The notes under the pieces were generated by a model. It did not search any database and was not told the origin of the DNA. It saw only the letters and a program-made list of their open reading frames with translations. From contig NZ_QTZO01000005.1 in the NCBI RefSeq assembly GCF_004025585.1, positions 1-64,000 on the forward strand: a DNA stretch of 64,000 nt, written 5' to 3'. This stretch comes from Pseudodesulfovibrio sp. S3 (GTDB lineage Bacteria > Desulfobacterota > Desulfovibrionia > Desulfovibrionales > Desulfovibrionaceae). Below are positions 1 to 64,000 of the stretch, piece after piece; positions within the stretch are counted from its first letter, which is position 1; every line of letters starts with the position of its first letter. The position numbers were made by a program, and so were the translations under genes.

Positions 1-66
1 TAGTTAAGCCCTCCATCGCCGATGATACTGCATGGTAGCGTGTGGGAAAGTAGGTCGCCGCCAAGG
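1..66 (+). rRNA. rrf: 5S ribosomal RNA, 3' part only
   Basis: The first ~66 bases match the 3' part of a bacterial 5S rRNA: the loop-B AGTTAAGCCC stretch, a GATGATACTGC segment, then GTGGGAAAGTAGGTCGCCGCC, which is the conserved 3' half leading into the closing stem. An intrinsic terminator follows within 10 bases, as expected at the end of an rRNA operon. The 5' half and any 23S/16S genes lie off the left edge. Confidence 0.85.
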
Positions 67-75
67 AATATTTCA

Positions 76-109
76 AAAAGCCCTGATTCGAAAGAATCAG
101 GGCTTTTTT
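76..109 (+). terminator. rRNA operon terminator
   Basis: A perfect 10-bp stem (GCCCTGATTC / GAATCAGGGC) with a GAAA loop is followed by a T-run. It lies directly after the 5S rRNA 3' end. Confidence 0.9.
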
Positions 110-229
110 GCGTCTACCAACCCGGACCGATGGGCGTGTGGGACGGGTGTTCCATTTCCCCCTTGACGAAATCGTTTTCAAAAACCAAGCTTCACCAAAA
201 GAATATTACTCCAAGGAGACACCCGAGAC

Positions 230-988
230 ATGTTCACCCGCGCCATAACCCGCCGTCCGTCTGAAGAAATGGTCAATGGCATCACCTCCGCCAATCTGGG
301 TAAGCCTGATTTTGCCCTGGCCCTGAAGCAACACGACATCTACTGCCAAACCCTGGCCGATCTCGGCCTGGACGTGACCGTGCTTGACGCTGAGCCTGGT
401 TACCCGGATTGCTGTTTCGTGGAAGACACCGCCGTGGTCTGCGCGCATGTGGCCGTCCTGACGCCGCTCGGCGCGCCTTCCCGCCAGGGCGAGCAAAAAA
501 CCATCGAGCCGGAACTTGCCAAGCACAAGCCCTTGGTCAAGATCGCTCCGCCCGCGCTCATCGAAGGCGGCGACGTGTTGCAGGTGGAGGACACCTTCTA
601 TGTCGGTTTGTCCGATCGGACCAACAACGAGGGCGCCCTGGCCCTGGCCCATGCCGTCGCACCCCATGGTTACAAGACCGAAATCATTGCCTGCTGCCCC
701 AGCCTGCATTTCAAGACTGACGTCAACTTTATCGGCAACAATACTCTCCTGCTCTCGCCCTGCTGCAACGAGATGGAACAACTCTCCGGCTTTAAAAGGA
801 TTATCGTGGACGATGACGAGGCATACGCCCGCAACTGCCTGTACATCAACGGCACCGTCATCGTGCCTGACGGTTTTCCCAAGACCTTGGAAAAGGTTCG
901 GGCCACCGGGATCAGAACCGTGGTCATCGACGTGTCCGAATTCCGCAAACTCGACGGCGGCCTGACCTGTCTGTCCCTCAGATTCTAA
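230..988 (+). CDS. Dimethylargininase (DDAH)-like amidinohydrolase
   Basis: Predicted cytosolic enzyme of the guanidino-group-modifying (pentein) superfamily. DDAH members hydrolyse N-methylated arginine to citrulline and methylamines. The 252-residue length fits DDAH. Visible signature pieces are FVEDTAVV (63-70), the EGGD turn (112-115), a catalytic-type His160 in SLHFKTD and a nucleophile-type Cys247 in the C-terminal GGLTCLSLRF. The ATG follows AAGGAG at a normal distance. An SAM methyltransferase gene starts 18 bases downstream, so the two probably form an operon. The substrate (methylarginine, arginine or another guanidine) cannot be fixed from sequence. The family call is firm. Confidence 0.85.
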   Translation: MFTRAITRRPSEEMVNGITSANLGKPDFALALKQHDIYCQTLADLGLDVTVLDAEPGYPDCCFVEDTAVVCAHVAVLTPLGAPSRQGEQKTIEPELAKHKPLVKIAPPALIEGGDVLQVEDTFYVGLSDRTNNEGALALAHAVAPHGYKTEIIACCPSLHFKTDVNFIGNNTLLLSPCCNEMEQLSGFKRIIVDDDEAYARNCLYINGTVIVPDGFPKTLEKVRATGIRTVVIDVSEFRKLDGGLTCLSLRF

Positions 989-1006
989 CAACATACGGGA
1001 GTGAGA

Positions 1007-1630
1007 ATGTGGAAACGTTTTTTTTCGAAACAGGCGCGGAGGCCTTCAGGATTGTTTGGCCGCTTTGTTGCCTCACGGATTTTCGATAAGGGCAACGATT
1101 CCTTGAACACCTCGATGGTGGCTCTTGTCGCAGCGCGCAACGGCGATGCAATCCTGGAAATAGGGTTCGGATGCGGCACCGTTATCAGGGAGATGGGTGA
1201 CCTTGTGGGGGACGGGGTTGTCGAGGGAATAGATTTTTCCGATGCCATGATGCATGTGGCAAAGAAACGCAACCGGCACCACATCCGAAAGGGACGCGTC
1301 AGGTTGACGCACGGTGACTTCGATACTGCGGTGTATCCCGACGGGGCCTTTAACGCAGTCTGTTCTGCCAATACCATTTATTTTTGGTCCGATCCTTCCC
1401 AGACCTGCGCTCGAATCCATGAGGTGCTCAAACCGGGCGGAAAGGTCGTGTTGGCGTTTGTGGACAAGGGGAAAATGGAAACCATGCCCCTGGATATGGA
1501 GGTCTTTCGCCCAGTCTCCTGCGCTGCTGCCCTGGAGATGCTGGAATCCGTCGGGTTTTCATCGGTTCAGGCCCATGCCGTTGGAGACGGGGGAGCCATG
1601 TTCTGCGTGACCGGTCTCAAGGAACGCTAG
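1007..1630 (+). CDS. Class I SAM-dependent methyltransferase
   Basis: Small (207-residue) methyltransferase of the UbiE/Methyltransf_11 type. The SAM-binding motif I reads ILEIGFGCGTV; an acidic motif II-like segment (GIDFSDAMM) and a post-motif NTIYFW segment follow. I chose the ATG at 1007 because GGGAG precedes it at about 5 bases; an in-frame GTG at 1001 is the alternative. It follows the DDAH-like gene by 18 bases and is closed by the terminator at 1721. The acceptor substrate is unknown. Confidence 0.8.
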   Translation: MWKRFFSKQARRPSGLFGRFVASRIFDKGNDSLNTSMVALVAARNGDAILEIGFGCGTVIREMGDLVGDGVVEGIDFSDAMMHVAKKRNRHHIRKGRVRLTHGDFDTAVYPDGAFNAVCSANTIYFWSDPSQTCARIHEVLKPGGKVVLAFVDKGKMETMPLDMEVFRPVSCAAALEMLESVGFSSVQAHAVGDGGAMFCVTGLKER

Positions 1631-1720
1631 AGGGTACGCTTCGACGGCCTGTGAACCTTTTGGAATTTATTTCTGAGACGGTCACAAACGTTCAAGCCAA
1701 GCATGTTCAAGGACGCCATA

Positions 1721-1754
1721 AAAGCCCACCAGAATCGTTCTGGTGGGCTTTTTT
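1721..1754 (+). terminator. Intrinsic terminator of the DDAH/methyltransferase operon
   Basis: Perfect inverted repeat AAAGCCCACCAGAA / TTCTGGTGGGCTTT with a 3-base loop and a T-run on the plus strand. The T-tract on the other side is shorter. Beyond it, 1755-1881 shows nothing I can identify. Confidence 0.9.
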
Positions 1755-1881
1755 CTTGTCGTGTGTCCGCCAACTGGCCTTGAAAGCTCCGGGTATGCGT
1801 GTCATGGCGGTCCCGGACAGGGGAAGCAGAGACTCCATTCACAGGTGTTCCCTTGCCGCGGCCGCCCGGGAGTTCATTGCC

Positions 1882-3270
1882 CTAATATTCGGTAACGCGC
1901 TTTGGCAGCGTGAACAACCAGAGTTTGGAGGCGGTGCCGGTGGGGGAAAGTTCTATCTTGGTTTCCACGGGCTTGTCATTGTATCTGACCTGGCCGGACG
2001 GATCCACTGTGTACTTGGCCGCTTTGGTGACCGGTTTGCCGTTCTCGTCGTTGACCGGGTTGACGGTCTCGAAGGTGAAACCGAAGTCGTTGTCGGAGGT
2101 CACGGCCAGGGTGCGCATGTCGGGCAGCAGGGCCACGCCTTCCGCCTTGCCGGGCTTCCAGCCGTAGTCCTTGATGTCGATGAGCTTGGTCTTTTTCACA
2201 TAGGTGACGCCCAGGGCTTCCACTGCGCTGCGATCAGCCAGGGTTTCCAGCTCGTTGCCGCCAGCTGCCTTGATGTTCGAAATGTCGGTAGCGTCGGAAA
2301 TATCGATGACATAGATCGGGATACGGGTCTTGCCGTCACTGCATTTGCCCCGTTCGATGAGGATGAATTCGGTATCGGAGATGGCGTGCAGGTCGCCGAT
2401 CTTGGCCTCGGCGGAGTTCGGGTAGGTGTCGACGTTGTGCGGGTATGCGAATTGCTTGACCGAACCGGTTGCGGGGTCGAGATAGAGCAGGCGGATGAAG
2501 GTGGCTTTGGATTTCTTGACATTGCCGTCCACGTCGCAGATGGACTGGATGGCGGACAGCACCTTGTTGGAAGGGGTCACGGCAATGCCTTCCAGGCCGC
2601 GGTTGGGCTGGCGTGTCGTGGCGATCATGGGCAGTTCCTTGCCCGGCACATATTTCTTGATGATGCGGCCGTTGTAGCCGTCTATTTTAGCGATGAACGG
2701 ACCGTATTCGTCACAGATCCAGAGATTGCGATTGTCTTCGCGATCGATGGCGATGCCTTCGGTATCGAGTCCGTCAGGATCAAAGGCGAGCTTCTTGAGG
2801 GAATCGTTCAGGGGAATTTCGCCGGTGGCGCCCACGGACCCGATGGGAATGGCGCGGCCGGAAATGGGTTTCATGTTCTCGTTCTTGAGCGTGATCAGGC
2901 TGGCCAGCACGGCATGGCCGTCCTTGACGCGGATGGCCCCGAAGGAGGGGGCGAAATCAGGGGCGGGAAACATCTTGGTGGCCGTGGTCTTGCCGCCCTC
3001 AACGTATTTCGGGGCGTCGGCATTGGGGCCGCGATCGCTGATGGCGTAGAAGATGCGGGCTCCGTCAGCACCCTTGCCGACATAGGTCATGCCCGAGCCG
3101 ATACCGATGGTGAAGCCTTCGGGAAATCGGTCGGCGTACACGCCGGTATAGGGGACGAAAAAGTCCTTGGGAATTTCTATGTCGTATTTCTCGACGACCA
3201 CATCGGCGGCCAGACAGGGCAGTGCCGTGGACAGGAATAACAGGGCGGAAAGGAACAGATTGCGCAGCAT
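1882..3270 (-). CDS. Exported phytase/esterase-like beta-propeller protein
   Basis: 462-residue exported protein with a clear Sec signal peptide (MLRNLFLSALLFLSTALPCLA, cleaved after ~21). The body resembles the 'esterase-like activity of phytase' family: FTIGIGSGMTYVGKG, FYAISDRGPNAD, DPDGLDTEGIAIDRE, WICDEYGPFIAKID and GLEGIAVTP are typical blade segments with acidic metal-binding loops. Its likely place is the periplasm or cell surface, acting on a phosphate ester. AGGAGG precedes the ATG at 6 bases. It stands downstream of the AsmA gene but is separated from it by a terminator, so it is probably its own unit. The true substrate is unknown. Confidence 0.75.
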   Translation of the reverse strand: MLRNLFLSALLFLSTALPCLAADVVVEKYDIEIPKDFFVPYTGVYADRFPEGFTIGIGSGMTYVGKGADGARIFYAISDRGPNADAPKYVEGGKTTATKMFPAPDFAPSFGAIRVKDGHAVLASLITLKNENMKPISGRAIPIGSVGATGEIPLNDSLKKLAFDPDGLDTEGIAIDREDNRNLWICDEYGPFIAKIDGYNGRIIKKYVPGKELPMIATTRQPNRGLEGIAVTPSNKVLSAIQSICDVDGNVKKSKATFIRLLYLDPATGSVKQFAYPHNVDTYPNSAEAKIGDLHAISDTEFILIERGKCSDGKTRIPIYVIDISDATDISNIKAAGGNELETLADRSAVEALGVTYVKKTKLIDIKDYGWKPGKAEGVALLPDMRTLAVTSDNDFGFTFETVNPVNDENGKPVTKAAKYTVDPSGQVRYNDKPVETKIELSPTGTASKLWLFTLPKRVTEY

Positions 3271-3362
3271 GAGAGCCTCCTGAAGATTTGTTCTCCGCTG
3301 TATAGTGAATCAATGTTCGAGTGGTGTGCCGCAATTGTGAAGATTGCGTTACCGATTGCCGT

Positions 3363-3399
3363 AAAAAAAAGGGCCGGACAGCGATTTGCCGCCCGGCCC
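3363..3399 (-). terminator. Intrinsic terminator downstream of the AsmA gene
   Basis: On the minus strand a GGGCCGG...CCGGCCC stem is followed by eight T residues. It lies 23 bases after the AsmA stop codon. Confidence 0.75.
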
Positions 3400-3421
3400 G
3401 GAGTGTTATGGTGCTCGGTGA

Positions 3422-5482
3422 TTATTTCTTTTTCAGCAGGCCGCCCAGTGGGTTATTGGTCTTTGTGTCAGTGGTGGAGCCTGTGGAGCCGGAATTTTGG
3501 GAACCGCCGAGGAGGTCCTTCTTGAGTTTCTCCTCCAACCTCTTGGCGCCTTGCTTGAACGTGCCCTTGAACAGGGCCTCGCCCATGGCCTTCAAATCCA
3601 GGCTTATCTTAGGATCGTTCAGGTCGCCCTTGACGTTGATGGGCAGGGGCAGTCCCTTCAGGTCTTCCATGGACGCACCGTCCTGGCCTTCCAGGGTGCC
3701 GACCACGGTGACCGTGGCCGTGTAGTCGGTGTTGTTCCTGGGCAGGTTGGCCCATCCCTTGCCGGTCACGCGCAGCAGCGGCGATTTCATGAGCAGGTCC
3801 TGATTGTCAATGAGCCCGTTGGTGATGGTGGCCGACCCGAGCAGTTCGGCAAAGTCGGTTTTTGCCGGTTCATCCGCGCTGACGGCCTTGCCCTTGAGCT
3901 GGTTCCAGCCGTCGCGGATCATCTTGGCCACGTTCACGCCCATGACGGCCCCATCGGTGAAGGCAAAGGACGCGGTTCCGGTGACGGACTTTTTGATGTT
4001 GTCCGGGGTCAGGCCAAAGCCCTTGAGGTCATACTTGGCCGAGGTGGTTCCGTGCAGGTGGTCCTTGCCCACCAGGTCCTTGAGCAGCGGTCCGGCCAGC
4101 ACGCCCTTGAGCCCGCCTTTTTCGCCCCAGGTGGCAACCTTGGGGTTGGCGTCCAGCCAGCCTTCGGCAGAGTAGGAGCCGTCATAGAGGTTCAGGGAGA
4201 CCGGCTGGGCCTTGAGCACACCGTTCTTGGCCGTGAGCTGGCACAGGATGTCGGTGATGGTCAGGTTCATGACCTTGAGCTTGCCCACGGTCAGTTTGGC
4301 GGCCAGATCAAGACCCTTGAGACCGCTCAGGTCCGGTTCCTCTGCGGGCTTGTCGTTGGTTGCGGCAGTTGGTCCGGCCTGCGTTGTGTCGCCGGGCGTA
4401 TCGGACTTGGGCGGGAGGTATCTGTCCACATCCATGGTGTCCACGTTGACGTTGAGGTTCATGGCCGGTTTGTTGAAATTCTTGACCGAGCCGTCTACCG
4501 TGACCGTGGTGTCGTCGAGTTTGACGGTCATCTTCTCCAGGGAAACATTTGACTCGGTGCCGTTGAACTTGAGGTCGGCCGACAGCGCTTCGAGCGCCTT
4601 GGGGTCAGCCGTGGCAGGGACTTCCATGCCGATCTCCTGCATGAGCTTGCGGACGGAGGCTTCTGCCAGCTTCAGTTCGCCGGAATAGGAGGCGGTGCCG
4701 TCCTTGGCCTTGGCAAAGAACAGGCCGGTGATTTCCAGGTTGAGGGCGCTGAAAGTGAATTGGTCGATCTCCATGCTTCCGGTATCCTGGTCAAGTTTGG
4801 CAAAGCCGGTCAATGTGGGCCGGGTTTCGATATTGGGATTATCCAGCTTGAGGTCGAAGCGCAGCTCAAAGGGGAAGCGCACCCCATTGCCCACCTCGCC
4901 GACGATGAGATTCAGGTTGTTGATCGAGGTTTTGGTTCCCGCCTGCCGGTCATCGAACATGACGTTGGCGTTGGTGATCTCGATGCCCTGGACGGACAGC
5001 ATTTCCGAAGGTTTCTTGGCCGTGTCGCCGCTCTTTTTTTCAGTCGGCTCCACAGCGTCTTTTGTATCGGTTGCCGCAGCCTTGGTCAGGTCGTCCCAGT
5101 TGGTGACACCCTTTGCATTTTTGGCCAGATTGAGGGTGAGCCCGTCCAATACGACCGTGCCGACGGACAGATTGCCCGAAAACAGCGGCATGATTCGGAT
5201 GGAGGCCTCGGCCTTGTTGATGCGTACCATCTCGTCGGGGGCGAACCCCGGTGCGTTGCCCAGCGCCATGGGCCCGACATCCAGTCCCAGCCAGGGAAAG
5301 AAATTGAAACCGATATCGCCTTCGAATTTGAGGTCACGACCGGTCTGTTCCTTGACGGCCTGGGAGATTTCCGCCTTGTATTCGTTGGGATCGACCAGGA
5401 CCACCAGGGCGATGGCTGCCACGACAAAAAGAAGGACAATTGCTGCTGCCGATATCAGGCTGATTTTTATGATTTTGGACAT
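3422..5482 (-). CDS. AsmA family envelope protein
   Basis: 686-residue AsmA-like protein: one N-terminal membrane anchor (ISLISAAAIVLLFVVAAIALVVLV), the typical DPNEYKAEISQAVKEQTGRDLKFEGDI start, then a long periplasmic beta-rich repeat region. AsmA-like C-terminal elements are visible (TASFAFTDGAVMGVNVAKMIRDGWNQLKGK and NVKGDLNDPKISLD). The family is implicated in outer-membrane biogenesis and bridge-like lipid transport. AGGAG lies 6 bases before the ATG and overlaps the stop codon region of the upstream DUF4197 gene, so the two are translationally coupled. A threonine-rich tail ends in LLKKK. Confidence 0.88.
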   Translation of the reverse strand: MSKIIKISLISAAAIVLLFVVAAIALVVLVDPNEYKAEISQAVKEQTGRDLKFEGDIGFNFFPWLGLDVGPMALGNAPGFAPDEMVRINKAEASIRIMPLFSGNLSVGTVVLDGLTLNLAKNAKGVTNWDDLTKAAATDTKDAVEPTEKKSGDTAKKPSEMLSVQGIEITNANVMFDDRQAGTKTSINNLNLIVGEVGNGVRFPFELRFDLKLDNPNIETRPTLTGFAKLDQDTGSMEIDQFTFSALNLEITGLFFAKAKDGTASYSGELKLAEASVRKLMQEIGMEVPATADPKALEALSADLKFNGTESNVSLEKMTVKLDDTTVTVDGSVKNFNKPAMNLNVNVDTMDVDRYLPPKSDTPGDTTQAGPTAATNDKPAEEPDLSGLKGLDLAAKLTVGKLKVMNLTITDILCQLTAKNGVLKAQPVSLNLYDGSYSAEGWLDANPKVATWGEKGGLKGVLAGPLLKDLVGKDHLHGTTSAKYDLKGFGLTPDNIKKSVTGTASFAFTDGAVMGVNVAKMIRDGWNQLKGKAVSADEPAKTDFAELLGSATITNGLIDNQDLLMKSPLLRVTGKGWANLPRNNTDYTATVTVVGTLEGQDGASMEDLKGLPLPINVKGDLNDPKISLDLKAMGEALFKGTFKQGAKRLEEKLKKDLLGGSQNSGSTGSTTDTKTNNPLGGLLKKK

Positions 5483-5491
5483 GGGTAGCTC

Positions 5492-6196
5492 CTAGAAGAG
5501 TGTTTGTAGAAGTTCACTTGCACCGGCTCCGCCTGTGGAGCGGATATCTTTTTCCGTGTCGGCTATGTAGCTGAACATGCCGTCCAGAGCCCGGTCGGTG
5601 ACGTAGTCCACGGGGTCAAAGGCCACACCGGTCAGATTGCTCATCTGCTGGGCTGCGGTCAGGGCGTTCAGGTATTGACCGGCATCGGTCGCGTCCAGGC
5701 TCTTGCTGACAATGGGTTTTGCCAGTTTTTTGAGCGATGGTCGCGCGGAATTTTCAAAATATCGGGTGATCGAGTCGTCGTCGCCTCCGATCATGGAGGC
5801 AGGGTTGCCGATGTCCAGGGACTGGATGGCGTTCTGGAAGAGGGGGCCAAGGGACGGGACCGAGGATTCGGCCGCCGAGTTCAGGGCCGAGACCAGCCCG
5901 GAGGCTGCACTGCCGCTTGCCTTGCTGAACAAATCCGGTAAGGGCAGGGCCAGAGCTTCATTATTGGAGAATCCTCCGTTGACACCGAGGGAGGAAACAG
6001 CGGAATCCGTACCCATTGAGAGCACTTGCTTGATGCCTGCCTCGGCCTGGGAAGGTGTGTAGGGTAATCCCATGGCCGTGGCTCCTGCATCTCCCATGCC
6101 CTTGATGGCGTCGCCCCATGCCGCGTGGCCGGGGGCGGTCCAGACCAGGATGGTCAGTAAAAGTATGAGGGGAATGGGAGAATATTTCGATTTCAT
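5492..6196 (-). CDS. DUF4197 domain protein, exported
   Basis: 234-residue exported protein. The signal peptide MKSKYSPIPLILLLTILVWTAPGHA is followed by helical sequence typical of DUF4197 (AGIKQVLSMGTDSAVSSLG, then DATDAGQYLNALTAAQQMSN and a C-terminal ALDGMFSYIADTEKDIR). The function of the family is not known. I set the start at 6196 because GAGGAG sits 6 bases upstream; a longer reading frame to 6244 lacks a signal. It is the first gene of a two-gene operon with the AsmA gene (9-base gap). This context suggests an envelope role, which is inference. Confidence 0.82.
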   Translation of the reverse strand: MKSKYSPIPLILLLTILVWTAPGHAAWGDAIKGMGDAGATAMGLPYTPSQAEAGIKQVLSMGTDSAVSSLGVNGGFSNNEALALPLPDLFSKASGSAASGLVSALNSAAESSVPSLGPLFQNAIQSLDIGNPASMIGGDDDSITRYFENSARPSLKKLAKPIVSKSLDATDAGQYLNALTAAQQMSNLTGVAFDPVDYVTDRALDGMFSYIADTEKDIRSTGGAGASELLQTLF

Positions 6197-6285
6197 GACC
6201 GGCTCCTCGTTACGATTGAGAACTGATAGTCGGGAATGTACCATGGTGAAAGTTCTCTGCCTAGGGGGCGGATTGCGATTCCGAC

Positions 6286-6316
6286 AAAAAGGCGGACGGT
6301 CCCGGACCGCCCGCCC
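6286..6316 (-). terminator. Terminator downstream of the arylsulfotransferase-fusion gene
   Basis: On the minus strand a GC-rich stem (GGCGGGCGGTCC pairing with GGACCGTCCGCC, one imperfect pair) is followed by TTTTTG. It lies just after the stop at 6326. Confidence 0.75.
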
Positions 6317-6325
6317 TGGATGCGG

Positions 6326-9300
6326 CTATTGCGAGGACAGTCTTTTGATGCCGGGGTGGTCCGAGGGTATTCTGGTCGCTCTGAAGAGATGGCTGTCCGG
6401 CCCTTTGTTCCTGCCTTCGTGCTTGTATTCCCAGACGGGCTTGGCGTCACCCGTGACTTCGAAGATGCGTGCGTCCGTGCCGTCGCATATGAGCGTGTTG
6501 CCGTTGGCCAGCCGCTGGGCGCCGGAGACGTGGTCGGCAAAGAACGGAGAGCCGCCTGCATCGTTGTAGGACCAGACCACCTGGGCATTGAGGCGGGTGG
6601 TCTTGAAGTAGTATTCGGGCTTGATCTCGATGATGTCAGACCGTTTCTCCCGGCGGTCGCCGTTGTTGAAGATCAGGATGGTCTCATCACCGGGCTTGCC
6701 GTTTGGAATCCATTGGGCGTCATGCTGTCCCATGAGGGAAGGCCGACCCGAAGCCCCGTAGGCTGCCGGATTGCCCCAACGGAAGAGGATGTCGCCGCCC
6801 CGGCGCATGAGTCCGCCGGAACTGGCGGCGGCCTGGGCCGTGCTGGTGGAGTGGTCGATGATCCAGATTTCGTTCGTGTTGCGCAGGCTGACCACGATCT
6901 GGTTCAGGGCCGGATTGAAGTCGATGGAGTTGGCGTGCTGCCAATCGGCCTGGCGCGTGGGGTTGTAGTTTAAATCGATGCGCTGGGGCAGGCGGACCGG
7001 GCTCGCATAGTTGGGGGCGGACTGGTTGGAATCCTGCACCAGATGGTCCCAGGCGTGCCACTCCCACACGATGTAGCCGCTCCTCGGGCCGGATTTGCGA
7101 ACCTCCACGATGTGCTCCACCCAGAGCTTGCCCTCGGGATGGGAACGCAGGGAGCCGCCCGCAGCCTCGATATCCGAGGCGTGCTTCATCTCCCATGCCA
7201 GAAGCAGGACGTTGCCGTTGGGCAGAGGTTCGACATCATGGTGCTGCCGGACATCTGATGATACGTAGCTGTATTCCCAGACAATTTGTCCGCGTGGCGA
7301 CACTTCCTGTATGATGCCTCCGTTCACGCCCTTTCCTTCGAACGGCGTGCGAACCTCGCCCTTGGCCGGAGATACCGTCCGAAGCAGGTTGCCGTTGTTC
7401 AGGAGATAGACCGCACCGGCAGAGGTATCCTTGCTTGTCCACTTCTTGAAAATGCTACCCTGCATGTCCACCAGGTAGGTCTCGGTTCCACCTATGGGCG
7501 CGAACAGGGTATAACCGGTGGAAGAACCGGAGCTCTCTGCTTTGGATGCGGCCGGAAGGGCGGTCGTTTTGGCGGGGGCGGCCGTCTGCGGTTTGGCCAG
7601 GGAGGCGGTGGTCGTCGGTTGCGGAGCGGCCGGTTTGGCCTGCTGGGCCACGGGCCTGGGCTGCGGACGGGGCTGAGGCTGGGATGCCTGTTCCGCTGTG
7701 TCTTGCCCCTCTTGTCTGCTCTTGTCGTCCATTCGATCCAGCTCTGCCTTTGACAGGCAGCCGTCACCGTTGTGGTCCACGCGCCAGAATTGCTGCTGGA
7801 GCGGACCCTGTGCCTCGTTGATGGTGATGCAGCCGTTGCCGTCAGCGTCCAGCTCCAGCAGCATGATTTCAGAGGATTTCGGGCCGCTTTTACGCGGGGC
7901 AGGCGATTCCTTGAGGACCGAGTGCTGCGGCTCGACCATGGCCAGGGCGTCCGGTTCGGGTTGAGGCGCAGGTGGTTGGACCGGAGCAAGGACTGGCTCG
8001 GGTGTTGCGACCGGTGCCTGCTTTGGTGCCTGCTCCAGAACCTGTGGCTGTTCCAGAATCTTTGGCTGTTCCGGTTCAGGTTCCGGCGTTGCAATGCTCT
8101 GGGGCGCAGGAGTCTGGGCCACTTCGGGGAGTTGCACCGGGATGCTTCGGGTTTCGGGCAGGGCCGGGGCATTTCGGGTGTCGAGCAGGGCCGTGGTCAC
8201 GGCTGCGGTGTAGCCGGAATCAAAACTGGGCAGGTTCTGTGTAAATTCACTCCGGTTGGCGTCCTTGATCCGGGCGTCGAGTTTGTCTGCCGTGAATCGG
8301 AAGCCGTTGGTCTTGTATCCCACGTTGAGCATGGTTTCGGATTTGCGGTCCAGGCTCGGGTTGGCCTGAAACACGGATTTGCCCTTGTAGCCGCCCTGGA
8401 TGACCGAGTCCTGCACCCGGATTTCGCTGCCGGGACCGTTGAGGAAACGGGTGTCCTTGCATTCGCATTCGTTGGCCCAGACCACGGTTTTGATCAGGAT
8501 TGTGGTGTTGGCGCTGGTGTCGCCCTGGTGGATGGCCGGACCGTCCTTGGTGGAGCGGTTGCCGGTGAGGGTGCAGTAGTAGAAGATGGGTGCGGCCCCG
8601 CCGTCGTTGGCCATGCCGCCGCCGTGCACCGCTTCATTGTTGCGAAAAATGGAGTTGAGCAGGATCGGCGCGGCCCCGAAGTCGTTGTACATGCCGCCTC
8701 CCTTGAAATCGCTCAGGTTGGAGTCGAATTCGCAGGACACGAAAAGGGGTTTGGTGCGCAGCGCATTGGCCACGCCGCCGCCGTAGGCCATGGCCGAGTT
8801 CTGCCAGAAGGTGCAGTCTATGAACCGTGGAGAGGTCTCAGGTACGCCTGTGGGGTCGTTCGACGGCGAAGTCATGTTGTAGACCGCGCCGCCCTCAAGG
8901 GCCTGGTTGTCCTGGAAGACGCAGTTGCGCACTTCTGGCGAGGCCTGGAAGTTGATCATGCCAGCCCCCTGGCCGTTGCCGGGACCGGACACGATGACGG
9001 AGGCGGTCAGTTGGTCGCCTCCCTGCCAGCGGGCGTTCCTGCTGTAACCACCGGTGACGGTAAAACCGTCGAGCACGGCCCGGTCCGCCCCGGTGACCAC
9101 GTGAAAGACGTTGTCGTCGGGAACCCCCATCTGGCCGATGTCGCCGGAAAGAGTCGTTTGATGCTTCTTGAAGTTCCGTTTGCCCAGCTCGACCTCAGTG
9201 CCTGAGAAACCGCCGTAGATCTCCACCCCCGGAACCAGTTTGAAGGTGGCGGCACGGCCCGCGCTCGGGTTGGGCGTATAGACGCCTTCGGCAACCCATA

Positions 9301-9481
9301 TCTGGTCGCCGTCCGCAGCGCTCGCCAGGGCCTGATCCAACTCCTGCATGGCTGAGGCCCAGGAAGAGCCGTCACCGGGTTGGGTCGCCTTGGAATCGAC
9401 ATGCACTGTCCGGGCGTGGGCGTTGACGGGATATAGCAGGGTGCAGAGAAACAGGGCGAGAATCAGTCGGCGTATCATCAT
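6326..9481 (-). CDS. Secreted beta-helix / EF-hand / arylsulfotransferase-like fusion
   Basis: About 1,051 residues with a multi-part build (numbering from the ATG at 9487). 1-26 is a signal peptide ending AHA. 27-400 is a right-handed parallel beta-helix with GDGSSWASAMQELDQAL and repeated CxF..N.A..GGG-type turns, as in chlamydial Pmp-like polymorphic outer-membrane proteins. 450-540 is a Pro/Gln/Glu linker. Two EF-hand/dockerin-like Ca loops follow at 547-558 (DADGNGCITINE) and 571-582 (DHNGDGCLSKAE). A Pro/Ala linker runs from 600 to 655. 656-1053 is an arylsulfotransferase (ASST)-like propeller with GSIFKKW, QIVWEY and a QHHDVEPLPNGN His-His segment. I prefer the start at 9481, where AAGGA is 6 bases upstream. 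No DsbA/DsbL partner is adjacent. The individual domains are recognisable; the combined role is unknown. Confidence 0.8.
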   Translation of the reverse strand: MMIRRLILALFLCTLLYPVNAHARTVHVDSKATQPGDGSSWASAMQELDQALASAADGDQIWVAEGVYTPNPSAGRAATFKLVPGVEIYGGFSGTEVELGKRNFKKHQTTLSGDIGQMGVPDDNVFHVVTGADRAVLDGFTVTGGYSRNARWQGGDQLTASVIVSGPGNGQGAGMINFQASPEVRNCVFQDNQALEGGAVYNMTSPSNDPTGVPETSPRFIDCTFWQNSAMAYGGGVANALRTKPLFVSCEFDSNLSDFKGGGMYNDFGAAPILLNSIFRNNEAVHGGGMANDGGAAPIFYYCTLTGNRSTKDGPAIHQGDTSANTTILIKTVVWANECECKDTRFLNGPGSEIRVQDSVIQGGYKGKSVFQANPSLDRKSETMLNVGYKTNGFRFTADKLDARIKDANRSEFTQNLPSFDSGYTAAVTTALLDTRNAPALPETRSIPVQLPEVAQTPAPQSIATPEPEPEQPKILEQPQVLEQAPKQAPVATPEPVLAPVQPPAPQPEPDALAMVEPQHSVLKESPAPRKSGPKSSEIMLLELDADGNGCITINEAQGPLQQQFWRVDHNGDGCLSKAELDRMDDKSRQEGQDTAEQASQPQPRPQPRPVAQQAKPAAPQPTTTASLAKPQTAAPAKTTALPAASKAESSGSSTGYTLFAPIGGTETYLVDMQGSIFKKWTSKDTSAGAVYLLNNGNLLRTVSPAKGEVRTPFEGKGVNGGIIQEVSPRGQIVWEYSYVSSDVRQHHDVEPLPNGNVLLLAWEMKHASDIEAAGGSLRSHPEGKLWVEHIVEVRKSGPRSGYIVWEWHAWDHLVQDSNQSAPNYASPVRLPQRIDLNYNPTRQADWQHANSIDFNPALNQIVVSLRNTNEIWIIDHSTSTAQAAASSGGLMRRGGDILFRWGNPAAYGASGRPSLMGQHDAQWIPNGKPGDETILIFNNGDRREKRSDIIEIKPEYYFKTTRLNAQVVWSYNDAGGSPFFADHVSGAQRLANGNTLICDGTDARIFEVTGDAKPVWEYKHEGRNKGPDSHLFRATRIPSDHPGIKRLSSQ

Positions 9482-9560
9482 GAACATTCCTTGAAAGGTC
9501 TCACTTGTCCTTGAGGGATTGAGTGTGGGTGATCTGTTTTGGTCGCCATCATGCCTGATT

Positions 9561-10589
9561 TTACCCCTGCATGGCTAGTCCCTTTATGAGACCGAAGCAG
9601 CCTGCCAGCATCATGTCTCCGCCCGGGGACGGGAAGGTTACATCGAATCCGTTCAACATGCTCCGGCGGGGACCGAGAACGAATGTGGGTTGGAATCCGT
9701 CAGCTCCGTCAGGCAGGTCATTGCACAGACAGCCGTGGCCGCGTTCCTCGAAGACCTGTTCAAAGGACAGGCAGCCGCAGCGGAAATCGGCCAGGTCCTT
9801 CCAGAGTTTGTCGCCGTCCACACAGCCGGTATGCTGTTCATAGACGCCGTGGATGCGGCCGTCGAACAGGAGAAAGGCGATCAAATGGGAGTTGCCGATG
9901 TTGACCAGCGTGATGCCGCGCTCATGACTGAGGCGCTCGATTTCGTCCACATAGAGCGCACCGAGCACCGCTGCGGCTCCGGTGTCGGCCACGGGTCCGC
10001 CGCCGATGTCCGCCTGGAGATCGGCCAGCCGGGTAAGCATGGCGGGCGGGGTCCGGTAGACCAGGGCTTCTGGGCGACCGTCCGCCTCGTGCAGCAGGTT
10101 TTGCCAGAGCTTGAAGCGGCCCATGCGGTTGGACTGCCCCGGATGAAACCCGTGGTCCTGGGCGCAGGCCGCGATCTCATCGGGCCAGGGAAGCTCTGCG
10201 GCGGTCAGGAAAGTCTGCCACCAGGCCTCATCGAAATCCGTGAGCCGGACCGGCTCGAACCCGGCGGGACACGCCTCGGTCAGCGTGATGCCCATGTCCG
10301 TGACACGTGTCAGGTCGTCGGCCATGGTGTAGGCCGCGCTTTCGGTGGATGCGACTTGCAGCCCGGCCTTGAGATGGGCGTTTATGAACCGGGTCACGCC
10401 GCCGCCCATGTTGCGGTGGTGGAGCCAGATGTTTCTGCCCTGCACGCGCAATCCCTCCATGCGCCGGCCGATTTGCAGGGCCGGGGAGGGGAGGACGAAT
10501 TTTGGACAGTTTTCAATATTGATATCGGGTGAATGGAGCAGCACGTCCTGGGTGCCGCTGCCGATGTCGAGGCAGAGTGTGGTGTTCAA
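9561..10589 (-). CDS. DUF1786 family protein (actin-like fold ATPase candidate)
   Basis: 342-residue protein. The N-terminus NTTLCLDIGSGTQDVLL looks like the phosphate-1 loop of the ASKHA (actin/Hsp70/sugar kinase) fold, and a second glycine-rich DTGAAAVLGALY plus a GITLVNIGNSHLIAFLL segment follow. This pattern matches DUF1786. Several Cys residues cluster at the C-terminal third (FRCGCLSFEQ, GHGCLCND). The start is a TTG with an ideal AAGGAG at 6 bases; an in-frame ATG at 10676 has no such site. It lies 79 bases upstream of the fusion gene in the same direction. Function unknown. Confidence 0.75.
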   Translation of the reverse strand: MNTTLCLDIGSGTQDVLLHSPDINIENCPKFVLPSPALQIGRRMEGLRVQGRNIWLHHRNMGGGVTRFINAHLKAGLQVASTESAAYTMADDLTRVTDMGITLTEACPAGFEPVRLTDFDEAWWQTFLTAAELPWPDEIAACAQDHGFHPGQSNRMGRFKLWQNLLHEADGRPEALVYRTPPAMLTRLADLQADIGGGPVADTGAAAVLGALYVDEIERLSHERGITLVNIGNSHLIAFLLFDGRIHGVYEQHTGCVDGDKLWKDLADFRCGCLSFEQVFEERGHGCLCNDLPDGADGFQPTFVLGPRRSMLNGFDVTFPSPGGDMMLAGCFGLIKGLAMQG

Positions 10590-10703
10590 AGGTTTCTCCT
10601 TGGGAATATGTCCCGATCTTGTTACACCGGGGAGGGCAAAGGGGCAAGAAGTCCGCGTTTCCTGTCGGGTTGACACCGGCTGCGCACGGCGTCATGGTGC
10701 GTC

Positions 10704-11531
10704 ATGCTGACGTTCACCCTTGTCTCCCTGGCCGTGCTCGTCCTGTTTACCCTGATACGGTTTGGTGCATTTCTTGTGTCCAACGCTCTGGCCGGACAAC
10801 TCTCGGAAATCCGCCGGGGCGTGGACGGGTTGAGTTTGGCCGTGGTCCGGGGGGTGGTCACGGCCTTGGCAGCAGATGTCGTGGCCCTGCCAAGTTGTCT
10901 GCTGCTCGCCTGCACCGAGCGCTCCCCAGGCGGTATGGGGACTCCCATCCTGATGGTGCATGGCCTTTACCACAACCGCACAGCCTGGCAGTTTTTCAAG
11001 TTCCGACTGCGTCGGGCGGGGTTTTCCAACCTGCACACCTTCGGCTACAACAGCTTTACCAGGGATTTCGACCATGCCCTGAAAGGCATGGAACAGAAAT
11101 TGGAAGCACTGCTTGGGAAGGAACCTGACGCCAAGGTGATCCTCATGGGCCACAGCCTTGGTGGGCTGGTCTGTCGCTGTGCAGCGGCCAATCCGCGTTT
11201 CAATCATTGCGTGGCAGGGCTTATCACCTTGGGGTCGCCGCACAAAGGCAGTGATCTTGCTCGGTTCGGCGGCAACCGCATGGCCCGCGATCTCATTCCA
11301 GGTCGGTTCATTTCCCGCGCCGTGGCAGGCGCGTCCGATCCGGACTGTCCGAAGCTCGGTATATACACCCTGACCGATGACTATGTTTTCCCCTTAGACA
11401 TGCTTCGCACCGGCCGGACCGGTTGGCAAGAGCGGATATGTTCACCCATGGGGCATGTCTGGATGCTATACTCTGCGGAAGTTGCTGATATGACGATTGA
11501 TTTTTTGGTGGCAACCGAGAGTGCAGGATAG
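10704..11531 (+). CDS. Alpha/beta-hydrolase, lipase-like, membrane-anchored
   Basis: 275-residue alpha/beta-hydrolase. A hydrophobic N-terminal segment (LTFTLVSLAVLVLFTLIRFGAFLV) should anchor it in the inner membrane. The body has an oxyanion-type PILMVHGLYHNRTAW and the nucleophile elbow GHSLGG at about residue 150, followed by LITLGSPHKGSDLA and a late GHVWMLYS that may supply the catalytic His. This is typical of EstA/triacylglycerol-lipase-like proteins. The substrate is unknown. It is divergent from the DUF1786 gene and ends at a strong bidirectional terminator. Confidence 0.8.
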   Translation: MLTFTLVSLAVLVLFTLIRFGAFLVSNALAGQLSEIRRGVDGLSLAVVRGVVTALAADVVALPSCLLLACTERSPGGMGTPILMVHGLYHNRTAWQFFKFRLRRAGFSNLHTFGYNSFTRDFDHALKGMEQKLEALLGKEPDAKVILMGHSLGGLVCRCAAANPRFNHCVAGLITLGSPHKGSDLARFGGNRMARDLIPGRFISRAVAGASDPDCPKLGIYTLTDDYVFPLDMLRTGRTGWQERICSPMGHVWMLYSAEVADMTIDFLVATESAG

Positions 11532-11553
11532 GTCTTTCAAGCCGCTTCGTCCT

Positions 11554-11590
11554 AACAAAAAAGGGCCTCCTTGGAGGCCCTTTTTTGTTA
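11554..11590. terminator. Bidirectional terminator between convergent genes
   Basis: Near-perfect palindrome: AACAAAAAAGGGCCTCC, TT, then the reverse complement. A- and T-runs on both sides suit it to stop both the lipase gene (plus) and the HEAT/receiver gene (minus), whose stop codon lies inside it. Confidence 0.92.
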
Positions 11591-13171
11591 TTCGGTGAAT
11601 TCGAGAATCTTGGCCTTGAGGTCGTCAGGCTTGAACGGTTTGGTGATAAAGGAGGTGACCCCGGTCTTGGCCGCCAGGCTTTGCTGGGAAGCCTCGGATT
11701 CAGTGGTGACCATGATAATGGGTATGTCTTCCAGGCCGGGGGTGGAGCGGATCTTGGAGACCAGTTCCATACCGTCCATGATGGGCATGTTCATGTCCGT
11801 GATGATGATTTCGAACTCCTCGCCCTGTTCGATGAAGTCGTAGGCTTCTTCGCCGTTGGTGGCCATGAACGGTTCAAAGCCGAGGTCCGTGAGGATTGCC
11901 CGGTGCATGGCGCACATGGAGCGGGAGTCGTCCGCAGCCAGGGCCTTGCGGGTACCGGTGGCGACGGAAGGCAGTCGTTCCAGGTCAGCATCGGCCCTTG
12001 TGCCGCCGATTGCGTTCAGTGCGGAACGGAATTCCTCGATGATTTCCGGATCCTTGGATTCGGCCAGGGCGTCGATCAGGGCATCGCCCACGCCCTGTGA
12101 TTCATACAGGGCATCGAAAATGGCGGTGGCCTTGGAGGAAATGACCGCCTTTGCCAGCCGGTCGGATTGGTCATCAGCCTTGGTTATCAGGCTGGTCAGG
12201 GTGGATATCATGCCCGGATTGACGTGCTGCTCCAGCCCGCCGATGACCGCCATGAGAATGAGTTCATCGGTCTCTGCCAGTCCATCGACAAGGCAGATGA
12301 TGCCCTTCATCGTGCCGATGCGGCCGAGGGCCTCATATACGGCGTAGCGGACATTTTCATCCTGGGCCAACCCTTTGTCGAAGGCGGCTACCAGGCCGTT
12401 TGCGCCCGAACGGTCGCGCAGGAAGCCCAGAACGTTGGCGGCGAGAATTTTGCTATCTGTATCACCTGCATCGAAGGTTCCCAGCAGCTGAGGCACGCAG
12501 GGTGAGCCGATGTTGATGAGTGCGTCGGTGATGATGCGCCGGACCGTGGGGTTCTTGTGGTGCAGTCGTTCCACCAGGAATGCGATGGTGTCGGTCGAGG
12601 CCTGGCGGGCCAGGGCTTCCACAGCTTTCCATGTGGTGATGTCGCACACCTCGAAACGGTCTGGGGCCTCGCTCTCGAGAATGATTGCCTTGAATTGCTC
12701 TATGGATTCCGGGTCTGCGAATTTGCCCAGGGCCTCGATGCAGGAGGACTGGATGAAGGCATCTTCATGGAAGAGGAATCCTCTGAATACGGGCACGGCC
12801 GATTCGTCACCGATGCGGGCCAGGGAGGTGAGAATCTCCATGAGACGATCAATGTCTGGTTCGGCCTGCGCCAGTTTCACCAGGGGAGCCGTAGCGGCCT
12901 TGATGGCGTATTCGCCCGCAACACGGATGCACAAAATGCTCAAGCCGCTATGGGGGTCGCTCAAGCCTTCTATGACATTGTCTTCGTTGCTGGACAGCAC
13001 AGCGTTAAGGGCGTTGACTACCATATAGTCGATGGAGGTATCTCCCACCGGGCTTTTGAGTAGATCAACCAAGCCGGGAAGGGCCTCGGGGTCCTTGCTG
13101 CCGGATATTTCATTGAGGATCGTAATCTGATCCAGGAATTCCTTATCTCGAAACTTATCAAGCCTTGCCAT
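11588..13171 (-). CDS. HEAT-repeat protein with C-terminal response-regulator receiver
   Basis: 527 residues. Residues ~20-395 are a run of alpha-helical HEAT/PBS-lyase-type repeats (ALPGLVDLLKS, AVPVFRGFLF, ALGKFADPESIE, LINIGSPCVPQLL, ALGRIGTMKGIICLV). Residues ~409-527 are a complete CheY-like receiver: acidic pair D414/D415, phospho-acceptor D459 in TDMNMPIMDG, a Thr-Thr pair after the fourth strand, and K511 in ITKPF. No output domain follows, so the HEAT solenoid is probably the effector or docking surface. It lies 32 bases downstream of a CheX phosphatase gene, which would be expected to dephosphorylate a receiver. The partner kinase is not in the window. Confidence 0.88.
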   Translation of the reverse strand: MARLDKFRDKEFLDQITILNEISGSKDPEALPGLVDLLKSPVGDTSIDYMVVNALNAVLSSNEDNVIEGLSDPHSGLSILCIRVAGEYAIKAATAPLVKLAQAEPDIDRLMEILTSLARIGDESAVPVFRGFLFHEDAFIQSSCIEALGKFADPESIEQFKAIILESEAPDRFEVCDITTWKAVEALARQASTDTIAFLVERLHHKNPTVRRIITDALINIGSPCVPQLLGTFDAGDTDSKILAANVLGFLRDRSGANGLVAAFDKGLAQDENVRYAVYEALGRIGTMKGIICLVDGLAETDELILMAVIGGLEQHVNPGMISTLTSLITKADDQSDRLAKAVISSKATAIFDALYESQGVGDALIDALAESKDPEIIEEFRSALNAIGGTRADADLERLPSVATGTRKALAADDSRSMCAMHRAILTDLGFEPFMATNGEEAYDFIEQGEEFEIIITDMNMPIMDGMELVSKIRSTPGLEDIPIIMVTTESEASQQSLAAKTGVTSFITKPFKPDDLKAKILEFTE

Positions 13172-13203
13172 GACATCTCCACGCTTTTTAAAAATGCAGC
13201 GGC

Positions 13204-13662
13204 CTACTCAAAGCAGAATTCAATGGTGAAGGTCCCGTCCTTTGTCGTGAAGGGGATGGCCATTATCGGAGCCTTCGCCATATGGGAAATTGTGTGATTG
13301 TCTCCCATGACGACGGTCGGGGTGGAGCCTTGGAAGACGAGTCCCTTTTCCGCCAGACCTGCACGGGCCTGGCCGGATATCATGTTGGTCAGTTCGCCAA
13401 CGGCATCCTTGACGTCCTGCATGATATCATCGATTTCGTCACCCAGCATATTCTTGACGATGGCTACGGCACATCCCTTGGAGAAAGAGAGAGATACGCT
13501 GCCATTTTTCTTGCCGGTGATACCTACCATTCCGGACACGTCTCCGGCGGCAACGGTGTTTCTCTTGACGTAGGGCTTGCCGACCTCGGGTTTGATAAAG
13601 GCCATGGTGGACAGTACGTCTATGGCTGCTTTGATGAAGGGCTTCGCCAGTTCAACATCCAT
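13204..13662 (-). CDS. cheX: CheX-like chemotaxis phosphatase
   Basis: 152-residue CheC/CheX/FliY-family protein. CheX enzymes dephosphorylate CheY~P using a Glu-x2-Asn pair on a helix; here the pair is E90/N93 in VGELTNMISGQA. The fold-defining SGMVGITGKKNGSVSLSFSK and TPTVVMGDNHTI segments are also visible. There is only one catalytic motif, as in CheX rather than CheC. AAGGAG lies 8 bases before the ATG. Its downstream neighbour is a HEAT-receiver protein, a natural substrate. The 337-base upstream gap carries a strong dyad. Confidence 0.87.
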   Translation of the reverse strand: MDVELAKPFIKAAIDVLSTMAFIKPEVGKPYVKRNTVAAGDVSGMVGITGKKNGSVSLSFSKGCAVAIVKNMLGDEIDDIMQDVKDAVGELTNMISGQARAGLAEKGLVFQGSTPTVVMGDNHTISHMAKAPIMAIPFTTKDGTFTIEFCFE

Positions 13663-13815
13663 GTGTTTTTCTCCTTGGAAAAATAGCAGTAAGATTCAAC
13701 CTTCTCAGTTATCCTAAAGAATTGGAGAAAGTCGAGTAATTATTCTTCATTCAGATGCGTGACAGCTAAGTCTCACATTACAAATACCTAACCGACTATG
13801 AGACAAAGGGTCAAG

Positions 13816-13839
13816 ACGTGTATAACTAATTATACACGT
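13816..13839. promoter_or_regulatory. Perfect 10-bp dyad in the divergent intergenic region
   Basis: ACGTGTATAA, CTAA, TTATACACGT: ten paired bases around a four-base spacer. It lies 154 bases upstream of cheX (minus) and 161 upstream of the MBL-fold gene (plus). It fits a dimeric repressor operator better than a terminator, because no gene ends here. The rest of 13663-13999 is AT-rich with no gene. Confidence 0.5.
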
Positions 13840-13999
13840 TGAGTTGTTTTTTCTTTGTTCGAGATTGTGTTTCCCCTCAGACCCCGTCTCACTCAATGGT
13901 GCCGAAGGATATGGCAGATCGTCAAGCATCTTTCCAGTGCTTGACACATGCCAAATCATCCTCATAGGTTCATACAAAATTCAACAGGAAGCGTAAATC

Positions 14000-14749
14000 G
14001 TGAAGACCTACACCATTCATCCCATAGTCATGGGGACCAAGGTTTTTGACAAGGGCATGATGACCTATCAACAGGGATACGGCACCCCGTATACCATCCC
14101 GATCTATACCTGGTATATTGAGGGCGGCGACAAGAACATCCTGGTGGACACCGGGGAGATGCAGCCCATCGTGTCGGCCGAGCGCGAACAGGCCATCGGC
14201 GGCAAGATATATACCTTTGAGGAAGGGCTGGCCAAATACGGCCTCAAGCCCGAGGATATCGACATCATCATCCACACCCATCTGCACAACGATCATTGCG
14301 AAAACGACTACAAGTGCGTCAATGCAAAGATATATGTGCACGAGAAGGAGATGGAGTCCGTGTACAACCCCCACCCGCTGGATTTCCGTTATCTGGAGGA
14401 CTACGTGGACGATGCCAAGGAAAACGGCCAGATTGTCACCGTGGCCGAGGATACCGAGGTCCTGCCGGGCATCACCATGATCCATACCCCGGCCCACACT
14501 CCGGGGGGCATGTCCATCAAGATCGAGACCGACAAGGGGTCGGTCCTTATCTGCGGGTTCTGCACCATCCTGGAGAACCTGGACCCGCCAAAGGAAGTCC
14601 GGGCCATGGAGATGGAAGTCATTCCGCCCGGCACCAACACCGGTCCGTATGAGGCCTACGACATTTTGCTGAAGGCCAAGGACATGGCCGACTTCGTCCT
14701 GCCGCTCCATGAGCCCAAATGGGCGTCCATGGAAACCGTGCCCGAGTAA
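14000..14749 (+). CDS. MBL-fold hydrolase, AHL-lactonase-like
   Basis: 249-residue metallo-beta-lactamase-fold protein nearest in pattern to the N-acyl-homoserine-lactonase group. The metal motif H94-L-H96-N-D98-H99 is intact, H166 lies in TPAHTPGG and H237 in LPLHEP. The bridging Asp normally found after the fifth metal strand is not evident: the local sequence is VLICGFCTI (182-190). It may therefore bind metal differently. The start is GTG with AGGAAG upstream. A true quorum-quenching role is not supported by context; a general lactone or ester hydrolase is as likely. Confidence 0.75.
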   Translation: MKTYTIHPIVMGTKVFDKGMMTYQQGYGTPYTIPIYTWYIEGGDKNILVDTGEMQPIVSAEREQAIGGKIYTFEEGLAKYGLKPEDIDIIIHTHLHNDHCENDYKCVNAKIYVHEKEMESVYNPHPLDFRYLEDYVDDAKENGQIVTVAEDTEVLPGITMIHTPAHTPGGMSIKIETDKGSVLICGFCTILENLDPPKEVRAMEMEVIPPGTNTGPYEAYDILLKAKDMADFVLPLHEPKWASMETVPE

Positions 14750-14756
14750 ATCGCGG

Positions 14757-14790
14757 CGGGGAGCTTCCCGAGAGGAGGCTCCCCGTTTTT
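14757..14790 (+). terminator. Intrinsic terminator after the MBL-fold gene
   Basis: CGGGGAGC and GCTCCCCG pair around a 13-base loop; TTTTTC follows. Confidence 0.85.
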
Positions 14791-14828
14791 CTTGCCATTG
14801 CACCTGAGCGGGGAGTACCGTTCACACC

Positions 14829-15740
14829 ATGTCCCCAATCATACTCGCCATATTGCCCATATTCGGGCTGATCCTGCTGGGATTCGTCCTGCGCAGGCTC
14901 GATTTTCCCGGAATCGGTTTCTGGCCTGTGTCCGAGCGCCTGACCTACTATGTCCTGTTTCCGGCCATGCTGGTCAGCGGACTTGCCGGGCGGCATTTTG
15001 ACGGTTCGGCCATGGGGATCGGTCTGACTCTGGCCTCGGCCATCTGTCTTGTGGGCGCGTTCCTGGTGCTCACCCGGACCATGTTCAATCTGGACGGCCC
15101 GGTCTTCACCTCGGTTTTTCAGGGAGCCATCCGGCCCAACACCTACGTGGGGCTTTCGGCTGCGGCCGCATTGCTCGGCCCGGACTGGATGACGCTTTCG
15201 GCCGTGGCCCTGCTCACCCTCATTCCCCTGGTCAACGTCCTTTGCGTGCTGGTGCTTTCGCGCCACGGCAAACACGGCGGCGGCCTGGGCAGGGTGGGGC
15301 TGGAGCTGCTCAAGAATCCCCTCATCCTGGCCTGCGTGGCGGGGTTGATCCTGAGCGGGCTCAATCTGGAACTGCCCGGCGTGGTTCTGGATCTGCTGAC
15401 CATCCTGGGCAAGGCGGCCCTGCCGCTCGGCCTGCTGGCCGTGGGCGCAGGACTGCAATTCGAAGGGATCGGCGCGACAACCATGCCCGTGGGGCTGGCT
15501 TCTTTGTCCCATCTCGTGGCCCTGCCCCTGGCCGCCTACGGCTGTGCCCGGCTGTTCGGCGTGGAGGGGCTGGCCCGTGACGCGGCGCTGATCTACACAG
15601 CCATTCCGGTGTCCGTATCCGCCTTTATCCTGGCGCGCCAGATGGGCGGAGACCATCGGGTCATGGCCCTGATCATCACTGCGCAGACTGTTTTGTCCGC
15701 AGTGACCATGCCCCTGATACTGGCCCTGCTTGGCAGTTGA
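14829..15740 (+). CDS. AEC-family (auxin efflux carrier-like) transporter
   Basis: 303-residue inner-membrane protein with about ten hydrophobic segments. The start MSPIILAILPIFGLILLGFVLRR, the RLTYYVLFPAMLVSGLAG segment and the duplicated second half (VLDLLTILGKAALPLGLLAVGAGL) are characteristic of AEC permeases. Bacterial members export or import small carboxylic acids such as malate or malonate. The substrate cannot be read from sequence. It starts 38 bases after the preceding terminator and is probably transcribed alone. Confidence 0.88.
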   Translation: MSPIILAILPIFGLILLGFVLRRLDFPGIGFWPVSERLTYYVLFPAMLVSGLAGRHFDGSAMGIGLTLASAICLVGAFLVLTRTMFNLDGPVFTSVFQGAIRPNTYVGLSAAAALLGPDWMTLSAVALLTLIPLVNVLCVLVLSRHGKHGGGLGRVGLELLKNPLILACVAGLILSGLNLELPGVVLDLLTILGKAALPLGLLAVGAGLQFEGIGATTMPVGLASLSHLVALPLAAYGCARLFGVEGLARDAALIYTAIPVSVSAFILARQMGGDHRVMALIITAQTVLSAVTMPLILALLGS

Positions 15741-15860
15741 TCCGGCACGGGGTGCCTGAAACCGGGAGTTCAAGCTCTTGGGAAAACCCCTTGATTCGAG
15801 CGGGGAATTGGGACAGTATGCCGCTAATTTGCTGTTCCCCGTATTGATAAGGAGTATTCA

Positions 15861-16346
15861 ATGGCTAAAGATTTCAGAGAATATCTTGTTGAAGCGTCCC
15901 GGCATGAACTGTTCGGCCGCGTGTTCAAGGAACTGGCCATCGGGCTCAAGGTGGTGGTCTCCTTCCAGGCCAGCGAGACCCATGCCTGCTACCCGGAAAA
16001 GACCCTGGACGATCCTTACGAATATACCCGCTGGGAAGTCGCCCTGCGTTCCTCCACCCCGGCCATCGACGTGCCCAAGGCCGGCGCCTGGGAATACCTC
16101 AAGCACAACTATTGGGCCAAGCCCTTTGACAAGCCTGATTTTCAGCGTGCCCTGGTGGGAGAGAACATCCCCACCAAGGACTGCCAGCAGATTCTGGAGG
16201 ATGTCATCGAATACGCCAAGCTCAAGGGGCACCTGGATTCCGAAGAAGAAATCCGCGTGTTGGAGCCGGACGAAGAGGTCAAGAAGATTTCCGCTTGCGG
16301 CGGCTGCGGCGGCAAGAAGAAAGCTGCCAAGTCAGCCGAAAAGTAA
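15861..16346 (+). CDS. Conserved-looking hypothetical protein with C-terminal CGGCGG motif
   Basis: 161 residues, not recognised. It is soluble, with no signal and no membrane segment. The N-terminal two-thirds is aromatic-rich and charged (DDPYEYTRWEVALRSS, WEYLKHNYWAKPF). A helical region (CQQILEDVIEYAKLKGHL) and an acidic stretch lead to a short C-terminal ACGGCGGKKKAAKSAEK tail that could bind a metal or be flexible. AAGGAG lies 8 bases before the ATG and a strong terminator follows, so it is a well-expressed single-gene unit. Confidence 0.75.
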   Translation: MAKDFREYLVEASRHELFGRVFKELAIGLKVVVSFQASETHACYPEKTLDDPYEYTRWEVALRSSTPAIDVPKAGAWEYLKHNYWAKPFDKPDFQRALVGENIPTKDCQQILEDVIEYAKLKGHLDSEEEIRVLEPDEEVKKISACGGCGGKKKAAKSAEK

Positions 16347-16365
16347 ACAAGATGACCAAGGCATA

Positions 16366-16397
16366 AAAGGCCCGCTCTCAACAGAGAGCGGGCCTTT
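16366..16397. terminator. Bidirectional terminator
   Basis: AAAGGCCCGCTCTC and its reverse complement around a four-base loop. It serves the plus-strand hypothetical gene and the minus-strand YbhB-like gene, which converge here. Confidence 0.9.
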
Positions 16398-16401
16398 GTC
16401 G

Positions 16402-16953
16402 TTAACGGCCGTATCTGGCTGTCAGGGTTGCCGAGCCCAGTGAATGGGCGTTCAGGAAAAAGCCGACCATGGCTGCGGAACTGTCCGCTCCGAGATCGAG
16501 CTTCTCGACATTCAGGGCGTGGACAGTGAAGATATACCGGTGTTCCCCATGATGCTCCGGGGGACAAGCCCCGCCATAGCCGGGTGCGCCGAAGTCCGTC
16601 CGGCTCTGGACCGTGCCTTCCGGGAGACGACCGCCTTCGGCAAGGCCGGTCGCTGTTTTGGGGATATCGAACACCACCCAGTGCCACCAGCCGCTTCCCG
16701 TGGGGGCATCCGGATCGTAGACGGTCACGGCAAAGCTCCTGGTTCCGGCAGGCGGGTTCTGCCACTGAAGGGCGGGCGAAATGTTTTCGCCGGTGCAGCC
16801 GAAACCGTTGAGCAGGTGTTTCGGGGGCAGCGTGCCGCCATCCTTGACGGTCGGGCTGGTCAGGGTGAAGCCGTCCGCCATGCAGGCCGGGGCAAAGGTT
16901 AAAGCTAGGGCAAAGGCCAGGGCCAGGGAAAGGGAAAAACGTGTCCTATGCAT
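16402..16953 (-). CDS. YbhB/YbcL (PEBP, Raf-kinase-inhibitor-like) exported protein
   Basis: 183 residues. A signal peptide (MHRTRFSLSLALAFALALTFAPACMA) precedes a full PEBP-fold domain: FTLTSPTVKDGG, GENISPALQW, SFAVTVYDPDAPTGSGWWHWVVFDIP, GYGGACPPEHHGEHRYIFTVHAL. The DPDAP and GxCPP-HRY motifs form the family's ligand pocket. The ATG at 16953 has AAAGGAGG 7 bases upstream, which rules out the longer frame to 17100. The biochemical role of bacterial PEBP proteins is unsettled. Confidence 0.9.
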   Translation of the reverse strand: MHRTRFSLSLALAFALALTFAPACMADGFTLTSPTVKDGGTLPPKHLLNGFGCTGENISPALQWQNPPAGTRSFAVTVYDPDAPTGSGWWHWVVFDIPKTATGLAEGGRLPEGTVQSRTDFGAPGYGGACPPEHHGEHRYIFTVHALNVEKLDLGADSSAAMVGFFLNAHSLGSATLTARYGR

Positions 16954-17008
16954 GAAATGCCTCCTTTGATGTTGGAGGCGTTCTAGCAGTCCGTATGGAT
17001 GGGCGCAG

Positions 17009-17899
17009 TCACGATCCGGCCAAAGGTTGATCCAAAACGGCGTTGTACTGCAATATCTGGCTCGGACTGACGCCGAACCGTTCCCGGAACAGTCCGGCAA
17101 AGCGTGAGGCCGAGTTGTAACCGCACCGGTATGCCGTTTCTCCCACGGTCGCAGTGCCGGTTTGGAGCATGGCCAGCCCGGAGTTGAGCCTGACCTCCCG
17201 GAAAAGGCTTCGGAGAGATGTGTTTTCTTCGTTCAGGTGCCGCCGGAGGGAACGCTCGCTTGTTCCCAGTTTGGCCGCGATGGCCTCGGCGGTCCAGGCC
17301 CTGCCCGGTTCCATGCCGATGAGTCGGCAGCACCGTGAACTCCATGTTGAAACCGCGTCCCACAGCAGCGGCAGACAGTCGGTGCGTTCGGCCATGAGCA
17401 GAAGCAACTCTTCGCGGCAGAGCGAGAGGAGCCTTTTGTTGTCCGGGCTGGCCGCTGCCATGTGCAGCAGGTGGTTCAACGATGATCCCACAAGGGCATC
17501 GCAGTCTGTTTTCAGCGCTTCCAGGGACAACGGCGGGCGGATTTCCGGGCCGGACCTTTCCGAAACCACCCGTCCGACCATGTCCTCATCATAGACAAGG
17601 CAGAGGGCGAGATACCGGCCGTTTGCTCTGTCCGGACGGTTTTCGATGATTGTCTCCATCCGGGCGGGATAGAGGAATCCCTGACCGGTCTTCAATTCTA
17701 TTCTGTTTTCGCCGTGAATGATGGTTTTCGTCCCCGAGAGGATGAAGAAAAGGGCGGATTGGGGCAGGGAGACGGACAACAGCCGGTGGGATGCGGCGCT
17801 GGAAACCATGCCCAGAAACGGGATGGATGTGGGGCCTTCGCCGGGCGAAAGCCTGCCCATGAGTGTCTGGAGATGTCGTATTGTGGCCGAGGTGTCCAT
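17009..17899 (-). CDS. AraC-family transcriptional regulator
   Basis: About 296 residues. The C-terminal two HTH motifs of AraC/XylS are clear (AWTAEAIAAKLGTSERSLRRHLNEE, then VGETAYRCGYNSASRFAGLFRERFGVSPSQI). The N-terminal domain resembles the AraC-type cupin-like sensor (ALFFILSGTKTIIHGENRIELKTGQGFLYPA). No convincing Shine-Dalgarno exists for either the ATG at 17899 or a GTG at 17932 that lies 9 bases after the DUF554 stop, so the start is uncertain. It may be translated by coupling with DUF554. Target genes unknown. Confidence 0.85.
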   Translation of the reverse strand: MDTSATIRHLQTLMGRLSPGEGPTSIPFLGMVSSAASHRLLSVSLPQSALFFILSGTKTIIHGENRIELKTGQGFLYPARMETIIENRPDRANGRYLALCLVYDEDMVGRVVSERSGPEIRPPLSLEALKTDCDALVGSSLNHLLHMAAASPDNKRLLSLCREELLLLMAERTDCLPLLWDAVSTWSSRCCRLIGMEPGRAWTAEAIAAKLGTSERSLRRHLNEENTSLRSLFREVRLNSGLAMLQTGTATVGETAYRCGYNSASRFAGLFRERFGVSPSQILQYNAVLDQPLAGS

Positions 17900-17941
17900 G
17901 CCCGGAGGATAACAGCGGCGGAACCGGTTCACAAGCGGCGG

Positions 17942-18625
17942 CTAGCCGAAGAAAAAGGTCAGCACGACCACGTAGGCCAGGGCGGGCAGCAGATTGGCCA
18001 GCCGGATTTCGGTCAGTTCCAGCAGGTTGATGCCGATGCCCACGATGAGCAGGCCGCCGCATCCGGTGATCTGTGCGATCATCATGTCCGAGAAATATTG
18101 CTGGAAAAAGGAGGCCCCGATGGTGATGGACCCCTGGTAAAGGAGCACCGGGATGAACGAGAAGATGACCCCGGTCCCGTAGGTGGCGGCAAAGGCGATG
18201 GCCGCAAAGCCGTCCAGGATGGATTTGGTGTAGATCACGGTGGCGTCGCCCCGGATGCCTTCATCCAGGGAACCGATAATGGCCATGGCCCCGATGCAGA
18301 AGAGGAGCGAGGTGGTGACCAGGCCGTCCGTGAAGTTGTCATTCTTGGAGCGCACGATCCTCTTGAAGCGGTTGCCCAACCGCTCCAGCATGGAGTCGAG
18401 TCGCAGCAATTCCCCAGTGATGCCGCCGAGCAGCACGGAGAAGATGACGATGAGAATGTTGTCCACCTTGAGGGCCATTTGGATGCCGATGAGCAGCACG
18501 CACAATCCCAATCCCTGAAAGACGATGGTCCTGATCCGTTCCGGGAAGCGGGACTGCAGCCAGCAGCCGATGAGGGAACCGCCGATGATGGCGCAGGCAT
18601 TGACGATGGATCCGATGGGTAACAT
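17942..18625 (-). CDS. DUF554 (YdfK-like) membrane protein
   Basis: 227 residues, six to seven hydrophobic segments. It begins MLPIGSIVNACAIIGGSLIGCWL and carries the conserved LGLCVLLIGIQMAL and FCIGAMAIIGSLDEGIRGD motifs of DUF554. The family is a predicted inner-membrane transporter of unknown substrate. It is followed on the same strand by the AraC regulator with at most a short gap, which suggests regulator and transporter act together. Confidence 0.88.
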   Translation of the reverse strand: MLPIGSIVNACAIIGGSLIGCWLQSRFPERIRTIVFQGLGLCVLLIGIQMALKVDNILIVIFSVLLGGITGELLRLDSMLERLGNRFKRIVRSKNDNFTDGLVTTSLLFCIGAMAIIGSLDEGIRGDATVIYTKSILDGFAAIAFAATYGTGVIFSFIPVLLYQGSITIGASFFQQYFSDMMIAQITGCGGLLIVGIGINLLELTEIRLANLLPALAYVVVLTFFFG

Positions 18626-18686
18626 GTATGCATCCTTGTTCAGGCGAAGACTCTCTGCAAAGCGGTGCTACCACCAAGAGGTAGGC

Positions 18687-18711
18687 GTGACAAGGATATT
18701 GACAGGGAGGT
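18687..18711. repeat. 25-bp direct repeat, copy 1 (copy 2 at 19409-19433)
   Basis: This stretch, starting GTGACAAGGATATTGACAGG, matches 22 of 25 positions with 19409-19433, which contains the -35 region of the tRNA-Leu promoter. Copy 1 has no tRNA behind it and no good -10 box. It lies between the Spy-like and DUF554 genes. Confidence 0.5.
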
Positions 18712-18761
18712 CGGCGTCCGCCCCGGCCGTGGAGGGCGCAGGGCGGACCGCACGAATCATG

Positions 18762-19211
18762 CTAGCGGCGGGGAGGAGGGCCGCTCTTGCCGCCACCGTT
18801 CGGAGGTCCATCCGGTCGGTCCTGTTTTTGTTTTTCCATGGCCTTGGCCTCTTCTTCCAGCAGCTTGCTGTATTGGAACATCTGGTCTTCGGTCAGGTGG
18901 GCAGACAGCTTCAGGCAGATATCCCACTCGAGGTTTTCCCGTTCCTTGCGCATTTCCTCCGGGGATTTGCGGTCTTCACCGGGCTTGTCCATGAGTGCGG
19001 ACTTGCGCTCGCACTCTTCGGCCAGGATCGGTTTGATGGCTTTGGATTGTTCCGGCGTCAGGTTCAGCCGTTTTTCAAGCACGACAAGGCGCTCCTCGGC
19101 CGTAGGGACGGGAGGCGGCCCCATTTCTTCGCGTGAAGGCGGTTCATGGGAGGAGCAGGCAGCAACAAGGAACAGGGCCGTGAGGGCCAACAGAGTAAGG
19201 TGTCGTTTCAT
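18762..19211 (-). CDS. Spy/CpxP-like (LTxxQ) lipoprotein
   Basis: 149 residues. The signal sequence ends in a lipobox (LFLVAACSS, Cys19), so it should be a lipoprotein. Two motifs typical of the Spy/CpxP/zinc-resistance-protein fold are present: LTPEQSKAIKP and LTEDQMFQYSKLL, in a highly charged helical body. Such proteins are periplasmic chaperones or metal-stress sensors. The C-terminus is Pro/Gly/Arg-rich. The Shine-Dalgarno is weak. The gene appears to be alone. Confidence 0.78.
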   Translation of the reverse strand: MKRHLTLLALTALFLVAACSSHEPPSREEMGPPPVPTAEERLVVLEKRLNLTPEQSKAIKPILAEECERKSALMDKPGEDRKSPEEMRKERENLEWDICLKLSAHLTEDQMFQYSKLLEEEAKAMEKQKQDRPDGPPNGGGKSGPPPRR

Positions 19212-19420
19212 GGCGTTCTCGATTTGTTCGGGTTCACGAATTGCCCCAAGCCGGAAGTGCGACCGGGTTTGGGCGAAATGTCGGTATAAGCCAATGGCGG
19301 CGAAACACCATTCATATGATGTTAAAAGATGTGAAAGTTTGTTGTGCGCTGCTTTTGATTTCTATTCGAGTGTGCGCGACCCGAGGCAATGCTTTGGGAC
19401 AGGAGATTGTGACAAGAATG

Positions 19421-19450
19421 TTGACAGGGGGGTGGCGGCTGCCCTATTAA
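19421..19450 (+). promoter_or_regulatory. tRNA-Leu promoter
   Basis: A consensus -35 TTGACA (19421-19426) is followed after 18 bases by TATTAA (19445-19450). The tRNA starts 14 bases downstream, which fits a sigma-70 start just ahead of it. Confidence 0.65.
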
Positions 19451-19463
19451 GAACGTCTCCCGT

Positions 19464-19550
19464 GCCAGGGTGGCGGAATTGGTAGACGCAGCGGACTCAA
19501 AATCCGCCGGGCGCAAGCCTGTGGGGGTTCGAGTCCCCCCCTTGGTACCA
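19464..19550 (+). tRNA. tRNA-Leu (anticodon CAA)
   Basis: An 87-base class II tRNA. The 7-bp acceptor stem (GCCAGGG / CCTTGGT) closes with discriminator A and an encoded CCA. The D-arm GGCGGAATTGGTAGACGC is typical of leucine tRNAs. The anticodon stem GCGGA/TCCGC encloses loop CTCAAAA, giving anticodon CAA. A variable arm and the T-arm (GGGGGTTCGAGTCCCCC) follow. It marks the left end of the probable genomic island. Confidence 0.97.
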
Positions 19551-19561
19551 GAATGAAATTG

Positions 19562-19597
19562 GCGGCTTGCGATGTATAATCGTAAGCCGCTATTTTG
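19562..19597 (+). terminator. tRNA-Leu terminator
   Basis: GCGGCTTGCGAT pairs with ATCGTAAGCCGC (one G-T pair), then TATTTTG. The whole element is duplicated, diverged, at 25243-25277. Confidence 0.8.
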
Positions 19598-19700
19598 TTG
19601 TTTGCATAAAAGAAGGTCCGACTTGCTTTTTCTTATTCGTTGTTTTGCCCTTTCTTCTTCGCAGGGGCTATCGCGATTATCGCATTGCAAGGCGATTAAT

Positions 19701-21806
19701 TCAGCTGGCGTTGCTTGCTGGAATGTTCAACGCAGGAGTAGCCAGCGCAATTATCTCGCAGGGGAAAAGTCGGTTGGGCGTGCCTCCTGAGTAGGGGTCG
19801 AAATGCTGATCGTCAGTGAGATCGTTGATGTTACCCATACCGTCCGAAGGATTACCCCAGCCAAAGTCGACAAACACCAGGCCTTGCTTGGTGTCTTCGC
19901 TGATGGAGGCCGAGAGGGTGATTTTACCGTAAGGAGAACTCACTTCGACTTCAGATTTATCCAGGATTCCGCGGGCTTCGGCATCCTCTGGATGTATGTA
20001 GACCAGAGGGATGGGGTAGGCCTTGGCCAAGGCGTGAAGGTTCTTGAACTTGGTGTGTACGAACTGAGTGGGTCTGCGGCTTGAACCCAAGAGTGTGAAG
20101 CCCTGCTCGGTCAGGTCGTCGAGCACAAGCGGCCTTCCTGCGGGATCGGCATAGACCGGCAGAGGAGCCGCGCCCAGGCGGTCAAACCACAGGGAGCTGA
20201 ATTCCACTTTGCGTGAAGGCGTAGCAAATCCGTTGGCCCTATATTTGCGGTATTGTATGGGCGGAGTTGCAAAGACGATGTGTTTGGCTTCCATTTCTTC
20301 CATTTCTATTCCCGAAGGATTGGTCATGAATTCCACCCAACTCCTGTCGTCATGGAACGGATAGTCTTGATGCAGATTCATCTTTTCAGCCAACTGGTAT
20401 TCAACTTCAAAGACCGAACGAGCCTCGCCCGCCGGCGGAGCGACCGGTCGACCCAGGGCGAAAAATCCGCCCTGGTGGCTGGAATAGGCCCTGTATCCGT
20501 AACTCTCAAAGGTGGAGGTCATGGGCAGGACCAAGTCTGCCAGGGCCGTGGTGGCAGTGGGAAAGATGTCGCAGGCCATAAGGAAGTCCAGTTTCTTCAA
20601 GGCGGCACTGGTGCGTGCGGAATTCGCCTGGATGAGTACCGGGTTTCCGTGGTGAACGATCATTGCCCTGGGGCGGTTTTTCTCCTCGCCCAGCAGGGCC
20701 TCTTTGATTGCCGGAAAGGGAACCTGTGGCGGCAGGGGAAAACGGTCGTATCCGATCCGTTGCTCGGTGGGCAGCGGTGCCGTGGGTAAGGTTGGGGGGT
20801 GGGGCATGGGCATGAAAACATTGCCTCCAGGAGTATCCAGGTTGCCTGTCAGCCCGATGAGGATGGCGATGGATCGGACTGCATCCACACCGTTGGTGTA
20901 CATGTCCAGACCGTTTCCTTCGTAAATGACGGCTGCCTGTGCCCCGGCGTAGTCCCTGGCCAGTTTTGCAATGGTTTCCGCCGAAATGCCGGTAATGCCT
21001 TCGGCCCAGGCAGGGTCAAATTCTGTCACGTGTTTTTTTAGCTCGGCCAAGCCGTGGCCATGCTCTGCGACGAAGTCGCGGTCGTACAGATCTTCCTCGA
21101 GGATGACATGGATCATGGCCAGGCCAAGGGCCGTGTCGGTTCCGGGCTTGATGCGCAGCCACTGATCACAGGTTTTGGCTGTGGAGCTGTGAAAGGGATC
21201 AATGCATACAAGACGTGCGCCCCGTGCCCGAAGCCGGGGAAGGATGTTGTCCAGGCCGCCGTCATAGGTTGCATAGGCCGAAAAACGGCCGCCGCCTACA
21301 GGGTCGCTGCCCCAAAAAAGGACCAAATCCGTGTTCGCGTAATCGGGTTCAGCTCGTATGCCTCCGGTGACAGCCCGGAAGGCCATCATGCGGGGTCCCA
21401 TACACAGGTTGGCGATACTGGTGAGATTCGGTGAGCCGAATGCGCCCATGAATTGCAAAAAACCGTCCCTGGCCAGGTAGGAGACCGGAGCACCCGCAAA
21501 TCGTGCCAAGGCAAGAGGGCCGTGTTGCTCACGGATTTTGCCTAATCGATCCGCAGCCACGTCCAGCGCTTCGTCCCAGGATATCTCAGCAAAGCCCCCG
21601 CGTGTTTTCAGCAATGGCATTGTCAGCCTGTCAGGGGCATGGAGCGTTGCCACGTTGGCCTGGGCTTTGGAGCAGATACGTCCACGGTTCATGGGATGGT
21701 CCGGGTCGCCGGTTACCTGTAATTTCCCATTGGCTTCTTGCGTGACGAGAAGTCCGCAGTTGTTGTGGCAGCATTGGCATATGGTGCGCTGGGTATGGGT
21801 GTGCAT
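19701..21806 (-). CDS. Cytoplasmic bis-MGD molybdenum/tungsten oxidoreductase
   Basis: 701-residue catalytic subunit of the DMSO-reductase superfamily. A [4Fe-4S] motif opens the protein (C10, C13, C17 and C45, the last in GRICSKAQA). FWGSDPVGGG, YEGNGLDMYTNG, GLTGNLDTPGGN and FPTATTALADLVLP are cofactor-binding signatures. Cys135 in IANLCMGPRM is the likely metal ligand by position. No Tat signal is present and no electron-transfer subunit is adjacent, so it should be cytoplasmic and single-subunit, as in acetylene hydratase-like or stand-alone dehydrogenases. The substrate is unknown. It follows an ABC importer on the same strand, but a terminator at 21871-21908 separates them. Confidence 0.85.
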   Translation of the reverse strand: MHTHTQRTICQCCHNNCGLLVTQEANGKLQVTGDPDHPMNRGRICSKAQANVATLHAPDRLTMPLLKTRGGFAEISWDEALDVAADRLGKIREQHGPLALARFAGAPVSYLARDGFLQFMGAFGSPNLTSIANLCMGPRMMAFRAVTGGIRAEPDYANTDLVLFWGSDPVGGGRFSAYATYDGGLDNILPRLRARGARLVCIDPFHSSTAKTCDQWLRIKPGTDTALGLAMIHVILEEDLYDRDFVAEHGHGLAELKKHVTEFDPAWAEGITGISAETIAKLARDYAGAQAAVIYEGNGLDMYTNGVDAVRSIAILIGLTGNLDTPGGNVFMPMPHPPTLPTAPLPTEQRIGYDRFPLPPQVPFPAIKEALLGEEKNRPRAMIVHHGNPVLIQANSARTSAALKKLDFLMACDIFPTATTALADLVLPMTSTFESYGYRAYSSHQGGFFALGRPVAPPAGEARSVFEVEYQLAEKMNLHQDYPFHDDRSWVEFMTNPSGIEMEEMEAKHIVFATPPIQYRKYRANGFATPSRKVEFSSLWFDRLGAAPLPVYADPAGRPLVLDDLTEQGFTLLGSSRRPTQFVHTKFKNLHALAKAYPIPLVYIHPEDAEARGILDKSEVEVSSPYGKITLSASISEDTKQGLVFVDFGWGNPSDGMGNINDLTDDQHFDPYSGGTPNRLFPCEIIALATPALNIPASNAS

Positions 21807-21870
21807 ATTGGTCTCTGGTGGTTATGATGGGATTGGTCAATGCCCCGGTGGTGATTGGGGGTGCGTCCAA

Positions 21871-21908
21871 GAAAAAGAGGCCGGGGTGTGGATGACGACC
21901 CGGCCTCT
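21871..21908 (-). terminator. Terminator or attenuator between the ABC genes and the bis-MGD enzyme
   Basis: On the minus strand AGAGGCCGGG and CCCGGCCTCT pair exactly and TTTTTC follows. It begins 15 bases after the SBP stop codon and 64 bases before the enzyme's start. Downstream expression needs read-through or a separate promoter, which I could not locate with confidence. Confidence 0.85.
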
Positions 21909-21923
21909 GTTTTAAGACAACCG

Positions 21924-22931
21924 TTATTGGTCCATGATTTTTTGGGAATTTTCCATAAAGCTCATGTCCACAACTGCATCCATGGGAATGGATTCCTTGA
22001 TCATGCCGACGCTGATGGATTGTTTGACGATGGCCTCATGTCCTGAAGCGGTCACCAGGCCAGTGTGGCTGAAGGGCTTGCGCACGTCGTCCACTATCGC
22101 TTCGTCAATGGAACCCAGGAAGTAGCTCTTGACGTTTTCTGCGATCTCTTTACTCGAATGGGTGCTTTCCCACTTCATGGCCTTGGCAACGGCATTCGTG
22201 AATTTTTGCATGATTTCGGGGTTGTCTGTAGCGAATTCATCCGTGGTCAGGACGACCTTCAGGGGGTACTTGTCCGTTCCGAGCACAGCCATGTGCTGGG
22301 CGGGATCGTTCATGTCCACCAATACATGTCCGCCTCGGTTCAACATCTGGGCCTTATGCACGCCGCTGCCAAAAGTGGCGTCGATTGCGTGGTTGGTAAA
22401 AGCGGGAATGATGGCCGTTCCCGGCAGGTCGACAAAGGTGACGTCTTTTTCAGGATTGATACCATAGTGGAGCAGGACTGCGGAGACGAATGCGCGAGGG
22501 CCGGAACCTGGCATCTTGGCAGAGAGGTTTTTTCCCTTCAGATCCTCAGGTCTTTTGATTTCGGGTTGGGCGATTATACACCAGGGGTGGGAATCGGTGG
22601 TGGTCAGTATAATCTTCAGGACTTTGCCTTTTTCATAGGTCTTCAGGGCCTGATCGTAGCTGGTCAGACAGAGTTGCACTTCCTTTGCCAGGAGAGAGGC
22701 AACGGAAAGGGGGCTGGATTTGAAATTGACAAACTTGATGGCAAGCCCCTGCTCCTTGAAGTAACCGAGATTGTCCGCGAGATAGAGGGGGATTCCATAA
22801 TCATCATGGCCGGGTTGGGCGATGATGACATTGGTCAGAGGTTCATCCCCTGCCTGAACTTTGACCGCAGCAAAAAACACAATGAAAGAGATCAATACAA
22901 TTCCAACTTTAACCAAGCCTCGCACATTCAT
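21924..22931 (-). CDS. NMT1/SsuA-type ABC substrate-binding protein
   Basis: 335 residues. A Sec signal peptide (MNVRGLVKVGIVLISFIVFFAAVKVQA) precedes a periplasmic binding domain of the NMT1/THI5/SsuA kind: IPLYLADNLGYFKEQGLAIKFVNF, then LTSYDQAL, DLKGKNLSAKMPGSGPR and a C-terminal VKQSISVGMIKESIPMD. Family members bind sulfonates, nitrate, pyrimidines, aromatics and similar ligands. GGAGG lies 7 bases before this ATG; the upstream extension to 23162 overlaps the permease and is not used. It is the third gene of the ATPase-permease-SBP set. Confidence 0.86.
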   Translation of the reverse strand: MNVRGLVKVGIVLISFIVFFAAVKVQAGDEPLTNVIIAQPGHDDYGIPLYLADNLGYFKEQGLAIKFVNFKSSPLSVASLLAKEVQLCLTSYDQALKTYEKGKVLKIILTTTDSHPWCIIAQPEIKRPEDLKGKNLSAKMPGSGPRAFVSAVLLHYGINPEKDVTFVDLPGTAIIPAFTNHAIDATFGSGVHKAQMLNRGGHVLVDMNDPAQHMAVLGTDKYPLKVVLTTDEFATDNPEIMQKFTNAVAKAMKWESTHSSKEIAENVKSYFLGSIDEAIVDDVRKPFSHTGLVTASGHEAIVKQSISVGMIKESIPMDAVVDMSFMENSQKIMDQ

Positions 22932-22953
22932 CGTCTGTCCTCCAAGAGTAGGG

Positions 22954-23739
22954 TTATAAGGCGGTGGGCCGCCATTTGAGAAGATACCGTTCCACCATTC
23001 CGAGCATGGCGTTGAGCACTGCCATAATGAGCATGAGAGTGATGATGCAGGTGAAGACGCGAGCGATGTTGTACATGCCGCCGGCGTATTCCACCATCCA
23101 GCCCAAACCTTCGTTCGCACCGATGTATTCACCCACCACAGCCCCGAGAAGGGCGGCGCCAAGTCCGGCCTTCACTCCGGCAAGAAGCCAGGGGGAGGAT
23201 GAGGGCAGGATCACCTTTCGCATGATTTGCCCTTTTTTCGCGCCCATGAGCCGGGCGGCATTGACAAGAGTCTGATCCACGTTCTTGAACCCTGCATACG
23301 CGTTGAAAAGCACGAGGAAGTAGACCATGAGGGCGGCCAAAAAGATCTTGGACTGCATGCCGAGCCCGAACCACAGTATGAATATGGGACCGAGTGCCAG
23401 TTTCGGGATGCCGTAAAAGGCCATGATGATGGGGTCGAGAATCCTGGCCAACAAATCGATCTTTTCCAGGAGCAGGGCCGAGGCTATCCCTGTAAATGTG
23501 CCGATGAGCAATCCGGCTAGGGCTTCCTTCAGCGTGACAATGATATGGGGCATGATGTCGCCCGAGACAAAGGCTTCCTTCATGTCAAACAGGATTGCCG
23601 TGGGTTGGCTCATGAAGAAAGGGTCGAGCAGGTCGAAACGGACCAAGACCTCCCATGCGGACAATACCCCGAAAATCAGCATCAGCCGGAGAGCGAAGAC
23701 CGTGGAGTTGGAACATCGTACAGGAGGCTTCATTTGCAT
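22954..23739 (-). CDS. ABC transporter permease (SsuC/TauC type)
   Basis: 261 residues, about six membrane segments. The EAA-type cytoplasmic loop reads LMGAKKGQIMRKVILPSSSPWLLAGVKAGLGAALLGAVVGEYIGANEGLGWMV, which is characteristic of the BPD_transp_1 permeases paired with NMT1-type binding proteins. Its start overlaps the ATPase stop by 10 bases, so the two are translationally coupled. Confidence 0.88.
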   Translation of the reverse strand: MQMKPPVRCSNSTVFALRLMLIFGVLSAWEVLVRFDLLDPFFMSQPTAILFDMKEAFVSGDIMPHIIVTLKEALAGLLIGTFTGIASALLLEKIDLLARILDPIIMAFYGIPKLALGPIFILWFGLGMQSKIFLAALMVYFLVLFNAYAGFKNVDQTLVNAARLMGAKKGQIMRKVILPSSSPWLLAGVKAGLGAALLGAVVGEYIGANEGLGWMVEYAGGMYNIARVFTCIITLMLIMAVLNAMLGMVERYLLKWRPTAL

Positions 23740-24638
23740 TCTCCAGCCGCCTGCAAGACTTCCGTACGCAGATCATTCCAGATGAGTCTTTGCATCTCCA
23801 CGAATTCTGGTTGGAATCTGGTTTCCAAGGCCGAGCGCGGGCGGGCCAGGGGGATGTCGTATTCGGTGTTGATTGTGGATGGCCGTGCGGTCATGAGAAT
23901 GACGCGGTCACAGAGAGTGATTGCCTCGGTCAGGTCGTGGGTAACAAAGAGGATGGTCTTTTTCGTGTCCTGCCAGAGTTTCAATATCTCGTCCTGAAGC
24001 ATTTCTTTGGTGAAGACATCCAAAGCGCCAAAAGGTTCGTCCATGAAAAGTGTATCGGATTGGGTGGCCAGGATGCGGATGATGGTCACCCGTTTTTTCA
24101 TGCCTCCGGACAGTTCGTGGGGGTAACTGTTTTCAAAGCCGCCAAGCCCTGCTTTTTCAATGAGGTCCCGTGAAATTTCCCGGCGTTCCTTTTTTGCCTT
24201 CCCCTGCAACTCCAAGGCGAATTCCACATTGCCGAGTACTGTGCGCCAAGGCATGAGTGTATCCGCTTGGGACATGTACCCGATGCTTTGGGTGACGCCG
24301 GAGAGAGGTGCTCCATCCAGGTAAACTCGACCCTGGTTGGGGCTGACCAAACCGGCCATGATATTGAGCAGGGTGCTTTTTCCACAACCGCTCGGCCCGA
24401 CAATACCCACAAACTCCTGCTCTTTCACCTGGATGTTCACGTCATGGAGAGCAGGAGTCTTCTGTCCTGCAGGAGAATGGTAGGAGTGGGTTATTCCGCA
24501 GGCCGAGAGCTTGAAATCATTGTCCGGGATTGTTTGCAGGATGTCTTTTGAGTGATCCATGCATTGCATTTCGACCATTGGACTGTTTTTTAGAGTAGTT
24601 GGCTCCACGGTTTTCATCATTACCTTTTCCATATCCAA
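23730..24638 (-). CDS. ABC transporter ATPase (SsuB/TauB type)
   Basis: 302 residues. Walker A GPSGCGKST, a Q-loop in SIGYMSQADTLMPWRTV, the signature LSGGMKKR, Walker B TLFMDEP, D-loop GALD and the H-loop FVTHDLTEA are all present. The N-terminus carries about 40 residues ahead of the ABC domain. The start is uncertain: ATGs at 24620 and 24617 have an AAGG upstream, while 24638 has little. First gene of the importer operon. Confidence 0.87.
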   Translation of the reverse strand: MDMEKVMMKTVEPTTLKNSPMVEMQCMDHSKDILQTIPDNDFKLSACGITHSYHSPAGQKTPALHDVNIQVKEQEFVGIVGPSGCGKSTLLNIMAGLVSPNQGRVYLDGAPLSGVTQSIGYMSQADTLMPWRTVLGNVEFALELQGKAKKERREISRDLIEKAGLGGFENSYPHELSGGMKKRVTIIRILATQSDTLFMDEPFGALDVFTKEMLQDEILKLWQDTKKTILFVTHDLTEAITLCDRVILMTARPSTINTEYDIPLARPRSALETRFQPEFVEMQRLIWNDLRTEVLQAAGECK

Positions 24639-25179
24639 CAGGTTGTATCTCTGGGCAAGATGCTCGATGGCACCAAGAGATTTGGAGACTCGACTTTCCT
24701 TTACTGTGAATTCAAGCCATCGATTGTTCAGCGCAACAAGGGAAAACTTGGGCTCATCTTATATGCTAATGCGAGCATAATATAGATACTATCTATCTGG
24801 CGCATTCAGATATACTATGTGTTGAATTTGTGTCAACCACGACCTGCTATATTAAGCTTTCACAGCAGAAAGCAGGAGGGGAGAGCAGTGAAGTGCTTAT
24901 TGTGTTGGGCCCATGGCAAGCACTTTAAAAAGTCTCGTAATACTGCCGATTCAAACCCGCCGCTTGGTGGCCAACAGGATGAATCCACCTCTGTGCCTGT
25001 GTGCGCTAACTCAGGGGCATTTAGTTTTTGATTTGCCCTGCATTGTTACAAAGCACTTTGAAAATAGTGCACAAGAAGGCGTTGTCGCGTGGAGGCAACA
25101 ATGGGCGTGCATTATTGTCTGTCGCGCATTTGAGGCAAACATGTGAGGTTGTGGGGGAAAAGGCGAAATTAAGACCTAC
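24639..25179. other. Gene-free, AT-rich region upstream of the importer
   Basis: No credible coding sequence. A small dyad TATGCT-AATGCG-AGCATA (24762-24779) lies 124 bases upstream of the ATPase start and could be an operator. The rest shows low GC relative to its surroundings, in keeping with acquired DNA. Confidence 0.4.
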
Positions 25180-25277
25180 AATCCGCCGGGCGCTAGCATG
25201 TGTATGTGGGGCGAGCCCTCCTCCTGGTACCAAAATAAAATTAGCGGCTTACGATGGATAATCGTGGGCCGCTTTTT
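25180..25277 (+). pseudogene. Decayed copy of the tRNA-Leu 3' half and its terminator
   Basis: Starting at AATCCGCCGGGCG (the 3' side of the anticodon stem), this stretch tracks the intact tRNA at 19501 through the CCA. It then continues without gaps through the tRNA's terminator. I count 37 of 45 identical bases after the CCA, with most changes being transitions. The T-arm is broken, so it cannot be a working tRNA. It looks like an old attachment-site duplication marking the right end of an island. Confidence 0.75.
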
Positions 25278-25285
25278 GTCTGCAA

Positions 25286-25310
25286 GGGGGGGCACCCTCC
25301 TGGTTCCAAA
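25286..25310 (+). repeat. Possible third fragment of the tRNA-Leu 3' end
   Basis: GGGGGCACCCTCCTGGTTCC followed by an A-run resembles the end of the decayed tRNA copy (GAGCCCTCCTCCTGGTACCA). It is short, so homology is only suggestive. Confidence 0.35.
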
Positions 25311-25680
25311 AAAAAGAGGGGATTGGGGAAGGTGTTTATGGATTAACTGTAACATCTGCGCCAGTTCCTGAAGCGCTGAAGTCAACACCCAAGCAGACAT
25401 ATACTCCATGTCATGTTGTTTTGAGAGCAATATTTTCTGTACCGATTCTCATTTGATATGAATAAAAAAACGGTTCAACACAACCATGTATAACTGTATT
25501 AAAATAAGGCGGTGGAGAAAGAACTAATAAGATAGGTGTATTCATGATGGTATTATTGTCAGTGTGGTTTTTTTATAGTTGCTTATCTAAACTGAATTAA
25601 CACAAACTGGTTTGCCACTAAATTGGGTGGAAACAATACTAATGAAAACAGTGTCCTGCCCCCAGATTGCTCAGTCCTGC
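25311..25680. other. AT-rich spacer, no gene seen
   Basis: Low-GC sequence downstream of the fusion gene's stop at 25681. Short reading frames here have no ribosome-binding site or recognisable content. Confidence 0.4.
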
Positions 25681-27162
25681 CTATGCAATTTTAACGCGAG
25701 GATCGCATGTCTTGATATATTCCTTGATTTCATTGGCAAATTCGGAATGAACGTGAATGGATTCGTAGTCAACGGTGGTGGCGGTAATGTACTGGAGGAT
25801 AATGTTTTCGTTTCCCTCGTCGTCGGGGCCGACTCCAGCGAAAAAGAAGCCCATATCTTCAAACGTTGCTGCCATTGTTCTGGTTAAGGGGTCTCCCAGA
25901 GGGAGTGCCAGATGGACAGAAAAAATCCCTTGAGCGCATGCATGTTTCAATCTGTCCGCAATCTGGGCAGCTGCATCAACTCCATATTCTTTCACCCCGA
26001 AGGCGGTCCAACCCTCTTTAATGTCCGACATAGTCCATATGCTTGATTCAGGACTCAGGGGCGGGGCATCCGTTACCGTGTTGCCCACGCTTACCGATAC
26101 GCCGTGGTGCGCATAGATTCGTTCAACCATCTGTCGATGATGATTGGGAATGTACAAGGTTTGGCCACAAAATCCATCGAGATATTTGACAAATATCAAG
26201 TTTCCGATTCGTCTCTTGTCAGCTTCTGAGTCCTTGCCCCATGAGTGTGAGGCCGGGCTTGTATCAATGAGTATGCCGCACTCTTTGCTTCCTAGGCTGA
26301 GTATGGCTCGTTGAGAATGGACGTGGTTGGTGACGGCAAAGGCTTCAATGGCATAGATGCTTCGTTTGCGGGCATCTTCTTCAAGGAATGCAGCCAGGCG
26401 AGATGCGCCTCTTTTGCTTCTGAACCGGGGATCAACAAAGCCGAACGTCAATTCCTCCACGAGAGACTTTGTCTTGCGTCGCACCAAAGCACCGTGTCCC
26501 ATTATCTCATGGGTGTCGTCTGTTTCGATCACCACGGATACCATTTTTTGGGCATGGAGTATCTCTCTGACCCGATCAGGGTAGTAGATATACTCGCTGA
26601 ATAAAACCGCTCCATGCGATTGGAAGGCTAATCGAGAGATAGCTTCGGCATCGTCTGGGGAAGCGAGGCGAAGAGTGTAATCCGTATTTTCGTATAGGTT
26701 TATTGTTTCCCGTGGTGTGGTTTTCTCGTAGGCCAATTTCGCGGGAAGATATTTTTCCATTGAGAGTGTTCGCCTTCCTCCCGGTTGGATGGAAAAGGAT
26801 ACCTTGTCTAGCATTTTTTCGATGAGCAGCAGGCTTATTCCGGTGACGTCTCCACATTGTACGGCGCGTTTTGGGTCGTATTTTGGGAGTTGCGCAATTT
26901 CCAATGGCAACCCATGGAATTGAATGGTTATCTGTAACCCCAACGAGGTCCTGGAAATAGTGGTCTCTATGGTTTCCTGAGGGCCGCCGTAGCCAAATTC
27001 AAGGGCATGATTCAGTCCTTCATCCATGGCGAGGCTGATGCGATATGTGTCTTCTTTGGCAAAACCCGCGCTGTCGGCACAGCTTTTCGCAGCCGAAACG
27101 GCAATGGAAGTATACATTACGTTTGCAGGTAGCGTCATAGAAACAGAATCAGTTCTTTTCAT
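25681..27162 (-). CDS. Anti-sigma-kinase-like ATPase domain fused to GNAT acetyltransferase
   Basis: 493 residues in two parts. Residues ~1-140 look like a HATPase_c_2 (RsbW/SpoIIAB-type) domain: YRISLAMDEGLNHALEFGYGG corresponds to the N-box and DVTGISLLLIEKMLDKVSF to the G-region. Residues ~160-300 resemble a GNAT domain (YTLRLASPDDAEAISRLAFQSHG, then ELTFGFVDPRFRSKRGASRLAAFLEEDARKR). The last ~190 residues look like a second, degenerate acetyltransferase-like half. Possible roles are partner-switch signalling or acetylation of a regulator. The Shine-Dalgarno is poor. Its base composition is lower in GC than the flanking core genes. Confidence 0.72.
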   Translation of the reverse strand: MKRTDSVSMTLPANVMYTSIAVSAAKSCADSAGFAKEDTYRISLAMDEGLNHALEFGYGGPQETIETTISRTSLGLQITIQFHGLPLEIAQLPKYDPKRAVQCGDVTGISLLLIEKMLDKVSFSIQPGGRRTLSMEKYLPAKLAYEKTTPRETINLYENTDYTLRLASPDDAEAISRLAFQSHGAVLFSEYIYYPDRVREILHAQKMVSVVIETDDTHEIMGHGALVRRKTKSLVEELTFGFVDPRFRSKRGASRLAAFLEEDARKRSIYAIEAFAVTNHVHSQRAILSLGSKECGILIDTSPASHSWGKDSEADKRRIGNLIFVKYLDGFCGQTLYIPNHHRQMVERIYAHHGVSVSVGNTVTDAPPLSPESSIWTMSDIKEGWTAFGVKEYGVDAAAQIADRLKHACAQGIFSVHLALPLGDPLTRTMAATFEDMGFFFAGVGPDDEGNENIILQYITATTVDYESIHVHSEFANEIKEYIKTCDPRVKIA

Positions 27163-27685
27163 TTTTATCTCAGCTTGATTGTTGGAAAAACTTCAAGGCA
27201 TAAGGCATGCCCATTTTATGGGGACACCATGCCTAGATTTCGGGGGACACCATACCAATTTTTAGTTCCGTTCAGGCTTTTCAGGACGCACATCTTTCCC
27301 AAATATTCTCTCTCGCGCCGATCAAGGAAAAGCGGTCGATCTCCTGTTGAGGTATTCACCCGAGCGTAAGCCGCTCTCAGGTTCTGGCTCGGTAATGTAA
27401 TGGACATGGTTTGTCATGAATAGCCCAAATGGAGGCGGAACGCCTGTCGCCCGTTCGCATATAATCCCCAATCAGTGCAGGGGGGCAAGATCTTTCTTTC
27501 AAGATCTTTGCCGTGAACCCGACAAAAGAATAGACAAATGACTTATGGGGATGAAAGCTGGCTTTGCGACGAGGCAAGCGGGGCAGCTTCCGCCTGTCTG
27601 AATCATGCTTGGCCTTTTCGAGGAACTTTGGTTGGGCCTCGGAGAAGCATGAAGTCCTTGAATGGTGCTACGATCTGGAGTTTGT
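27163..27685. other. Intergenic region with a possible REP-associated transposase relic
   Basis: On the minus strand around 27290-27370 a frame reads ARVNTSTGDRPLFLDRRERE followed by YLGKM, which resembles the N-terminal region of IS200-like (Y1) REP-associated transposases, but nothing longer survives. On the plus strand GGGGACACCAT occurs twice (27219 and 27242), a pattern I associate with ends of such elements. No intact gene; the identification is tentative. Confidence 0.35.
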
Positions 27686-28159
27686 ATGAATAAAGTAAAG
27701 AATATCGCTGTGGTGGCTCATGACAACTGCAAGGAAGAGCTGCTGGATTTTGTGGACTGCAACCGTGACGCCATGCTCAGGCATAATCTGGTTGCCACGG
27801 GGACAACCGGCCGTCTGGTCGAGTCGCTGCTTGCCGAGAGAGCCCTGCGGTCTGCCGAGGGCCAGGGCATGAAAAAGGTCACCCGGTTGAAGTCGGGGCC
27901 GTTGGGCGGGGACCAACAGCTTGGCGCGCTGATCGCCGACGGGAAAGTCGACATCCTCATTTTTTTCTGGGATCCCATGGAACCCCAGCCCCACGACGTC
28001 GATGTGAAGGCATTGCTTCGTCTGGCCGTGTTGTACAATCTTCCGACGGCCAGCAACCGTTCGTCGGCAGAGTTTCTGATTTCATCGGTCTTTTTCGACA
28101 ATGAATTCAGTATGAAAAAAAGTGAATTCTTTGCCTATGCCGATAGAAGTCTGGACTAG
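27686..28159 (+). CDS. mgsA: Methylglyoxal synthase
   Basis: 157 residues. It converts dihydroxyacetone phosphate to methylglyoxal and phosphate, a bypass of lower glycolysis. The family's motifs are in place: NIAVVAHDNCKEEL (His12), the phosphate-binding ATGTTGRLVE, SGPLGGDQQLGALI with catalytic-type Asp76, and FFWDPMEPQPHDVDVKALLRLA. The ATG at 27686 has GGAG 6 bases upstream, better than an upstream in-frame start at 27662. Convergent with the MarR gene. Confidence 0.93.
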   Translation: MNKVKNIAVVAHDNCKEELLDFVDCNRDAMLRHNLVATGTTGRLVESLLAERALRSAEGQGMKKVTRLKSGPLGGDQQLGALIADGKVDILIFFWDPMEPQPHDVDVKALLRLAVLYNLPTASNRSSAEFLISSVFFDNEFSMKKSEFFAYADRSLD

Positions 28160-28256
28160 CTTTCCGGCTTCGTCTCCTTGGGATTCACGATTCTGTTTTC
28201 GCGATAGGCGGTGCGCAACCGCGGGAACACAATGCGATAATCGCAGATGGCGGTTA

Positions 28257-28721
28257 TTACGCTCCCCTTGCGGGAATAAGAAGTGCCATTTTTTCCCGGA
28301 CGCACTCAAGCAATGTGCAGGCGTTCACGGCGCTGGTCGCGTCAATGTCCGGCAACATTTGTTGAATGATGGCTGCTTCGTTTTTATGGACCTGCCTTAA
28401 GGTCTCGCGGCCATGATCGGTGAGTTCCAGCAGTTTGGAACGTTTGTGGCGCGGATTATCCAGAAATACAATCATGTTTTGCTGCTCCAGTTCATTGACC
28501 GCAGTCTGCACGAACTGACGGGAGATGTTCAGGGCGTGAGCCACGTCCGGAACCGTTGTCCGGCCGAGTTTGACTAGCGTGTTTGCCAACCTGACCTGAG
28601 AGGTGCGCATGCCCGCCTGTTCATGGATGTCGTCCATGAGTACAGACAGGGTCGCCTGGGTGTGGAACAACTCCTTGAACAAGGCATGCAGCTGGGCACC
28701 GGAAGCGTGTTTTCCAGCCAT
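28257..28721 (-). CDS. MarR-family transcriptional regulator
   Basis: 154 residues. The winged-helix core is visible: TTVPDVAHALNISRQFVQTAVNELEQQNMIVFLDNPRHKRSKLLELTDHGRETL, the last part being the wing and the MarR signature. The ATG follows the methyltransferase stop by two bases (TAATCATG) with AGGTGG upstream, so the pair forms one operon. A dyad upstream of that operon is the likely operator. Confidence 0.87.
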   Translation of the reverse strand: MAGKHASGAQLHALFKELFHTQATLSVLMDDIHEQAGMRTSQVRLANTLVKLGRTTVPDVAHALNISRQFVQTAVNELEQQNMIVFLDNPRHKRSKLLELTDHGRETLRQVHKNEAAIIQQMLPDIDATSAVNACTLLECVREKMALLIPARGA

Positions 28722-28723
28722 GA

Positions 28724-29218
28724 TTACAACCACCTGCGTACAATGTTGCGATATGTCTTATATTCCGCCCCAAACCGCCTGCCCAGGTACGCCTCCTCTC
28801 TGGGGATGACATAGATGGAAAGGTACAGGAACATGAGCAGGGCCGAGGCGAGCATCCACAGGCTGCCTATGGCAACGCCCAATCCGACGAGAATGGACAT
28901 GAAGCCTACATACATGGGGTTGCGGCTGTATTGGTATGCGCCATCCGTCACCAGCCGGGACACCGGCAGGTTGGTCGGTACGTTGACGCCCAGGGATCGG
29001 AACCGGCCATGGCCCCACATCATGAAGAATATCCCTGCCGCTATGATCCCTGCGCCCGCGCTCAACATGATCAGATAATGAACAGCCCGGAGCGTCCAGG
29101 GGAAGATGAGGTCGAGGCAAATGCCGCTGAGCAGGCAGCAGTAGAAAAAGAATGGCGGCATGATGTTCACGCCGGCTGAATCCGTTGCCGGGATGTCGGG
29201 TATGGTTTGCTTTTCCAT
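28724..29218 (-). CDS. Isoprenylcysteine carboxyl methyltransferase (ICMT)-family membrane protein
   Basis: 164 residues with four to five hydrophobic helices. The C-terminal signature of ICMT/PEMT-like methyltransferases is clear: RLVTDGAYQYSRNPMYVGFMSILVGLG, then VIPREEAYLGRRFGAEYKTYRNIVRRWL. Bacterial members methylate unknown lipid or small-molecule carboxyl or amine acceptors using SAM. AGGAGG lies 5 bases before the ATG at 29218. First gene of an operon with MarR. Confidence 0.87.
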   Translation of the reverse strand: MEKQTIPDIPATDSAGVNIMPPFFFYCCLLSGICLDLIFPWTLRAVHYLIMLSAGAGIIAAGIFFMMWGHGRFRSLGVNVPTNLPVSRLVTDGAYQYSRNPMYVGFMSILVGLGVAIGSLWMLASALLMFLYLSIYVIPREEAYLGRRFGAEYKTYRNIVRRWL

Positions 29219-29267
29219 TGCAACCTCCTGGTGGTGCATTTCATATGTTGTGAATGGTGTACCACTA

Positions 29268-29304
29268 TGACAACCATATTGTCAACATGTAAATTTGGTT
29301 GTCA
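29268..29304. promoter_or_regulatory. Predicted MarR operator upstream of the ICMT-marR operon
   Basis: TGACAA-CCATA-TTGTCA (29268-29284) is a perfect 6-5-6 dyad, and a further TTGTCA half-site lies at 29299-29304. On the minus strand the half-sites double as TTGACA -35-like boxes, so binding would block transcription. Located 50-86 bases upstream of the ICMT start. Confidence 0.6.
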
Positions 29305-29426
29305 ATTCTGGAGTTGTGCCGCAGAGGCGTTGTCCGAACCTGTTGGCGCCGTCACGGATCCATATGGGTGGCCGATAGTATCGGTTCGGAGAGGGATGAA
29401 TATGGGCAAAGGGTCGGGCAGCAGGC

Positions 29427-30119
29427 TCACTGCACCGGAAAATTGAAATAGGTGTCCGGGTAGGGTTCGTCGATCAGGGTGAAATGCCACCATTCTCTTT
29501 GGAGGGGCTTGAAGCCGTTCCGCTGCATGATGTTGCTGAGCAAAGCCCGGTTGGCCCTGGCCTGGGGGCTGATTCCGGTGTCGGTCGGCCAGGATTTCCT
29601 GCCGAAGAAATCAAAGGAGCTGCCCATGTCCAGTTCGGTTCCGGTAAGCTTGTCGATAATGGTCAGGTCCACGGTGGAGCCTCGGGAATGGCCGGATTTC
29701 CCAGCGATGAAGCCGTCCCTGAGCAGGTGCTTTTTCTGTACGTCCGGGTAGTACTTCGTCTTCATCCGGGTGTCCTTGGCGTCGGCGGCCCAGCGCACGA
29801 AGTGGTCGACGGCCTGTTGTGGGCGATATCCGTCAAAGACCTTGATGCCCAGGCCGAACGGGGTCAATTCCGCCTGTACTGCCGCAAGGGCCCTGGCTGC
29901 CGGTTCTGAGAGGATCACCCTCGGCGCCAGATATCCGCGGATGCGTTCGCCGACGAAGTTGTCGTCGGAATAATAGCGAACGTCGAGGACCACTCCGGGG
30001 ATGCACTCATCCACATGGACGAAGCCGTCCGGCAACGGGGAGGCGCCCAGGGCCGGGACGGCCTGAAAAGCGCACAGCAACAGCAGGCAAAAGACGGTCT
30101 TGACGGATCTTTCAAACAT
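29427..30119 (-). CDS. D-Ala-D-Ala dipeptidase (VanX/DdpX family), exported
   Basis: 230 residues. Signal peptide MFERSVKTVFCLLLLCAFQAVPALG, then a zinc peptidase domain. The zinc motif SxHxxGxxxD reads SGHSRGSTVD, the EWWH motif near the end supplies another His, and LDVRYYSDDNFVG and VFDGYRPQQAV are family-typical. The export signal argues for peptidoglycan-fragment dipeptide hydrolysis in the periplasm rather than vancomycin resistance. No other van genes are near. The ATG at 30119 has AAGGA upstream. It trails the ABC operon by 120 bases. Confidence 0.9.
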   Translation of the reverse strand: MFERSVKTVFCLLLLCAFQAVPALGASPLPDGFVHVDECIPGVVLDVRYYSDDNFVGERIRGYLAPRVILSEPAARALAAVQAELTPFGLGIKVFDGYRPQQAVDHFVRWAADAKDTRMKTKYYPDVQKKHLLRDGFIAGKSGHSRGSTVDLTIIDKLTGTELDMGSSFDFFGRKSWPTDTGISPQARANRALLSNIMQRNGFKPLQREWWHFTLIDEPYPDTYFNFPVQ

Positions 30120-30239
30120 GAAGGCGTTCCTTGTTTTGGCTGGATGCCCGAATTTCGGCCCGGCCTGTCCGCTCATACCGTGAAATCCGTGGATGTGCAC
30201 CTTTGGCGGCAGGGGTGTCCGGCGTGGATTTGCGACCTA

Positions 30240-31916
30240 TCAGGCTGTTGTTTTCATGCGCAGTCGACTGATGACCAGGCTCAACACGCCGGTCAGGATG
30301 ATGAGCAGGGTGCCGTAGGCCATGGACAGTCCCATTTCGTACTCGAAGACGGCGTTGACCATGGCGATGGAGACCGGCTTGTTGGAGGCCGTGTAGAGGA
30401 ACGTCGAGGTCGTGTATTCCCCGATGCTTCGGATGAACACGAACAGGAAACCGGCCAGCAGTCCCGGATAGAGGGTGGGCAGGCTGACCTTGCAACAGGT
30501 CTGGAATCCCGAAGCTCCCAGACTTTTGGAGGCTTCCGTCAAAGTGTCGCTCAGGTTCTGGAAGGAGATATGGACGGTCTTGACCATGATGGGCAGGGAG
30601 TTGATGAAATATCCCAGGGGAAGGAGGATGTAGGTTCCCAGCAGGATCGTGTTGAAGGCGAAAATGTTGGGTGTGGAGTTGGCGTTGATCAGGTTGACGG
30701 CCACGGCGCTGGCGGGCATGGCCCAGGGCAGGATGACCAGGAATTCGATGAGCCAGCGTACTTTCAGCCGCGTTTTTTCGATGATGTAGGAGGCCGGAAC
30801 GGCCACCAGGAGGCAGAGGAACGCTGCCAGCAGCGACATGTTCACGCTGGTCAGAAAGGGCTGGAGTTTCCTTGCGCGGGTGAATATGGCCCGGAAGTTG
30901 TCCACGGTGAATTCTCGCGGGTAGACGCTGATCATCCAGGAGCTGGAGTCCGCGAACGACAGCACTATGATGGTCGCGAAGGGCAGGAAGATCGCCAACA
31001 TCAGGAAACCGGCCAGGAGATACAGGGCGTATCGGGCCACCGGGTTGCGCATTCTCACGGGTTGTATGGGAACGCCCTTCACGGAAGAATCGAAGAGCAT
31101 CCGCTTTTCGTACCACCGGAGCAAGGCGAAGAAAATCAGGGACAAAAAGGTCAGCACCACCACCTGAACGGCGGCAATGCCCATGTAGTTGTTGGCCTTG
31201 GCCAGCAGTATCTGGGTGGTCAGCACCTTGTAGCTTCCCCCGATGATGCTCGGGGCGGCAAAGGAGCCGATGCCGGTCATGAAGGTCACGGCTGCGGCGG
31301 TGATCAGGGCAGGGGTGATGAAGGGCCGGATGACCGAAGTGAAGACCTTGAATTTTGATGCGCCCAGACTCCGGGCACTCTCCAGCACGGCCAGGTCGAT
31401 GTGCCGGATGGCCAGTGAAACCGCGATGTAGAAATAGACGTATTGCGTGTAGGTGTGGACGAGCAGGATTCCCGGCAACCCGATGAAATGGTAGGGGGCG
31501 CTTCCAAGGCCGAGGATCGTTTCAAGGGTCTTGGTGACCAGCCCGCTTTCCCCGTAGAGTTGCTCAAAGGCGTATACGATGATGATTCCGGGCATCATCA
31601 CCGGGAGCAGCAGTATCTTGTCCACGGTCTGTTTGAAGGGAAACTCGAAATAGTGCACGGCAAAAGCCAGGGCTGTGCCGACAAAACCGCACGTCAAGAC
31701 GGTCAGCAGGCCGAGCACGATGGAGTTCTTCAGCACCAGCAGGTTGGTGGCGGTGGCGAAATAATCCAGGTAGCGGGCGGTCGTGAATCCGTCGAGGTGC
31801 GTGAGGCTGATCTTGAGTGTGGAGAGTGCGGGATACAGGATGTACCCCGTCAGGAACCAGATCAGGGCCGCGATCACCATGCAGCCCGGCAAACTGCGAA
31901 TGCTCCGTCTTATCAT
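30240..31916 (-). CDS. ABC transporter permease, duplicated (FbpB-like)
   Basis: 558 residues with two fused BPD_transp_1 halves, about twelve membrane segments. EAA loops are visible in each half (ESARSLGASKFKVFTSVIRPFITPALI and EASKSLGASGFQTCCKVSLPTLYPGLL). This architecture is typical of ferric-iron, phosphonate (2-AEP) and similar importers. The ATG at 31916 follows the ATPase stop by one base (TGACATG). The longer frame to 31961 overlaps the ATPase. Confidence 0.88.
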   Translation of the reverse strand: MIRRSIRSLPGCMVIAALIWFLTGYILYPALSTLKISLTHLDGFTTARYLDYFATATNLLVLKNSIVLGLLTVLTCGFVGTALAFAVHYFEFPFKQTVDKILLLPVMMPGIIIVYAFEQLYGESGLVTKTLETILGLGSAPYHFIGLPGILLVHTYTQYVYFYIAVSLAIRHIDLAVLESARSLGASKFKVFTSVIRPFITPALITAAAVTFMTGIGSFAAPSIIGGSYKVLTTQILLAKANNYMGIAAVQVVVLTFLSLIFFALLRWYEKRMLFDSSVKGVPIQPVRMRNPVARYALYLLAGFLMLAIFLPFATIIVLSFADSSSWMISVYPREFTVDNFRAIFTRARKLQPFLTSVNMSLLAAFLCLLVAVPASYIIEKTRLKVRWLIEFLVILPWAMPASAVAVNLINANSTPNIFAFNTILLGTYILLPLGYFINSLPIMVKTVHISFQNLSDTLTEASKSLGASGFQTCCKVSLPTLYPGLLAGFLFVFIRSIGEYTTSTFLYTASNKPVSIAMVNAVFEYEMGLSMAYGTLLIILTGVLSLVISRLRMKTTA

Positions 31917-31917
31917 G

Positions 31918-32964
31918 TCACTCGTCCAGTACCGTGACGCACTGTTCGGGGAACGAGGCAAAGACGGTGTTCCCTTCCCGGCAATCGATGTTCCGGCCCA
32001 TGGTGTTCAGCGCTGCCACGCGCAGGGTGATGTCCTTCACCTGCACCACGTAATTGATCCAGACGCCGTTGAGCTGCCTGTCCGCCAGACGGCCTTCAAG
32101 GCAGTTGGCACTGGCAGCCGGTTCTTTTGTGAGCGAGATGTCCTGGGGCCGGATGGAGAGGTATTTCCCTTTGCCGTATTGGCCGTTCACCTGAATATCC
32201 AGTCCGTCGGCCACGGTTGCCCTGCCGTCCTTCCACCGGGTTTCCAGCAGGTTGGTATCGCCGATGAACTTGGCGACAAAGGCGTTTTTCGGTTTGCCGT
32301 AGATCTCTTCCGGGGTGCCCACCTGGACAATGCGTCCCTTGTCGAACACCGCTATGCGGTCGGACAGGGTCAGCGCCTCGGTCTGGTCGTGGGTCACGAA
32401 CACGGTGGTGATGCCGAGCTTTCGCTGCAGGTTCTTCAGCTCCACGCGCATGCGGTCGCGCAGCCGGGCGTCCAGGTTGGACATGGGTTCGTCCAGCAGC
32501 AGCACCCGCGGCTCCACGGCCAGGGACCGGGCCAAGGCCACCCGCTGCTGTTCGCCGCCCGAGAGTTCGGAAATCCTGCGCTGGCCGAAGCCGGTCAGGC
32601 CGACCATGTCCATGTGCCTTGCGACGGACCCACGGATTTCCTCCGGGGACTTTTTCTGTATCTTCAGTCCGTATTCGATGTTTTCGTGGACGGTCATATA
32701 TGGGAAAAGGGCATAGTTCTGGAACACCATGCCCACCTTGCGCTTTTCCGGGGCCAGGCGGGTGATGTCCCGGCCCCCCAGGAAAATGCTGCCCGATTGC
32801 GGGGTAATGAACCCCGCAATCAGACGCAATATGGTTGTCTTGCCGCAGCCGGAGGGGCCCAGAAAGGTGAAGAATTCCCCTTTGGCTATGTCCAGATCAA
32901 TGCCTGAACAGGCGACGGTGTCGCCAAAGGATCTTTCAACCCCCTTGATGACCACTTCTCCCAT
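31918..32964 (-). CDS. ABC transporter ATPase (FbpC/PotA-like)
   Basis: 348 residues. Walker A GPSGCGKTT, Q-loop VFQNYALFPYMTV, signature LSGGEQQR, Walker B VLLLDEP, D-loop NLDARLR and H-loop FVTHDQTEA, then a C-terminal TOBE-like domain (KYLSIRPQDISL). The ATG at 32964 has GGGAGC 6 bases upstream. 14 bases separate it from the binding-protein gene. Confidence 0.9.
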   Translation of the reverse strand: MGEVVIKGVERSFGDTVACSGIDLDIAKGEFFTFLGPSGCGKTTILRLIAGFITPQSGSIFLGGRDITRLAPEKRKVGMVFQNYALFPYMTVHENIEYGLKIQKKSPEEIRGSVARHMDMVGLTGFGQRRISELSGGEQQRVALARSLAVEPRVLLLDEPMSNLDARLRDRMRVELKNLQRKLGITTVFVTHDQTEALTLSDRIAVFDKGRIVQVGTPEEIYGKPKNAFVAKFIGDTNLLETRWKDGRATVADGLDIQVNGQYGKGKYLSIRPQDISLTKEPAASANCLEGRLADRQLNGVWINYVVQVKDITLRVAALNTMGRNIDCREGNTVFASFPEQCVTVLDE

Positions 32965-32978
32965 GCTGTCGCTCCCTG

Positions 32979-34019
32979 CTACTTTGTGTCCTTGCCGGAA
33001 TCCTTGATCTCCATGTCCCAATGCTGCATCCACGCGGACTGTTTGGAGGCCAGGTCGCCCCAGTCCACATCCATGACCTTGAAGGTGATCTCGCTCATCC
33101 ATGCAGGGGAATCCGCCATGGCCTCGGGATGGGTGGGCATGCGGTTGAACTTGTTGGCCAGTTGAGCCTGCACCTTGGCGCTGCCCGCGTATTCGACAAA
33201 AGCCCTGGCTGCGTTGGGATGCTTGGCGCCCTTGATGACGGCGATGCCGTCCGTGATGACCGGAGAGCCGCTTTCGGCGTTGATGACCTTGAGCGGCATC
33301 TTGTTCTTGATCTTGTTGTCGATGACGGAGTTCAGCACCGCGAAGCTGATGGCGGCTTCCTTCCTGCCCACGGCCTGGAACTGCATCGAACCGCTGCCGT
33401 AATAGCGCTTGGTGTTGGCGTCCACACCCTTGAGCAAGGCCCAGCCCGCGTCGAGGTTGCCCTGTTTTTCATACTGCTGGAGCAATGCGGAGTAGGTGGC
33501 ACGGGCCGAAGAGGAGAGGGCGTTTCTGAACACCATCTGGCCTTGGTAGCGGGGATCGGCCAGATCCTTCCAGTCCTTGGGAGCGTCTTCGGCGGTCAGC
33601 ATCTCGCTGTTGTAGAACATGAGCACGGGCGTCTGGATGGTGCCGATCCAGTATCCTTCCTTGTCCTTGAACAGGGGATTGACCTTGTCCGCCCATGAAG
33701 GGGTGAACGGCTGGAAAAGATCCTGGCCCTTCAGTTCCTGAAAGACCGAGGAGGGGGCGCCGTACATGACGTCGGATTGGGGGTTGGCCTTTTCAGCGCG
33801 GACCCTGTCCGCCAGTTCTCCCTTGAGGTTGATGAATTCGACCTTGACCCCGGTCTCCTTTTCGAAACCGTCCGCCACCAGCTCCAGCATGGATTCGCCG
33901 TGGGTGGAGTAGACCACCACCTTTTCTTCCAGCGTGTCGGCCGGGGCGGGGGATGCACAGAAGACCAGCATCAGGGCCGCCATGGCCAGCCTCATCACTT
34001 TCCCATTCAAATCTCGCAT
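32979..34019 (-). CDS. Family-1 extracellular solute-binding protein
   Basis: 346 residues. A signal peptide (MRDLNGKVMRLAMAALMLVFCASPAPA) precedes a periplasmic domain: VVVYSTHGESMLELVADGFEKETGVKVEFI, GELADRVRAEKANPQSDVMYG, and RYYGSGSMQF, whose Tyr pair recalls iron-binding FbpA proteins. Candidate ligands are Fe(III), aminoethylphosphonate or polyamine-like compounds. GGAGG lies 4 bases before the ATG. It is second in the operon after the PP2C gene. Confidence 0.85.
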   Translation of the reverse strand: MRDLNGKVMRLAMAALMLVFCASPAPADTLEEKVVVYSTHGESMLELVADGFEKETGVKVEFINLKGELADRVRAEKANPQSDVMYGAPSSVFQELKGQDLFQPFTPSWADKVNPLFKDKEGYWIGTIQTPVLMFYNSEMLTAEDAPKDWKDLADPRYQGQMVFRNALSSSARATYSALLQQYEKQGNLDAGWALLKGVDANTKRYYGSGSMQFQAVGRKEAAISFAVLNSVIDNKIKNKMPLKVINAESGSPVITDGIAVIKGAKHPNAARAFVEYAGSAKVQAQLANKFNRMPTHPEAMADSPAWMSEITFKVMDVDWGDLASKQSAWMQHWDMEIKDSGKDTK

Positions 34020-34077
34020 AGTTCCTCCAGTGATATTATTGTATGAAATTGCAATTGGCTGTGGTGAAGGCAGCGGG

Positions 34078-34887
34078 TCAATCAAAGGCAATGGAGATTG
34101 CTGCAATGTCGTCGTGGGCCTTGAACCGGGGGTATGTGCGGCATCCCGCGTCCTGCGCCTCGATTGCCCTGATGTGGTTGCGCACACGGGCAAGCCCGCC
34201 GCTTAAATATAATGATGAGAAGAGGTCGAAATCCTCGCGCTCGTTCGGGTCGGACTTGGGGAGGAACAATCCGTCGGTGAAAAGGAGGATGTGGCTGACG
34301 GTATCCAGGGACATGGAACCCTGATTCATGAAGTTCATGGCTTCCTTTTCCCCGTTGAGGACCCCGTAGGTGACATTCGAGAGCCTGCGGACGCCCAATA
34401 TCTGATCGTGAAGGGCGGAAATGATCGGGGCGTCGGTCCCGCCGGAGGCTTCCTTCCACATGTTCAGGGTATCCAGGTCGTGGTCGAAGGCCGACGGGAT
34501 GATTTCACGGCGGCCGTCGGCATGGATGATCATGACCAGGCAATCCCCTATCTGGACCCATTCGAAACGGTCGTCATAGAGGCGCACGACCGCCGCGCTG
34601 GTGCTCCACAGGTATCCTTTGTCGCTCAGGTCGACCCCGGATTCCCGCATGGCGTCGCGAATGGAGGAATTCGCCTTGCCCGCCAGCTCAAGCAGGGACG
34701 TCTTTTCATCCATGAAGGTTTTGCCTGCAATGTTGGATGCCAGGAAACCTCCGGTGCGTCCGCCTCGGTACGTTGCCTGGGTCAGGCTGGTGGCACCGTC
34801 AAAAACGCCGAATTGATTTCCATGCACAAAATGGAAATCCTCGTTCATTGTTCCAACACCCTGTTCGAATACTGTTTCAACATGCAT
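34078..34887 (-). CDS. PP2C-family protein phosphatase
   Basis: 269 residues. PP2C-like motifs are GTMNEDFHFVHGNQFGVFDGATSL (acidic metal ligands), LWSTSAAVVRLYDDRFEWVQIGDCLVMII (the GD motif), ILLFTDGLFLPK and a C-terminal KAHDDIAAISIAFD. No transmembrane or kinase domain. It is 58 bases upstream of the binding-protein gene in the same direction, so it may be co-transcribed with the importer. The relevance to transport is not obvious. Confidence 0.82.
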   Translation of the reverse strand: MHVETVFEQGVGTMNEDFHFVHGNQFGVFDGATSLTQATYRGGRTGGFLASNIAGKTFMDEKTSLLELAGKANSSIRDAMRESGVDLSDKGYLWSTSAAVVRLYDDRFEWVQIGDCLVMIIHADGRREIIPSAFDHDLDTLNMWKEASGGTDAPIISALHDQILGVRRLSNVTYGVLNGEKEAMNFMNQGSMSLDTVSHILLFTDGLFLPKSDPNEREDFDLFSSLYLSGGLARVRNHIRAIEAQDAGCRTYPRFKAHDDIAAISIAFD

Positions 34888-35122
34888 GACATAACCCTGC
34901 TATTTTGCACATATAGGGTTTCAGCAAATATATGTCGCTGTCAAATCGATGTGCTCTATACGAATGGCGGCAAGGCGCCGCAAGGGTCAATGTCAAATGC
35001 GGGTACACAATGCCGGAATGTGAGGGAGTGTTTCTTGTCGCGAGAAGAATGAGGCGTCATTGGTGTTGCATGAGAATCAGGACAGGTGGTCTTTGGGTCA
35101 CGGCTTTCGGTCTGCCGGGAGG

Positions 35123-35857
35123 TCAGTATGCCTTCAGGTCGCTCTTGTGCAGCAGTTGCATGGGGCCGTTCGGTTGCGCCGGGCGTGCCAGCAACACGGG
35201 CAGGCCGTTGCGGCGGATCAGCTTGATGCGCTCCTGGAGCAGAACCGGCGTTTCCTTTTCCAGCGGGGCGCCCGCCTCGTCCTGCACATGGGACGCGCCG
35301 CATTGACGGGCGATCTCGCCTGCGCTCACGGTTGTCCCTTCCGGGCCCAGGTGATGCCAGCCGCGGTAGCGGCCGTCGTCGCCTTTCATGCGCAGCCCCA
35401 CGCCCGCCAGAGCGCCTACCACTCCGTCTCCGGTGCCTCCGTGTTCGGACAGGTGGACGCCCAGTTCCCTTGCCAGGGCATAGGCCAGCCCCTTGTTCAG
35501 GACCAGACACTTGGCATCCCTGCCGAAACGCATCAGCCGTTGCCGGGCTTCTTCGGGCAGGTCTTCCCGGACCATGCACAGGCCCGGATCAGAGCCGGGC
35601 GCACCGTGTCTCTCCAGATACGCCTGCATGTGGCGGATGACGGCTTCGGGATCGAGGCAATCCTCAACTTCCACGCACATGGAACTGTTGTGTGAAGTAT
35701 AGGGCACATCCTCATGCACGAAAAGCTGGTGGCGGCTGATCGGAGAGAATGTTGCCAGTCCCAGGGCGGCCATTTCGGTGCAGGCTTGTTCAGTCAGCCA
35801 GCCGGTGCCTTTGGTTTCCAGGTTGTCCGTGTCGTCGATACTGAGATAGTGGCGCAT
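35123..35857 (-). CDS. TiaS-like domain protein
   Basis: 244 residues. MRHYLSIDDTDNLETKGTGWLTEQA is the characteristic Asp-Asp-Thr-Asp start of archaeal tRNA-Ile2 agmatinylcytidine synthetase (TiaS). GGTGDGVVGALAGVGLRM and ERHGAPGSDPGLCMV resemble its catalytic half. The C-terminal OB/zinc parts of archaeal TiaS are absent, and bacteria normally use TilS for this tRNA, so a different substrate is likely. AAGGA lies 6 bases before this ATG; the longer frame to 36052 is unsupported. Single gene. Confidence 0.75.
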   Translation of the reverse strand: MRHYLSIDDTDNLETKGTGWLTEQACTEMAALGLATFSPISRHQLFVHEDVPYTSHNSSMCVEVEDCLDPEAVIRHMQAYLERHGAPGSDPGLCMVREDLPEEARQRLMRFGRDAKCLVLNKGLAYALARELGVHLSEHGGTGDGVVGALAGVGLRMKGDDGRYRGWHHLGPEGTTVSAGEIARQCGASHVQDEAGAPLEKETPVLLQERIKLIRRNGLPVLLARPAQPNGPMQLLHKSDLKAY

Positions 35858-36238
35858 AGAGTCCTTGTTGTTGTCGGGCATCGGGAGCGACCGGCACCTG
35901 TTTGCGAATCCTCTTGAGGATTCTGGGCCTGCCCAGTGAGGCTGCCGTTTTATTTGTCCGCACGGCCTGTTGTTTCGGGCAGGGGCGGGATGCAACGGAG
36001 GAGAGTGGCAGCGTGCCCGGCACGCGCGTTTGGTACGCTCCTGAACCGTCACTGGGAATTATTGCACTCGGACAGGCAAGTCAATACGGGATCCGCTTCC
36101 CCTTGATTTCGCACATTGTGTCAATATTGCAATTATATTAGTCGGTTATTTGCTTTTCATGGCGTCGTCGTCCGAGGGGTTGGAGCTTGTTCTGGTTCAG
36201 GCACATGTGCCGCCGTGAAGCGCAGGGTGGCAAAAAAG
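35858..36238. other. Intergenic region between the TiaS-like and znuA genes
   Basis: No gene. It carries the presumed minus-strand promoter of the TiaS-like gene and AT-rich sequence near 36110-36145. Nothing else is identifiable. Confidence 0.4.
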
Positions 36239-36272
36239 TTGACAGCGAAAGCAACACTGTTGCATGATGCAA
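36239..36272 (+). promoter_or_regulatory. znuA promoter with predicted Zur operator
   Basis: TTGACA (36239-36244), 18 bases, then CATGAT (36263-36268). The palindrome TTGCAT-G-ATGCAA (36260-36272) covers the -10 box. A Zur-type repressor is encoded two genes downstream, so autoregulation through this site is likely. Confidence 0.6.
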
Positions 36273-36311
36273 TCAGGTTACTCAAACAGACTGTCGTCGG
36301 GAGGTGGTGTC

Positions 36312-37250
36312 ATGGCTTTTGAGACATTGTTGAAAAAAGGAATTCTGATCCTGTGCGCGTTGGTGTTCTTGGGGGCGGCGGTCCCGGCATCGGCCCGTGA
36401 CAGAGTCCAGGTGTTCGTCACGATAATGCCCCAGAAATATTTCGTGGAAAAGATCGGCGGTGATTTGGTCAATGTCTCGGTCCTTGTCATGCCGGGGGCG
36501 AATCCGCATATGTATGAACCGTCGCCGCGGCAGATGACGTCCCTGTCCATGGCCAAGGCGTACTTTGCCATCGGCATCAGTCTTGAGGACGTATGGCTTT
36601 CCCGCTTTTCCTTCTCCAACGTGTCCCTGCGCATCATTCACACCGAGCAGGGCGTCACGAAGATTCCCATGGCCGAACACCATCACGATGCCGGTGAGGC
36701 AGAGGGCCACCACGAAGAGGTCGGACAGGCCGAAGCGCATGGTCATGACGACCACGGCATCCTTGATCCTCACATCTGGCTCGACCCCGTGCGGGCGCGC
36801 ACCATTGCCCGAAACGTCTGCGCCGGGATGGTCAGCGTCGACCCTGTGAATCGTGCCGTCTATGAAGCCAACCTTGCGGCCCTCCTCCGGGAGATTGACG
36901 AGACCAACGAATTCATTGCCGGGCGGTTGGCCTCGGTGCCCGAAGGCAAGCGGACGTTCATGGTCTTTCATCCGTCCTGGGGGTATTTCGCCGATCGCTA
37001 TGGCCTGATCCAGGTACCCATCGAGGCCCAGGGCAACGAGCCGGGGCCGAGACATCTTGCCGAAATCATCGAACATGGGCGGGAGTTGGGCATATCCGTG
37101 GTCTTTGTGCAGCCGCAATTTTCCCAAAAGAGCGCTTCGGTCATTGCCTCGGAACTGGGTGCGAGGGTGATCCCCCTTGATCCCCTTGCGGAAGACTGGA
37201 GTGGCAACCTTCGTCATGCGGCAGAGGCTTTTGGCAAGGCGCTCAAATAG
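36312..37250 (+). CDS. znuA: Zinc ABC transporter substrate-binding protein
   Basis: 312 residues. Signal peptide ending PASA, then VFVTIMPQKYFVEKIGGDLVNVSVLVMPGANPHMYEPSPRQMTSL, the cluster-A1 (ZnuA/TroA) opening with its metal His. A His/Asp/Glu-rich loop (EHHHDAGEAEGHHEE, HGHDDHG, residues ~120-152) precedes LDPHIWLDP, as in zinc rather than manganese binders. FHPSWGYFADRYGL carries the third His. The ATG at 36312 has GGGAGG upstream. The permease and ATPase genes of this importer are not here. Operon with zur. Confidence 0.9.
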   Translation: MAFETLLKKGILILCALVFLGAAVPASARDRVQVFVTIMPQKYFVEKIGGDLVNVSVLVMPGANPHMYEPSPRQMTSLSMAKAYFAIGISLEDVWLSRFSFSNVSLRIIHTEQGVTKIPMAEHHHDAGEAEGHHEEVGQAEAHGHDDHGILDPHIWLDPVRARTIARNVCAGMVSVDPVNRAVYEANLAALLREIDETNEFIAGRLASVPEGKRTFMVFHPSWGYFADRYGLIQVPIEAQGNEPGPRHLAEIIEHGRELGISVVFVQPQFSQKSASVIASELGARVIPLDPLAEDWSGNLRHAAEAFGKALK

Positions 37251-37279
37251 GTGTCGAACGGGGTAATAGGAGCGTGGAT

Positions 37280-37717
37280 ATGACAGTTCAAAGCCCTGCC
37301 GGGGCAGCCCGGAAATTTCTTGAACGGACCGGGCTGGAGCCGACCCTCAACCGCATCCTGGTTCTGTCCGCCGTTGCGGACAGCCGTTATCCGTTGACCG
37401 CGCGTGAGGTCTACACGACCGTCCTGCGGGAGCACCGGCTCAATCGGGTGACGGTCTACAGGATACTCGACCTGTTGGCGGAGAATGGGGTTGTGAACCG
37501 CATCAGCTCCGGGGAACGGGCCCTGCATTTTTGCGTCGGCGCCGACCACAGCCACTTCCATTGCACCAGGTGTGGGAAGGTGCAGTGTGTTGCCAACACC
37601 CTTTTGCAATTCGACGAGAAGGCCGTAGCCAGAGCTTTGGGGATGACCGTGAGCAGTATCGACCTCCACTTGGAAGGCCTGTGTGCCGAATGTGAAGGCA
37701 GCCGGGCGGTTGAATAG
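37280..37717 (+). CDS. zur: Fur-family regulator, probably Zur
   Basis: 145 residues. The wHTH part (GLEPTLNRILVLSAVADSRYPLTAREVYTTVLREHRLNRVTVYRILDLLAENGVVNRI) is followed by HFCVGADHSHFHCTRCGKVQC and C-terminal GLCAEC, giving the structural CxxC...CxxC zinc site. Its position after znuA indicates zinc sensing. ATG at 37280 is 7 bases after AGGAG; GTG at 37274 is less likely. Confidence 0.87.
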   Translation: MTVQSPAGAARKFLERTGLEPTLNRILVLSAVADSRYPLTAREVYTTVLREHRLNRVTVYRILDLLAENGVVNRISSGERALHFCVGADHSHFHCTRCGKVQCVANTLLQFDEKAVARALGMTVSSIDLHLEGLCAECEGSRAVE

Positions 37718-37746
37718 CCGCGGGTGTTCGGCCCGTTAAAAAAAAG

Positions 37747-37776
37747 AAAGGCTCCATGGCGGTGATTGGAGCCTTT
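37747..37776. terminator. Hairpin after zur
   Basis: AAAGGCTCCA and TGGAGCCTTT pair around a 10-base loop. The T-run is on the minus-strand side, so it could also end the minus-strand transcript from 38238. Confidence 0.65.
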
Positions 37777-37859
37777 CCGGGGAGTTCCCGACGGGGATTG
37801 TCGGGAAAACAATTATTACTGTCAATGGCATATGATAAGGGCATACATTTCCTCTGTTG

Positions 37860-37882
37860 ACAATAGGGGAAGCCCCTATTGT
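37860..37882. other. Strong short hairpin in the 37718-37980 intergenic region
   Basis: ACAATAGGGG-AAG-CCCCTATTGT: perfect 10-bp arms with a 3-base loop and no clear T-run. Either an operator or an RNA hairpin at the 3' end of the minus-strand operon. An additional arm pair TTCCCGAC/GTCGGGAA lies near 37785-37807. Confidence 0.45.
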
Positions 37883-37980
37883 TTGTCGTGCATATCGGGA
37901 AAACTTCCTGCTCACGACAGGCCGAATCGTTCTTTCGGAGCCGGTGTCCGAAAGGGGAAACCTCGTCTTGTCGTCGGTGT

Positions 37981-38238
37981 TTATTGTCCGTGCAGGAGGC
38001 GTGTGGCGATGTCCAGGTCATACAGCGCCAAGGGGTTGCGGGCCGTATCCTTCTCCCGGTACAGGGCGGCGGCCTGTTCAATGGCGGTATAGGGCACCCA
38101 TTGGTGCTTTTCCCATATTATCGGCTCCGAGGGATTGTAGAGCCTGAATTCGATCTGGCCCTCGTTGTCGCGCACATACATGCGTACTTCGGGGTGCTGG
38201 AGGGACGGGGTATAATAATGGCCTCGTTCGTCTTTCAT
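37981..38238 (-). CDS. Small hypothetical protein
   Basis: 85 residues, not recognised. Soluble and rich in aromatic and charged residues (GHYYTPSLQHPEVRMYVRDNEGQIEFRLYNPSEPIIWEKHQWVPY), followed by a helix (TAIEQAAALYREK). AGGAG lies 8 bases before the ATG. It starts 10 bases after the YkgJ-like gene's stop, so the two form an operon. Confidence 0.7.
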   Translation of the reverse strand: MKDERGHYYTPSLQHPEVRMYVRDNEGQIEFRLYNPSEPIIWEKHQWVPYTAIEQAAALYREKDTARNPLALYDLDIATRLLHGQ

Positions 38239-38248
38239 GGTGTGTCTC

Positions 38249-38935
38249 CTAGGCGTGAAAATTGAATCGGATGGTTTCGTCCATTTCATATACTTTGATG
38301 TTCATGGTGCCGAGCAGGGTACGCAGCGGCCTTCCGAAGAGAAATTCGTTCATGTTCGGGTCCATGCCGGTCTTTTCGGGGACCAGTCGGCGCATTTCCA
38401 TATCAAAGACGACCATTCCCTTGAGCGCCTCTCCCGCTTCCCGGTCACCTTCGCGGGCTGCCTTGGCCAGGCTTTCCATGAGCACTGGGTCGCACTTGGC
38501 GTCGTGATCTGCCATGAGCGAAAGCAGGGGGTGCCCCTCGGGCAGGAGGTCTGCGCGGGTAAGTCTGTCTTTATCATACATGGCCAGCAGCGGGCCGGTG
38601 TCTTCGCAGAAGAGCGCCTCGCATTCCGCGGGACGGGTCTCGTACATGCTGCAAGTACTGCTTTCGGGACTGAAGTAGATGCAGGCCCATGAGCCGTCGC
38701 GGCCCTTGATCTTGAGGATTTCGGTCTCAAGCGGAGCTACCATCTGTCCGGGCTGGTCAAAGGCCCGCTCGCCGGTGCGCAACGTGACTATTTCCGATAA
38801 GGAAATGGAGCCGTCCTCGATCAGGGGCAAGTCCTCTGTATGGAGAGCCGGGCCGCCGCTCCGGCAACAGTCCCCGCACCTGCGGCAGTGTGGTGTCTTA
38901 TTGTTTGAAATCTGCAAGTTTGTGTTGCTCCTCAT
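38249..38935 (-). CDS. YkgJ-family cysteine-cluster protein
   Basis: 228 residues or more. The Fe/Zn-cluster pattern is clear: CRRCGDCCRSGGPAL, then FSPESSTCSMYETRPAECEALFC. YkgJ/CxxCxxCC proteins are of unsettled function. The start is not fixed: ATGs at 38935, 38977 and 39001 are possible and none has a good Shine-Dalgarno. It is divergent from the dsr operon. Confidence 0.82.
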   Translation of the reverse strand: MRSNTNLQISNNKTPHCRRCGDCCRSGGPALHTEDLPLIEDGSISLSEIVTLRTGERAFDQPGQMVAPLETEILKIKGRDGSWACIYFSPESSTCSMYETRPAECEALFCEDTGPLLAMYDKDRLTRADLLPEGHPLLSLMADHDAKCDPVLMESLAKAAREGDREAGEALKGMVVFDMEMRRLVPEKTGMDPNMNEFLFGRPLRTLLGTMNIKVYEMDETIRFNFHA

Positions 38936-39096
38936 ATTCTTTTGGGGTACCAATTGTTCCGGTCTATCCTGTGCCATGGGACCGATACTCCGGCTTGGCA
39001 ATTATGGCAAGTGCGGGGGTAGAGACTTGCTCCCGAAACAGGCTGTCCGTTGTGTCCGCAAGATTAGGATTGGCAATGGTTTCTTGGATATTTCGG

Positions 39097-39126
39097 TTGA
39101 CAGAAAACCGATAGGTCCAGTACATT
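39097..39126 (+). promoter_or_regulatory. Candidate dsrA promoter
   Basis: TTGACA (39097-39102) and TACATT (39121-39126) with an 18-base spacer. This leaves a leader of about 160 bases before dsrA, long enough for post-transcriptional control. Confidence 0.5.
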
Positions 39127-39292
39127 GTCACCCCTGCATACCTTGTGAATCTTGGCGCAAGTGCCACTATTCCAGGTAGTTGCGTTACGTAGGAAAGGCG
39201 TTCTGGCTCCGGGTGGTTTCACCACCGTTTGCCGGCCTGGGCGCAATAATGGTTGATGGCAACATCTTAATCAAACTATGGAGGTTAAGGGA

Positions 39293-40612
39293 ATGGCGAA
39301 ACACAAAACTCCTCTGTTGGATCAGCTGGAAAGCGGCCCGTGGCCCAGCTTTGTATCCGACATCAAACAGGAGGCTGAAGCTCGAGCCAAGAACGAGAAG
39401 GGACTGGATTATCAGATTCCTGTCGATTGTCCCGATGATTTGCTGGGCGTCCTCGAAATGTCCTACACTGACGGCGAAACTCACTGGAAGCACGGCGGCA
39501 TCGTCGGCGTTTTCGGTTACGGCGGCGGCGTTATCGGTCGTTACTGTGACCAGCCCCAGATGTTCCCCGGCGTTGCTCACTTTCACACCGTCCGCGTGGC
39601 TCAGCCCAACGGCAAGTGGTACAACACCAAACTGCTGGGCGACCTGATGGATATCTGGGACCTTCGCGGTTCCGGTCTGACCAACATGCATGGCGCCACC
39701 GGCGACATCGTGTTCCTGGGCACCACCACCCCGCAGTTGGAAGAAATCTTCTTCGAGCTGACCCACAACCTGGACATCGACCTCGGTGGTTCCGGTTCCA
39801 ACCTGCGTACCCCGGCAACCTGCCTCGGCATGTCCCGTTGCGAATACGCCTGCTACGACACTCAGGAACTGTGCTACAATCTGACCATGGAATACCAGGA
39901 TGAGCTCCACCGTCCCGCATTCCCCTACAAGTTCAAGTTCAAGTTCGACGGTTGCCCCAACGGTTGCGTTGCCGCCATCGCCCGTTCCGACCTGTCCTTC
40001 ATCGGTACCTGGAAAGACCCGATCAAAGTCGACCAGGAAGCTGTTGCTGCCTACGTCGGTGGCGAGATCGCTCCCAACGCCGGCGCCCACGCCGACCGTG
40101 ACTGGGGCGCATTCGACATCCAGAAGGAAGTCGTTGACCTGTGCCCGTCCAAGTGCATCTCCTACGAAGGCGGCAAGCTGATCATGGATCACAAGGAATG
40201 TGTCCGTTGCATGCACTGCATCAACACCATGCCTCGTGCCCTGAAAGTCGGTGACGAACGCGGCTGCTCCATCCTGTGCGGCGCCAAGGCCCCGATCCTC
40301 GACGGTCCCCAGATGGGTTCCCTGCTCGTACCTTTCATGGAAGTCAACAAAGACGACGATTACCAGTCCATCAAGGACCTCATCGAAGGCGTGTGGGATT
40401 GGTGGATGGAAGAAGGCAAGAACCGTGAGCGTATCGGTGAGACCATGAAGCGTCTCGGTATGGCTGCTCTGGTCAACGCCGCCGGCGTTCCCGTTGACGC
40501 CCGCCAGGTCCAGGAACCTCGCCACAACCCCTACATCTTCTGGAAAGCTGAAGATGTTGAAGGTGGTTGGGAACGCGACATCAACGATTTCCGCAAGCGC
40601 CACCAGCGCTAA
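39293..40612 (+). CDS. dsrA: Dissimilatory sulfite reductase alpha subunit
   Basis: 439 residues, matching DsrA. It forms the catalytic alpha2beta2 core with DsrB that reduces sulfite in the cytoplasm, using siroheme and [4Fe-4S] clusters. Siroheme/cluster Cys residues appear in TCLGMSRCEYACYDTQELC and the inserted ferredoxin domain in CPSKCISYEGGKL...CVRCMHCINTMPRAL. GGAGG lies 8 bases before the ATG. Codon use is strongly biased (many C-ending codons), in keeping with very high expression. dsrB follows after 18 bases. Confidence 0.99.
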   Translation: MAKHKTPLLDQLESGPWPSFVSDIKQEAEARAKNEKGLDYQIPVDCPDDLLGVLEMSYTDGETHWKHGGIVGVFGYGGGVIGRYCDQPQMFPGVAHFHTVRVAQPNGKWYNTKLLGDLMDIWDLRGSGLTNMHGATGDIVFLGTTTPQLEEIFFELTHNLDIDLGGSGSNLRTPATCLGMSRCEYACYDTQELCYNLTMEYQDELHRPAFPYKFKFKFDGCPNGCVAAIARSDLSFIGTWKDPIKVDQEAVAAYVGGEIAPNAGAHADRDWGAFDIQKEVVDLCPSKCISYEGGKLIMDHKECVRCMHCINTMPRALKVGDERGCSILCGAKAPILDGPQMGSLLVPFMEVNKDDDYQSIKDLIEGVWDWWMEEGKNRERIGETMKRLGMAALVNAAGVPVDARQVQEPRHNPYIFWKAEDVEGGWERDINDFRKRHQR

Positions 40613-40630
40613 AAAGAGGAGTGAAATAAT

Positions 40631-41776
40631 ATGGCTTTTATTTCTTCCGGGTACAATCCCGACAAACCGATGGAAGGTCGGATTTCCGACATTGGCCCTC
40701 GTCACTTTGGCGAGTACCTGCCCCCGGTTATCAAAGACAACTTTGGTAAATGGGATTACCACGAAATCATCGAGTCCGGCATCCTGCTGCACGTAGCCCA
40801 ATCCGGCGACAAGACCTACACTGTCCGCGCCGGTACCGCTCGTCTGATGTCCGTCACCCATATCCGTGAAATCTGTGAAATCGCTGACAAGTTCGCCAAG
40901 GGCTATGTCCGTTTCACCACGCGTAACAACATTGAATTCCAGGTGGAGACTGAAGCTGCTGCCAAGGAACTGAAGGCGTATCTGAATGGCCAGACGTTCG
41001 CCGGCGGCTCCATCAAGTTCCCGGTCGGCGGCACCGGCGCTGGTGTGACCAATATCGTTCACACCCAGGGCTGGGTCCACTGCCACACCCCGGCAACCGA
41101 TGCTTCCGGTACCGTTAAAGCTACCATGGACGTTGTCTTCGACGACTTCACCAGCATGAAGCTTCCCGCTCCGGTCCGCATCTCCATGGCTTGCTGCCTG
41201 AACATGTGCGGCGCTGTCCACTGCTCCGATATCGCGATTCTCGGTATTCACCGCAAGCCGCCGATCATCGACCACCAGTACCTGGACAACCTGTGCGAGA
41301 TTCCCCTGGCCGTCGCTGCCTGCCCCACCGGTGCAGTCCGCCCGTCCAAGGTCGAGCTCAACGGCGAGACATACAAGACCGTTGCCATTAAAGAAGAACG
41401 CTGCATGTTCTGCGGTAACTGCTACACCATGTGCCCCTCGCTTCCGCTGTCTGACGGCGACGGCGACGGTATCGCCATCATGGTCGGTGGTAAGATCTCC
41501 AACCGTATCACCAAACCCTCCTTCTCCAAGGTTGTGGTTCCCTTCGTGCCCAACGAGCCGCCTCGCTGGCCCACGCTGACCAAGGTGATCAAGAAGATCC
41601 TCGACACCTACGCAGCTGATGCCAATAAGTACGAACGACTGGGCGACTGGGCCAATCGTATCGGTTGGGAGCGTTTCTTCGAGAAATGCGACCTGCCTTT
41701 CACCGAGCATCTGATTGATGACTTCCGTGATCCGGCATACTACACTTGGCGTCAGACCACGCAGTTCAAGTGGTAA
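40631..41776 (+). CDS. dsrB: Dissimilatory sulfite reductase beta subunit
   Basis: 381 residues, the usual DsrB length. Siroheme-binding Cys motif [15 protein letters not shown] and a ferredoxin insertion [22 protein letters not shown] precedes the ATG. Works with DsrA and DsrC to produce sulfide. A perfect hairpin 14 bases after the stop separates it from dsrD. Confidence 0.99.
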
Positions 41777-41790
41777 TATAATGAAGCTCC

Positions 41791-41815
41791 GGGGTACGGC
41801 TTTTTGCCGTACCCC
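41791..41815 (+). terminator. Hairpin between dsrB and dsrD
   Basis: GGGGTACGGC, TTTTT loop, GCCGTACCCC, then GTCTTTCC. A perfect 10-bp stem with a weak downstream T-tract. It fits partial termination or a 3'-end stabiliser, giving more dsrAB than dsrD message. Confidence 0.7.
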
Positions 41816-41841
41816 GTCTTTCCAAAAAGAAGGAGTCCGTT

Positions 41842-42090
41842 ATGGTACTCGATCCTGAAGCTGCAAAAGCTGAAATTCTCAAGTTTTGCGAAGAGAAATC
41901 TGCTAATAAGACCAAGTTCTACTTCAACGATTTCACCAAGCTTTTCCCGGATGAGAAAACGCGTGACGTCAAGAAGGTCCTGACCAAACTGATTCAGGAA
42001 GAAAAACTGGTGTTCTGGTCCTCCGGGTCCACCACCATGTATGGTCTCGCCGGAGCTGGCAAACAGGCCGCTTCCGAGGGCGAAAGCTAG
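41842..42090 (+). CDS. dsrD: DsrD, sulfite-reduction accessory protein
   Basis: 82 residues; the DsrD family is about 78-80. A winged-helix fold with KSANKTKFYFNDFTKLFPDEKTRDVKKVLTKLIQEEKLVFWSSGSTTMYGL. DsrD is reported to stimulate DsrAB activity rather than bind DNA. AAGGAG lies 7 bases before the ATG. Third gene of the dsr cluster. Confidence 0.96.
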   Translation: MVLDPEAAKAEILKFCEEKSANKTKFYFNDFTKLFPDEKTRDVKKVLTKLIQEEKLVFWSSGSTTMYGLAGAGKQAASEGES

Positions 42091-42112
42091 TCTCAAGCCG
42101 TATTCGGTATTT

Positions 42113-42155
42113 AAGGCCTTGTCCTCATCGTACAGGTGATGGGCAAGGCTTTTCT
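42113..42155 (+). terminator. Terminator after dsrD
   Basis: GCCTTGTCC... pairs imperfectly with ...GGGCAAGGC and TTTTC follows. It sits between dsrD and cbiA, so the latter may depend on read-through. Confidence 0.6.
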
Positions 42156-42178
42156 TAGTTTTTAACAGCATCGATATT

Positions 42179-43570
42179 TTGCAAAATTACATTCCTCGCA
42201 TACTCCTTGCCGGTTTGTCCGGCGGCACGGGAAAGACCATAGTTTCCCTGGCCCTTGTGCGTGCCTTCAGTCGGGCAGGTAAAACCGTTGCCCCGTTCAA
42301 GAAGGGGCCTGATTACATCGACGCTCAGTGGCTCGGCCTGGCTGCCGACCGCCCCTGTTCCAACCTGGATCCGTTTTTCCATACCCGGGATGGTATCCGT
42401 TCTGTCTTTTTCCATAAATCTCTTGGTGCCGGTATCAGCATCATTGAGGGCAACCGGGGGTTGTTCGACGGCATGGATGAGCATGGAACCTGTTCCAGCG
42501 CCGAGTTGGCGCGTATGCTCGAAGCACCGGTCATCCTGGTCATCGACTGCACCAAGATGACCCGGACCACGGCCGCCATAGTCAAAGGGTGTGCCGCATT
42601 CGAACCCGGCCTGAATCTGGCGGGCGTCATTCTCAACCGCACGGCCGGAGAGCGGCATCGCTCGGTGCTGCAAAAGTCCCTGGAGGCCCACACTGATATC
42701 CCTGTGTTGGGTATGCTTCCCAAGATCGGTAACAATCCCATACCCGAGCGGCACATGGGACTGATGTCCGATCAGGAGTACGACGGATCTACCCATCTCG
42801 ATGCATTGGCGGACATGGCCGAGGAGTGGCTGGATCTCGATGCCGTCGAGCAGGTAGCTCGGTCTGCCCCGGATTTTGGTCCCAACCCCCCAACGATTTT
42901 TCCCGGCCTTGCTGCCGAAAAGTCCGTGCGCATAGGGTATGTGCACGATGCAGCCCTCTGGTTCTACTACCCGGAAAACCTGGAAGCGCTGGAACATGCC
43001 GGAGCCGAGTTGGTCCGGTTGAGCATTTTGTCGGATGAACCGTGGCCTGAGATCGACGGCCTCTATCTGGGCGGTGGGTTCCCCGAGGTCTTTGCCGAGC
43101 GCATTGCGGACAACAGGAGTATCTTGGACAAATTGCGTTCCCTGTCGGAAGCGGGTTTGCCCATCTATGCCGAGTGCGGCGGCTTCATGGTGCTGTGTGA
43201 TTCCCTGGAGATGGACGGAAGCGCCCATCGCATGGCCGGTATATTTCCACTGGGTACGTCATTCTGCCCCCGGCCCCAGGGATTGGGCTATACCGAGGGT
43301 GTGGTCGTCGAAGATACCGTGTTTTTCCCCAAGGGCGCACGTCTTTTGGGGCACGAGTTTCATTATTCCATGTGTGTTTCCGAAAATGCTGCCCGGTTGC
43401 ATCGGGGGTTGAAAATGGTCCGCGGACAGGGCAGCGCCCATGGTCATGACGGCTTCATTTACAAGAATACCTGGGCCGGCTACAATCATATCCATGCACT
43501 GGCCATACCGGGTTGGGCCGAAAATTTCGTGCATGCTGCCCAAATCTGGCGTACGGCCGGGCAGCAGTAA
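42179..43570 (+). CDS. cbiA: Cobyrinate a,c-diamide synthase
   Basis: 463 residues. It amidates the a and c side chains of cobyrinate, or of sirohydrochlorin-type precursors in some lineages, with ATP and glutamine. N-terminal P-loop ILLAGLSGGTGKTIVSLALV, then PFKKGPDYIDAQWL; the C-terminal GATase has Cys in YAECGGFMVL and GYNHIHAL with its His. The start is TTG at 42179 with no clear Shine-Dalgarno, and no better ATG precedes the P-loop. A cobB/cbiA-type gene after dsrABD is known in Desulfovibrio and fits siroheme-related needs. Confidence 0.9.
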   Translation: MQNYIPRILLAGLSGGTGKTIVSLALVRAFSRAGKTVAPFKKGPDYIDAQWLGLAADRPCSNLDPFFHTRDGIRSVFFHKSLGAGISIIEGNRGLFDGMDEHGTCSSAELARMLEAPVILVIDCTKMTRTTAAIVKGCAAFEPGLNLAGVILNRTAGERHRSVLQKSLEAHTDIPVLGMLPKIGNNPIPERHMGLMSDQEYDGSTHLDALADMAEEWLDLDAVEQVARSAPDFGPNPPTIFPGLAAEKSVRIGYVHDAALWFYYPENLEALEHAGAELVRLSILSDEPWPEIDGLYLGGGFPEVFAERIADNRSILDKLRSLSEAGLPIYAECGGFMVLCDSLEMDGSAHRMAGIFPLGTSFCPRPQGLGYTEGVVVEDTVFFPKGARLLGHEFHYSMCVSENAARLHRGLKMVRGQGSAHGHDGFIYKNTWAGYNHIHALAIPGWAENFVHAAQIWRTAGQQ

Positions 43571-43649
43571 TTCCCTTGTCTGGGCGGGGTCTTTCATGCA
43601 AGACTGAGACCTGGCTCACTTAATCAAATACATCAAGAGAGATAATACA

Positions 43650-44780
43650 ATGAGCATACCTTTTATCGATTTGAAATCACAGTATAAGCAAGTTGAATCC
43701 AGTATCAGGAAAGGCATTGACGGCGTCCTTGAGCGCGGTGCCTATGTCATGGGCCCGGAAATCAATGAGATCGAAGCCAAACTGTCGAATTACAGCGGCG
43801 TGAGTTTCGGCGTGAGCTGCTCCTCCGGCACGGACGCCCTGCTCATGGCACTCATGGCCTTGGAGGTCGGGCCGGGTGACGCTATCTTCACCACGCCGTT
43901 TACCTTCATAGCCACGGCCGAGGTGGTGGCTTTGCTCGGAGCCACGCCCGTGTTCGTGGATGTCGACCCGGTGTCCTTTAACCTGGATGCCGATGATCTC
44001 AGACGCAAGATTCGGGATATCAAGGAAAACCGTAAGGAACTCACCCCCAAGGGCGTGATCGCCGTCGACATCTTCGGCCAGCCTGCGGACTATGATTCCA
44101 TCGAACCGATGGTCCATAACTCCGGCCTGTTCCTCATCGTTGATGCAGCCCAGTCTTTCGGGGCCACCTACAAGGGCAAACCGGTCTGCTCGCTGGGCGA
44201 TGTGGCCTGCACGTCCTTTTTCCCGGCAAAGCCTTTGGGCTGCTACGGTGACGGCGGCATGGTCTTCGTGCACAACGAGGCCCTGAAAAAGTTGCTGGTG
44301 TCCATCAGGGTCCACGGCATGGGGGAACACAAGTACGACAACGACCGGTTGGGTCTTACCGCTCGCATGGATTCCATCCAGGCAGCGATTCTGTTGGCCA
44401 AGTTCGAAATATTCCCCGAAGAAATACTCAAGCGCCAGGAAGTGGCCGACCGGTATAGTGCGCTTTTGTCCGAAGTGGATGGCCTGACACCGCCTTCGGT
44501 TCCCGAAGGGAGCACCTCGGTCTGGGCGCAATACTGCGTGCTGGCGCGGGATACCGAACAACGCACCGAAATCATGGGCAAGTTGTCCGAGGCTTCCATT
44601 CCCTCGGTTATCTACTATCCCAAGCCCCTGCATCTCCAGAAGGCTTTTGCGGACCTGGGGTATGCGGTCGGGGATTTCCCGGTTGCCGAGGACGTGTCCA
44701 GCCGCATATTTGCCCTGCCCATGCACCCCTATCTCACGGCTGAGGATCAAGAAACCATAGTCAATGTGATCAAGGGCTAG
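43650..44780 (+). CDS. DegT/DnrJ/EryC1/StrS-family sugar aminotransferase
   Basis: 376 residues. PLP enzyme that transaminates nucleotide-linked keto-sugars in surface glycan synthesis. FIDLKSQYKQVESSIRKGI, GVSCSSGTDALLMALMAL, VDAAQSFGATYKGK (Asp165) and the Schiff-base Lys194 in SFFPAKPLGCYGDGGMVF, plus R-x-H-G-M-G-E-H-KYDN, are all typical. GAGAG precedes the ATG. The sugar product is not determined. Confidence 0.9.
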   Translation: MSIPFIDLKSQYKQVESSIRKGIDGVLERGAYVMGPEINEIEAKLSNYSGVSFGVSCSSGTDALLMALMALEVGPGDAIFTTPFTFIATAEVVALLGATPVFVDVDPVSFNLDADDLRRKIRDIKENRKELTPKGVIAVDIFGQPADYDSIEPMVHNSGLFLIVDAAQSFGATYKGKPVCSLGDVACTSFFPAKPLGCYGDGGMVFVHNEALKKLLVSIRVHGMGEHKYDNDRLGLTARMDSIQAAILLAKFEIFPEEILKRQEVADRYSALLSEVDGLTPPSVPEGSTSVWAQYCVLARDTEQRTEIMGKLSEASIPSVIYYPKPLHLQKAFADLGYAVGDFPVAEDVSSRIFALPMHPYLTAEDQETIVNVIKG

Positions 44781-44788
44781 GCTGGCGT

Positions 44789-45145
44789 ATGGGCCTGACA
44801 AGCTGGTCGAGCATGGTGCGGGCGCTTAAGCCCGTGGCCGCCGGGGTGGCTTTGGCCTATTTGGTCACCGCCCTGGTGGACGGCCCGCCGCCCGTGAACT
44901 TTCGGCCTGAAAATCCCAACTCCGCCAAGCAGGCGGAGATCGTGGAGCCGCATGCCGAACTGGTCATCGAGAAGAATATCATGAAGCTCGGTTCGTTGCT
45001 TTCCGTCAAGGTTGATGAGGCCGCATACAGAAAGGCGGGCGGGGTTGTCGCCAATGAGTCGGAGGGGATGTTCTTCATCCCTGAATCAGGGCCTGGATCA
45101 CTGCCGTCCGTCAAGGGCGAGGTGATGGAGTTGCCGGATTCCTAG
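44789..45145 (+). CDS. Small membrane-anchored hypothetical protein
   Basis: 118 residues, not recognised. One N-terminal hydrophobic segment (VAAGVALAYLVTALV) and then a periplasmic-type, Pro-rich and acidic tail. It starts 8 bases after the aminotransferase, so it is probably co-transcribed. No clear Shine-Dalgarno. Confidence 0.6.
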   Translation: MGLTSWSSMVRALKPVAAGVALAYLVTALVDGPPPVNFRPENPNSAKQAEIVEPHAELVIEKNIMKLGSLLSVKVDEAAYRKAGGVVANESEGMFFIPESGPGSLPSVKGEVMELPDS

Positions 45146-45174
45146 CGCAGTCTCGTGTTGAAACAAGATTCGAT

Positions 45175-45201
45175 GCCGGGATATCATTCTGTTATCCCGG
45201 C
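45175..45201. terminator. Hairpin between convergent genes
   Basis: GCCGGGATA and TATCCCGGC pair around a 9-base loop; no T-run. Probably a weak terminator or mRNA end. Confidence 0.5.
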
Positions 45202-45244
45202 AATATGCATCAGAGCATCTCAACTCTTTCAGAGCTAACTTGTT

Positions 45245-47254
45245 CTAGGCAACGACCTTTTCGATGAATGCTTCGAGTCCCCGGACCGCTTCCACATCTC
45301 CAAAGATGTGGGAGCGGTTTTTCTCTAACTTGCTGCGCATGGCCTGTCTGAAGGTTGCGTCAGTCCCCATGCGCACGGCCAGACCGAGATAATCGGCAAA
45401 GGATGCGGCAATGGATTCGTCCATGCCCATCATGGTGTAGACCGCGCGGGAGTGCCGCCCGCGCATCATTCCCTGTGGCCAGGTGATTCCGGGCAGCCCG
45501 GCATGGCAAGCCTCCACCGTGGAGTTGAATCCCGACCACTTGATGGAGTCAAGGAACACGTCGCACAACGTGTTCAGGGCGCGGTAAGCCTCCGGGGTCT
45601 GGTAGGGGAGCATGATCACATGGTCTCCGGCCCTGATCCCGTGTTCGGAAAAGATGCGTGCGAGCCGGGCCAGGAACCGTTGGTTGAGTCGGTCCGCATG
45701 TCCGTTTTCGATGAAGACGAAGCGCGTTTTTGGCACCTGTTGGGCAATGAGCGGGAATAGGCGGTCGAACTGGGGCAGGTATTTGAACAGGGACTGCGGA
45801 CAGAAGTAGAGGATTGCGTCTTCGGGCAACCCGAAATGGGCGCGGTCAAGATCGGGCAGTTCCCGTCTGAGCGGTTGGTAATGCACCGAGAGGTTGGGCA
45901 GTCGGATCAGGGTTTCGGTGTAGGCCGCATCCCCGTCCTCCGGTTCCATGAGTTCGCTGCTCAGGAAGTAGTCCATGGTGGGCAGGCCGGTGGTCATGGG
46001 GTGTCCCAGGGAAACGCATTGCACCGGGGCCAGCCTCAGTCCGGCCAGTTTGGCGCAGGTGGGGTCCATGCCGATGTCGGGATAGATGAGCACGTCCAGG
46101 CGATCCTCCTTGACGGACCGGCACAGGGCGTGGAAATCGTGCGGTTCCTGGCGGAAGGTGTCGAAGATATCCCTTGCTTCCGCAGTGCAGGGGTCTTCCT
46201 TGACACCCGTGTAGTAACCGAAGACCTCGAACCGTTCCCGGTCCAGGTGTTTGGCCCAGCCTCGGGTGGGAATCTTCCAGACCGAATGTTCGAACATGAA
46301 CCCGGTGGCCATGCCTACCCGTATCCTTCCGGGTTTGCGTTCGGGGAAATCATTCGTGGCAAACTGCGGGTAGGCCGCGGCCATGATGCGGTGGACCAGC
46401 GCACCGTATTTCGCCTGCAAATCGCGGTCGTTTTTGCCCTGGTATGTCAGGTAGAAAGGTTGGTTCGCCCCGACCACTGTCGCGGCCTCGCGGATTTGTT
46501 CCGGGGTGTCCAGGGTGATGAAGGCGTCCAGTGCGGCCAAACCGAGTTCGTAGTTCTTTCGGGCCGTTTCGAGATCACTTTCCGACGCATAGTCCATTTC
46601 GAGCAGCCCGAAGCATTCGCCCCATCTGGGAGCCACGGCCATGGGAGCCTGTTTTCTGGCGAGCATGAAATGCTTCCTGGCCAATGCCATATCGCCCCGC
46701 GCCTGCCATGCATTGCCGAGATTGTAGAGGATGTCGGGAGAATCTGGGCTGGTGGCCACGGCCCTTTCCAGTGTTTCAACGGCCCGGATGGGCTTGCCTG
46801 CGGTCTTGAAGGCCACCCCCAGGTTGCACAGGATGTCCGGGGCGTCGGGAGACAGGATTAGGGCTTGTTCGAACCATGCGACGGCCTCCGTGGTCTTTCC
46901 AAGGGCCAGGTGAACATTGCCCAGTCCGGCCAGGCCGTCGGGAGATTCGGGATTCAGGGCCAGTGCCGTGCGGTGCGCTTTTTCTGCCTCGGCCATGTCG
47001 CCCAGCTCGAAGTGTATGCCTCCCATTGCGTTCAGGGCATCGGGGTCGCCGGGCGCAGCGTCCACGGCCGTTTGATATGCCGCGAGCGCCTCTCTGAAAG
47101 CACCAGTCTGTTGCAGGGCCAGGCCGAGATACAGGGCTGCATCCCCGAGTCCCGGATCAGCGGCGAGCGCCTCTTTGTACAGGGGAATGGCCTTGTCCGG
47201 GCAGCCTGCCTGATGGTGGCGGACAGCATGTGATAAAAGGGTGCGGGCATCCAT
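45245..47254 (-). CDS. TPR protein with O-GlcNAc-transferase (SPINDLY/GT41)-like domain
   Basis: 669 residues. Six or more TPR units (ALYLGLALQQTGAFREALAAYQTAVDAAPGDPDALNAMGGIHFELGDMAEAEKAHRTALAL and onward) occupy about 1-200. From ~300 a GT-B-type region follows: GKNDRDLQAKYG, PIRVGMATGF, CVSLGHPMTTGLPTMDYFLSSELMEP, and the donor-site CDVFLDSIKWSGFNSTVEACHAGLPGITWPQG. Likely glycosylates cytoplasmic proteins such as flagellin or adhesin precursors. No Shine-Dalgarno is visible. Single gene. Confidence 0.85.
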   Translation of the reverse strand: MDARTLLSHAVRHHQAGCPDKAIPLYKEALAADPGLGDAALYLGLALQQTGAFREALAAYQTAVDAAPGDPDALNAMGGIHFELGDMAEAEKAHRTALALNPESPDGLAGLGNVHLALGKTTEAVAWFEQALILSPDAPDILCNLGVAFKTAGKPIRAVETLERAVATSPDSPDILYNLGNAWQARGDMALARKHFMLARKQAPMAVAPRWGECFGLLEMDYASESDLETARKNYELGLAALDAFITLDTPEQIREAATVVGANQPFYLTYQGKNDRDLQAKYGALVHRIMAAAYPQFATNDFPERKPGRIRVGMATGFMFEHSVWKIPTRGWAKHLDRERFEVFGYYTGVKEDPCTAEARDIFDTFRQEPHDFHALCRSVKEDRLDVLIYPDIGMDPTCAKLAGLRLAPVQCVSLGHPMTTGLPTMDYFLSSELMEPEDGDAAYTETLIRLPNLSVHYQPLRRELPDLDRAHFGLPEDAILYFCPQSLFKYLPQFDRLFPLIAQQVPKTRFVFIENGHADRLNQRFLARLARIFSEHGIRAGDHVIMLPYQTPEAYRALNTLCDVFLDSIKWSGFNSTVEACHAGLPGITWPQGMMRGRHSRAVYTMMGMDESIAASFADYLGLAVRMGTDATFRQAMRSKLEKNRSHIFGDVEAVRGLEAFIEKVVA

Positions 47255-47382
47255 GGCAAGTCACGTTACTCCACAGCTTGGTTCTGGGCAATGCCGGATT
47301 TGCCAGTCGTCCTTCCCTCTGGTAAAGGGGGAGTCCCGAATGAAATTACGTCGGCTGCTTGTCGACACAAAGGAGCATAAAA

Positions 47383-47877
47383 ATGATCAAAATGGAAACC
47401 AGCATGGGCGATATCGTCATCGAACTCGATTTTGAGAACGCCCCCAAGACCGCAGAAAATTTTCAGCAATATGTTGAGGAAGGCTTCTACGACGGCCTCA
47501 TCTTTCATCGCGTCATTTCCAATTTCATGGTCCAGGGCGGCGGCATGGACAAGGACATGAAGGAAAAGGCGACCCGTGAGCCCATCAAGAACGAAGCCAA
47601 CAACGGCCTGAAGAATGACTGCTACACCCTGGCCATGGCCCGCACCATGGACCCGCATTCCGCTTCTTCCCAGTTCTTCATCAACGTAAAGGACAACGGT
47701 TTTCTCAACTTCTCTTCCGAAACTCCCCAGGGTTGGGGCTACGCCGTGTTCGGCAAGGTGGTCGAAGGGAAAGACGTGGTAGACCAGATCAAAGGCGTTG
47801 ACACCGGCCGTCACGGGTTCCACGACGACGTTCCTGTCGAGCCCGTCTTCATCAACAAGGCGACAGTGGTCGAGTAA
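47383..47877 (+). CDS. ppiB: Peptidyl-prolyl cis-trans isomerase (cyclophilin)
   Basis: 164 residues. Cyclophilin core: [51 protein letters not shown], then [23 protein letters not shown] and [15 protein letters not shown] and SSQFFI carry the active-site residues. No signal, so cytoplasmic PpiB type. GGAG lies 8 bases before the ATG at 47383. Confidence 0.93.
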
Positions 47878-47940
47878 GCCTGTTTCCAATAGCAGTGCAT
47901 CTGCACCACTCTTGAAAGCCTTTAGGCTGAAAGAACAAGA

Positions 47941-47972
47941 AAGGCCCTGCACTTGGAGCAGGGCCTTTTTTC
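47941..47972 (+). terminator. Intrinsic terminator after ppiB
   Basis: AAGGCCCTGC, ACTTGGA loop, GCAGGGCCTT, TTTTTC. Convincing. Confidence 0.9.
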
Positions 47973-48041
47973 AATGTTTTTTCATATGGAAATCTAATCG
48001 GAGCCGGAAGCGGCGCAGATACGCCACTCTCGCAAGTCGAC

Positions 48042-48650
48042 TTACACCTTGAGATTCAGGCCGGCGAAGGAGGTGCTGCCCGTGCCGAAGGACAGCAGGC
48101 CGCCGCCGTCGAACCAACTGCTCGGATCGGTGTTGTCTGCGTACCACCAGGCCAGGGATTGCTGCTGCATGCTGGTCATCAGATTGTCCTGGGACAATTG
48201 GGTGGATGCCGTGGAGGTCAGCTTGCCCAGTTGTATGATGGTTTGAAATTCTTCAACCTTGTCCGGGTTGTCTTCGAAATATTTGTCGATGATTTCCTTG
48301 CCCTTGGTATTGTCGGGCACAGAGACCTTGCCCGTGTCCGGATCATAGGTCATGACAAATTCCTGGGAGATGTCCACTCCCAGTGCCTTGAGGTCCGCCA
48401 TGACCGCCGCGTCCCATTTGTCCCCCAGTTCCTCCCGGTAGTCCTCGACATCCTGGAAGGAAAGCTTGTTGTCGTCACCCTTGGGGATTTTGGCCAGATA
48501 TGTCTGTATTTCCGAGCTCAAGGTAGAACTGCTGCTGTTCTTCTTATCGAGGTCAGCCGCGTTCTGGTAGAGTTGTTTTTCCTCCACTGCGGCCCTGAGC
48601 AGGGTATAGGTACCTGAGAGGAGGTTTGATCCGATGGATTGCGTTGTCAT
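48042..48650 (-). CDS. Hypothetical protein
   Basis: 202 residues, not recognised. No signal or membrane segment. The N-terminus MTTQSIGSNLLSGTYTLLRAAVEEKQLYQNAADLDKK is helical; then a Ser-rich linker, a helical domain and a Gly/Ser-rich tail (WFDGGGLLSFGTGSTSFAGLNLKV). The shape recalls flagellar or secreted structural proteins, but I cannot name a family. GGAG lies 8 bases before the ATG. Confidence 0.6.
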   Translation of the reverse strand: MTTQSIGSNLLSGTYTLLRAAVEEKQLYQNAADLDKKNSSSSTLSSEIQTYLAKIPKGDDNKLSFQDVEDYREELGDKWDAAVMADLKALGVDISQEFVMTYDPDTGKVSVPDNTKGKEIIDKYFEDNPDKVEEFQTIIQLGKLTSTASTQLSQDNLMTSMQQQSLAWWYADNTDPSSWFDGGGLLSFGTGSTSFAGLNLKV

Positions 48651-48766
48651 TGCCGTACTCCCGCTTTGATATGGCTTATAGGGAAATGTTTACCCGTTTA
48701 TAAAGATAGCATAAGCCGTGCCAGGAGCGTCTTGACATTCGTTATGCAGGGATGGGGTTTTGGCGA

Positions 48767-48797
48767 TAAAAAAGGCCGATCTGTCAAGACCGGCCTT
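48767..48797 (-). terminator. Terminator of the liv operon
   Basis: On the minus strand AAGGCCG and CGGCCTT pair around a 12-base loop, followed by TTTTTT. It lies 23 bases after the livF stop. Confidence 0.85.
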
Positions 48798-48819
48798 GGG
48801 GGAGGGGCTTTTTTTCGGG

Positions 48820-49557
48820 CTAGCCGCCGAGATACGCCTTTTTAACTTCCGGATCTTCCCGCAAGTGTGCGCAGGGGCCCTGGGCCACGATTTCACCGGT
48901 GTCGATGACATAGCCGCGGTGGGCGAATTTGAGTGCCAGATTGGCGTTCTGTTCGATGAGCAGGATGGTCATGCCTTCCTCGTTGAGTTCCCTCAGGGTG
49001 CGGAACATGTCGTACATGAGCAGCGGGGCCAGACCCATGGACGGCTCGTCGAGCATGATGAAGCGGCAGCCGGACATGAGCGCGCGGCCCACGGCCAGCA
49101 TCTGCTGCTCGCCGCCGGACAGGGATTCGGAACGCTGTTTCTTGCGTTCGTCCAGTCGGGGAAAGAGCGTGTATACGCGCTTGTAGTCGCGGTCGATGTC
49201 AGCCTGGCCGTCCTTTCGGGAATAGGTGGCCAGTTTGAGGTTTTCTTCCACGGTCAGGTTGCCGAAGATGTGACGGCCTTCGGGGACCAGGGCCAGGTGA
49301 AGATCGCCCACGATCTTGTCCGGGGCCATGCCCATGATGGACTTGCCGCGAAACTTGATGTCACCCTTGACGATCTTGGGCGCCTCGGGCGGCGGCAGTT
49401 GGGCCACGGCCATGAGGGTCGTGGACTTGCCTGCGCCGTTGGCGCCGATAAGAGTGACGATTTCGCCTTCGTTGACCGTGAACGAGATGCCGTGCAGGGC
49501 CTCGATGTTGCCGTATTTGACAAACAGGTTTTCGACTTCGAGAAGGGGAGTATTCAT
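48820..49557 (-). CDS. livF: Branched-chain amino acid ABC transporter ATPase LivF
   Basis: 245 residues. Walker A IGANGAGKST, LALVPEGRHIFGNLTVEENL (the LivF-specific PEGRHIF), signature LSGGEQQM, Walker B FIMLDEP, H-loop LIEQN. The start overlaps the livG stop (ATGA). Last gene of the liv operon. Confidence 0.93.
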   Translation of the reverse strand: MNTPLLEVENLFVKYGNIEALHGISFTVNEGEIVTLIGANGAGKSTTLMAVAQLPPPEAPKIVKGDIKFRGKSIMGMAPDKIVGDLHLALVPEGRHIFGNLTVEENLKLATYSRKDGQADIDRDYKRVYTLFPRLDERKKQRSESLSGGEQQMLAVGRALMSGCRFIMLDEPSMGLAPLLMYDMFRTLRELNEEGMTILLIEQNANLALKFAHRGYVIDTGEIVAQGPCAHLREDPEVKKAYLGG

Positions 49558-50321
49558 ATGTTGTCGTCTCCAAGATAGGCCTTGATGACGGCCGGGTTGT
49601 TCTGGATGTCCTCGGAGGTGCCCTCCGCGATGGTGGCACCGAAATCGATGACCTTGATCCACTGGCACAGCGAGGTGACGACCTTCATCTGGTGCTCGAT
49701 CATGAAGATGGTGATGTCGAAATTGTCGTGTATCCAGCGTATGAGCTTGATCAATCCTTCCACGTCCGACGAGTTCAAACCGGCGGCAGGTTCGTCCAGC
49801 AGGAGGAGCTTGGGCCGGATGGACATGGCCCTGGCGATCTCGACACGGCGTTGCAGTCCGTAGGACAGGTTCTTGGGGAACTCGTTGGCCACTTCGGTCA
49901 GGGACATGGCTTCGAGCAACTCTTCGGCGATTTCCAGAATGCGCGCCTCGCGCTGGCGGTATTTCTTGCCGCGGAGGATGGAATCCAGAACCGAGTACCC
50001 CAGACGGTAGTGCTGGGCAATGCGTATGTTGTCCAGCACGGTCATGTCGTGCCAGAGTCGGATGTTCTGGAATGTCCGCGCAATACCCATGGAGGTGACC
50101 TGATGCGGCTTGAGCCCTGCGGTCGGTTTGCCGTCCATGAGGATGGTCCCTTCGGTGGGCTGATAGAAGCCGGAGATGAGGTTGAAGATGGTGGTCTTGC
50201 CCGCTCCGTTGGGGCCGATCAGTCCCATCAACTCGCCGCCCTTCATGTCCACGGAGAATTCGGATACGGCCTGGAGGCCTCCGAAGCGCTGGGTGAGGCT
50301 GTCTATTTTAAGCAGTGACAT
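49554..50321 (-). CDS. livG: Branched-chain amino acid ABC transporter ATPase LivG
   Basis: 255 residues. Walker A IGPNGAGKTT, GIARTFQNIRLWHDMTVLDN (LivG-typical), NLSYGLQRRVEIARAM signature variant, LLLDEPAAGLN, H-loop MIEHQM. AGGAGG lies 6 bases before the ATG. Confidence 0.94.
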   Translation of the reverse strand: MSLLKIDSLTQRFGGLQAVSEFSVDMKGGELMGLIGPNGAGKTTIFNLISGFYQPTEGTILMDGKPTAGLKPHQVTSMGIARTFQNIRLWHDMTVLDNIRIAQHYRLGYSVLDSILRGKKYRQREARILEIAEELLEAMSLTEVANEFPKNLSYGLQRRVEIARAMSIRPKLLLLDEPAAGLNSSDVEGLIKLIRWIHDNFDITIFMIEHQMKVVTSLCQWIKVIDFGATIAEGTSEDIQNNPAVIKAYLGDDNI

Positions 50322-50330
50322 GACGGCCTC

Positions 50331-51401
50331 CTATTTGAATGTGTAGTATTTTTTGAGTTTCGGGAACACGTCCGACAACTCCTTGTTGCCCATGATGCCT
50401 TCGGGCCTGAACTGCATGATCAGGACGAGGAGCAGGGGAATCATGACCCACTTGATGACACCGGCCGACGGTTCCCAGTCCGGGAATATGAAGGTGGCCG
50501 GGGCCAGCAGGAAGTCCATGAGGGCTTGGGAGCGCAAGACTTCAAGCAGGCCGGTGAACACGATGGCGGAGAGGACCGCGCCCGAAAGCGAGCCCATGCC
50601 GCCCAGATAGACCATGACCATGGCCTCGGTGGATTTGAGGATGTTGAAGGATTGCGGGTTGACGTAGCCGACGATGTGGGCGAACAGGCCGCCCGCGCAA
50701 CCGGCCAGGCCTGCGGAAATCATGAAGTTGACCAGCTTGATCTTGTTGGTGTTGACCGACATGATCTCGGCTGCGGTCTCATCCTGGCATACGGCGTTGA
50801 CGCCCTTGCCGTAGGTGGAGGTGATGAACCGCCGGATCACCCAGATGGTGAACACGGTGAAAGTGATCACCCAGAAGAGCATCCACGGGGCTTTCAGGGT
50901 GCCCTGCATGGCCCAGACCGTGTCCTTCATCCCCTGGAAGCCGCGTGAGCCGCCGACGAAATCCATGTTCTCGATGGCCGAGATGACCATGTAGTTCACG
51001 GCGATGGTGATGATGGCCAGGTAGTCGTCGCGGGTCTTGAATGCCGGAACGGCTACCAGGACGCTGGTCAGGGCAGCAACCACGCCACCGAGCAGAACAA
51101 TGACCGGGAAGACCATGATGGCCATGGAGGCCGGAAGCATGGGGTCGCCCAGTGTCTTGCCGAAGAAGAGCACGGACAGGATGGACGAGACATAGGCGCC
51201 CATGCACATGAAGGCCGCGTGGCCGCAGGTGAATTCCCCCATGTTGCCGTTTACCAGGTTGAGCGAGGTGGACATGATGATGTTGATGCCCACGTACATG
51301 ATCACGGCCTGGATGTAGTTGCCGATGTAGCCCTGCTGGGCCATGAGCAGCAGAACCACCGCGCTGAGCACCATGACGAAGTTGAGAGAATATTTTTGCA
51401 T
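50331..51401 (-). CDS. livM: Branched-chain amino acid ABC transporter permease LivM
   Basis: 356 residues, about ten membrane segments. The LivM signature NLVNGNMGEFTCGHAAFMCMGAY and AVCQDETAAEIMSVNTNKIKLVNFMISAGLAGCAGGLFA are present. 9 bases from livG. Confidence 0.93.
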   Translation of the reverse strand: MQKYSLNFVMVLSAVVLLLMAQQGYIGNYIQAVIMYVGINIIMSTSLNLVNGNMGEFTCGHAAFMCMGAYVSSILSVLFFGKTLGDPMLPASMAIMVFPVIVLLGGVVAALTSVLVAVPAFKTRDDYLAIITIAVNYMVISAIENMDFVGGSRGFQGMKDTVWAMQGTLKAPWMLFWVITFTVFTIWVIRRFITSTYGKGVNAVCQDETAAEIMSVNTNKIKLVNFMISAGLAGCAGGLFAHIVGYVNPQSFNILKSTEAMVMVYLGGMGSLSGAVLSAIVFTGLLEVLRSQALMDFLLAPATFIFPDWEPSAGVIKWVMIPLLLVLIMQFRPEGIMGNKELSDVFPKLKKYYTFK

Positions 51402-51416
51402 TGTCTATTCTCCCGA

Positions 51417-52328
51417 CTATATCTTGGTGGACTGCGGCATGCCGAACAGTCCGGTAGGTTTCATCCAGAGGATGACGAGCAGGATCGTGAAGGCGAACAG
51501 GTCGCGGTAGGTGGACGGGAACACGGTGACCACGCCGACCTCGATGAAGCCGAGCAGGAATCCGCCGTAGAACGCGCCCCGGATGTCGCCGATACCCCCG
51601 ACGACCGCCGCGATGAAAGCCTTCCAGCCGATGATCATGCCCATGAACGGCTCAAGCACCGGGTAGGACATGGCAAAGAGCAGTCCGGCCAGTCCGGCGA
51701 AGGCGGAACCGAGGACGAACGTGAATACGATGATGGCGTCAATGGGGATGCCCATGAGCGGGATGGCGAACTTGTCGTAGGAGATGCCGCGCATGGCCAT
51801 GCCGATCTTGGTCTTGGTAACGATGAAATTCAGGAAGATGAAGACCGCGACGGCTGCAACGATGACGATCACCTTGAGGTTGGTGATGGTCACGCCTCCG
51901 AGATTCCAGATGGTTTTTTCCACCAATTCGGGAAACTTCAACCGGCTGGCGCCGAGCACGGCCAGGTTGGAGTATTCGAGGATCAGGCCGCACATGAGCG
52001 CGGTGATGACTACGTAGAGCCGGTGCGCGCCTTTGCGGCGCAGGGGCCGGTAGGCAACGCGTTCCAGGGTGACGCCCACGCAGGCGGTCAGGAACATGGT
52101 CAGCGGCACGGCGAGCAGGAAGGTCACCAGGGGCGACAGCCCGACCATTGGGCCGAGCAGGAACCCGGCCACGAAAAACGCGATGTATGCGCCGACCATG
52201 AAGATGTCTCCATGGGCGAAGTTGATCAGCCGCAACACGCCGTATACCAGGGTGTAGCCAAGCGCGATGAGCGCATAGAAGCTTCCCCACTGGAGGGCGT
52301 TCAATATATTCTGAATTATGAAGTCCAC
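51417..52328 (-). CDS. livH: Branched-chain amino acid ABC transporter permease LivH
   Basis: 303 residues, about eight membrane segments. NALQWGSFYALIALGYTLVYGVLRLINFAHGDIFMVGAY is the LivH signature; a second conserved segment is FTFVLGSAFAGLAGLLFAMSYPVLEPFMG. The start is GTG at 52328. A hairpin lies between it and the livK gene upstream. Confidence 0.93.
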   Translation of the reverse strand: MDFIIQNILNALQWGSFYALIALGYTLVYGVLRLINFAHGDIFMVGAYIAFFVAGFLLGPMVGLSPLVTFLLAVPLTMFLTACVGVTLERVAYRPLRRKGAHRLYVVITALMCGLILEYSNLAVLGASRLKFPELVEKTIWNLGGVTITNLKVIVIVAAVAVFIFLNFIVTKTKIGMAMRGISYDKFAIPLMGIPIDAIIVFTFVLGSAFAGLAGLLFAMSYPVLEPFMGMIIGWKAFIAAVVGGIGDIRGAFYGGFLLGFIEVGVVTVFPSTYRDLFAFTILLVILWMKPTGLFGMPQSTKI

Positions 52329-52403
52329 TTTTCCACTTCCCGAGAAAGATGTTTGGCCTGAGCATAGTGTACGGGATGAGCTGCCCGTATTCTCAGTAAA
52401 AGA

Positions 52404-52425
52404 GCGGGGGCCTTGTGGCCCCCGC
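52404..52425 (-). terminator. Attenuator-like hairpin between livK and livH
   Basis: GCGGGGGCC and GGCCCCCGC pair around TTGT; TTTT follows on the minus strand. A partial terminator here would give more binding protein than permease message, as is common in such operons. Confidence 0.75.
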
Positions 52426-52451
52426 CCGATTAATCACGGTACGTCAACTGC

Positions 52452-53633
52452 TTACGGGCAAACAGACTCTTCAAAGACGAATTCGCCCTTGTCGGAGATC
52501 TTGACGACAACGGCGCACTTGATGGGATCGCCCTGTGCGTCGAACTTGGAGGAACCGGTGATACCGTCAAAGGACTTGATGGCAGACAGGCCGTCGCGGA
52601 TCAGGGAGCGCATCTCGACCGGGTCGGACACGACCTTGCCGGCGTTCTTGATGGCTTCGAGCATGATGCCGATGGAATCCCAGGTCAGGGCGGCGTAGTC
52701 GGCCGGGGTGGCGCCGTAGGCTGCTTCATAACGATCAATGAAGACCTTGGTGGCACCCTTGGCGCCGGCAGCGGCGTAGTGGGTGGAGAAGTAGTTGCCG
52801 AAGCACACGTCGCCGCACAGCTTGATCAGGTCAGGGGTGCCCCAGGCGTCGGAACCCATGAAGGGACCGGTGTAGCCGAGGTCACGTGCCTGCTGGATGA
52901 TCAGGGCAACCTGATTGTAGTTGTCCGGGACAAAGATGAAGTCCGGGTTGGCTGCAATGATGGTGGTCAACTGAGCGGAGAAATCCTGGTCCTTGGTGCC
53001 GTGGGACTCAAAAGCCACGACCGGGCCGAGGTTTTTGGCTTCCCAGGAGGACTTGAAGATTTCGGCCAATCCCTTGGAGTAGTCGTTGGACACGTCGAAG
53101 AGGACGGCAGAGGTCTTGGCGTCAAATTTTTTGGCCGCGAAGTCGGCGACAACCGGACCCTGGAAAGGATCGAGGAAGGCTGCGCGGAAGACCCAGGGGC
53201 GGTCCAGGGTGGTGTTCGGGTTGGTGGACCACGGAGAAATCATGGGTACGTGGTTGTCGTTGCAGGTACCGCCGGCGGGCACGGCCTGTTTGGAGGAGTT
53301 GGGGCCGATAATGGCGACGACATTTTCCTGGTCGATGAGCTTCAGGGCCACGTTGGTGGCGGATTCGGCCTTGGATTCGTTATCCATGTAGACGAATTCG
53401 AGCATGTACTTCTGGCCGCCGACTTCCAGGCCGCCAGCGTCGTTGATGTCCTTGAGGTACATCTCGGCAGCGTTCTTGGAGCCTTCGCCAACTTCCGGGA
53501 TATCACCGGTCAGGGGCAGGTTGAAACCGATTTTAATGGTATTGGCTTTGTCTTCGCCGCAACCGGCCAGCAGAAAGGCGCAGCAGACCAACATCAGGGT
53601 CAGCAGGCCAACACATTTAAGAAAACCTTTCAT
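52452..53633 (-). CDS. livK: Branched-chain amino acid ABC substrate-binding protein (LivK-like)
   Basis: 393 residues. A lipoprotein signal (LMLVCCAFLLAGCGED, lipobox LAGC) then a type I periplasmic-binding fold: IKIGFNLPLTGDIPEVGEGSKNAAEMYLKDINDAGG, VVAIIGPNSSKQAVPAG, PNTTLDRPWVFRAAF. The second of two adjacent ATGs fits better, with AGGAGG 5 bases upstream. First gene of the liv operon. Confidence 0.92.
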   Translation of the reverse strand: MKGFLKCVGLLTLMLVCCAFLLAGCGEDKANTIKIGFNLPLTGDIPEVGEGSKNAAEMYLKDINDAGGLEVGGQKYMLEFVYMDNESKAESATNVALKLIDQENVVAIIGPNSSKQAVPAGGTCNDNHVPMISPWSTNPNTTLDRPWVFRAAFLDPFQGPVVADFAAKKFDAKTSAVLFDVSNDYSKGLAEIFKSSWEAKNLGPVVAFESHGTKDQDFSAQLTTIIAANPDFIFVPDNYNQVALIIQQARDLGYTGPFMGSDAWGTPDLIKLCGDVCFGNYFSTHYAAAGAKGATKVFIDRYEAAYGATPADYAALTWDSIGIMLEAIKNAGKVVSDPVEMRSLIRDGLSAIKSFDGITGSSKFDAQGDPIKCAVVVKISDKGEFVFEESVCP

Positions 53634-53636
53634 CAT

Positions 53637-53991
53637 TTCCTCCTCTCATAGGAATTTGAATTACCAAAGGTATAAAACAAGATTGTTTCATACATTAAAT
53701 GGAACCTGAGTAAAAGAGTTTTTCCGTGCGACATTTTTGCAAAAACAGTGGTATGGTTGAATAAATTGCGTATTTATTGGTCATATTGCCATAAATAGTC
53801 ATGTTGATCTTTCTAAAAGAAAATTTCATTTGCCATAAATGTAAATAATACTCGTTGTAATTGAGGGGAAATCGGATGAGTCCGGCCGGAACGGCCAGTC
53901 GCAGTACTGTTTTTCATGGGAGAAAAAGGGTTGAGCCATGGGCGCGAGCAGGACGTACTCGGTGCCGCATGGCTACTCACAGTCATTAAGC
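53637..53991. other. AT-rich liv regulatory region with an 11-bp direct repeat
   Basis: No gene. TTGCCATAAAT occurs at 53786-53796 and 53830-53840, exactly 44 bases apart (about four helical turns). The first copy also forms an imperfect dyad with ATTTATTGG just upstream. These could be operator sites for the liv operon. Confidence 0.4.
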
Positions 53992-54029
53992 AAAGGCGGC
54001 CAATTCCGGGATGGGAATTGGCCGCCTTT
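53992..54029. terminator. Terminator downstream of the acyl-CoA ligase gene
   Basis: AAAGGCGGCCAATTCC and its exact reverse complement around a six-base loop; lies 20 bases after the ligase stop codon. Confidence 0.85.
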
Positions 54030-54048
54030 CTGTTTTTTGCTGCAGGTG

Positions 54049-55788
54049 TCACGCCTGGCCGGTCTGGTCGGCAGTGGCCTTTGCTTCGGCGCGTTTCCTG
54101 TTCCTGCTTTTGCCCTTGGCTATTTCCTCTTCACGCAGGGCGCGACGGAGCACCTTGCCCACCATGGTCTTGGGCAGTTCCGTCCGGAACTCCACCTGGC
54201 GGGGCACCTTGTAGCTTGCCAATTTTTCGCGGCAGAAGGAAATGACGTTGCTGGGGGAAAGCTCCTCCCCGTCCTGGGCGACCACAAAGGCCTTGACGAT
54301 CTCGCCGCGCGCTGCGTGGGGAATGCCCACGGACACGGCCTCCTTGATCTTGGGGTGGGAGTGCAGGACTTCGTCGATTTCGCGTGGGTAGATGTTGTAG
54401 CCCCCGGAGATGATCAGGTCTTTCTTGCGGTCCACGATGTAGAAGTAGCCCTCTTCATCCATGGTGGCGATGTCGCCCGTGTAGAGCCAGCCGTTCCTGA
54501 GTACGTCGGCCGTGGCATCGGGGCGGTTGAAATATCCCTTCATGATTTGGGGGCCGCGGACCACCAGTTCGCCGCGTTTGCCCGGAGGCAAGGGGTCGCC
54601 GCCCACTTCCATGTCCACGATCTTGGCGTCCGTATCCGGGAACGGCAGGCCTATGGAGCCGTATTTGCTGACGCCTTCCAGCGGATTGAAATGCGTGACC
54701 GGCGAGGCTTCGGTCAGACCGTATCCCTCGGTGATGGGGGTGCCGCCCGCCCGTTCCTTGAATTGCTCCATGTATTCCACCGGCATGGGGGCGGACCCGG
54801 AAACGCATACGTCAATGGATTTGAGGTCGTATTTGTCGATGTCCTTTTGCTGGAGCAGGGAAATATAGAGGGAGGGCGCTCCCGGAAAAACCGTGGGTTT
54901 GAGTTTCTGGATACCCTTGAGCACGTCCTGGGGTACGTAGCGGGGGAAGGGAGCCAGGGTCGCGCCCAGGCTGGTGGGCCAGGCCAGGCAGGTGGTCAGA
55001 CCATAAATATGGAAATAGGGCAGGATGCCGAGAAAGGTTTCCTTTTTCTTGCCCAGGGTGTGCATCATGGCGTGGCATTGCTGCATGTTCGCGCCGATGT
55101 TGAAATGGGTCAGGATACACCCCTTGGCCACACCCGTGGTGCCGCCGGTGTATTGCAGCAGGGCCGTGTCTTCAGCGTCGACCCTCTGGTCCGTGTATTT
55201 TTCACGGCCTTTTGTCAGTTGCTTGAACGGCAGCACGTTCTTGCCGTCATAGGGAACCTTGGGGGACGATCCGTTCTTTTTGGCCTGAAGGGCGTAGAGC
55301 GCGTTCATGGGGAATTTCAGCCCTTCGCCGATGGTGGTGATGTAGAACCGTTCCACCGGAATGGACTCGCGCAGTTTGGAGAGTTTGGGCCAGAGCAGGT
55401 CCAGGGTGATGCAGCAGCGCACCCCGGCATCGTTGAACTGGTGGATGATCTCGGTCTCCATGTACAGGGGGTTGGTCATGACCCCGATGGCGCCGGCCCG
55501 TAGTACGCCCCAGAAGGCGATGATGGTCTGGGGCAGGTTGGGCAGCATCAATGCCACCCTGTCACCTTTGCGTACGCCCGAAGCCTTGAGGTTGGCCGCG
55601 AAAATTTCGCTCTGGACCTTAAGCTTGGCATAGTTGATCGACCAGTTTTTAAAGACGATGGCCTTTCGCTTGGGCCACTTGTGCGCAGCTCGGTCCAGGA
55701 ATTTGAACAGCGGTATCTTGTCGTAATCCAGGGTGGGCGGGACGTCAGGGTCGTAGGCCTTGAGCCAGGGGCGGTCGAGTTGATCCAT
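54049..55788 (-). CDS. Long-chain acyl-CoA synthetase (AMP-forming)
   Basis: 579 residues. AMP-binding motif QYTGGTTGVAKGCILTHFN, GYGLTEASPVTHFNP, the A8-type GWLYTGDIATMDEEGYFYIVDRKKDLIISGGYNIYPREIDEVL and the final YKVPRQVEFRTELPKTMVGKVLRRALRE with its catalytic Lys are all present. A basic Ala/Lys-rich tail of about 25 residues is added. It activates fatty acids for degradation or lipid synthesis. FadD-like, but the substrate range is not fixed. Confidence 0.9.
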   Translation of the reverse strand: MDQLDRPWLKAYDPDVPPTLDYDKIPLFKFLDRAAHKWPKRKAIVFKNWSINYAKLKVQSEIFAANLKASGVRKGDRVALMLPNLPQTIIAFWGVLRAGAIGVMTNPLYMETEIIHQFNDAGVRCCITLDLLWPKLSKLRESIPVERFYITTIGEGLKFPMNALYALQAKKNGSSPKVPYDGKNVLPFKQLTKGREKYTDQRVDAEDTALLQYTGGTTGVAKGCILTHFNIGANMQQCHAMMHTLGKKKETFLGILPYFHIYGLTTCLAWPTSLGATLAPFPRYVPQDVLKGIQKLKPTVFPGAPSLYISLLQQKDIDKYDLKSIDVCVSGSAPMPVEYMEQFKERAGGTPITEGYGLTEASPVTHFNPLEGVSKYGSIGLPFPDTDAKIVDMEVGGDPLPPGKRGELVVRGPQIMKGYFNRPDATADVLRNGWLYTGDIATMDEEGYFYIVDRKKDLIISGGYNIYPREIDEVLHSHPKIKEAVSVGIPHAARGEIVKAFVVAQDGEELSPSNVISFCREKLASYKVPRQVEFRTELPKTMVGKVLRRALREEEIAKGKSRNRKRAEAKATADQTGQA

Positions 55789-56302
55789 TTAAAGGGTGTC
55801 CTCTGTGGGTTTCGATTCGAAATGCCCGGCGACCGTATAATAGGCCGGTCACGGGGTCAATATGGTGTGTTTGAAACAGGTGAGGTCGGACTTTTGACGC
55901 CTGCATGGCCCTGGCGGTCCTGAGAAGGGGATTTCGTTCATGTTGCGAATGAAAAGATGGAAAAATAAAATGATGTTAATCAATGCGTTATATCCATTTG
56001 AATAAATGGACGACAGAAGTAAAAGCCCCTTGGCAGATTCTTTGCATTGCATATCTCACTTCCCGATGGGGGAAATGATTGCCCTCCGGCTAAAGTCGGA
56101 AGCCGGAAGAGCCGATTATTCAATATGTCAACGATTGGTTTTGATGCCGGTTAAGGGATCGGAAACCGATCAAAGCCCGGAAACCTCTGCGGGGCTGGTA
56201 AGTTGACAGGGTGGCGACCCATGTCTAGAGTGACAAACTCGGCCCTGCTGAGCGCCACTGAGATGGATGAATCATTGACCGAACGAATGACTGAGAGAAC
56301 TC
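55789..56302. other. Intergenic region between divergent units
   Basis: No credible gene. A 13-bp palindrome TTTCGA-T-TCGAAA (55810-55822) lies 22 bases upstream of the acyl-CoA ligase start and could be an operator. AT-rich sequence near 55940-56000 may hold promoters; I see no clear -35/-10 pair. Confidence 0.4.
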
Positions 56303-56950
56303 ATGGCAGATCAATTTCAAAATGTGGCGACCGGGATGCTGATAACCAACGGGCTTTACCTCAAACCGAGCAAGAGTACCCGGGTGTTGGCCATTCTGGA
56401 TGCCCTTTCCAGGGATTCCAGTTCTTCCCAGTTCGAACTTGGGAGGCAGTTGAATTTATCGGGAGCCATGGTCAACCAATACCTCAAGCAGCTTCAGGGC
56501 GATGGCTTGGTGGAGTTTTTCCCCATTAACGGCAAAAGCTACCACTATACGCTCACGGAACGCGGCGAACAGGCCAGGCGGAAGATGTTTTCGGATTATT
56601 CCTCGGAAACGGTTCGCCTCTATTCCACCATCAAGGAGTTCGTCCTCGACAAGCTGAAGCACCTGAACAAGGAAGGCAAGCGCCGGCTGGCCCTTTTCGG
56701 GGCATCCGAGACATGCGAAGTGGTGCTTTCCGCCCTCAGGGGCACGCCGTTCCAGGTCATGATCCTTCTTGACAACGATACCAAGAAACAGGGGCAGATT
56801 TTCAATGGCCATGTGGTTTCCGCACCACATGTTCTGGATCAGGTGGACTGCGACGCCGTGGTCATCACCTCCTTTGGCAAGCAGGGCGAGATATTTGAGC
56901 AGCTCAAGCCGTATTCCGAAAAGCGCGGATTCCAAATTGTGAGATTCTGA
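56303..56950 (+). CDS. Winged-helix regulator with C-terminal Rossmann-like domain
   Basis: 215 residues. The N-terminal ~90 form a MarR/Lrp-like wHTH (STRVLAILDALSRDSSSSQFELGRQLNLSGAMVNQYLKQLQGDGLVEFF). From ~120, RLALFGASETCEVVLSALRGTPFQVMILLDNDTKKQGQIFNGHVV followed by CDAVVITSFGKQGEIFEQL is a Rossmann-like fold with a GASE loop, seen in CoA-binding and PglD-like sugar proteins. It ends one base before the next gene, a sialic-acid-type synthase, so the two are coupled. Probably senses a metabolite of surface-sugar synthesis (inference). Confidence 0.8.
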   Translation: MADQFQNVATGMLITNGLYLKPSKSTRVLAILDALSRDSSSSQFELGRQLNLSGAMVNQYLKQLQGDGLVEFFPINGKSYHYTLTERGEQARRKMFSDYSSETVRLYSTIKEFVLDKLKHLNKEGKRRLALFGASETCEVVLSALRGTPFQVMILLDNDTKKQGQIFNGHVVSAPHVLDQVDCDAVVITSFGKQGEIFEQLKPYSEKRGFQIVRF

Positions 56951-56951
56951 C

Positions 56952-58043
56952 ATGAAACAGATTCAGTCCGTCACACTTCGTTCAGGCATTACCATCGGCA
57001 AGGGACACCCCTGCTTCGTGGTCGCCGAAATCGGCAACAATCATCAGGGCGAATTTGATATCGCCAAGCAGATGATCGATGAGGCCGCCGCCGCCGGCGT
57101 GCAGGGCGTCAAGTTCCAGAAACGGGACAATGACGCGCTGCTGACCCGGGAGGGGAGGGCCGCTGCCTATACCGGACCCAACAGCTTCGGGCCCACTTAC
57201 GGGGAGCATCGCAACGCCCTTGAACTGTCCATCGGGCAGATGGCGCAGCTCAAGGAGTACAGTGAATCCCTCGGGCTGGTCTTTTTTGCCTCGGCCTGGG
57301 ACGATCCGAGCCTGGCCCAAATCCTGGACCTGGACGTGGAGCTGCTGAAAATCAGTTCCGCTGAACTGGTCAATGTGCCTTTGGTCCGTAAATATGCGGC
57401 CGCCGGGATTCCCATCATTCTTTCCACGGGCATGAGCGGTCTTGATGACATTGATGTGGCTCTGGCCGAAATTCAGTCCTATCACGCTGACGTAGTACTC
57501 CTGCATTGCAATTCCACCTATCCCTGCCCGGAAGAACAGATCGGCCTGCCGGTCATGGACGCCCTGCGCGACCGTTACGGTCTCCCCGTGGGGTATTCGG
57601 GACACGAGAAAGGCATCGGTCCCAGTGTTGCTGCGGCCGCTCTGGGGGCGTGTGTGGTGGAGCGTCATTTTACTCTGGACAAGACCTTGAAGGGGACCGA
57701 TCACCAGGCATCCTTGGAGCCGCAGGAACTGGCCAGCATGGTGACCATGATCCGTGAGGTGGAGAAGGCGCTCCAGATCAAGGGCAAAGTTGTCTTTCCC
57801 GATGAACAGGCCGCTGCCAAGAAGCTGAGAAAATGCATCGTGTTTTCGCGCGACCTGCCGGCGGGCCATATCCTTACCGAAGCCGACCTGACCACCCGTT
57901 GCCCGCGCGTGGGTGTCTCCCCGGTACATTGGGACGAGGTCATCGGCGTTGCGCTCAACCGTTCGGTCAAGCACGAGGAGCCGGTCCAATGGGATGCACT
58001 GAGTCTGGCCGAAACCGAATGCGTCGGAGCCGTATCGTCTTGA
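56952..58043 (+). CDS. N-acetylneuraminate/legionaminate/pseudaminate synthase family (NeuB-like)
   Basis: 363 residues. It condenses phosphoenolpyruvate with an N-acetyl hexose to a nonulosonic acid. CFVVAEIGNNHQGEFDIAKQMIDEAAAAGVQGVKFQKR, ILSTGMS, HCNSTYPCPEE and GYSGHEKGIGPSVAAAALGACVVERHFTLDKTLKGTDHQASLEP are the family signatures. A SAF-like antifreeze domain (RSIVFSRDLPAGHILTEADLTTRCPR variant) closes the protein. No CMP-sugar synthetase or epimerase gene is adjacent. The exact product is not determined. Confidence 0.9.
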   Translation: MKQIQSVTLRSGITIGKGHPCFVVAEIGNNHQGEFDIAKQMIDEAAAAGVQGVKFQKRDNDALLTREGRAAAYTGPNSFGPTYGEHRNALELSIGQMAQLKEYSESLGLVFFASAWDDPSLAQILDLDVELLKISSAELVNVPLVRKYAAAGIPIILSTGMSGLDDIDVALAEIQSYHADVVLLHCNSTYPCPEEQIGLPVMDALRDRYGLPVGYSGHEKGIGPSVAAAALGACVVERHFTLDKTLKGTDHQASLEPQELASMVTMIREVEKALQIKGKVVFPDEQAAAKKLRKCIVFSRDLPAGHILTEADLTTRCPRVGVSPVHWDEVIGVALNRSVKHEEPVQWDALSLAETECVGAVSS

Positions 58044-58065
58044 TTTTAATGATTTTGTCGATAAA

Positions 58066-58098
58066 AAAAGCACCGTGGCGACACGGTGTTTTTTTTTG
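58066..58098 (+). terminator. Intrinsic terminator after the NeuB-like gene
   Basis: CACCGTG, GCGA, CACGGTG with A-run before and nine or more T after. Confidence 0.92.
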
Positions 58099-58212
58099 TG
58101 ATCAGACCATGGCAAGCTGAAAAGGCGCAAAGGTATAAAAAATCATTCATTTATTGGCGGTCGGCGTGCTACTGATGTCGGAAGGTGCTCACACGTAGCT
58201 GGAGGAGGAAGG

Positions 58213-59172
58213 ATGAGCCAAACGGATATCTTGCTGGAAACGGGAACAAATGAACTCGAAATAATAGAATTTTTCATCAATGAAGAGACCCCCAAGGGGG
58301 TTGAGACGCATTATTTCGGTGTCAATGTCGCCAAGGTTCTGGAAGTGGTGGAGGCCCCCGAGGGGTTGGAAGGTTCAGAAGCAGCCGTTCACCCGAGTTT
58401 TCTTGGCACCATCCCCTTGCGCGACCTGATCCTTCCGGTGGTGGACCTGAGTGTGTGGCTGAATATCACCCGTACCCATGAGGTGAACGAGCCGATCATC
58501 GTGACGGAGTTCAACGCCATGATCACCGGGTTCCTTGTGTCTGGCGTAACCCAGATCCATCGGGTCAACTGGGCTGACGTGGAGCCTCCGTGCAAATATT
58601 TTTCCGCTCTGGACACTAATTGCATCACCGGGACCATCAAGATAAATGATCGCTTTGTGATCATGCTCGATCTTGAGATGGTCCTGGCCGATCTTGATGA
58701 ATCGGGTCAGACCCAGACCAATCTGACCAGTCTTGTTTCGGATGTGCGGTACAGGGCGCTTGTCGCTGACGACTCCACTTCGGTGCGGCACTTGCTCGAA
58801 AAGAATTTCACGGCGGCCAATTTCGAGGTCACTGTGGTCGGAGACGGAGCCGAGGCCTGGGCCAAGCTCGGAGCCATCAAAGCGCAGGCCCTGTCAGAAG
58901 GTAAAAGCCCACTGGACTACCTGGATGTGGTGGTTTCGGATGTGGAGATGCCCCAGATGGACGGCTACACCCTGACCCGCCGCATAAAAGAAGACCCTGT
59001 TCTCAAGGTGCTTCCAGTGACCCTGTTCTCGTCTCTCATCTCCAAGTCCGTCCTGCATAAGGGCAAGGCGGTCATGGCCGATGCCCAGGTGACCAAACCG
59101 GAATTCGACGGCCTCACGAGCAAGGTCATTGATTTGATCAAGGGCTGGGATCGGGGAGATGCGGTGGATTAG
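58213..59172 (+). CDS. cheV: Chemotaxis protein CheV
   Basis: 319 residues. CheW-like domain at ~1-175 (ELEIIEFFINEE, VNVAKVLEVVE, HPSFLGTIPLRDLILPVVDLSVWL, GTIKINDRFVIMLDLEMVL), then a receiver at ~190-319: acidic pair in ALVADDSTSVR, phospho-acceptor D243 in VSDVEMPQMDG, K295 in VTKPEF. CheV couples receptors to CheA and tunes the signal by phosphorylation. GGAGGAAGG precedes the ATG. Its last four bases overlap the convergent DUF2325 gene. Confidence 0.95.
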   Translation: MSQTDILLETGTNELEIIEFFINEETPKGVETHYFGVNVAKVLEVVEAPEGLEGSEAAVHPSFLGTIPLRDLILPVVDLSVWLNITRTHEVNEPIIVTEFNAMITGFLVSGVTQIHRVNWADVEPPCKYFSALDTNCITGTIKINDRFVIMLDLEMVLADLDESGQTQTNLTSLVSDVRYRALVADDSTSVRHLLEKNFTAANFEVTVVGDGAEAWAKLGAIKAQALSEGKSPLDYLDVVVSDVEMPQMDGYTLTRRIKEDPVLKVLPVTLFSSLISKSVLHKGKAVMADAQVTKPEFDGLTSKVIDLIKGWDRGDAVD

Positions 59173-59450
59173 CCGGCCATTTCCTCAAGCTGCTTGCGCA
59201 GGGTGCTCAGACCACATGAGTGATGCATGTACACAGGCACGCCCTTGCCACGGACAGCATCAAGGACTTCTGTCCTGGCTTTGTGGGAGACCTTGTTGGT
59301 GAACATGACCACGAAATCCACATTGCCGAGCGTCTTGGATATTTTCCGTTCTTTTCCTGTAAAGTGTTTGATCTTTATACCATTTTTTTTGGCTTCAGTC
59401 AGGTATTCCTTTTTCAGCCGGTCCATTCCGCCAATGATTGCTGCGCACAT
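59169..59450 (-). CDS. DUF2325 domain protein
   Basis: 93 residues. AAIIGGMDRLKKEYLTEAKKNGIKIKHFTGKERKISKTLGNVDFVVMFTNKVSHKARTEVLDAV followed by HHSCGLSTLRKQLEE matches DUF2325, a small Rossmann-like family. Function unknown. AGGAG lies 7 bases before the ATG. A Fur-type palindrome lies 23 bases upstream of the start, so the gene is probably repressed by iron. Confidence 0.87.
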   Translation of the reverse strand: MCAAIIGGMDRLKKEYLTEAKKNGIKIKHFTGKERKISKTLGNVDFVVMFTNKVSHKARTEVLDAVRGKGVPVYMHHSCGLSTLRKQLEEMAG

Positions 59451-59472
59451 GATATTCTCCTGTTTTGTTGAA

Positions 59473-59491
59473 ATTGAAAATCGTTTTCAAT
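59473..59491. promoter_or_regulatory. Predicted Fur box upstream of the DUF2325 gene
   Basis: ATTGAAAA-TCG-TTTTCAAT is a perfect 8-3-8 inverted repeat; read as 7-1-7 it is TGAAAAT-C-GTTTTCA, one base from symmetric and close to the Fur consensus TGATAAT-n-ATTATCA. Confidence 0.65.
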
Positions 59492-59605
59492 AAATACAGA
59501 GAGCAGTCAGGGGTGTCAAGCGCAGAATAATATGAGCGGTCTTTTTTTTCCTGATGCCGGATTCACGGCATGCAGGGTCCGGGGAGTGAACGGATGGGGC
59601 AGCCC

Positions 59606-60187
59606 CTACCCGGCATCTGGCAGATTGCGCAGCTTTTTCCCGTCATGCCAGGCCCGGCCCACCTGTTCGCCCACGGCCCAGAAGCGGTTGTCCGGCATGG
59701 TCAGGGTGAAGGGCTTGACCTTTTTGATGTCCACATATCCGTCGGTCAGGAATTGTTCCTCGGTCCAGGCCGCCACCAGCTCGCCGACGAACAGGGTGTC
59801 GTTGCTTAACTCCATCTGCTGGAGCAGGCGGAATTCCATGGAGAGTGGGCACTGCCGGATGAGCGGGGCGTTCGCCAGTTCCCCGAAGTGGACGTCGAAC
59901 AGGTCGGATTTGTCGGTCCGGTTTCCTGAGGCCAGTCCCACGTAGTCGGTCTCGGCGACCATGTCTACGGACGGGATGTTGATGGAGTACTCGCCTGTTG
60001 CCAGGATGGCCCTGTGGCTGGCGTGGCGCTTATTGACGGCCATACCCATGAGGCACGGCTTGGAGTTGACCCTCGTGACCCAGGCCATGGCCATGAAGTT
60101 GGGTTTGCCGTCGAGCATGGTTCCCAGGATGGTCTGAGGCTCGGGCAGGATAAAGGCGTTGTCGCCGATGTTGATACGTCCGTTCAT
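59606..60187 (-). CDS. Flavin reductase family protein (flavoredoxin-like)
   Basis: 193 residues. FMN-binding split-barrel: QTILGTMLDGKPNFMAMAWVTRVNSKPCLMGMAVNKRHASHRAILATGEYSINIPSVDMVAETDYVGLASGNRTDKSD. This is the pattern of Desulfovibrio flavoredoxin. It probably passes electrons between flavin and partner redox proteins. GGGAG lies 8 bases before the ATG. It is downstream of, and probably controlled by, the adjacent MarR-type repressor. Confidence 0.88.
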   Translation of the reverse strand: MNGRINIGDNAFILPEPQTILGTMLDGKPNFMAMAWVTRVNSKPCLMGMAVNKRHASHRAILATGEYSINIPSVDMVAETDYVGLASGNRTDKSDLFDVHFGELANAPLIRQCPLSMEFRLLQQMELSNDTLFVGELVAAWTEEQFLTDGYVDIKKVKPFTLTMPDNRFWAVGEQVGRAWHDGKKLRNLPDAG

Positions 60188-60264
60188 GGTGTTTCTCCCT
60201 TTTTGACAGTAAGGTTGTTTTGCCGGAGCCCGTTTACCCGACGACCGTTTTCGACCGGGCGTTG

Positions 60265-60278
60265 TGTATGTACATACA
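60265..60278. promoter_or_regulatory. Predicted MarR operator, site 1 (flavin reductase promoter)
   Basis: TGTATGTACATACA, a perfect 14-bp palindrome, 78 bases upstream of the flavin reductase start. The core GTATG-n2-CATAC is shared with site 2 at 60763-60784. Confidence 0.65.
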
Positions 60279-60318
60279 TCCTTTCGAAAAAAACCGGGTC
60301 CAGTGCTTCCGGGTGTGG

Positions 60319-60753
60319 CTAAGCCAAATCTTCGATTCTCTGGTTGGCTTTGAAAATAGTCCTGGTCAGTTCGTCCCCCTGCTCCCTGCCGAGAATCTTG
60401 CTGTAATCCTCATGCAGCCGTGTCCACGCCGTTTTTATGTCTTTCTGCATTTCTCGGGCCTTGTCTGTGGGGTAGACGCGGACCACCCGCTTGTCTTGTT
60501 TCCGTTCGACCAGGTCCAGGTAAACAAGTTTGTCCGTGAATCTTACCATGGTGGAATGAGCCAGGTGCAGGTGTTCGGACAACTCCTTGATGGTGATTCC
60601 GGGCAGTTCGTTCACAAGCATGATGGCAAAGGCATGCGATGGGGACAGGTCCGTGTCCTTGAACGCCCTCTCCGCCATTCTGGTGATATTTCGGGCCAGG
60701 GCGTTGGCTGTAAAGTAGAGACAGTTTTGAAGATAGAGCGATGTGTTTTGCAT
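60319..60753 (-). CDS. MarR-family transcriptional regulator
   Basis: 144 residues. wHTH core LPGITIKELSEHLHLAHSTMVRFTDKLVYLDLVERKQDKRVVRVYPTDKAREMQ, typical MarR. The ATG at 60753 follows AAGGA at 6 bases; the longer frame to 60831 has no site and runs into the operator. The dyad just upstream and the matching one before the flavin reductase point to control of both genes. Confidence 0.9.
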   Translation of the reverse strand: MQNTSLYLQNCLYFTANALARNITRMAERAFKDTDLSPSHAFAIMLVNELPGITIKELSEHLHLAHSTMVRFTDKLVYLDLVERKQDKRVVRVYPTDKAREMQKDIKTAWTRLHEDYSKILGREQGDELTRTIFKANQRIEDLA

Positions 60754-60762
60754 GGATATCCT

Positions 60763-60784
60763 TATATGTATGCACATACATATA
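60763..60784. promoter_or_regulatory. Predicted MarR operator, site 2 (autoregulatory)
   Basis: TATATGTATG, CA, CATACATATA: perfect 10-bp arms. It lies 10 bases upstream of the marR start codon, covering the ribosome-binding region and probably the promoter. Confidence 0.7.
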
Positions 60785-60876
60785 TTGAGGCCTCGAGCGA
60801 AAGTCAAGGAGAGGGGAAGTGAATGGGGCAATCGAGTTGGTGTGTCCGGGCTGGTCGATTCCGGGAGACCGACGGG

Positions 60877-62178
60877 TTACTGGGCGTCCACGGGTTCCCA
60901 TGATTCGCCTTCGGGGTCGACTTCGGGCAGTGAGCAGGGCGGGGTTTCCACTGTCCGGTTGCCTTTGCCCTTGTCCGTGAGGGAAGAAATCTTGCCTACC
61001 ACCACGTTGACCGAGCCGCCGAGCAGTACCTGGCCCTGGATGCCGGTGAAGAGGCTCAGGTCGGTCCAGGCAAAGGTGTTGGCCGTGGCCACCAGGGACT
61101 CGAAGGGGTGGCAATAGACTGCATATCGTGCTTCGCCCCGCACCCGATTGTTGGCGAAGAACCCGCGTGATCCGGTCTGCACGATGCCGCGCGCTTCGGC
61201 TCCGCCGCCCATGATCAGGTCGTTGCAGGCGACTACCATGTCGTTGGCATAGAGCAAGATGCCTGTGGAGGCCTCGCCCCGTCCTTCGATGCGGTTGCCG
61301 GTGACGGCGATTCGGTTGTTGCGGGAGAAGTCCGCTCCGCCGGAAGTGTCAAAATACCAGCCGGCCACGATTCCGTTCGGACCATACTTGTGCGGATATT
61401 CAACGCCCTCCTCGTCGGTGGTGATGCGGTTTCCGGCGATGCTGATGGTCCCGTTCCCCTTGCTCCCGAGGATGTTGTCCAGGACTTCGATGCCGTTTCG
61501 CGAGGTGTGGTTGATGATGTTGTTTTTGATGGTGATGTCAGCACCGGTGGTCCAATCAACGAGCACGCCGTATCCTGCGGTGGTATCAGGTTTGTTGTTC
61601 ATCATGTGAAACCGGTTGTCGGCTATGCGCACGGTTCCGGTGACAGCCCGTTTCAATCGATCCCTGGTGTGGACGATGCGGTTGCCCACGATGATCCCGG
61701 CCTGGAAGGGCAGGGTGTCGCCGCCGGACCATTCGATGTTCACGAGTTGCGGAATGACGTCCGTCACCGTGCAGCCGCTCACGTCCAAGCCGCCAGCATA
61801 GGGAAAATGCAGCGGCGTGCCTTTGGCCCCATCGAAGCGCAGGGCCTGGATGGCGATGATGGGTCCATCGTCTGCAGGCGGTGCCCCTTCGTAGGGCAGG
61901 GGAGAATACAGGGTCCAGAATCCGCCGGTAATGGTTGTTTCGGGTTCGCCTATGGCGTCGGCTTCGCCCCGGATGCGCACGTTTTTGGTGAGTTTCACCC
62001 GCCCCTCGGGGCCGAAGTTGAAATTGCCCTTGAGCAGTACCGAGCCTCCCTTGTCCACGGCTGCCTGGACATTGTCCACGTCCTGGGCCGGTTGGCCTGT
62101 ACCGATCACGACCTGATCGGCATGGGCCGGGACTGCGAGGAAGAGCATGAATATCAGGGTAGTACAAAGGGGATGCAT
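60877..62178 (-). CDS. Exported right-handed beta-helix protein
   Basis: 433 residues. Signal peptide MHPLCTTLIFMLFLAVPAHA, then many short Asn-ladder repeats typical of parallel beta-helices (GIIVGNRIVHTRD, VRIADNRFHMMNN, ITIKNNIINHTSRNGIEVLDN, ISIAGNRITT, IAVTGNRIEGRGEASTGILLY). Such proteins are polysaccharide lyases or surface adhesins; no lyase motif is recognisable. GGAGG lies 5 bases before the ATG. It has no visible operon partner. Confidence 0.78.
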   Translation of the reverse strand: MHPLCTTLIFMLFLAVPAHADQVVIGTGQPAQDVDNVQAAVDKGGSVLLKGNFNFGPEGRVKLTKNVRIRGEADAIGEPETTITGGFWTLYSPLPYEGAPPADDGPIIAIQALRFDGAKGTPLHFPYAGGLDVSGCTVTDVIPQLVNIEWSGGDTLPFQAGIIVGNRIVHTRDRLKRAVTGTVRIADNRFHMMNNKPDTTAGYGVLVDWTTGADITIKNNIINHTSRNGIEVLDNILGSKGNGTISIAGNRITTDEEGVEYPHKYGPNGIVAGWYFDTSGGADFSRNNRIAVTGNRIEGRGEASTGILLYANDMVVACNDLIMGGGAEARGIVQTGSRGFFANNRVRGEARYAVYCHPFESLVATANTFAWTDLSLFTGIQGQVLLGGSVNVVVGKISSLTDKGKGNRTVETPPCSLPEVDPEGESWEPVDAQ

Positions 62179-62459
62179 GGCGCCTCCGAATAAACGGTCG
62201 ATTGTGTAGTTAAGATACTGTTTTGATAGTACATGTTTTGATGGAGATTGACAATCCGTGCCAATGGATGGGCATGGTGCTCCTTTCAGGAGCGTTCTGT
62301 GTGGCCTTGATTGTCTACTTGGCTGCTCTGAAACGGGAATGAAGACACCGGATTACGCCCCCCTATTATAGATTTCAGCATTGTATTGCGTAGAGCATGA
62401 TTGCTGATGTAATAATGATAGTAACTATTAGACCCAGGCGATTGAGGCGGATTGTTGTT
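62179..62459. other. Intergenic region between the beta-helix and chemoreceptor genes
   Basis: About 280 bases without a gene between divergent starts. Nothing more specific can be read except the hairpin at its right end. Confidence 0.4.
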
Positions 62460-62478
62460 ACTCCTAACAGTGAGGAGT
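62460..62478 (+). promoter_or_regulatory. Hairpin sequestering the chemoreceptor ribosome-binding site
   Basis: ACTCCT, AACAGTG, AGGAGT: the right arm contains the AGGAG Shine-Dalgarno, 6-7 bases before the ATG at 62484. Folding would hide it, so translation may be regulated. Confidence 0.5.
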
Positions 62479-62483
62479 GGGGT

Positions 62484-64000
62484 ATGAGGCTCAGGACAAG
62501 GATGACGTTGATGCAGGTAGCCACGGTGGTAGCAGCCATCATGGTGCTTTGCTGGTTGTTTATTCAACAGATCACCAGCTACGCAGAATCTGAAATGGAG
62601 ACATTCCGTAAGGAAAAGATGGTCGAGGAGCAACAGCAACTCAAGGATTTCGTTCAGATGGCAACCGGCACCATCGACAGTTATTACAGCCGGTCCATGG
62701 ATGTCGAGGCCCTGAAGAAAGCCAAGCAGGAAGATCTCAAGCGGATCGTGGACGCGGTGTACGGGCAGGTGGAGGATTACTATAACCGCAACAAGAACGC
62801 CATGGGACCGGACGAGCTTGTCAGGGGGTTGGCTCAAATAGTCATCCCTGCACGGTACGATGGGGCCAATTATGTATGGGTGCAGAATCTTGAAAACATG
62901 ATCCTGGCACATCCCAGTGAAACAATGATGGGCAAGGATATGAGCCAGCTCAAGGATATCAATGGCAAAAGGATTATTGCTTCCATGACGGAGGTTGCCA
63001 GGGGCCAGGGCGAGGGCATTGTGGACTACTGGTGGCCCAAGCCCGGTGAGGAAGAAGCCAAGCTCAAGGTCTCCTATGTGCGTTTCCTGCCCGAAGCCGG
63101 ATGGATCGTCGGCACCGGGGCGTGGATCGAGGACATCACGGCCGAGATGAAGGCCGAGGCCCTGCAGCAGGTGGGCAAGATGCGTTTGACGGATGGCAAC
63201 TATTTCTGGATCAACGATCTCGACTTGAAGATGGTCATGCACCCCATCAAGCCCGACCTCGACGGGCAGAGTGTGGGTGAAATGCAGGACAGCCGGGGCA
63301 AGCGGCTCTTCCAGGAAATGGTCTCGGTGGTCAAGGCGGAGAGTCAGGGCTATGTCTCCTATTATTGGGGCAAGCCCGGCAAGGACGGTGATTTTCCCAA
63401 GCTTTCATTCGTGAAGCTTTTCGAGCCATGGGGATGGGTCGTCGGCATGGGTGTCTACATCGATGGTATTGATGAGGCGGTCGCAGCCAAGAAGGCCGCC
63501 CTGGACCAGACCATCGCTTCCATGGTGCTCATTGTCCTGGTCATATCCGTGGCGCTCGCCCTGGTGGGTGTGGTCGCCGGGGTGTTCGGTTCCAAGTCCG
63601 TGACCAACACCATCGGCGGAGAGCCGGTGGACATCGCAGGCATAGCTGCTCGGGTCTCGGATGGAGACCTGACCATTGCCAGCTCAGGCAACGGGAATCA
63701 GGAGCGGGGCATCCTCAAATCCATGAAGGATATGGCCGGCAACCTCAGGGGCGTGGTTACCGAGGTCCAGCGGGCTACCGACAATGTGGCCGCAGGCAGC
63801 GAGGAGCTTTCCTCCTCGTCGGAAACCCTTTCCCAGTCGACCATCGAACAGGCCGCATCCATCGAGGAGGTTTCGGCATCCCTGGTCGAGATCGTACGTT
63901 CCATCCGCAAGAACGCGGACAATGCCGAGGAGACGAGCCGGATCGCCGATTCGAGCAACAAGGCCATCATGTCCGGCGAGGAATCCGTGCGCAAGACCGT
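62484..64000 (+). CDS. Methyl-accepting chemotaxis protein with two Cache domains, 3' truncated by the window
   Basis: At least 505 residues, continuing off the right edge. An N-terminal membrane segment (VATVVAAIMVLCWLFIQQI) is followed by two sCache_2-like units: YVWVQNLENMILAHP...GTGAWIEDI and YFWINDLDLKMVMHPIKPDLDGQ...GMGVYIDGI. A second membrane segment (TIASMVLIVLVISVALALVGVVAGVFG), a HAMP-like stretch (IAARVSDGDLTIASSG) and the start of the methylation helix (VAAGSEELSSSSETLSQSTIEQAASIEEVSASLVEI) follow. It senses small ligands periplasmically and signals to CheA. The frame is open throughout. The ribosome-binding site is in a hairpin. Confidence 0.93.
   Translation, partial: MRLRTRMTLMQVATVVAAIMVLCWLFIQQITSYAESEMETFRKEKMVEEQQQLKDFVQMATGTIDSYYSRSMDVEALKKAKQEDLKRIVDAVYGQVEDYYNRNKNAMGPDELVRGLAQIVIPARYDGANYVWVQNLENMILAHPSETMMGKDMSQLKDINGKRIIASMTEVARGQGEGIVDYWWPKPGEEEAKLKVSYVRFLPEAGWIVGTGAWIEDITAEMKAEALQQVGKMRLTDGNYFWINDLDLKMVMHPIKPDLDGQSVGEMQDSRGKRLFQEMVSVVKAESQGYVSYYWGKPGKDGDFPKLSFVKLFEPWGWVVGMGVYIDGIDEAVAAKKAALDQTIASMVLIVLVISVALALVGVVAGVFGSKSVTNTIGGEPVDIAGIAARVSDGDLTIASSGNGNQERGILKSMKDMAGNLRGVVTEVQRATDNVAAGSEELSSSSETLSQSTIEQAASIEEVSASLVEIVRSIRKNADNAEETSRIADSSNKAIMSGEESVRKT

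Follow-up and report, generated by a model that had tools for sequence, protein, structure and literature searches.

What does an ABC importer do beside a stand-alone molybdenum- or tungsten-dependent enzyme at a tRNA-Leu gene? This question is raised by a locus of Pseudodesulfovibrio sp. S3, lying in a 64,000-nt stretch of contig NZ_QTZO01000005.1 (hereafter the window). A preliminary description had proposed an acquired module in which the importer brings in the substrate that the enzyme converts. The locus is laid out as follows.

24638-23730, minus strand: ABC importer ATPase (302 aa, TTG start)
23739-22954, minus strand: ABC importer permease (261 aa, 10-nt overlap with the ATPase gene)
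22931-21924, minus strand: NMT1/SsuA-like periplasmic substrate-binding protein (335 aa, 22 nt past the permease gene)
21908-21869, minus strand: terminator- or attenuator-like hairpin with a T run, in the gap between the binding-protein and enzyme genes (from folding)
21806-19701, minus strand: predicted cytoplasmic, single-subunit bis-MGD enzyme of the DMSO-reductase superfamily with one [4Fe-4S] cluster (701 aa, Cys135 as ligand)
19464-19550, plus strand: tRNA-Leu(caa), the integration site (ARAGORN; Rfam 55.3 bits)
25162-25279, plus strand: decayed direct repeat of the tRNA-Leu and its terminator, an old attachment site (local alignment)
25286-25308, plus strand: possible second tRNA 3'-end remnant, weak (alignment score 18)

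The start of the binding-protein gene was placed at 22931 because GGAGGA precedes this position, and a longer reading frame from 23162 was considered an over-extension. Between this gene and that of the enzyme, 117 nt remain. The tRNA-Leu(caa) indeed adjoins the cassette, at its 3' end and on the opposite strand.

The importer belongs to the NMT1 superfamily, with NMT1 (96.7 bits, binding protein), BPD_transp_1 (106.2 bits, permease) and ABC_tran (108.7 bits, ATPase) all above the Pfam gathering score. The binding protein has a Sec-type N-terminus by inspection. For the ATPase, all of the best 25 of 188 NCBIfam matches stay below the cut-off (TauB 222 against 357 bits), as do the permease (TauC 114.5 against 342) and the binding protein (SsuA_fam 71.7 against 163.5, TauA 39.7 against 304). 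The importer of the selenocysteine-assisted organometal (SAO) system resembles that of the window in that SaoP and SaoA are among the best NCBIfam matches, but both fall under their cut-offs (119 against 295 and 204 against 360 bits). Searching solved structures with the binding-protein profile gave weak matches alone (3qsl, THI5, TauA and others).

Next, the conservation of the cassette was analysed. Orthologues of the binding protein occur in 4 of 288 genomes of the family, scoring 650 to 724 bits against 270 for the next protein. For the enzyme, where the best four candidates per genome were scored, the count is again 4 of 288 (1425 to 1526 bits, next score 390.5), and the two sets of genomes are identical. 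In a sample of 395 genomes from the phylum, the binding-protein profile returned the same four genomes at 650 bits or more and all others at 200.1 bits or less. The gene set originally described, ATPase, permease and binding protein followed by a 701-residue Mo/W enzyme, was borne out. It is no chance arrangement: the same four genes recur in three further genomes, with order and strand alike in all four cassettes. These occupy two unrelated chromosomal sites, the tRNA-Leu in the window and, in three congeners, a place close to a gene for a 2-oxoacid:ferredoxin oxidoreductase, and their proteins are 62-78% identical between the two sites. The ATPase shares 73-76% identity with those of the three other cassettes and the permease 77-78%. 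The permease of the window is placed in its tree with that of G336 and not outside the three congeners, unlike in the ATPase and binding-protein trees, which counts against a single unit. That importer and enzyme form an inherited unit is supported by their presence in the same 4 of 288 genomes. As three of the four cassettes belong to one genus, this co-occurrence effectively amounts to two independent observations.

The cassette is flanked by the intact tRNA-Leu gene and, at its other end, by a decayed direct repeat of the 3' part of that gene, the arrangement of a tRNA-targeted island. This copy aligns locally with a score of 125, no other block of the window scoring above 42, and a genome search recovers it at 25180-25232 with 77% identity over tRNA positions 38-87. 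ARAGORN detected no tRNA in the decayed copy, and Rfam gave one irrelevant match far under the gathering score. The same tRNA-Leu site carries insertions of 13-48 kb in six relatives and is a recurrent insertion site in the genus (in this comparison, loci L171 and L179 are short). An integrase gene is present in all four inspected of these six insertions; by inspection, no ORF of at least 80 aa in 19551-25279 resembles one. The cassette was probably acquired at the tRNA-Leu, and the decayed repeat and the repeated use of the site in relatives support well the origin first proposed.

A single simple operon for all four genes was the first idea and was given less weight once the hairpin was found. 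The hairpin has a minimum free energy of -28.3 (z -4.62), none of 200 shuffles being as stable, and had been missed by a terminator scan with loops of 3-8 nt. Such a strong terminator-like structure between the binding protein and the enzyme argues against one simple transcript. It also fits a reading in which importer and enzyme serve separate pathways and were merely transferred together, and so do relatives of the enzyme that lack the importer. Since the set has stayed intact at two unrelated sites while its proteins diverged to the identities given above, we regard such unlinked neighbours as rather unlikely.

The enzyme itself contains the Pfam domains Molybdop_Fe4S4, Molybdopterin and Molydop_binding, and Cys135, noted in the preliminary description, aligns with the metal-ligand position within the motif NLCMGPRM. 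No twin-Arg pair is found within the first 40 residues, and there is no room for a signal peptide because the open frame has 706 codons and the first cluster cysteine is residue 10. No electron-transfer gene was found among the eight proteins of 14000-28156 (Pfam) or the nearby listed ORFs (inspection). The description of a stand-alone enzyme, lacking a Tat signal and an electron-transfer partner, therefore stands. An AlphaFold2 model was obtained with a pLDDT of 88 and a pTM of 0.91.

In a phylogenetic tree, the enzyme belongs to a clade with full support, none of whose members is characterised. The module would have been refuted by a place in a well-characterised clade with an unrelated substrate, and this was not seen with the references used, which include NapA as the only nitrate reductase and neither NarB nor nicotinate/aromatic hydroxylases; OWN_C1 and GC_L069 (a duplicate of G092) were excluded, and the tree predates G717 and G718. 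The closest PDB fold to the model is 2e7z, the acetylene hydratase of Pelobacter acetylenicus (TM 0.89), which is second by sequence and likewise combines one 4Fe-4S motif with a Cys ligand. A non-redox hydratase of this type might therefore be considered. In acetylene hydratase, the catalytic Asp13 lies between the cluster cysteines, and I14, I113, I142, W179, W293 and W472 form a ring of bulky hydrophobic side chains over the metal. Asp13 is replaced by His14 in the window enzyme, and the ring residues by N15, V108, M136, R174, E296 and H444, respectively (pairs from one alignment; 2e7z numbering is a hand count of the printed chain plus 3). Moreover, 2e7z belongs to a separate group of 43 rows with a support of 98. 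The hydratase role raised in the preliminary description is weakened because these active-site residues differ, and it is now very improbable.

By alignment, His14 is present in 11 of 11 clade members. Polar residues that distinguish the clade, likewise in 11 of 11, are R174 (1 of 113 other sequences), R113 (8 of 114), H386 (3 of 113) and R439 (3 of 114), and all eleven have Glu or Asp at position 296. The window enzyme has Met at position 136, directly next to the ligand, where four of the eleven have His. This alignment suggests that the clade-specific polar residues may line a polar pocket near the metal.

Could the enzyme instead be the catalytic subunit of a formate dehydrogenase, a nitrate reductase or a thiosulfate/polysulfide reductase? 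Its top NCBIfam matches are Fdh-alpha and PhsA, and by sequence the best match among solved structures is 2vpw (PhsA/PsrA), which has a similar CxxPR ligand motif. The cut-offs are nevertheless missed widely (261 against 666 and 235 against 694 bits, and 209 against 1100 for NasC). Formate dehydrogenases carry Sec/Cys-His at the ligand and a functional Arg in a PVRGQNNVQG stretch, whereas the window enzyme has C135-M136 and no such stretch. PhsA/PsrA proteins have a Tat signal and B/C subunits, whereas here there is no Tat signal and no partner subunit gene nearby, and the enzyme forms a clade separate from them and from NapA (NarB was not among the references). We judge this identity to be the most improbable considered. 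Acetylene hydratase, formate dehydrogenase, nitrate reductase and thiosulfate reductase were accordingly rejected on residues, cut-offs and tree.

The seven next relatives of the enzyme are 44-52% identical. ABC genes adjoin the enzyme gene in none of them, so that the expected ABC neighbourhood holds for the four cassette enzymes and not for these homologues. None of their genomes is among the seven with a binding-protein match in the phylum sample, which lists part of the genomes drawn (four of these seven relatives' genomes were in the draw of a phylum search that scored the best two candidates per genome). A TRAP binding protein lies at most three genes upstream of the enzyme in two of the seven. 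A single-sequence search of genome and viral contigs gave no direct named relative. An alignment-based search returned at least 594 matching stretches, of which 80 loci were kept (26-45% identity); among the matches listed, L069 (on the contig of G092) is the only one of the 80 loci inside the clade. A further comparison used 38 of the 80 loci, excluding L074. No matching record at 60% identity or more was found in the plasmid (0 of 1479) and phage (0 of 36) collections. A first, unscored look found up to 42 superfamily candidates in one anaerobe genome. To our knowledge, most enzymes of the DMSO-reductase superfamily in such anaerobes have no known substrate.

The genes around some clade members would fit an aromatic or other organic acid from anaerobic catabolism as substrate. 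In G383, the enzyme gene lies near a sigma-54 activator with XylR_N and V4R domains and directly follows a DctP binding protein. In G711, genes for an AMP-binding ligase and an alcohol dehydrogenase are nearby, together with what inspection suggests is an MFS-like transporter, and in G717 a flavoprotein, a gamma-glutamyltranspeptidase and, upstream on the same strand, a TAXI-type TRAP importer. These contexts belong to the 44-52% relatives and differ among themselves, and by inspection no such genes are seen beside the four cassettes, making this special case of the unit doubtful.

The genomic context of nine nearer importer relatives was compared; the nearest ones found are linked to DUF169 or to URO-D/corrinoid genes. 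In five genomes of the family (G456, G636, G644, G019 and G034), where ATPase and permease are 48-53% identical to those of the window, the ATPase either carries a fused DUF169-type domain or has one next to it (assigned by Pfam for L145 alone and by sequence likeness for the other four). In G112, G148 and G449, a fused URO-D/B12-binding protein directly follows the binding protein, and the relative from Acetoanaerobium noterae lies among DUF169, URO-D and corrinoid genes. Unlike the window cassette, the DUF169- and URO-D/corrinoid-linked importers had no Mo/W enzyme that was seen beside them. An unrelated short 23% enzyme match was seen at the edge of locus L233 (G148).

From these neighbours, the substrate could be a methylated or oxidised chalcogen or C1 compound, such as a sulfonate or the oxide of a methyl-sulfur or methyl-selenium compound, with the Mo/W enzyme replacing corrinoid methyltransferases. 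Independently, the enzyme gene of clade member G711 has two URO-D genes, a gene for a corrinoid protein and FmdE around it, and a link to methyl-S/Se metabolism is described for type 1 mlp clusters, which consist of URO-D/corrinoid genes (PMC10418091). On the other hand, the N-terminal and other likely ligand motifs differ across the three binding-protein groups (QPGHDDY, EAVRGEG, EAVRGFF and others), so their ligands may differ as well. Corrinoid neighbours occur in only one of the seven next enzyme relatives, inspection noticed no URO-D near the five DUF169 loci, and Pfam found no URO-D/B12 domain among eight window proteins scanned, which sets the locus apart from a type 1 mlp cluster. This second special case of the unit is likewise unlikely. 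More speculatively, there may be an anaerobic ABC-importer family with an interchangeable partner (DUF169, URO-D:corrinoid methyltransferase or this Mo/W enzyme, whose chemistry is not yet described), an O2-independent tau/ssu counterpart for methylated or oxidised S, Se and C1 compounds; we regard this as rather unlikely.

Taken together, we consider it fairly probable that the cassette is a single acquired unit for uptake and conversion, with the importer feeding the enzyme. The transport genes upstream of the enzyme in G383 and G717 of the wider clade, the clade-specific polar residues and the E. coli tau and ssu clusters also speak for this reading. The part of the original proposal that stood is a set conserved as a unit and likely acquired; the hairpin weakens a simple operon, and both it and the relatives without adjacent ABC genes count against the unit. 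In the proposed working of this unit, the exported binding protein would capture a small, probably polar organic solute, which the permease-ATPase pair would bring into the cell. In the cytoplasm, the enzyme may then use its single [4Fe-4S] cluster and its Mo/W bis-MGD centre, ligated by Cys, for a two-electron step on it, redox chemistry being preferred over hydration. As no partner subunit is encoded, a soluble electron carrier such as ferredoxin would be needed.

Such a cassette ties a superfamily enzyme to its own binding protein in portable form, and screening that protein for its ligand would lead directly to what an entire uncharacterised enzyme clade acts on. A literature search found no paper naming such an importer and Mo/W enzyme module.

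The architecture is known from nrtABCD-narB and tau/ssu, and the variant with an uncharacterised Mo/W enzyme is new. In nitrate assimilation by nrtABCD-narB, an ABC importer likewise adjoins a single-subunit cytoplasmic bis-MGD enzyme, although the window enzyme differs from nitrate reductases in score and grouping. In E. coli tauABCD and ssuEADCB, importer genes of the SsuA/TauA type are annotated next to a cytoplasmic enzyme that acts on the compound taken up. The window binding protein shares only 26% identity with TauA across 203 residues, and the tau/ssu enzyme is an oxygenase, whereas the Mo/W enzyme here is predicted to be oxygen-independent. In an anaerobe, the unit would then correspond to nrtABCD-narB or tauABC-tauD.

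The importer and enzyme genes form a four-gene set as claimed in the preliminary description; all four lie on the minus strand, with a hairpin in the last intergenic gap:

24638-23730, minus strand: ATPase gene
23739-22954, minus strand: permease gene
22931-21924, minus strand: NMT1-type binding protein gene
21908-21869, minus strand: terminator- or attenuator-like hairpin (ten-pair GC-rich stem and T run) between the binding protein and enzyme genes
21806-19701, minus strand: bis-MGD/4Fe-4S enzyme gene

This cassette is best read as an acquired import-and-conversion unit of known architecture whose enzyme is uncharacterised, and a joint function of importer and enzyme is likely. Among candidate substrates, the first to try would be an S, Se or C1 compound in methylated or oxidised form, a lead of modest probability.

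A good ribosome-binding site just upstream makes 22931 the most likely start of the binding protein, in place of the start of the longer ORF. The three importer genes are tightly packed, with a 10-nt overlap followed by a 22-nt gap, and 117 nt lie between the end of the binding protein gene and the start of the enzyme gene. Given the stable hairpin in that gap (z of -4.62; 0 of 200 shuffles as stable), the enzyme gene may be attenuated or transcribed separately. Strong folding is likewise seen for the corresponding gap of each of the three other cassettes (native sequences folded), with no clear T run there by inspection. By Pfam, the enzyme has the three domains that define the DMSO-reductase superfamily, and no NCBIfam cut-off was reached among the best 25 of 28 matches. 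It has no signal peptide, in line with the earlier remark that a Tat signal is absent. The importer proteins score above the Pfam gathering scores; among the NCBIfam matches listed, including SsuA_fam, the taurine-binding protein, SaoA and SaoP, no cut-off was reached.

Whether the four genes co-occur across genomes had been left to be checked. Among 288 family genomes, four score 650-724 bits with the binding-protein profile and the rest at most 270; with the enzyme profile, the same four score 1425-1526 bits and the rest at most 390.5. The four genes have identical order and strand in all four genomes. The odds of two sets of four coinciding by chance would be 3.6e-9, but since three of the genomes are congeneric, the co-occurrence should preferably be counted as two independent loci. 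In these congeners, the cassette lies near a 2-oxoacid:ferredoxin oxidoreductase gene on the same strand (POR_N by Pfam in two, the third being >90% identical), and the window cassette adjoins tRNA-Leu. Within the window's genus, an enzyme orthologue is found in 1 of 36 genomes, with much weaker matches in genomes G027 (33% identity) and G013 (367 bits).

The tRNA gene marks the following region:

window 19464-25308: tRNA-Leu(caa), recurrent integration site in the genus

Local alignment identified a decayed copy of tRNA-Leu(caa) and its terminator at 25162-25279, with a score of 125 compared to at most 42 in other window blocks. Six genomes congeneric with the window's (G006, G019, G024, G025, G033 and G035) carry a copy of tRNA positions 30/31-87 at 12.8-48 kb from the intact tRNA-Leu, corresponding to insertions of that size. 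A Phage_integrase (tyrosine-recombinase) gene adjoins the distal copy in all four inspected (G006, G019, G024 and G035). The gene region lying 5' of the tRNA matches that of the window in 24 of the 29 relative loci; on the 3' side, no window gene was matched within 1.5 kb in these loci (in the short locus L179 the sides overlap and are indistinguishable). Based on the decayed copy, the congener insertions and the one-sided flank match, the cassette is therefore probably cargo left behind at a recurrent insertion site, which agrees with its earlier description as acquired. No integrase gene was seen in the window's cassette segment. Separately, G+C falls to 0.45-0.50 across 24500-27200 of the window. 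A gene in this stretch (25681-27162) encodes an RsbW-like ATPase joined to an acetyltransferase domain and, at a threshold of 1e-60, is matched in just 2 of the 36 genus genomes, the window's included.

The next-best binding proteins within the family occur in five genomes (G456, G636, G644, G019 and G034), in which a DUF169-type protein is encoded either in fusion with the ATPase or just ahead of it (called by Pfam on locus L145, and by sequence likeness on the others). Outside the family, a fused URO-D/B12-binding protein directly follows the binding protein in 3/3 genomes (G112, G148 and G449). The fusions are located as follows:

L145 7119-8813; L146 11714-13399; L147 11499-13202; L148 11615-13267: ABC ATPase with fused N-terminal DUF169-type domain
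L232 5865-7457; L233 8677-10287; L234 6230-7921: fused URO-D methyltransferase and B12-binding domain, encoded immediately downstream of an NMT1-type binding protein

The DUF169-type fusions connect this importer family to an uncharacterised domain. In Acetoanaerobium noterae, DUF169, URO-D and corrinoid genes occur together, so that the nine relatives viewed in context comprise five DUF169-linked, three URO-D-linked and one with both. PMC10418091 ties type 1 mlp URO-D/corrinoid clusters to methyl-sulfur and methyl-selenium metabolism; the importer-linked clusters here may or may not be of that type. Because the likely ligand motifs differ between the three binding-protein groups, a common ligand cannot be assumed. 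The ATPase and binding-protein trees place the window gene outside the three other cassettes, whereas the permease tree groups it with that of genome G336.

In a tree of 123 enzyme sequences, the four cassette enzymes are monophyletic (support 100) and nest with five relatives at 44-52% identity in a 9-row clade (support 100) containing no characterised enzyme. Acetylene hydratase, PsrA, FdhF/NapA and DmsA/BisC all fall outside it. The tree does not include two further relatives that turned up later, one from genome G717 (a partial gene at the end of a contig) and one from G718. Adjacent ABC genes accompany 4/4 cassette enzymes and none of the relatives at 44-52% identity (0/7 genomes). In G383, a DctP-type TRAP binding protein gene lies directly upstream on the same strand, with a XylR_N/V4R activator downstream. 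TAXI-type binding protein, DctM permease and gamma-glutamyltranspeptidase genes lie upstream on the same strand in G717, and a TAXI-type importer is found a few genes off, on the opposite strand, in G236. By inspection, no such importer directly adjoins the enzyme gene in G396, G092 and G718. In G711, the enzyme gene is flanked by FmdE and URO-D on one side and by URO-D and a corrinoid protein on the other. A locus with this setting is:

L219 2873-8795: Mo/W enzyme gene set amid URO-D, corrinoid-protein and FmdE genes

Residues were compared over 125 aligned rows, 11 from the clade (with 136 invariant positions) and 114 from outside. Q118, E469 and Y470 (window enzyme numbering) are present in 11/11 clade rows and 0/114 others. 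Also invariant in the clade are R174 (1/113 outside), R439 (3/114), H386 (3/113), D114 (5/114) and R113 (8/114), and all 11 rows have Glu or Asp at position 296. H14 is likewise found in 11/11, yet also in 31/111 others. Compared to formate dehydrogenase, the enzyme misses the stretch PVRGQNNVQG and has Met after the ligand Cys, a position occupied by His in 4 of the 11 clade rows. The structure model (pLDDT 88, pTM 0.91) has acetylene hydratase as its best fold match (TM 0.89), with PsrA at 0.87. With acetylene hydratase residues counted by hand along the printed chain, Asp13 aligns with His14 of the enzyme, and the ring residues Trp179 and Trp293 align with Arg174 and Glu296. The TM of 0.89 points to a predicted fold like that of acetylene hydratase, but at the aligned positions the putative pocket is polar instead of hydrophobic.
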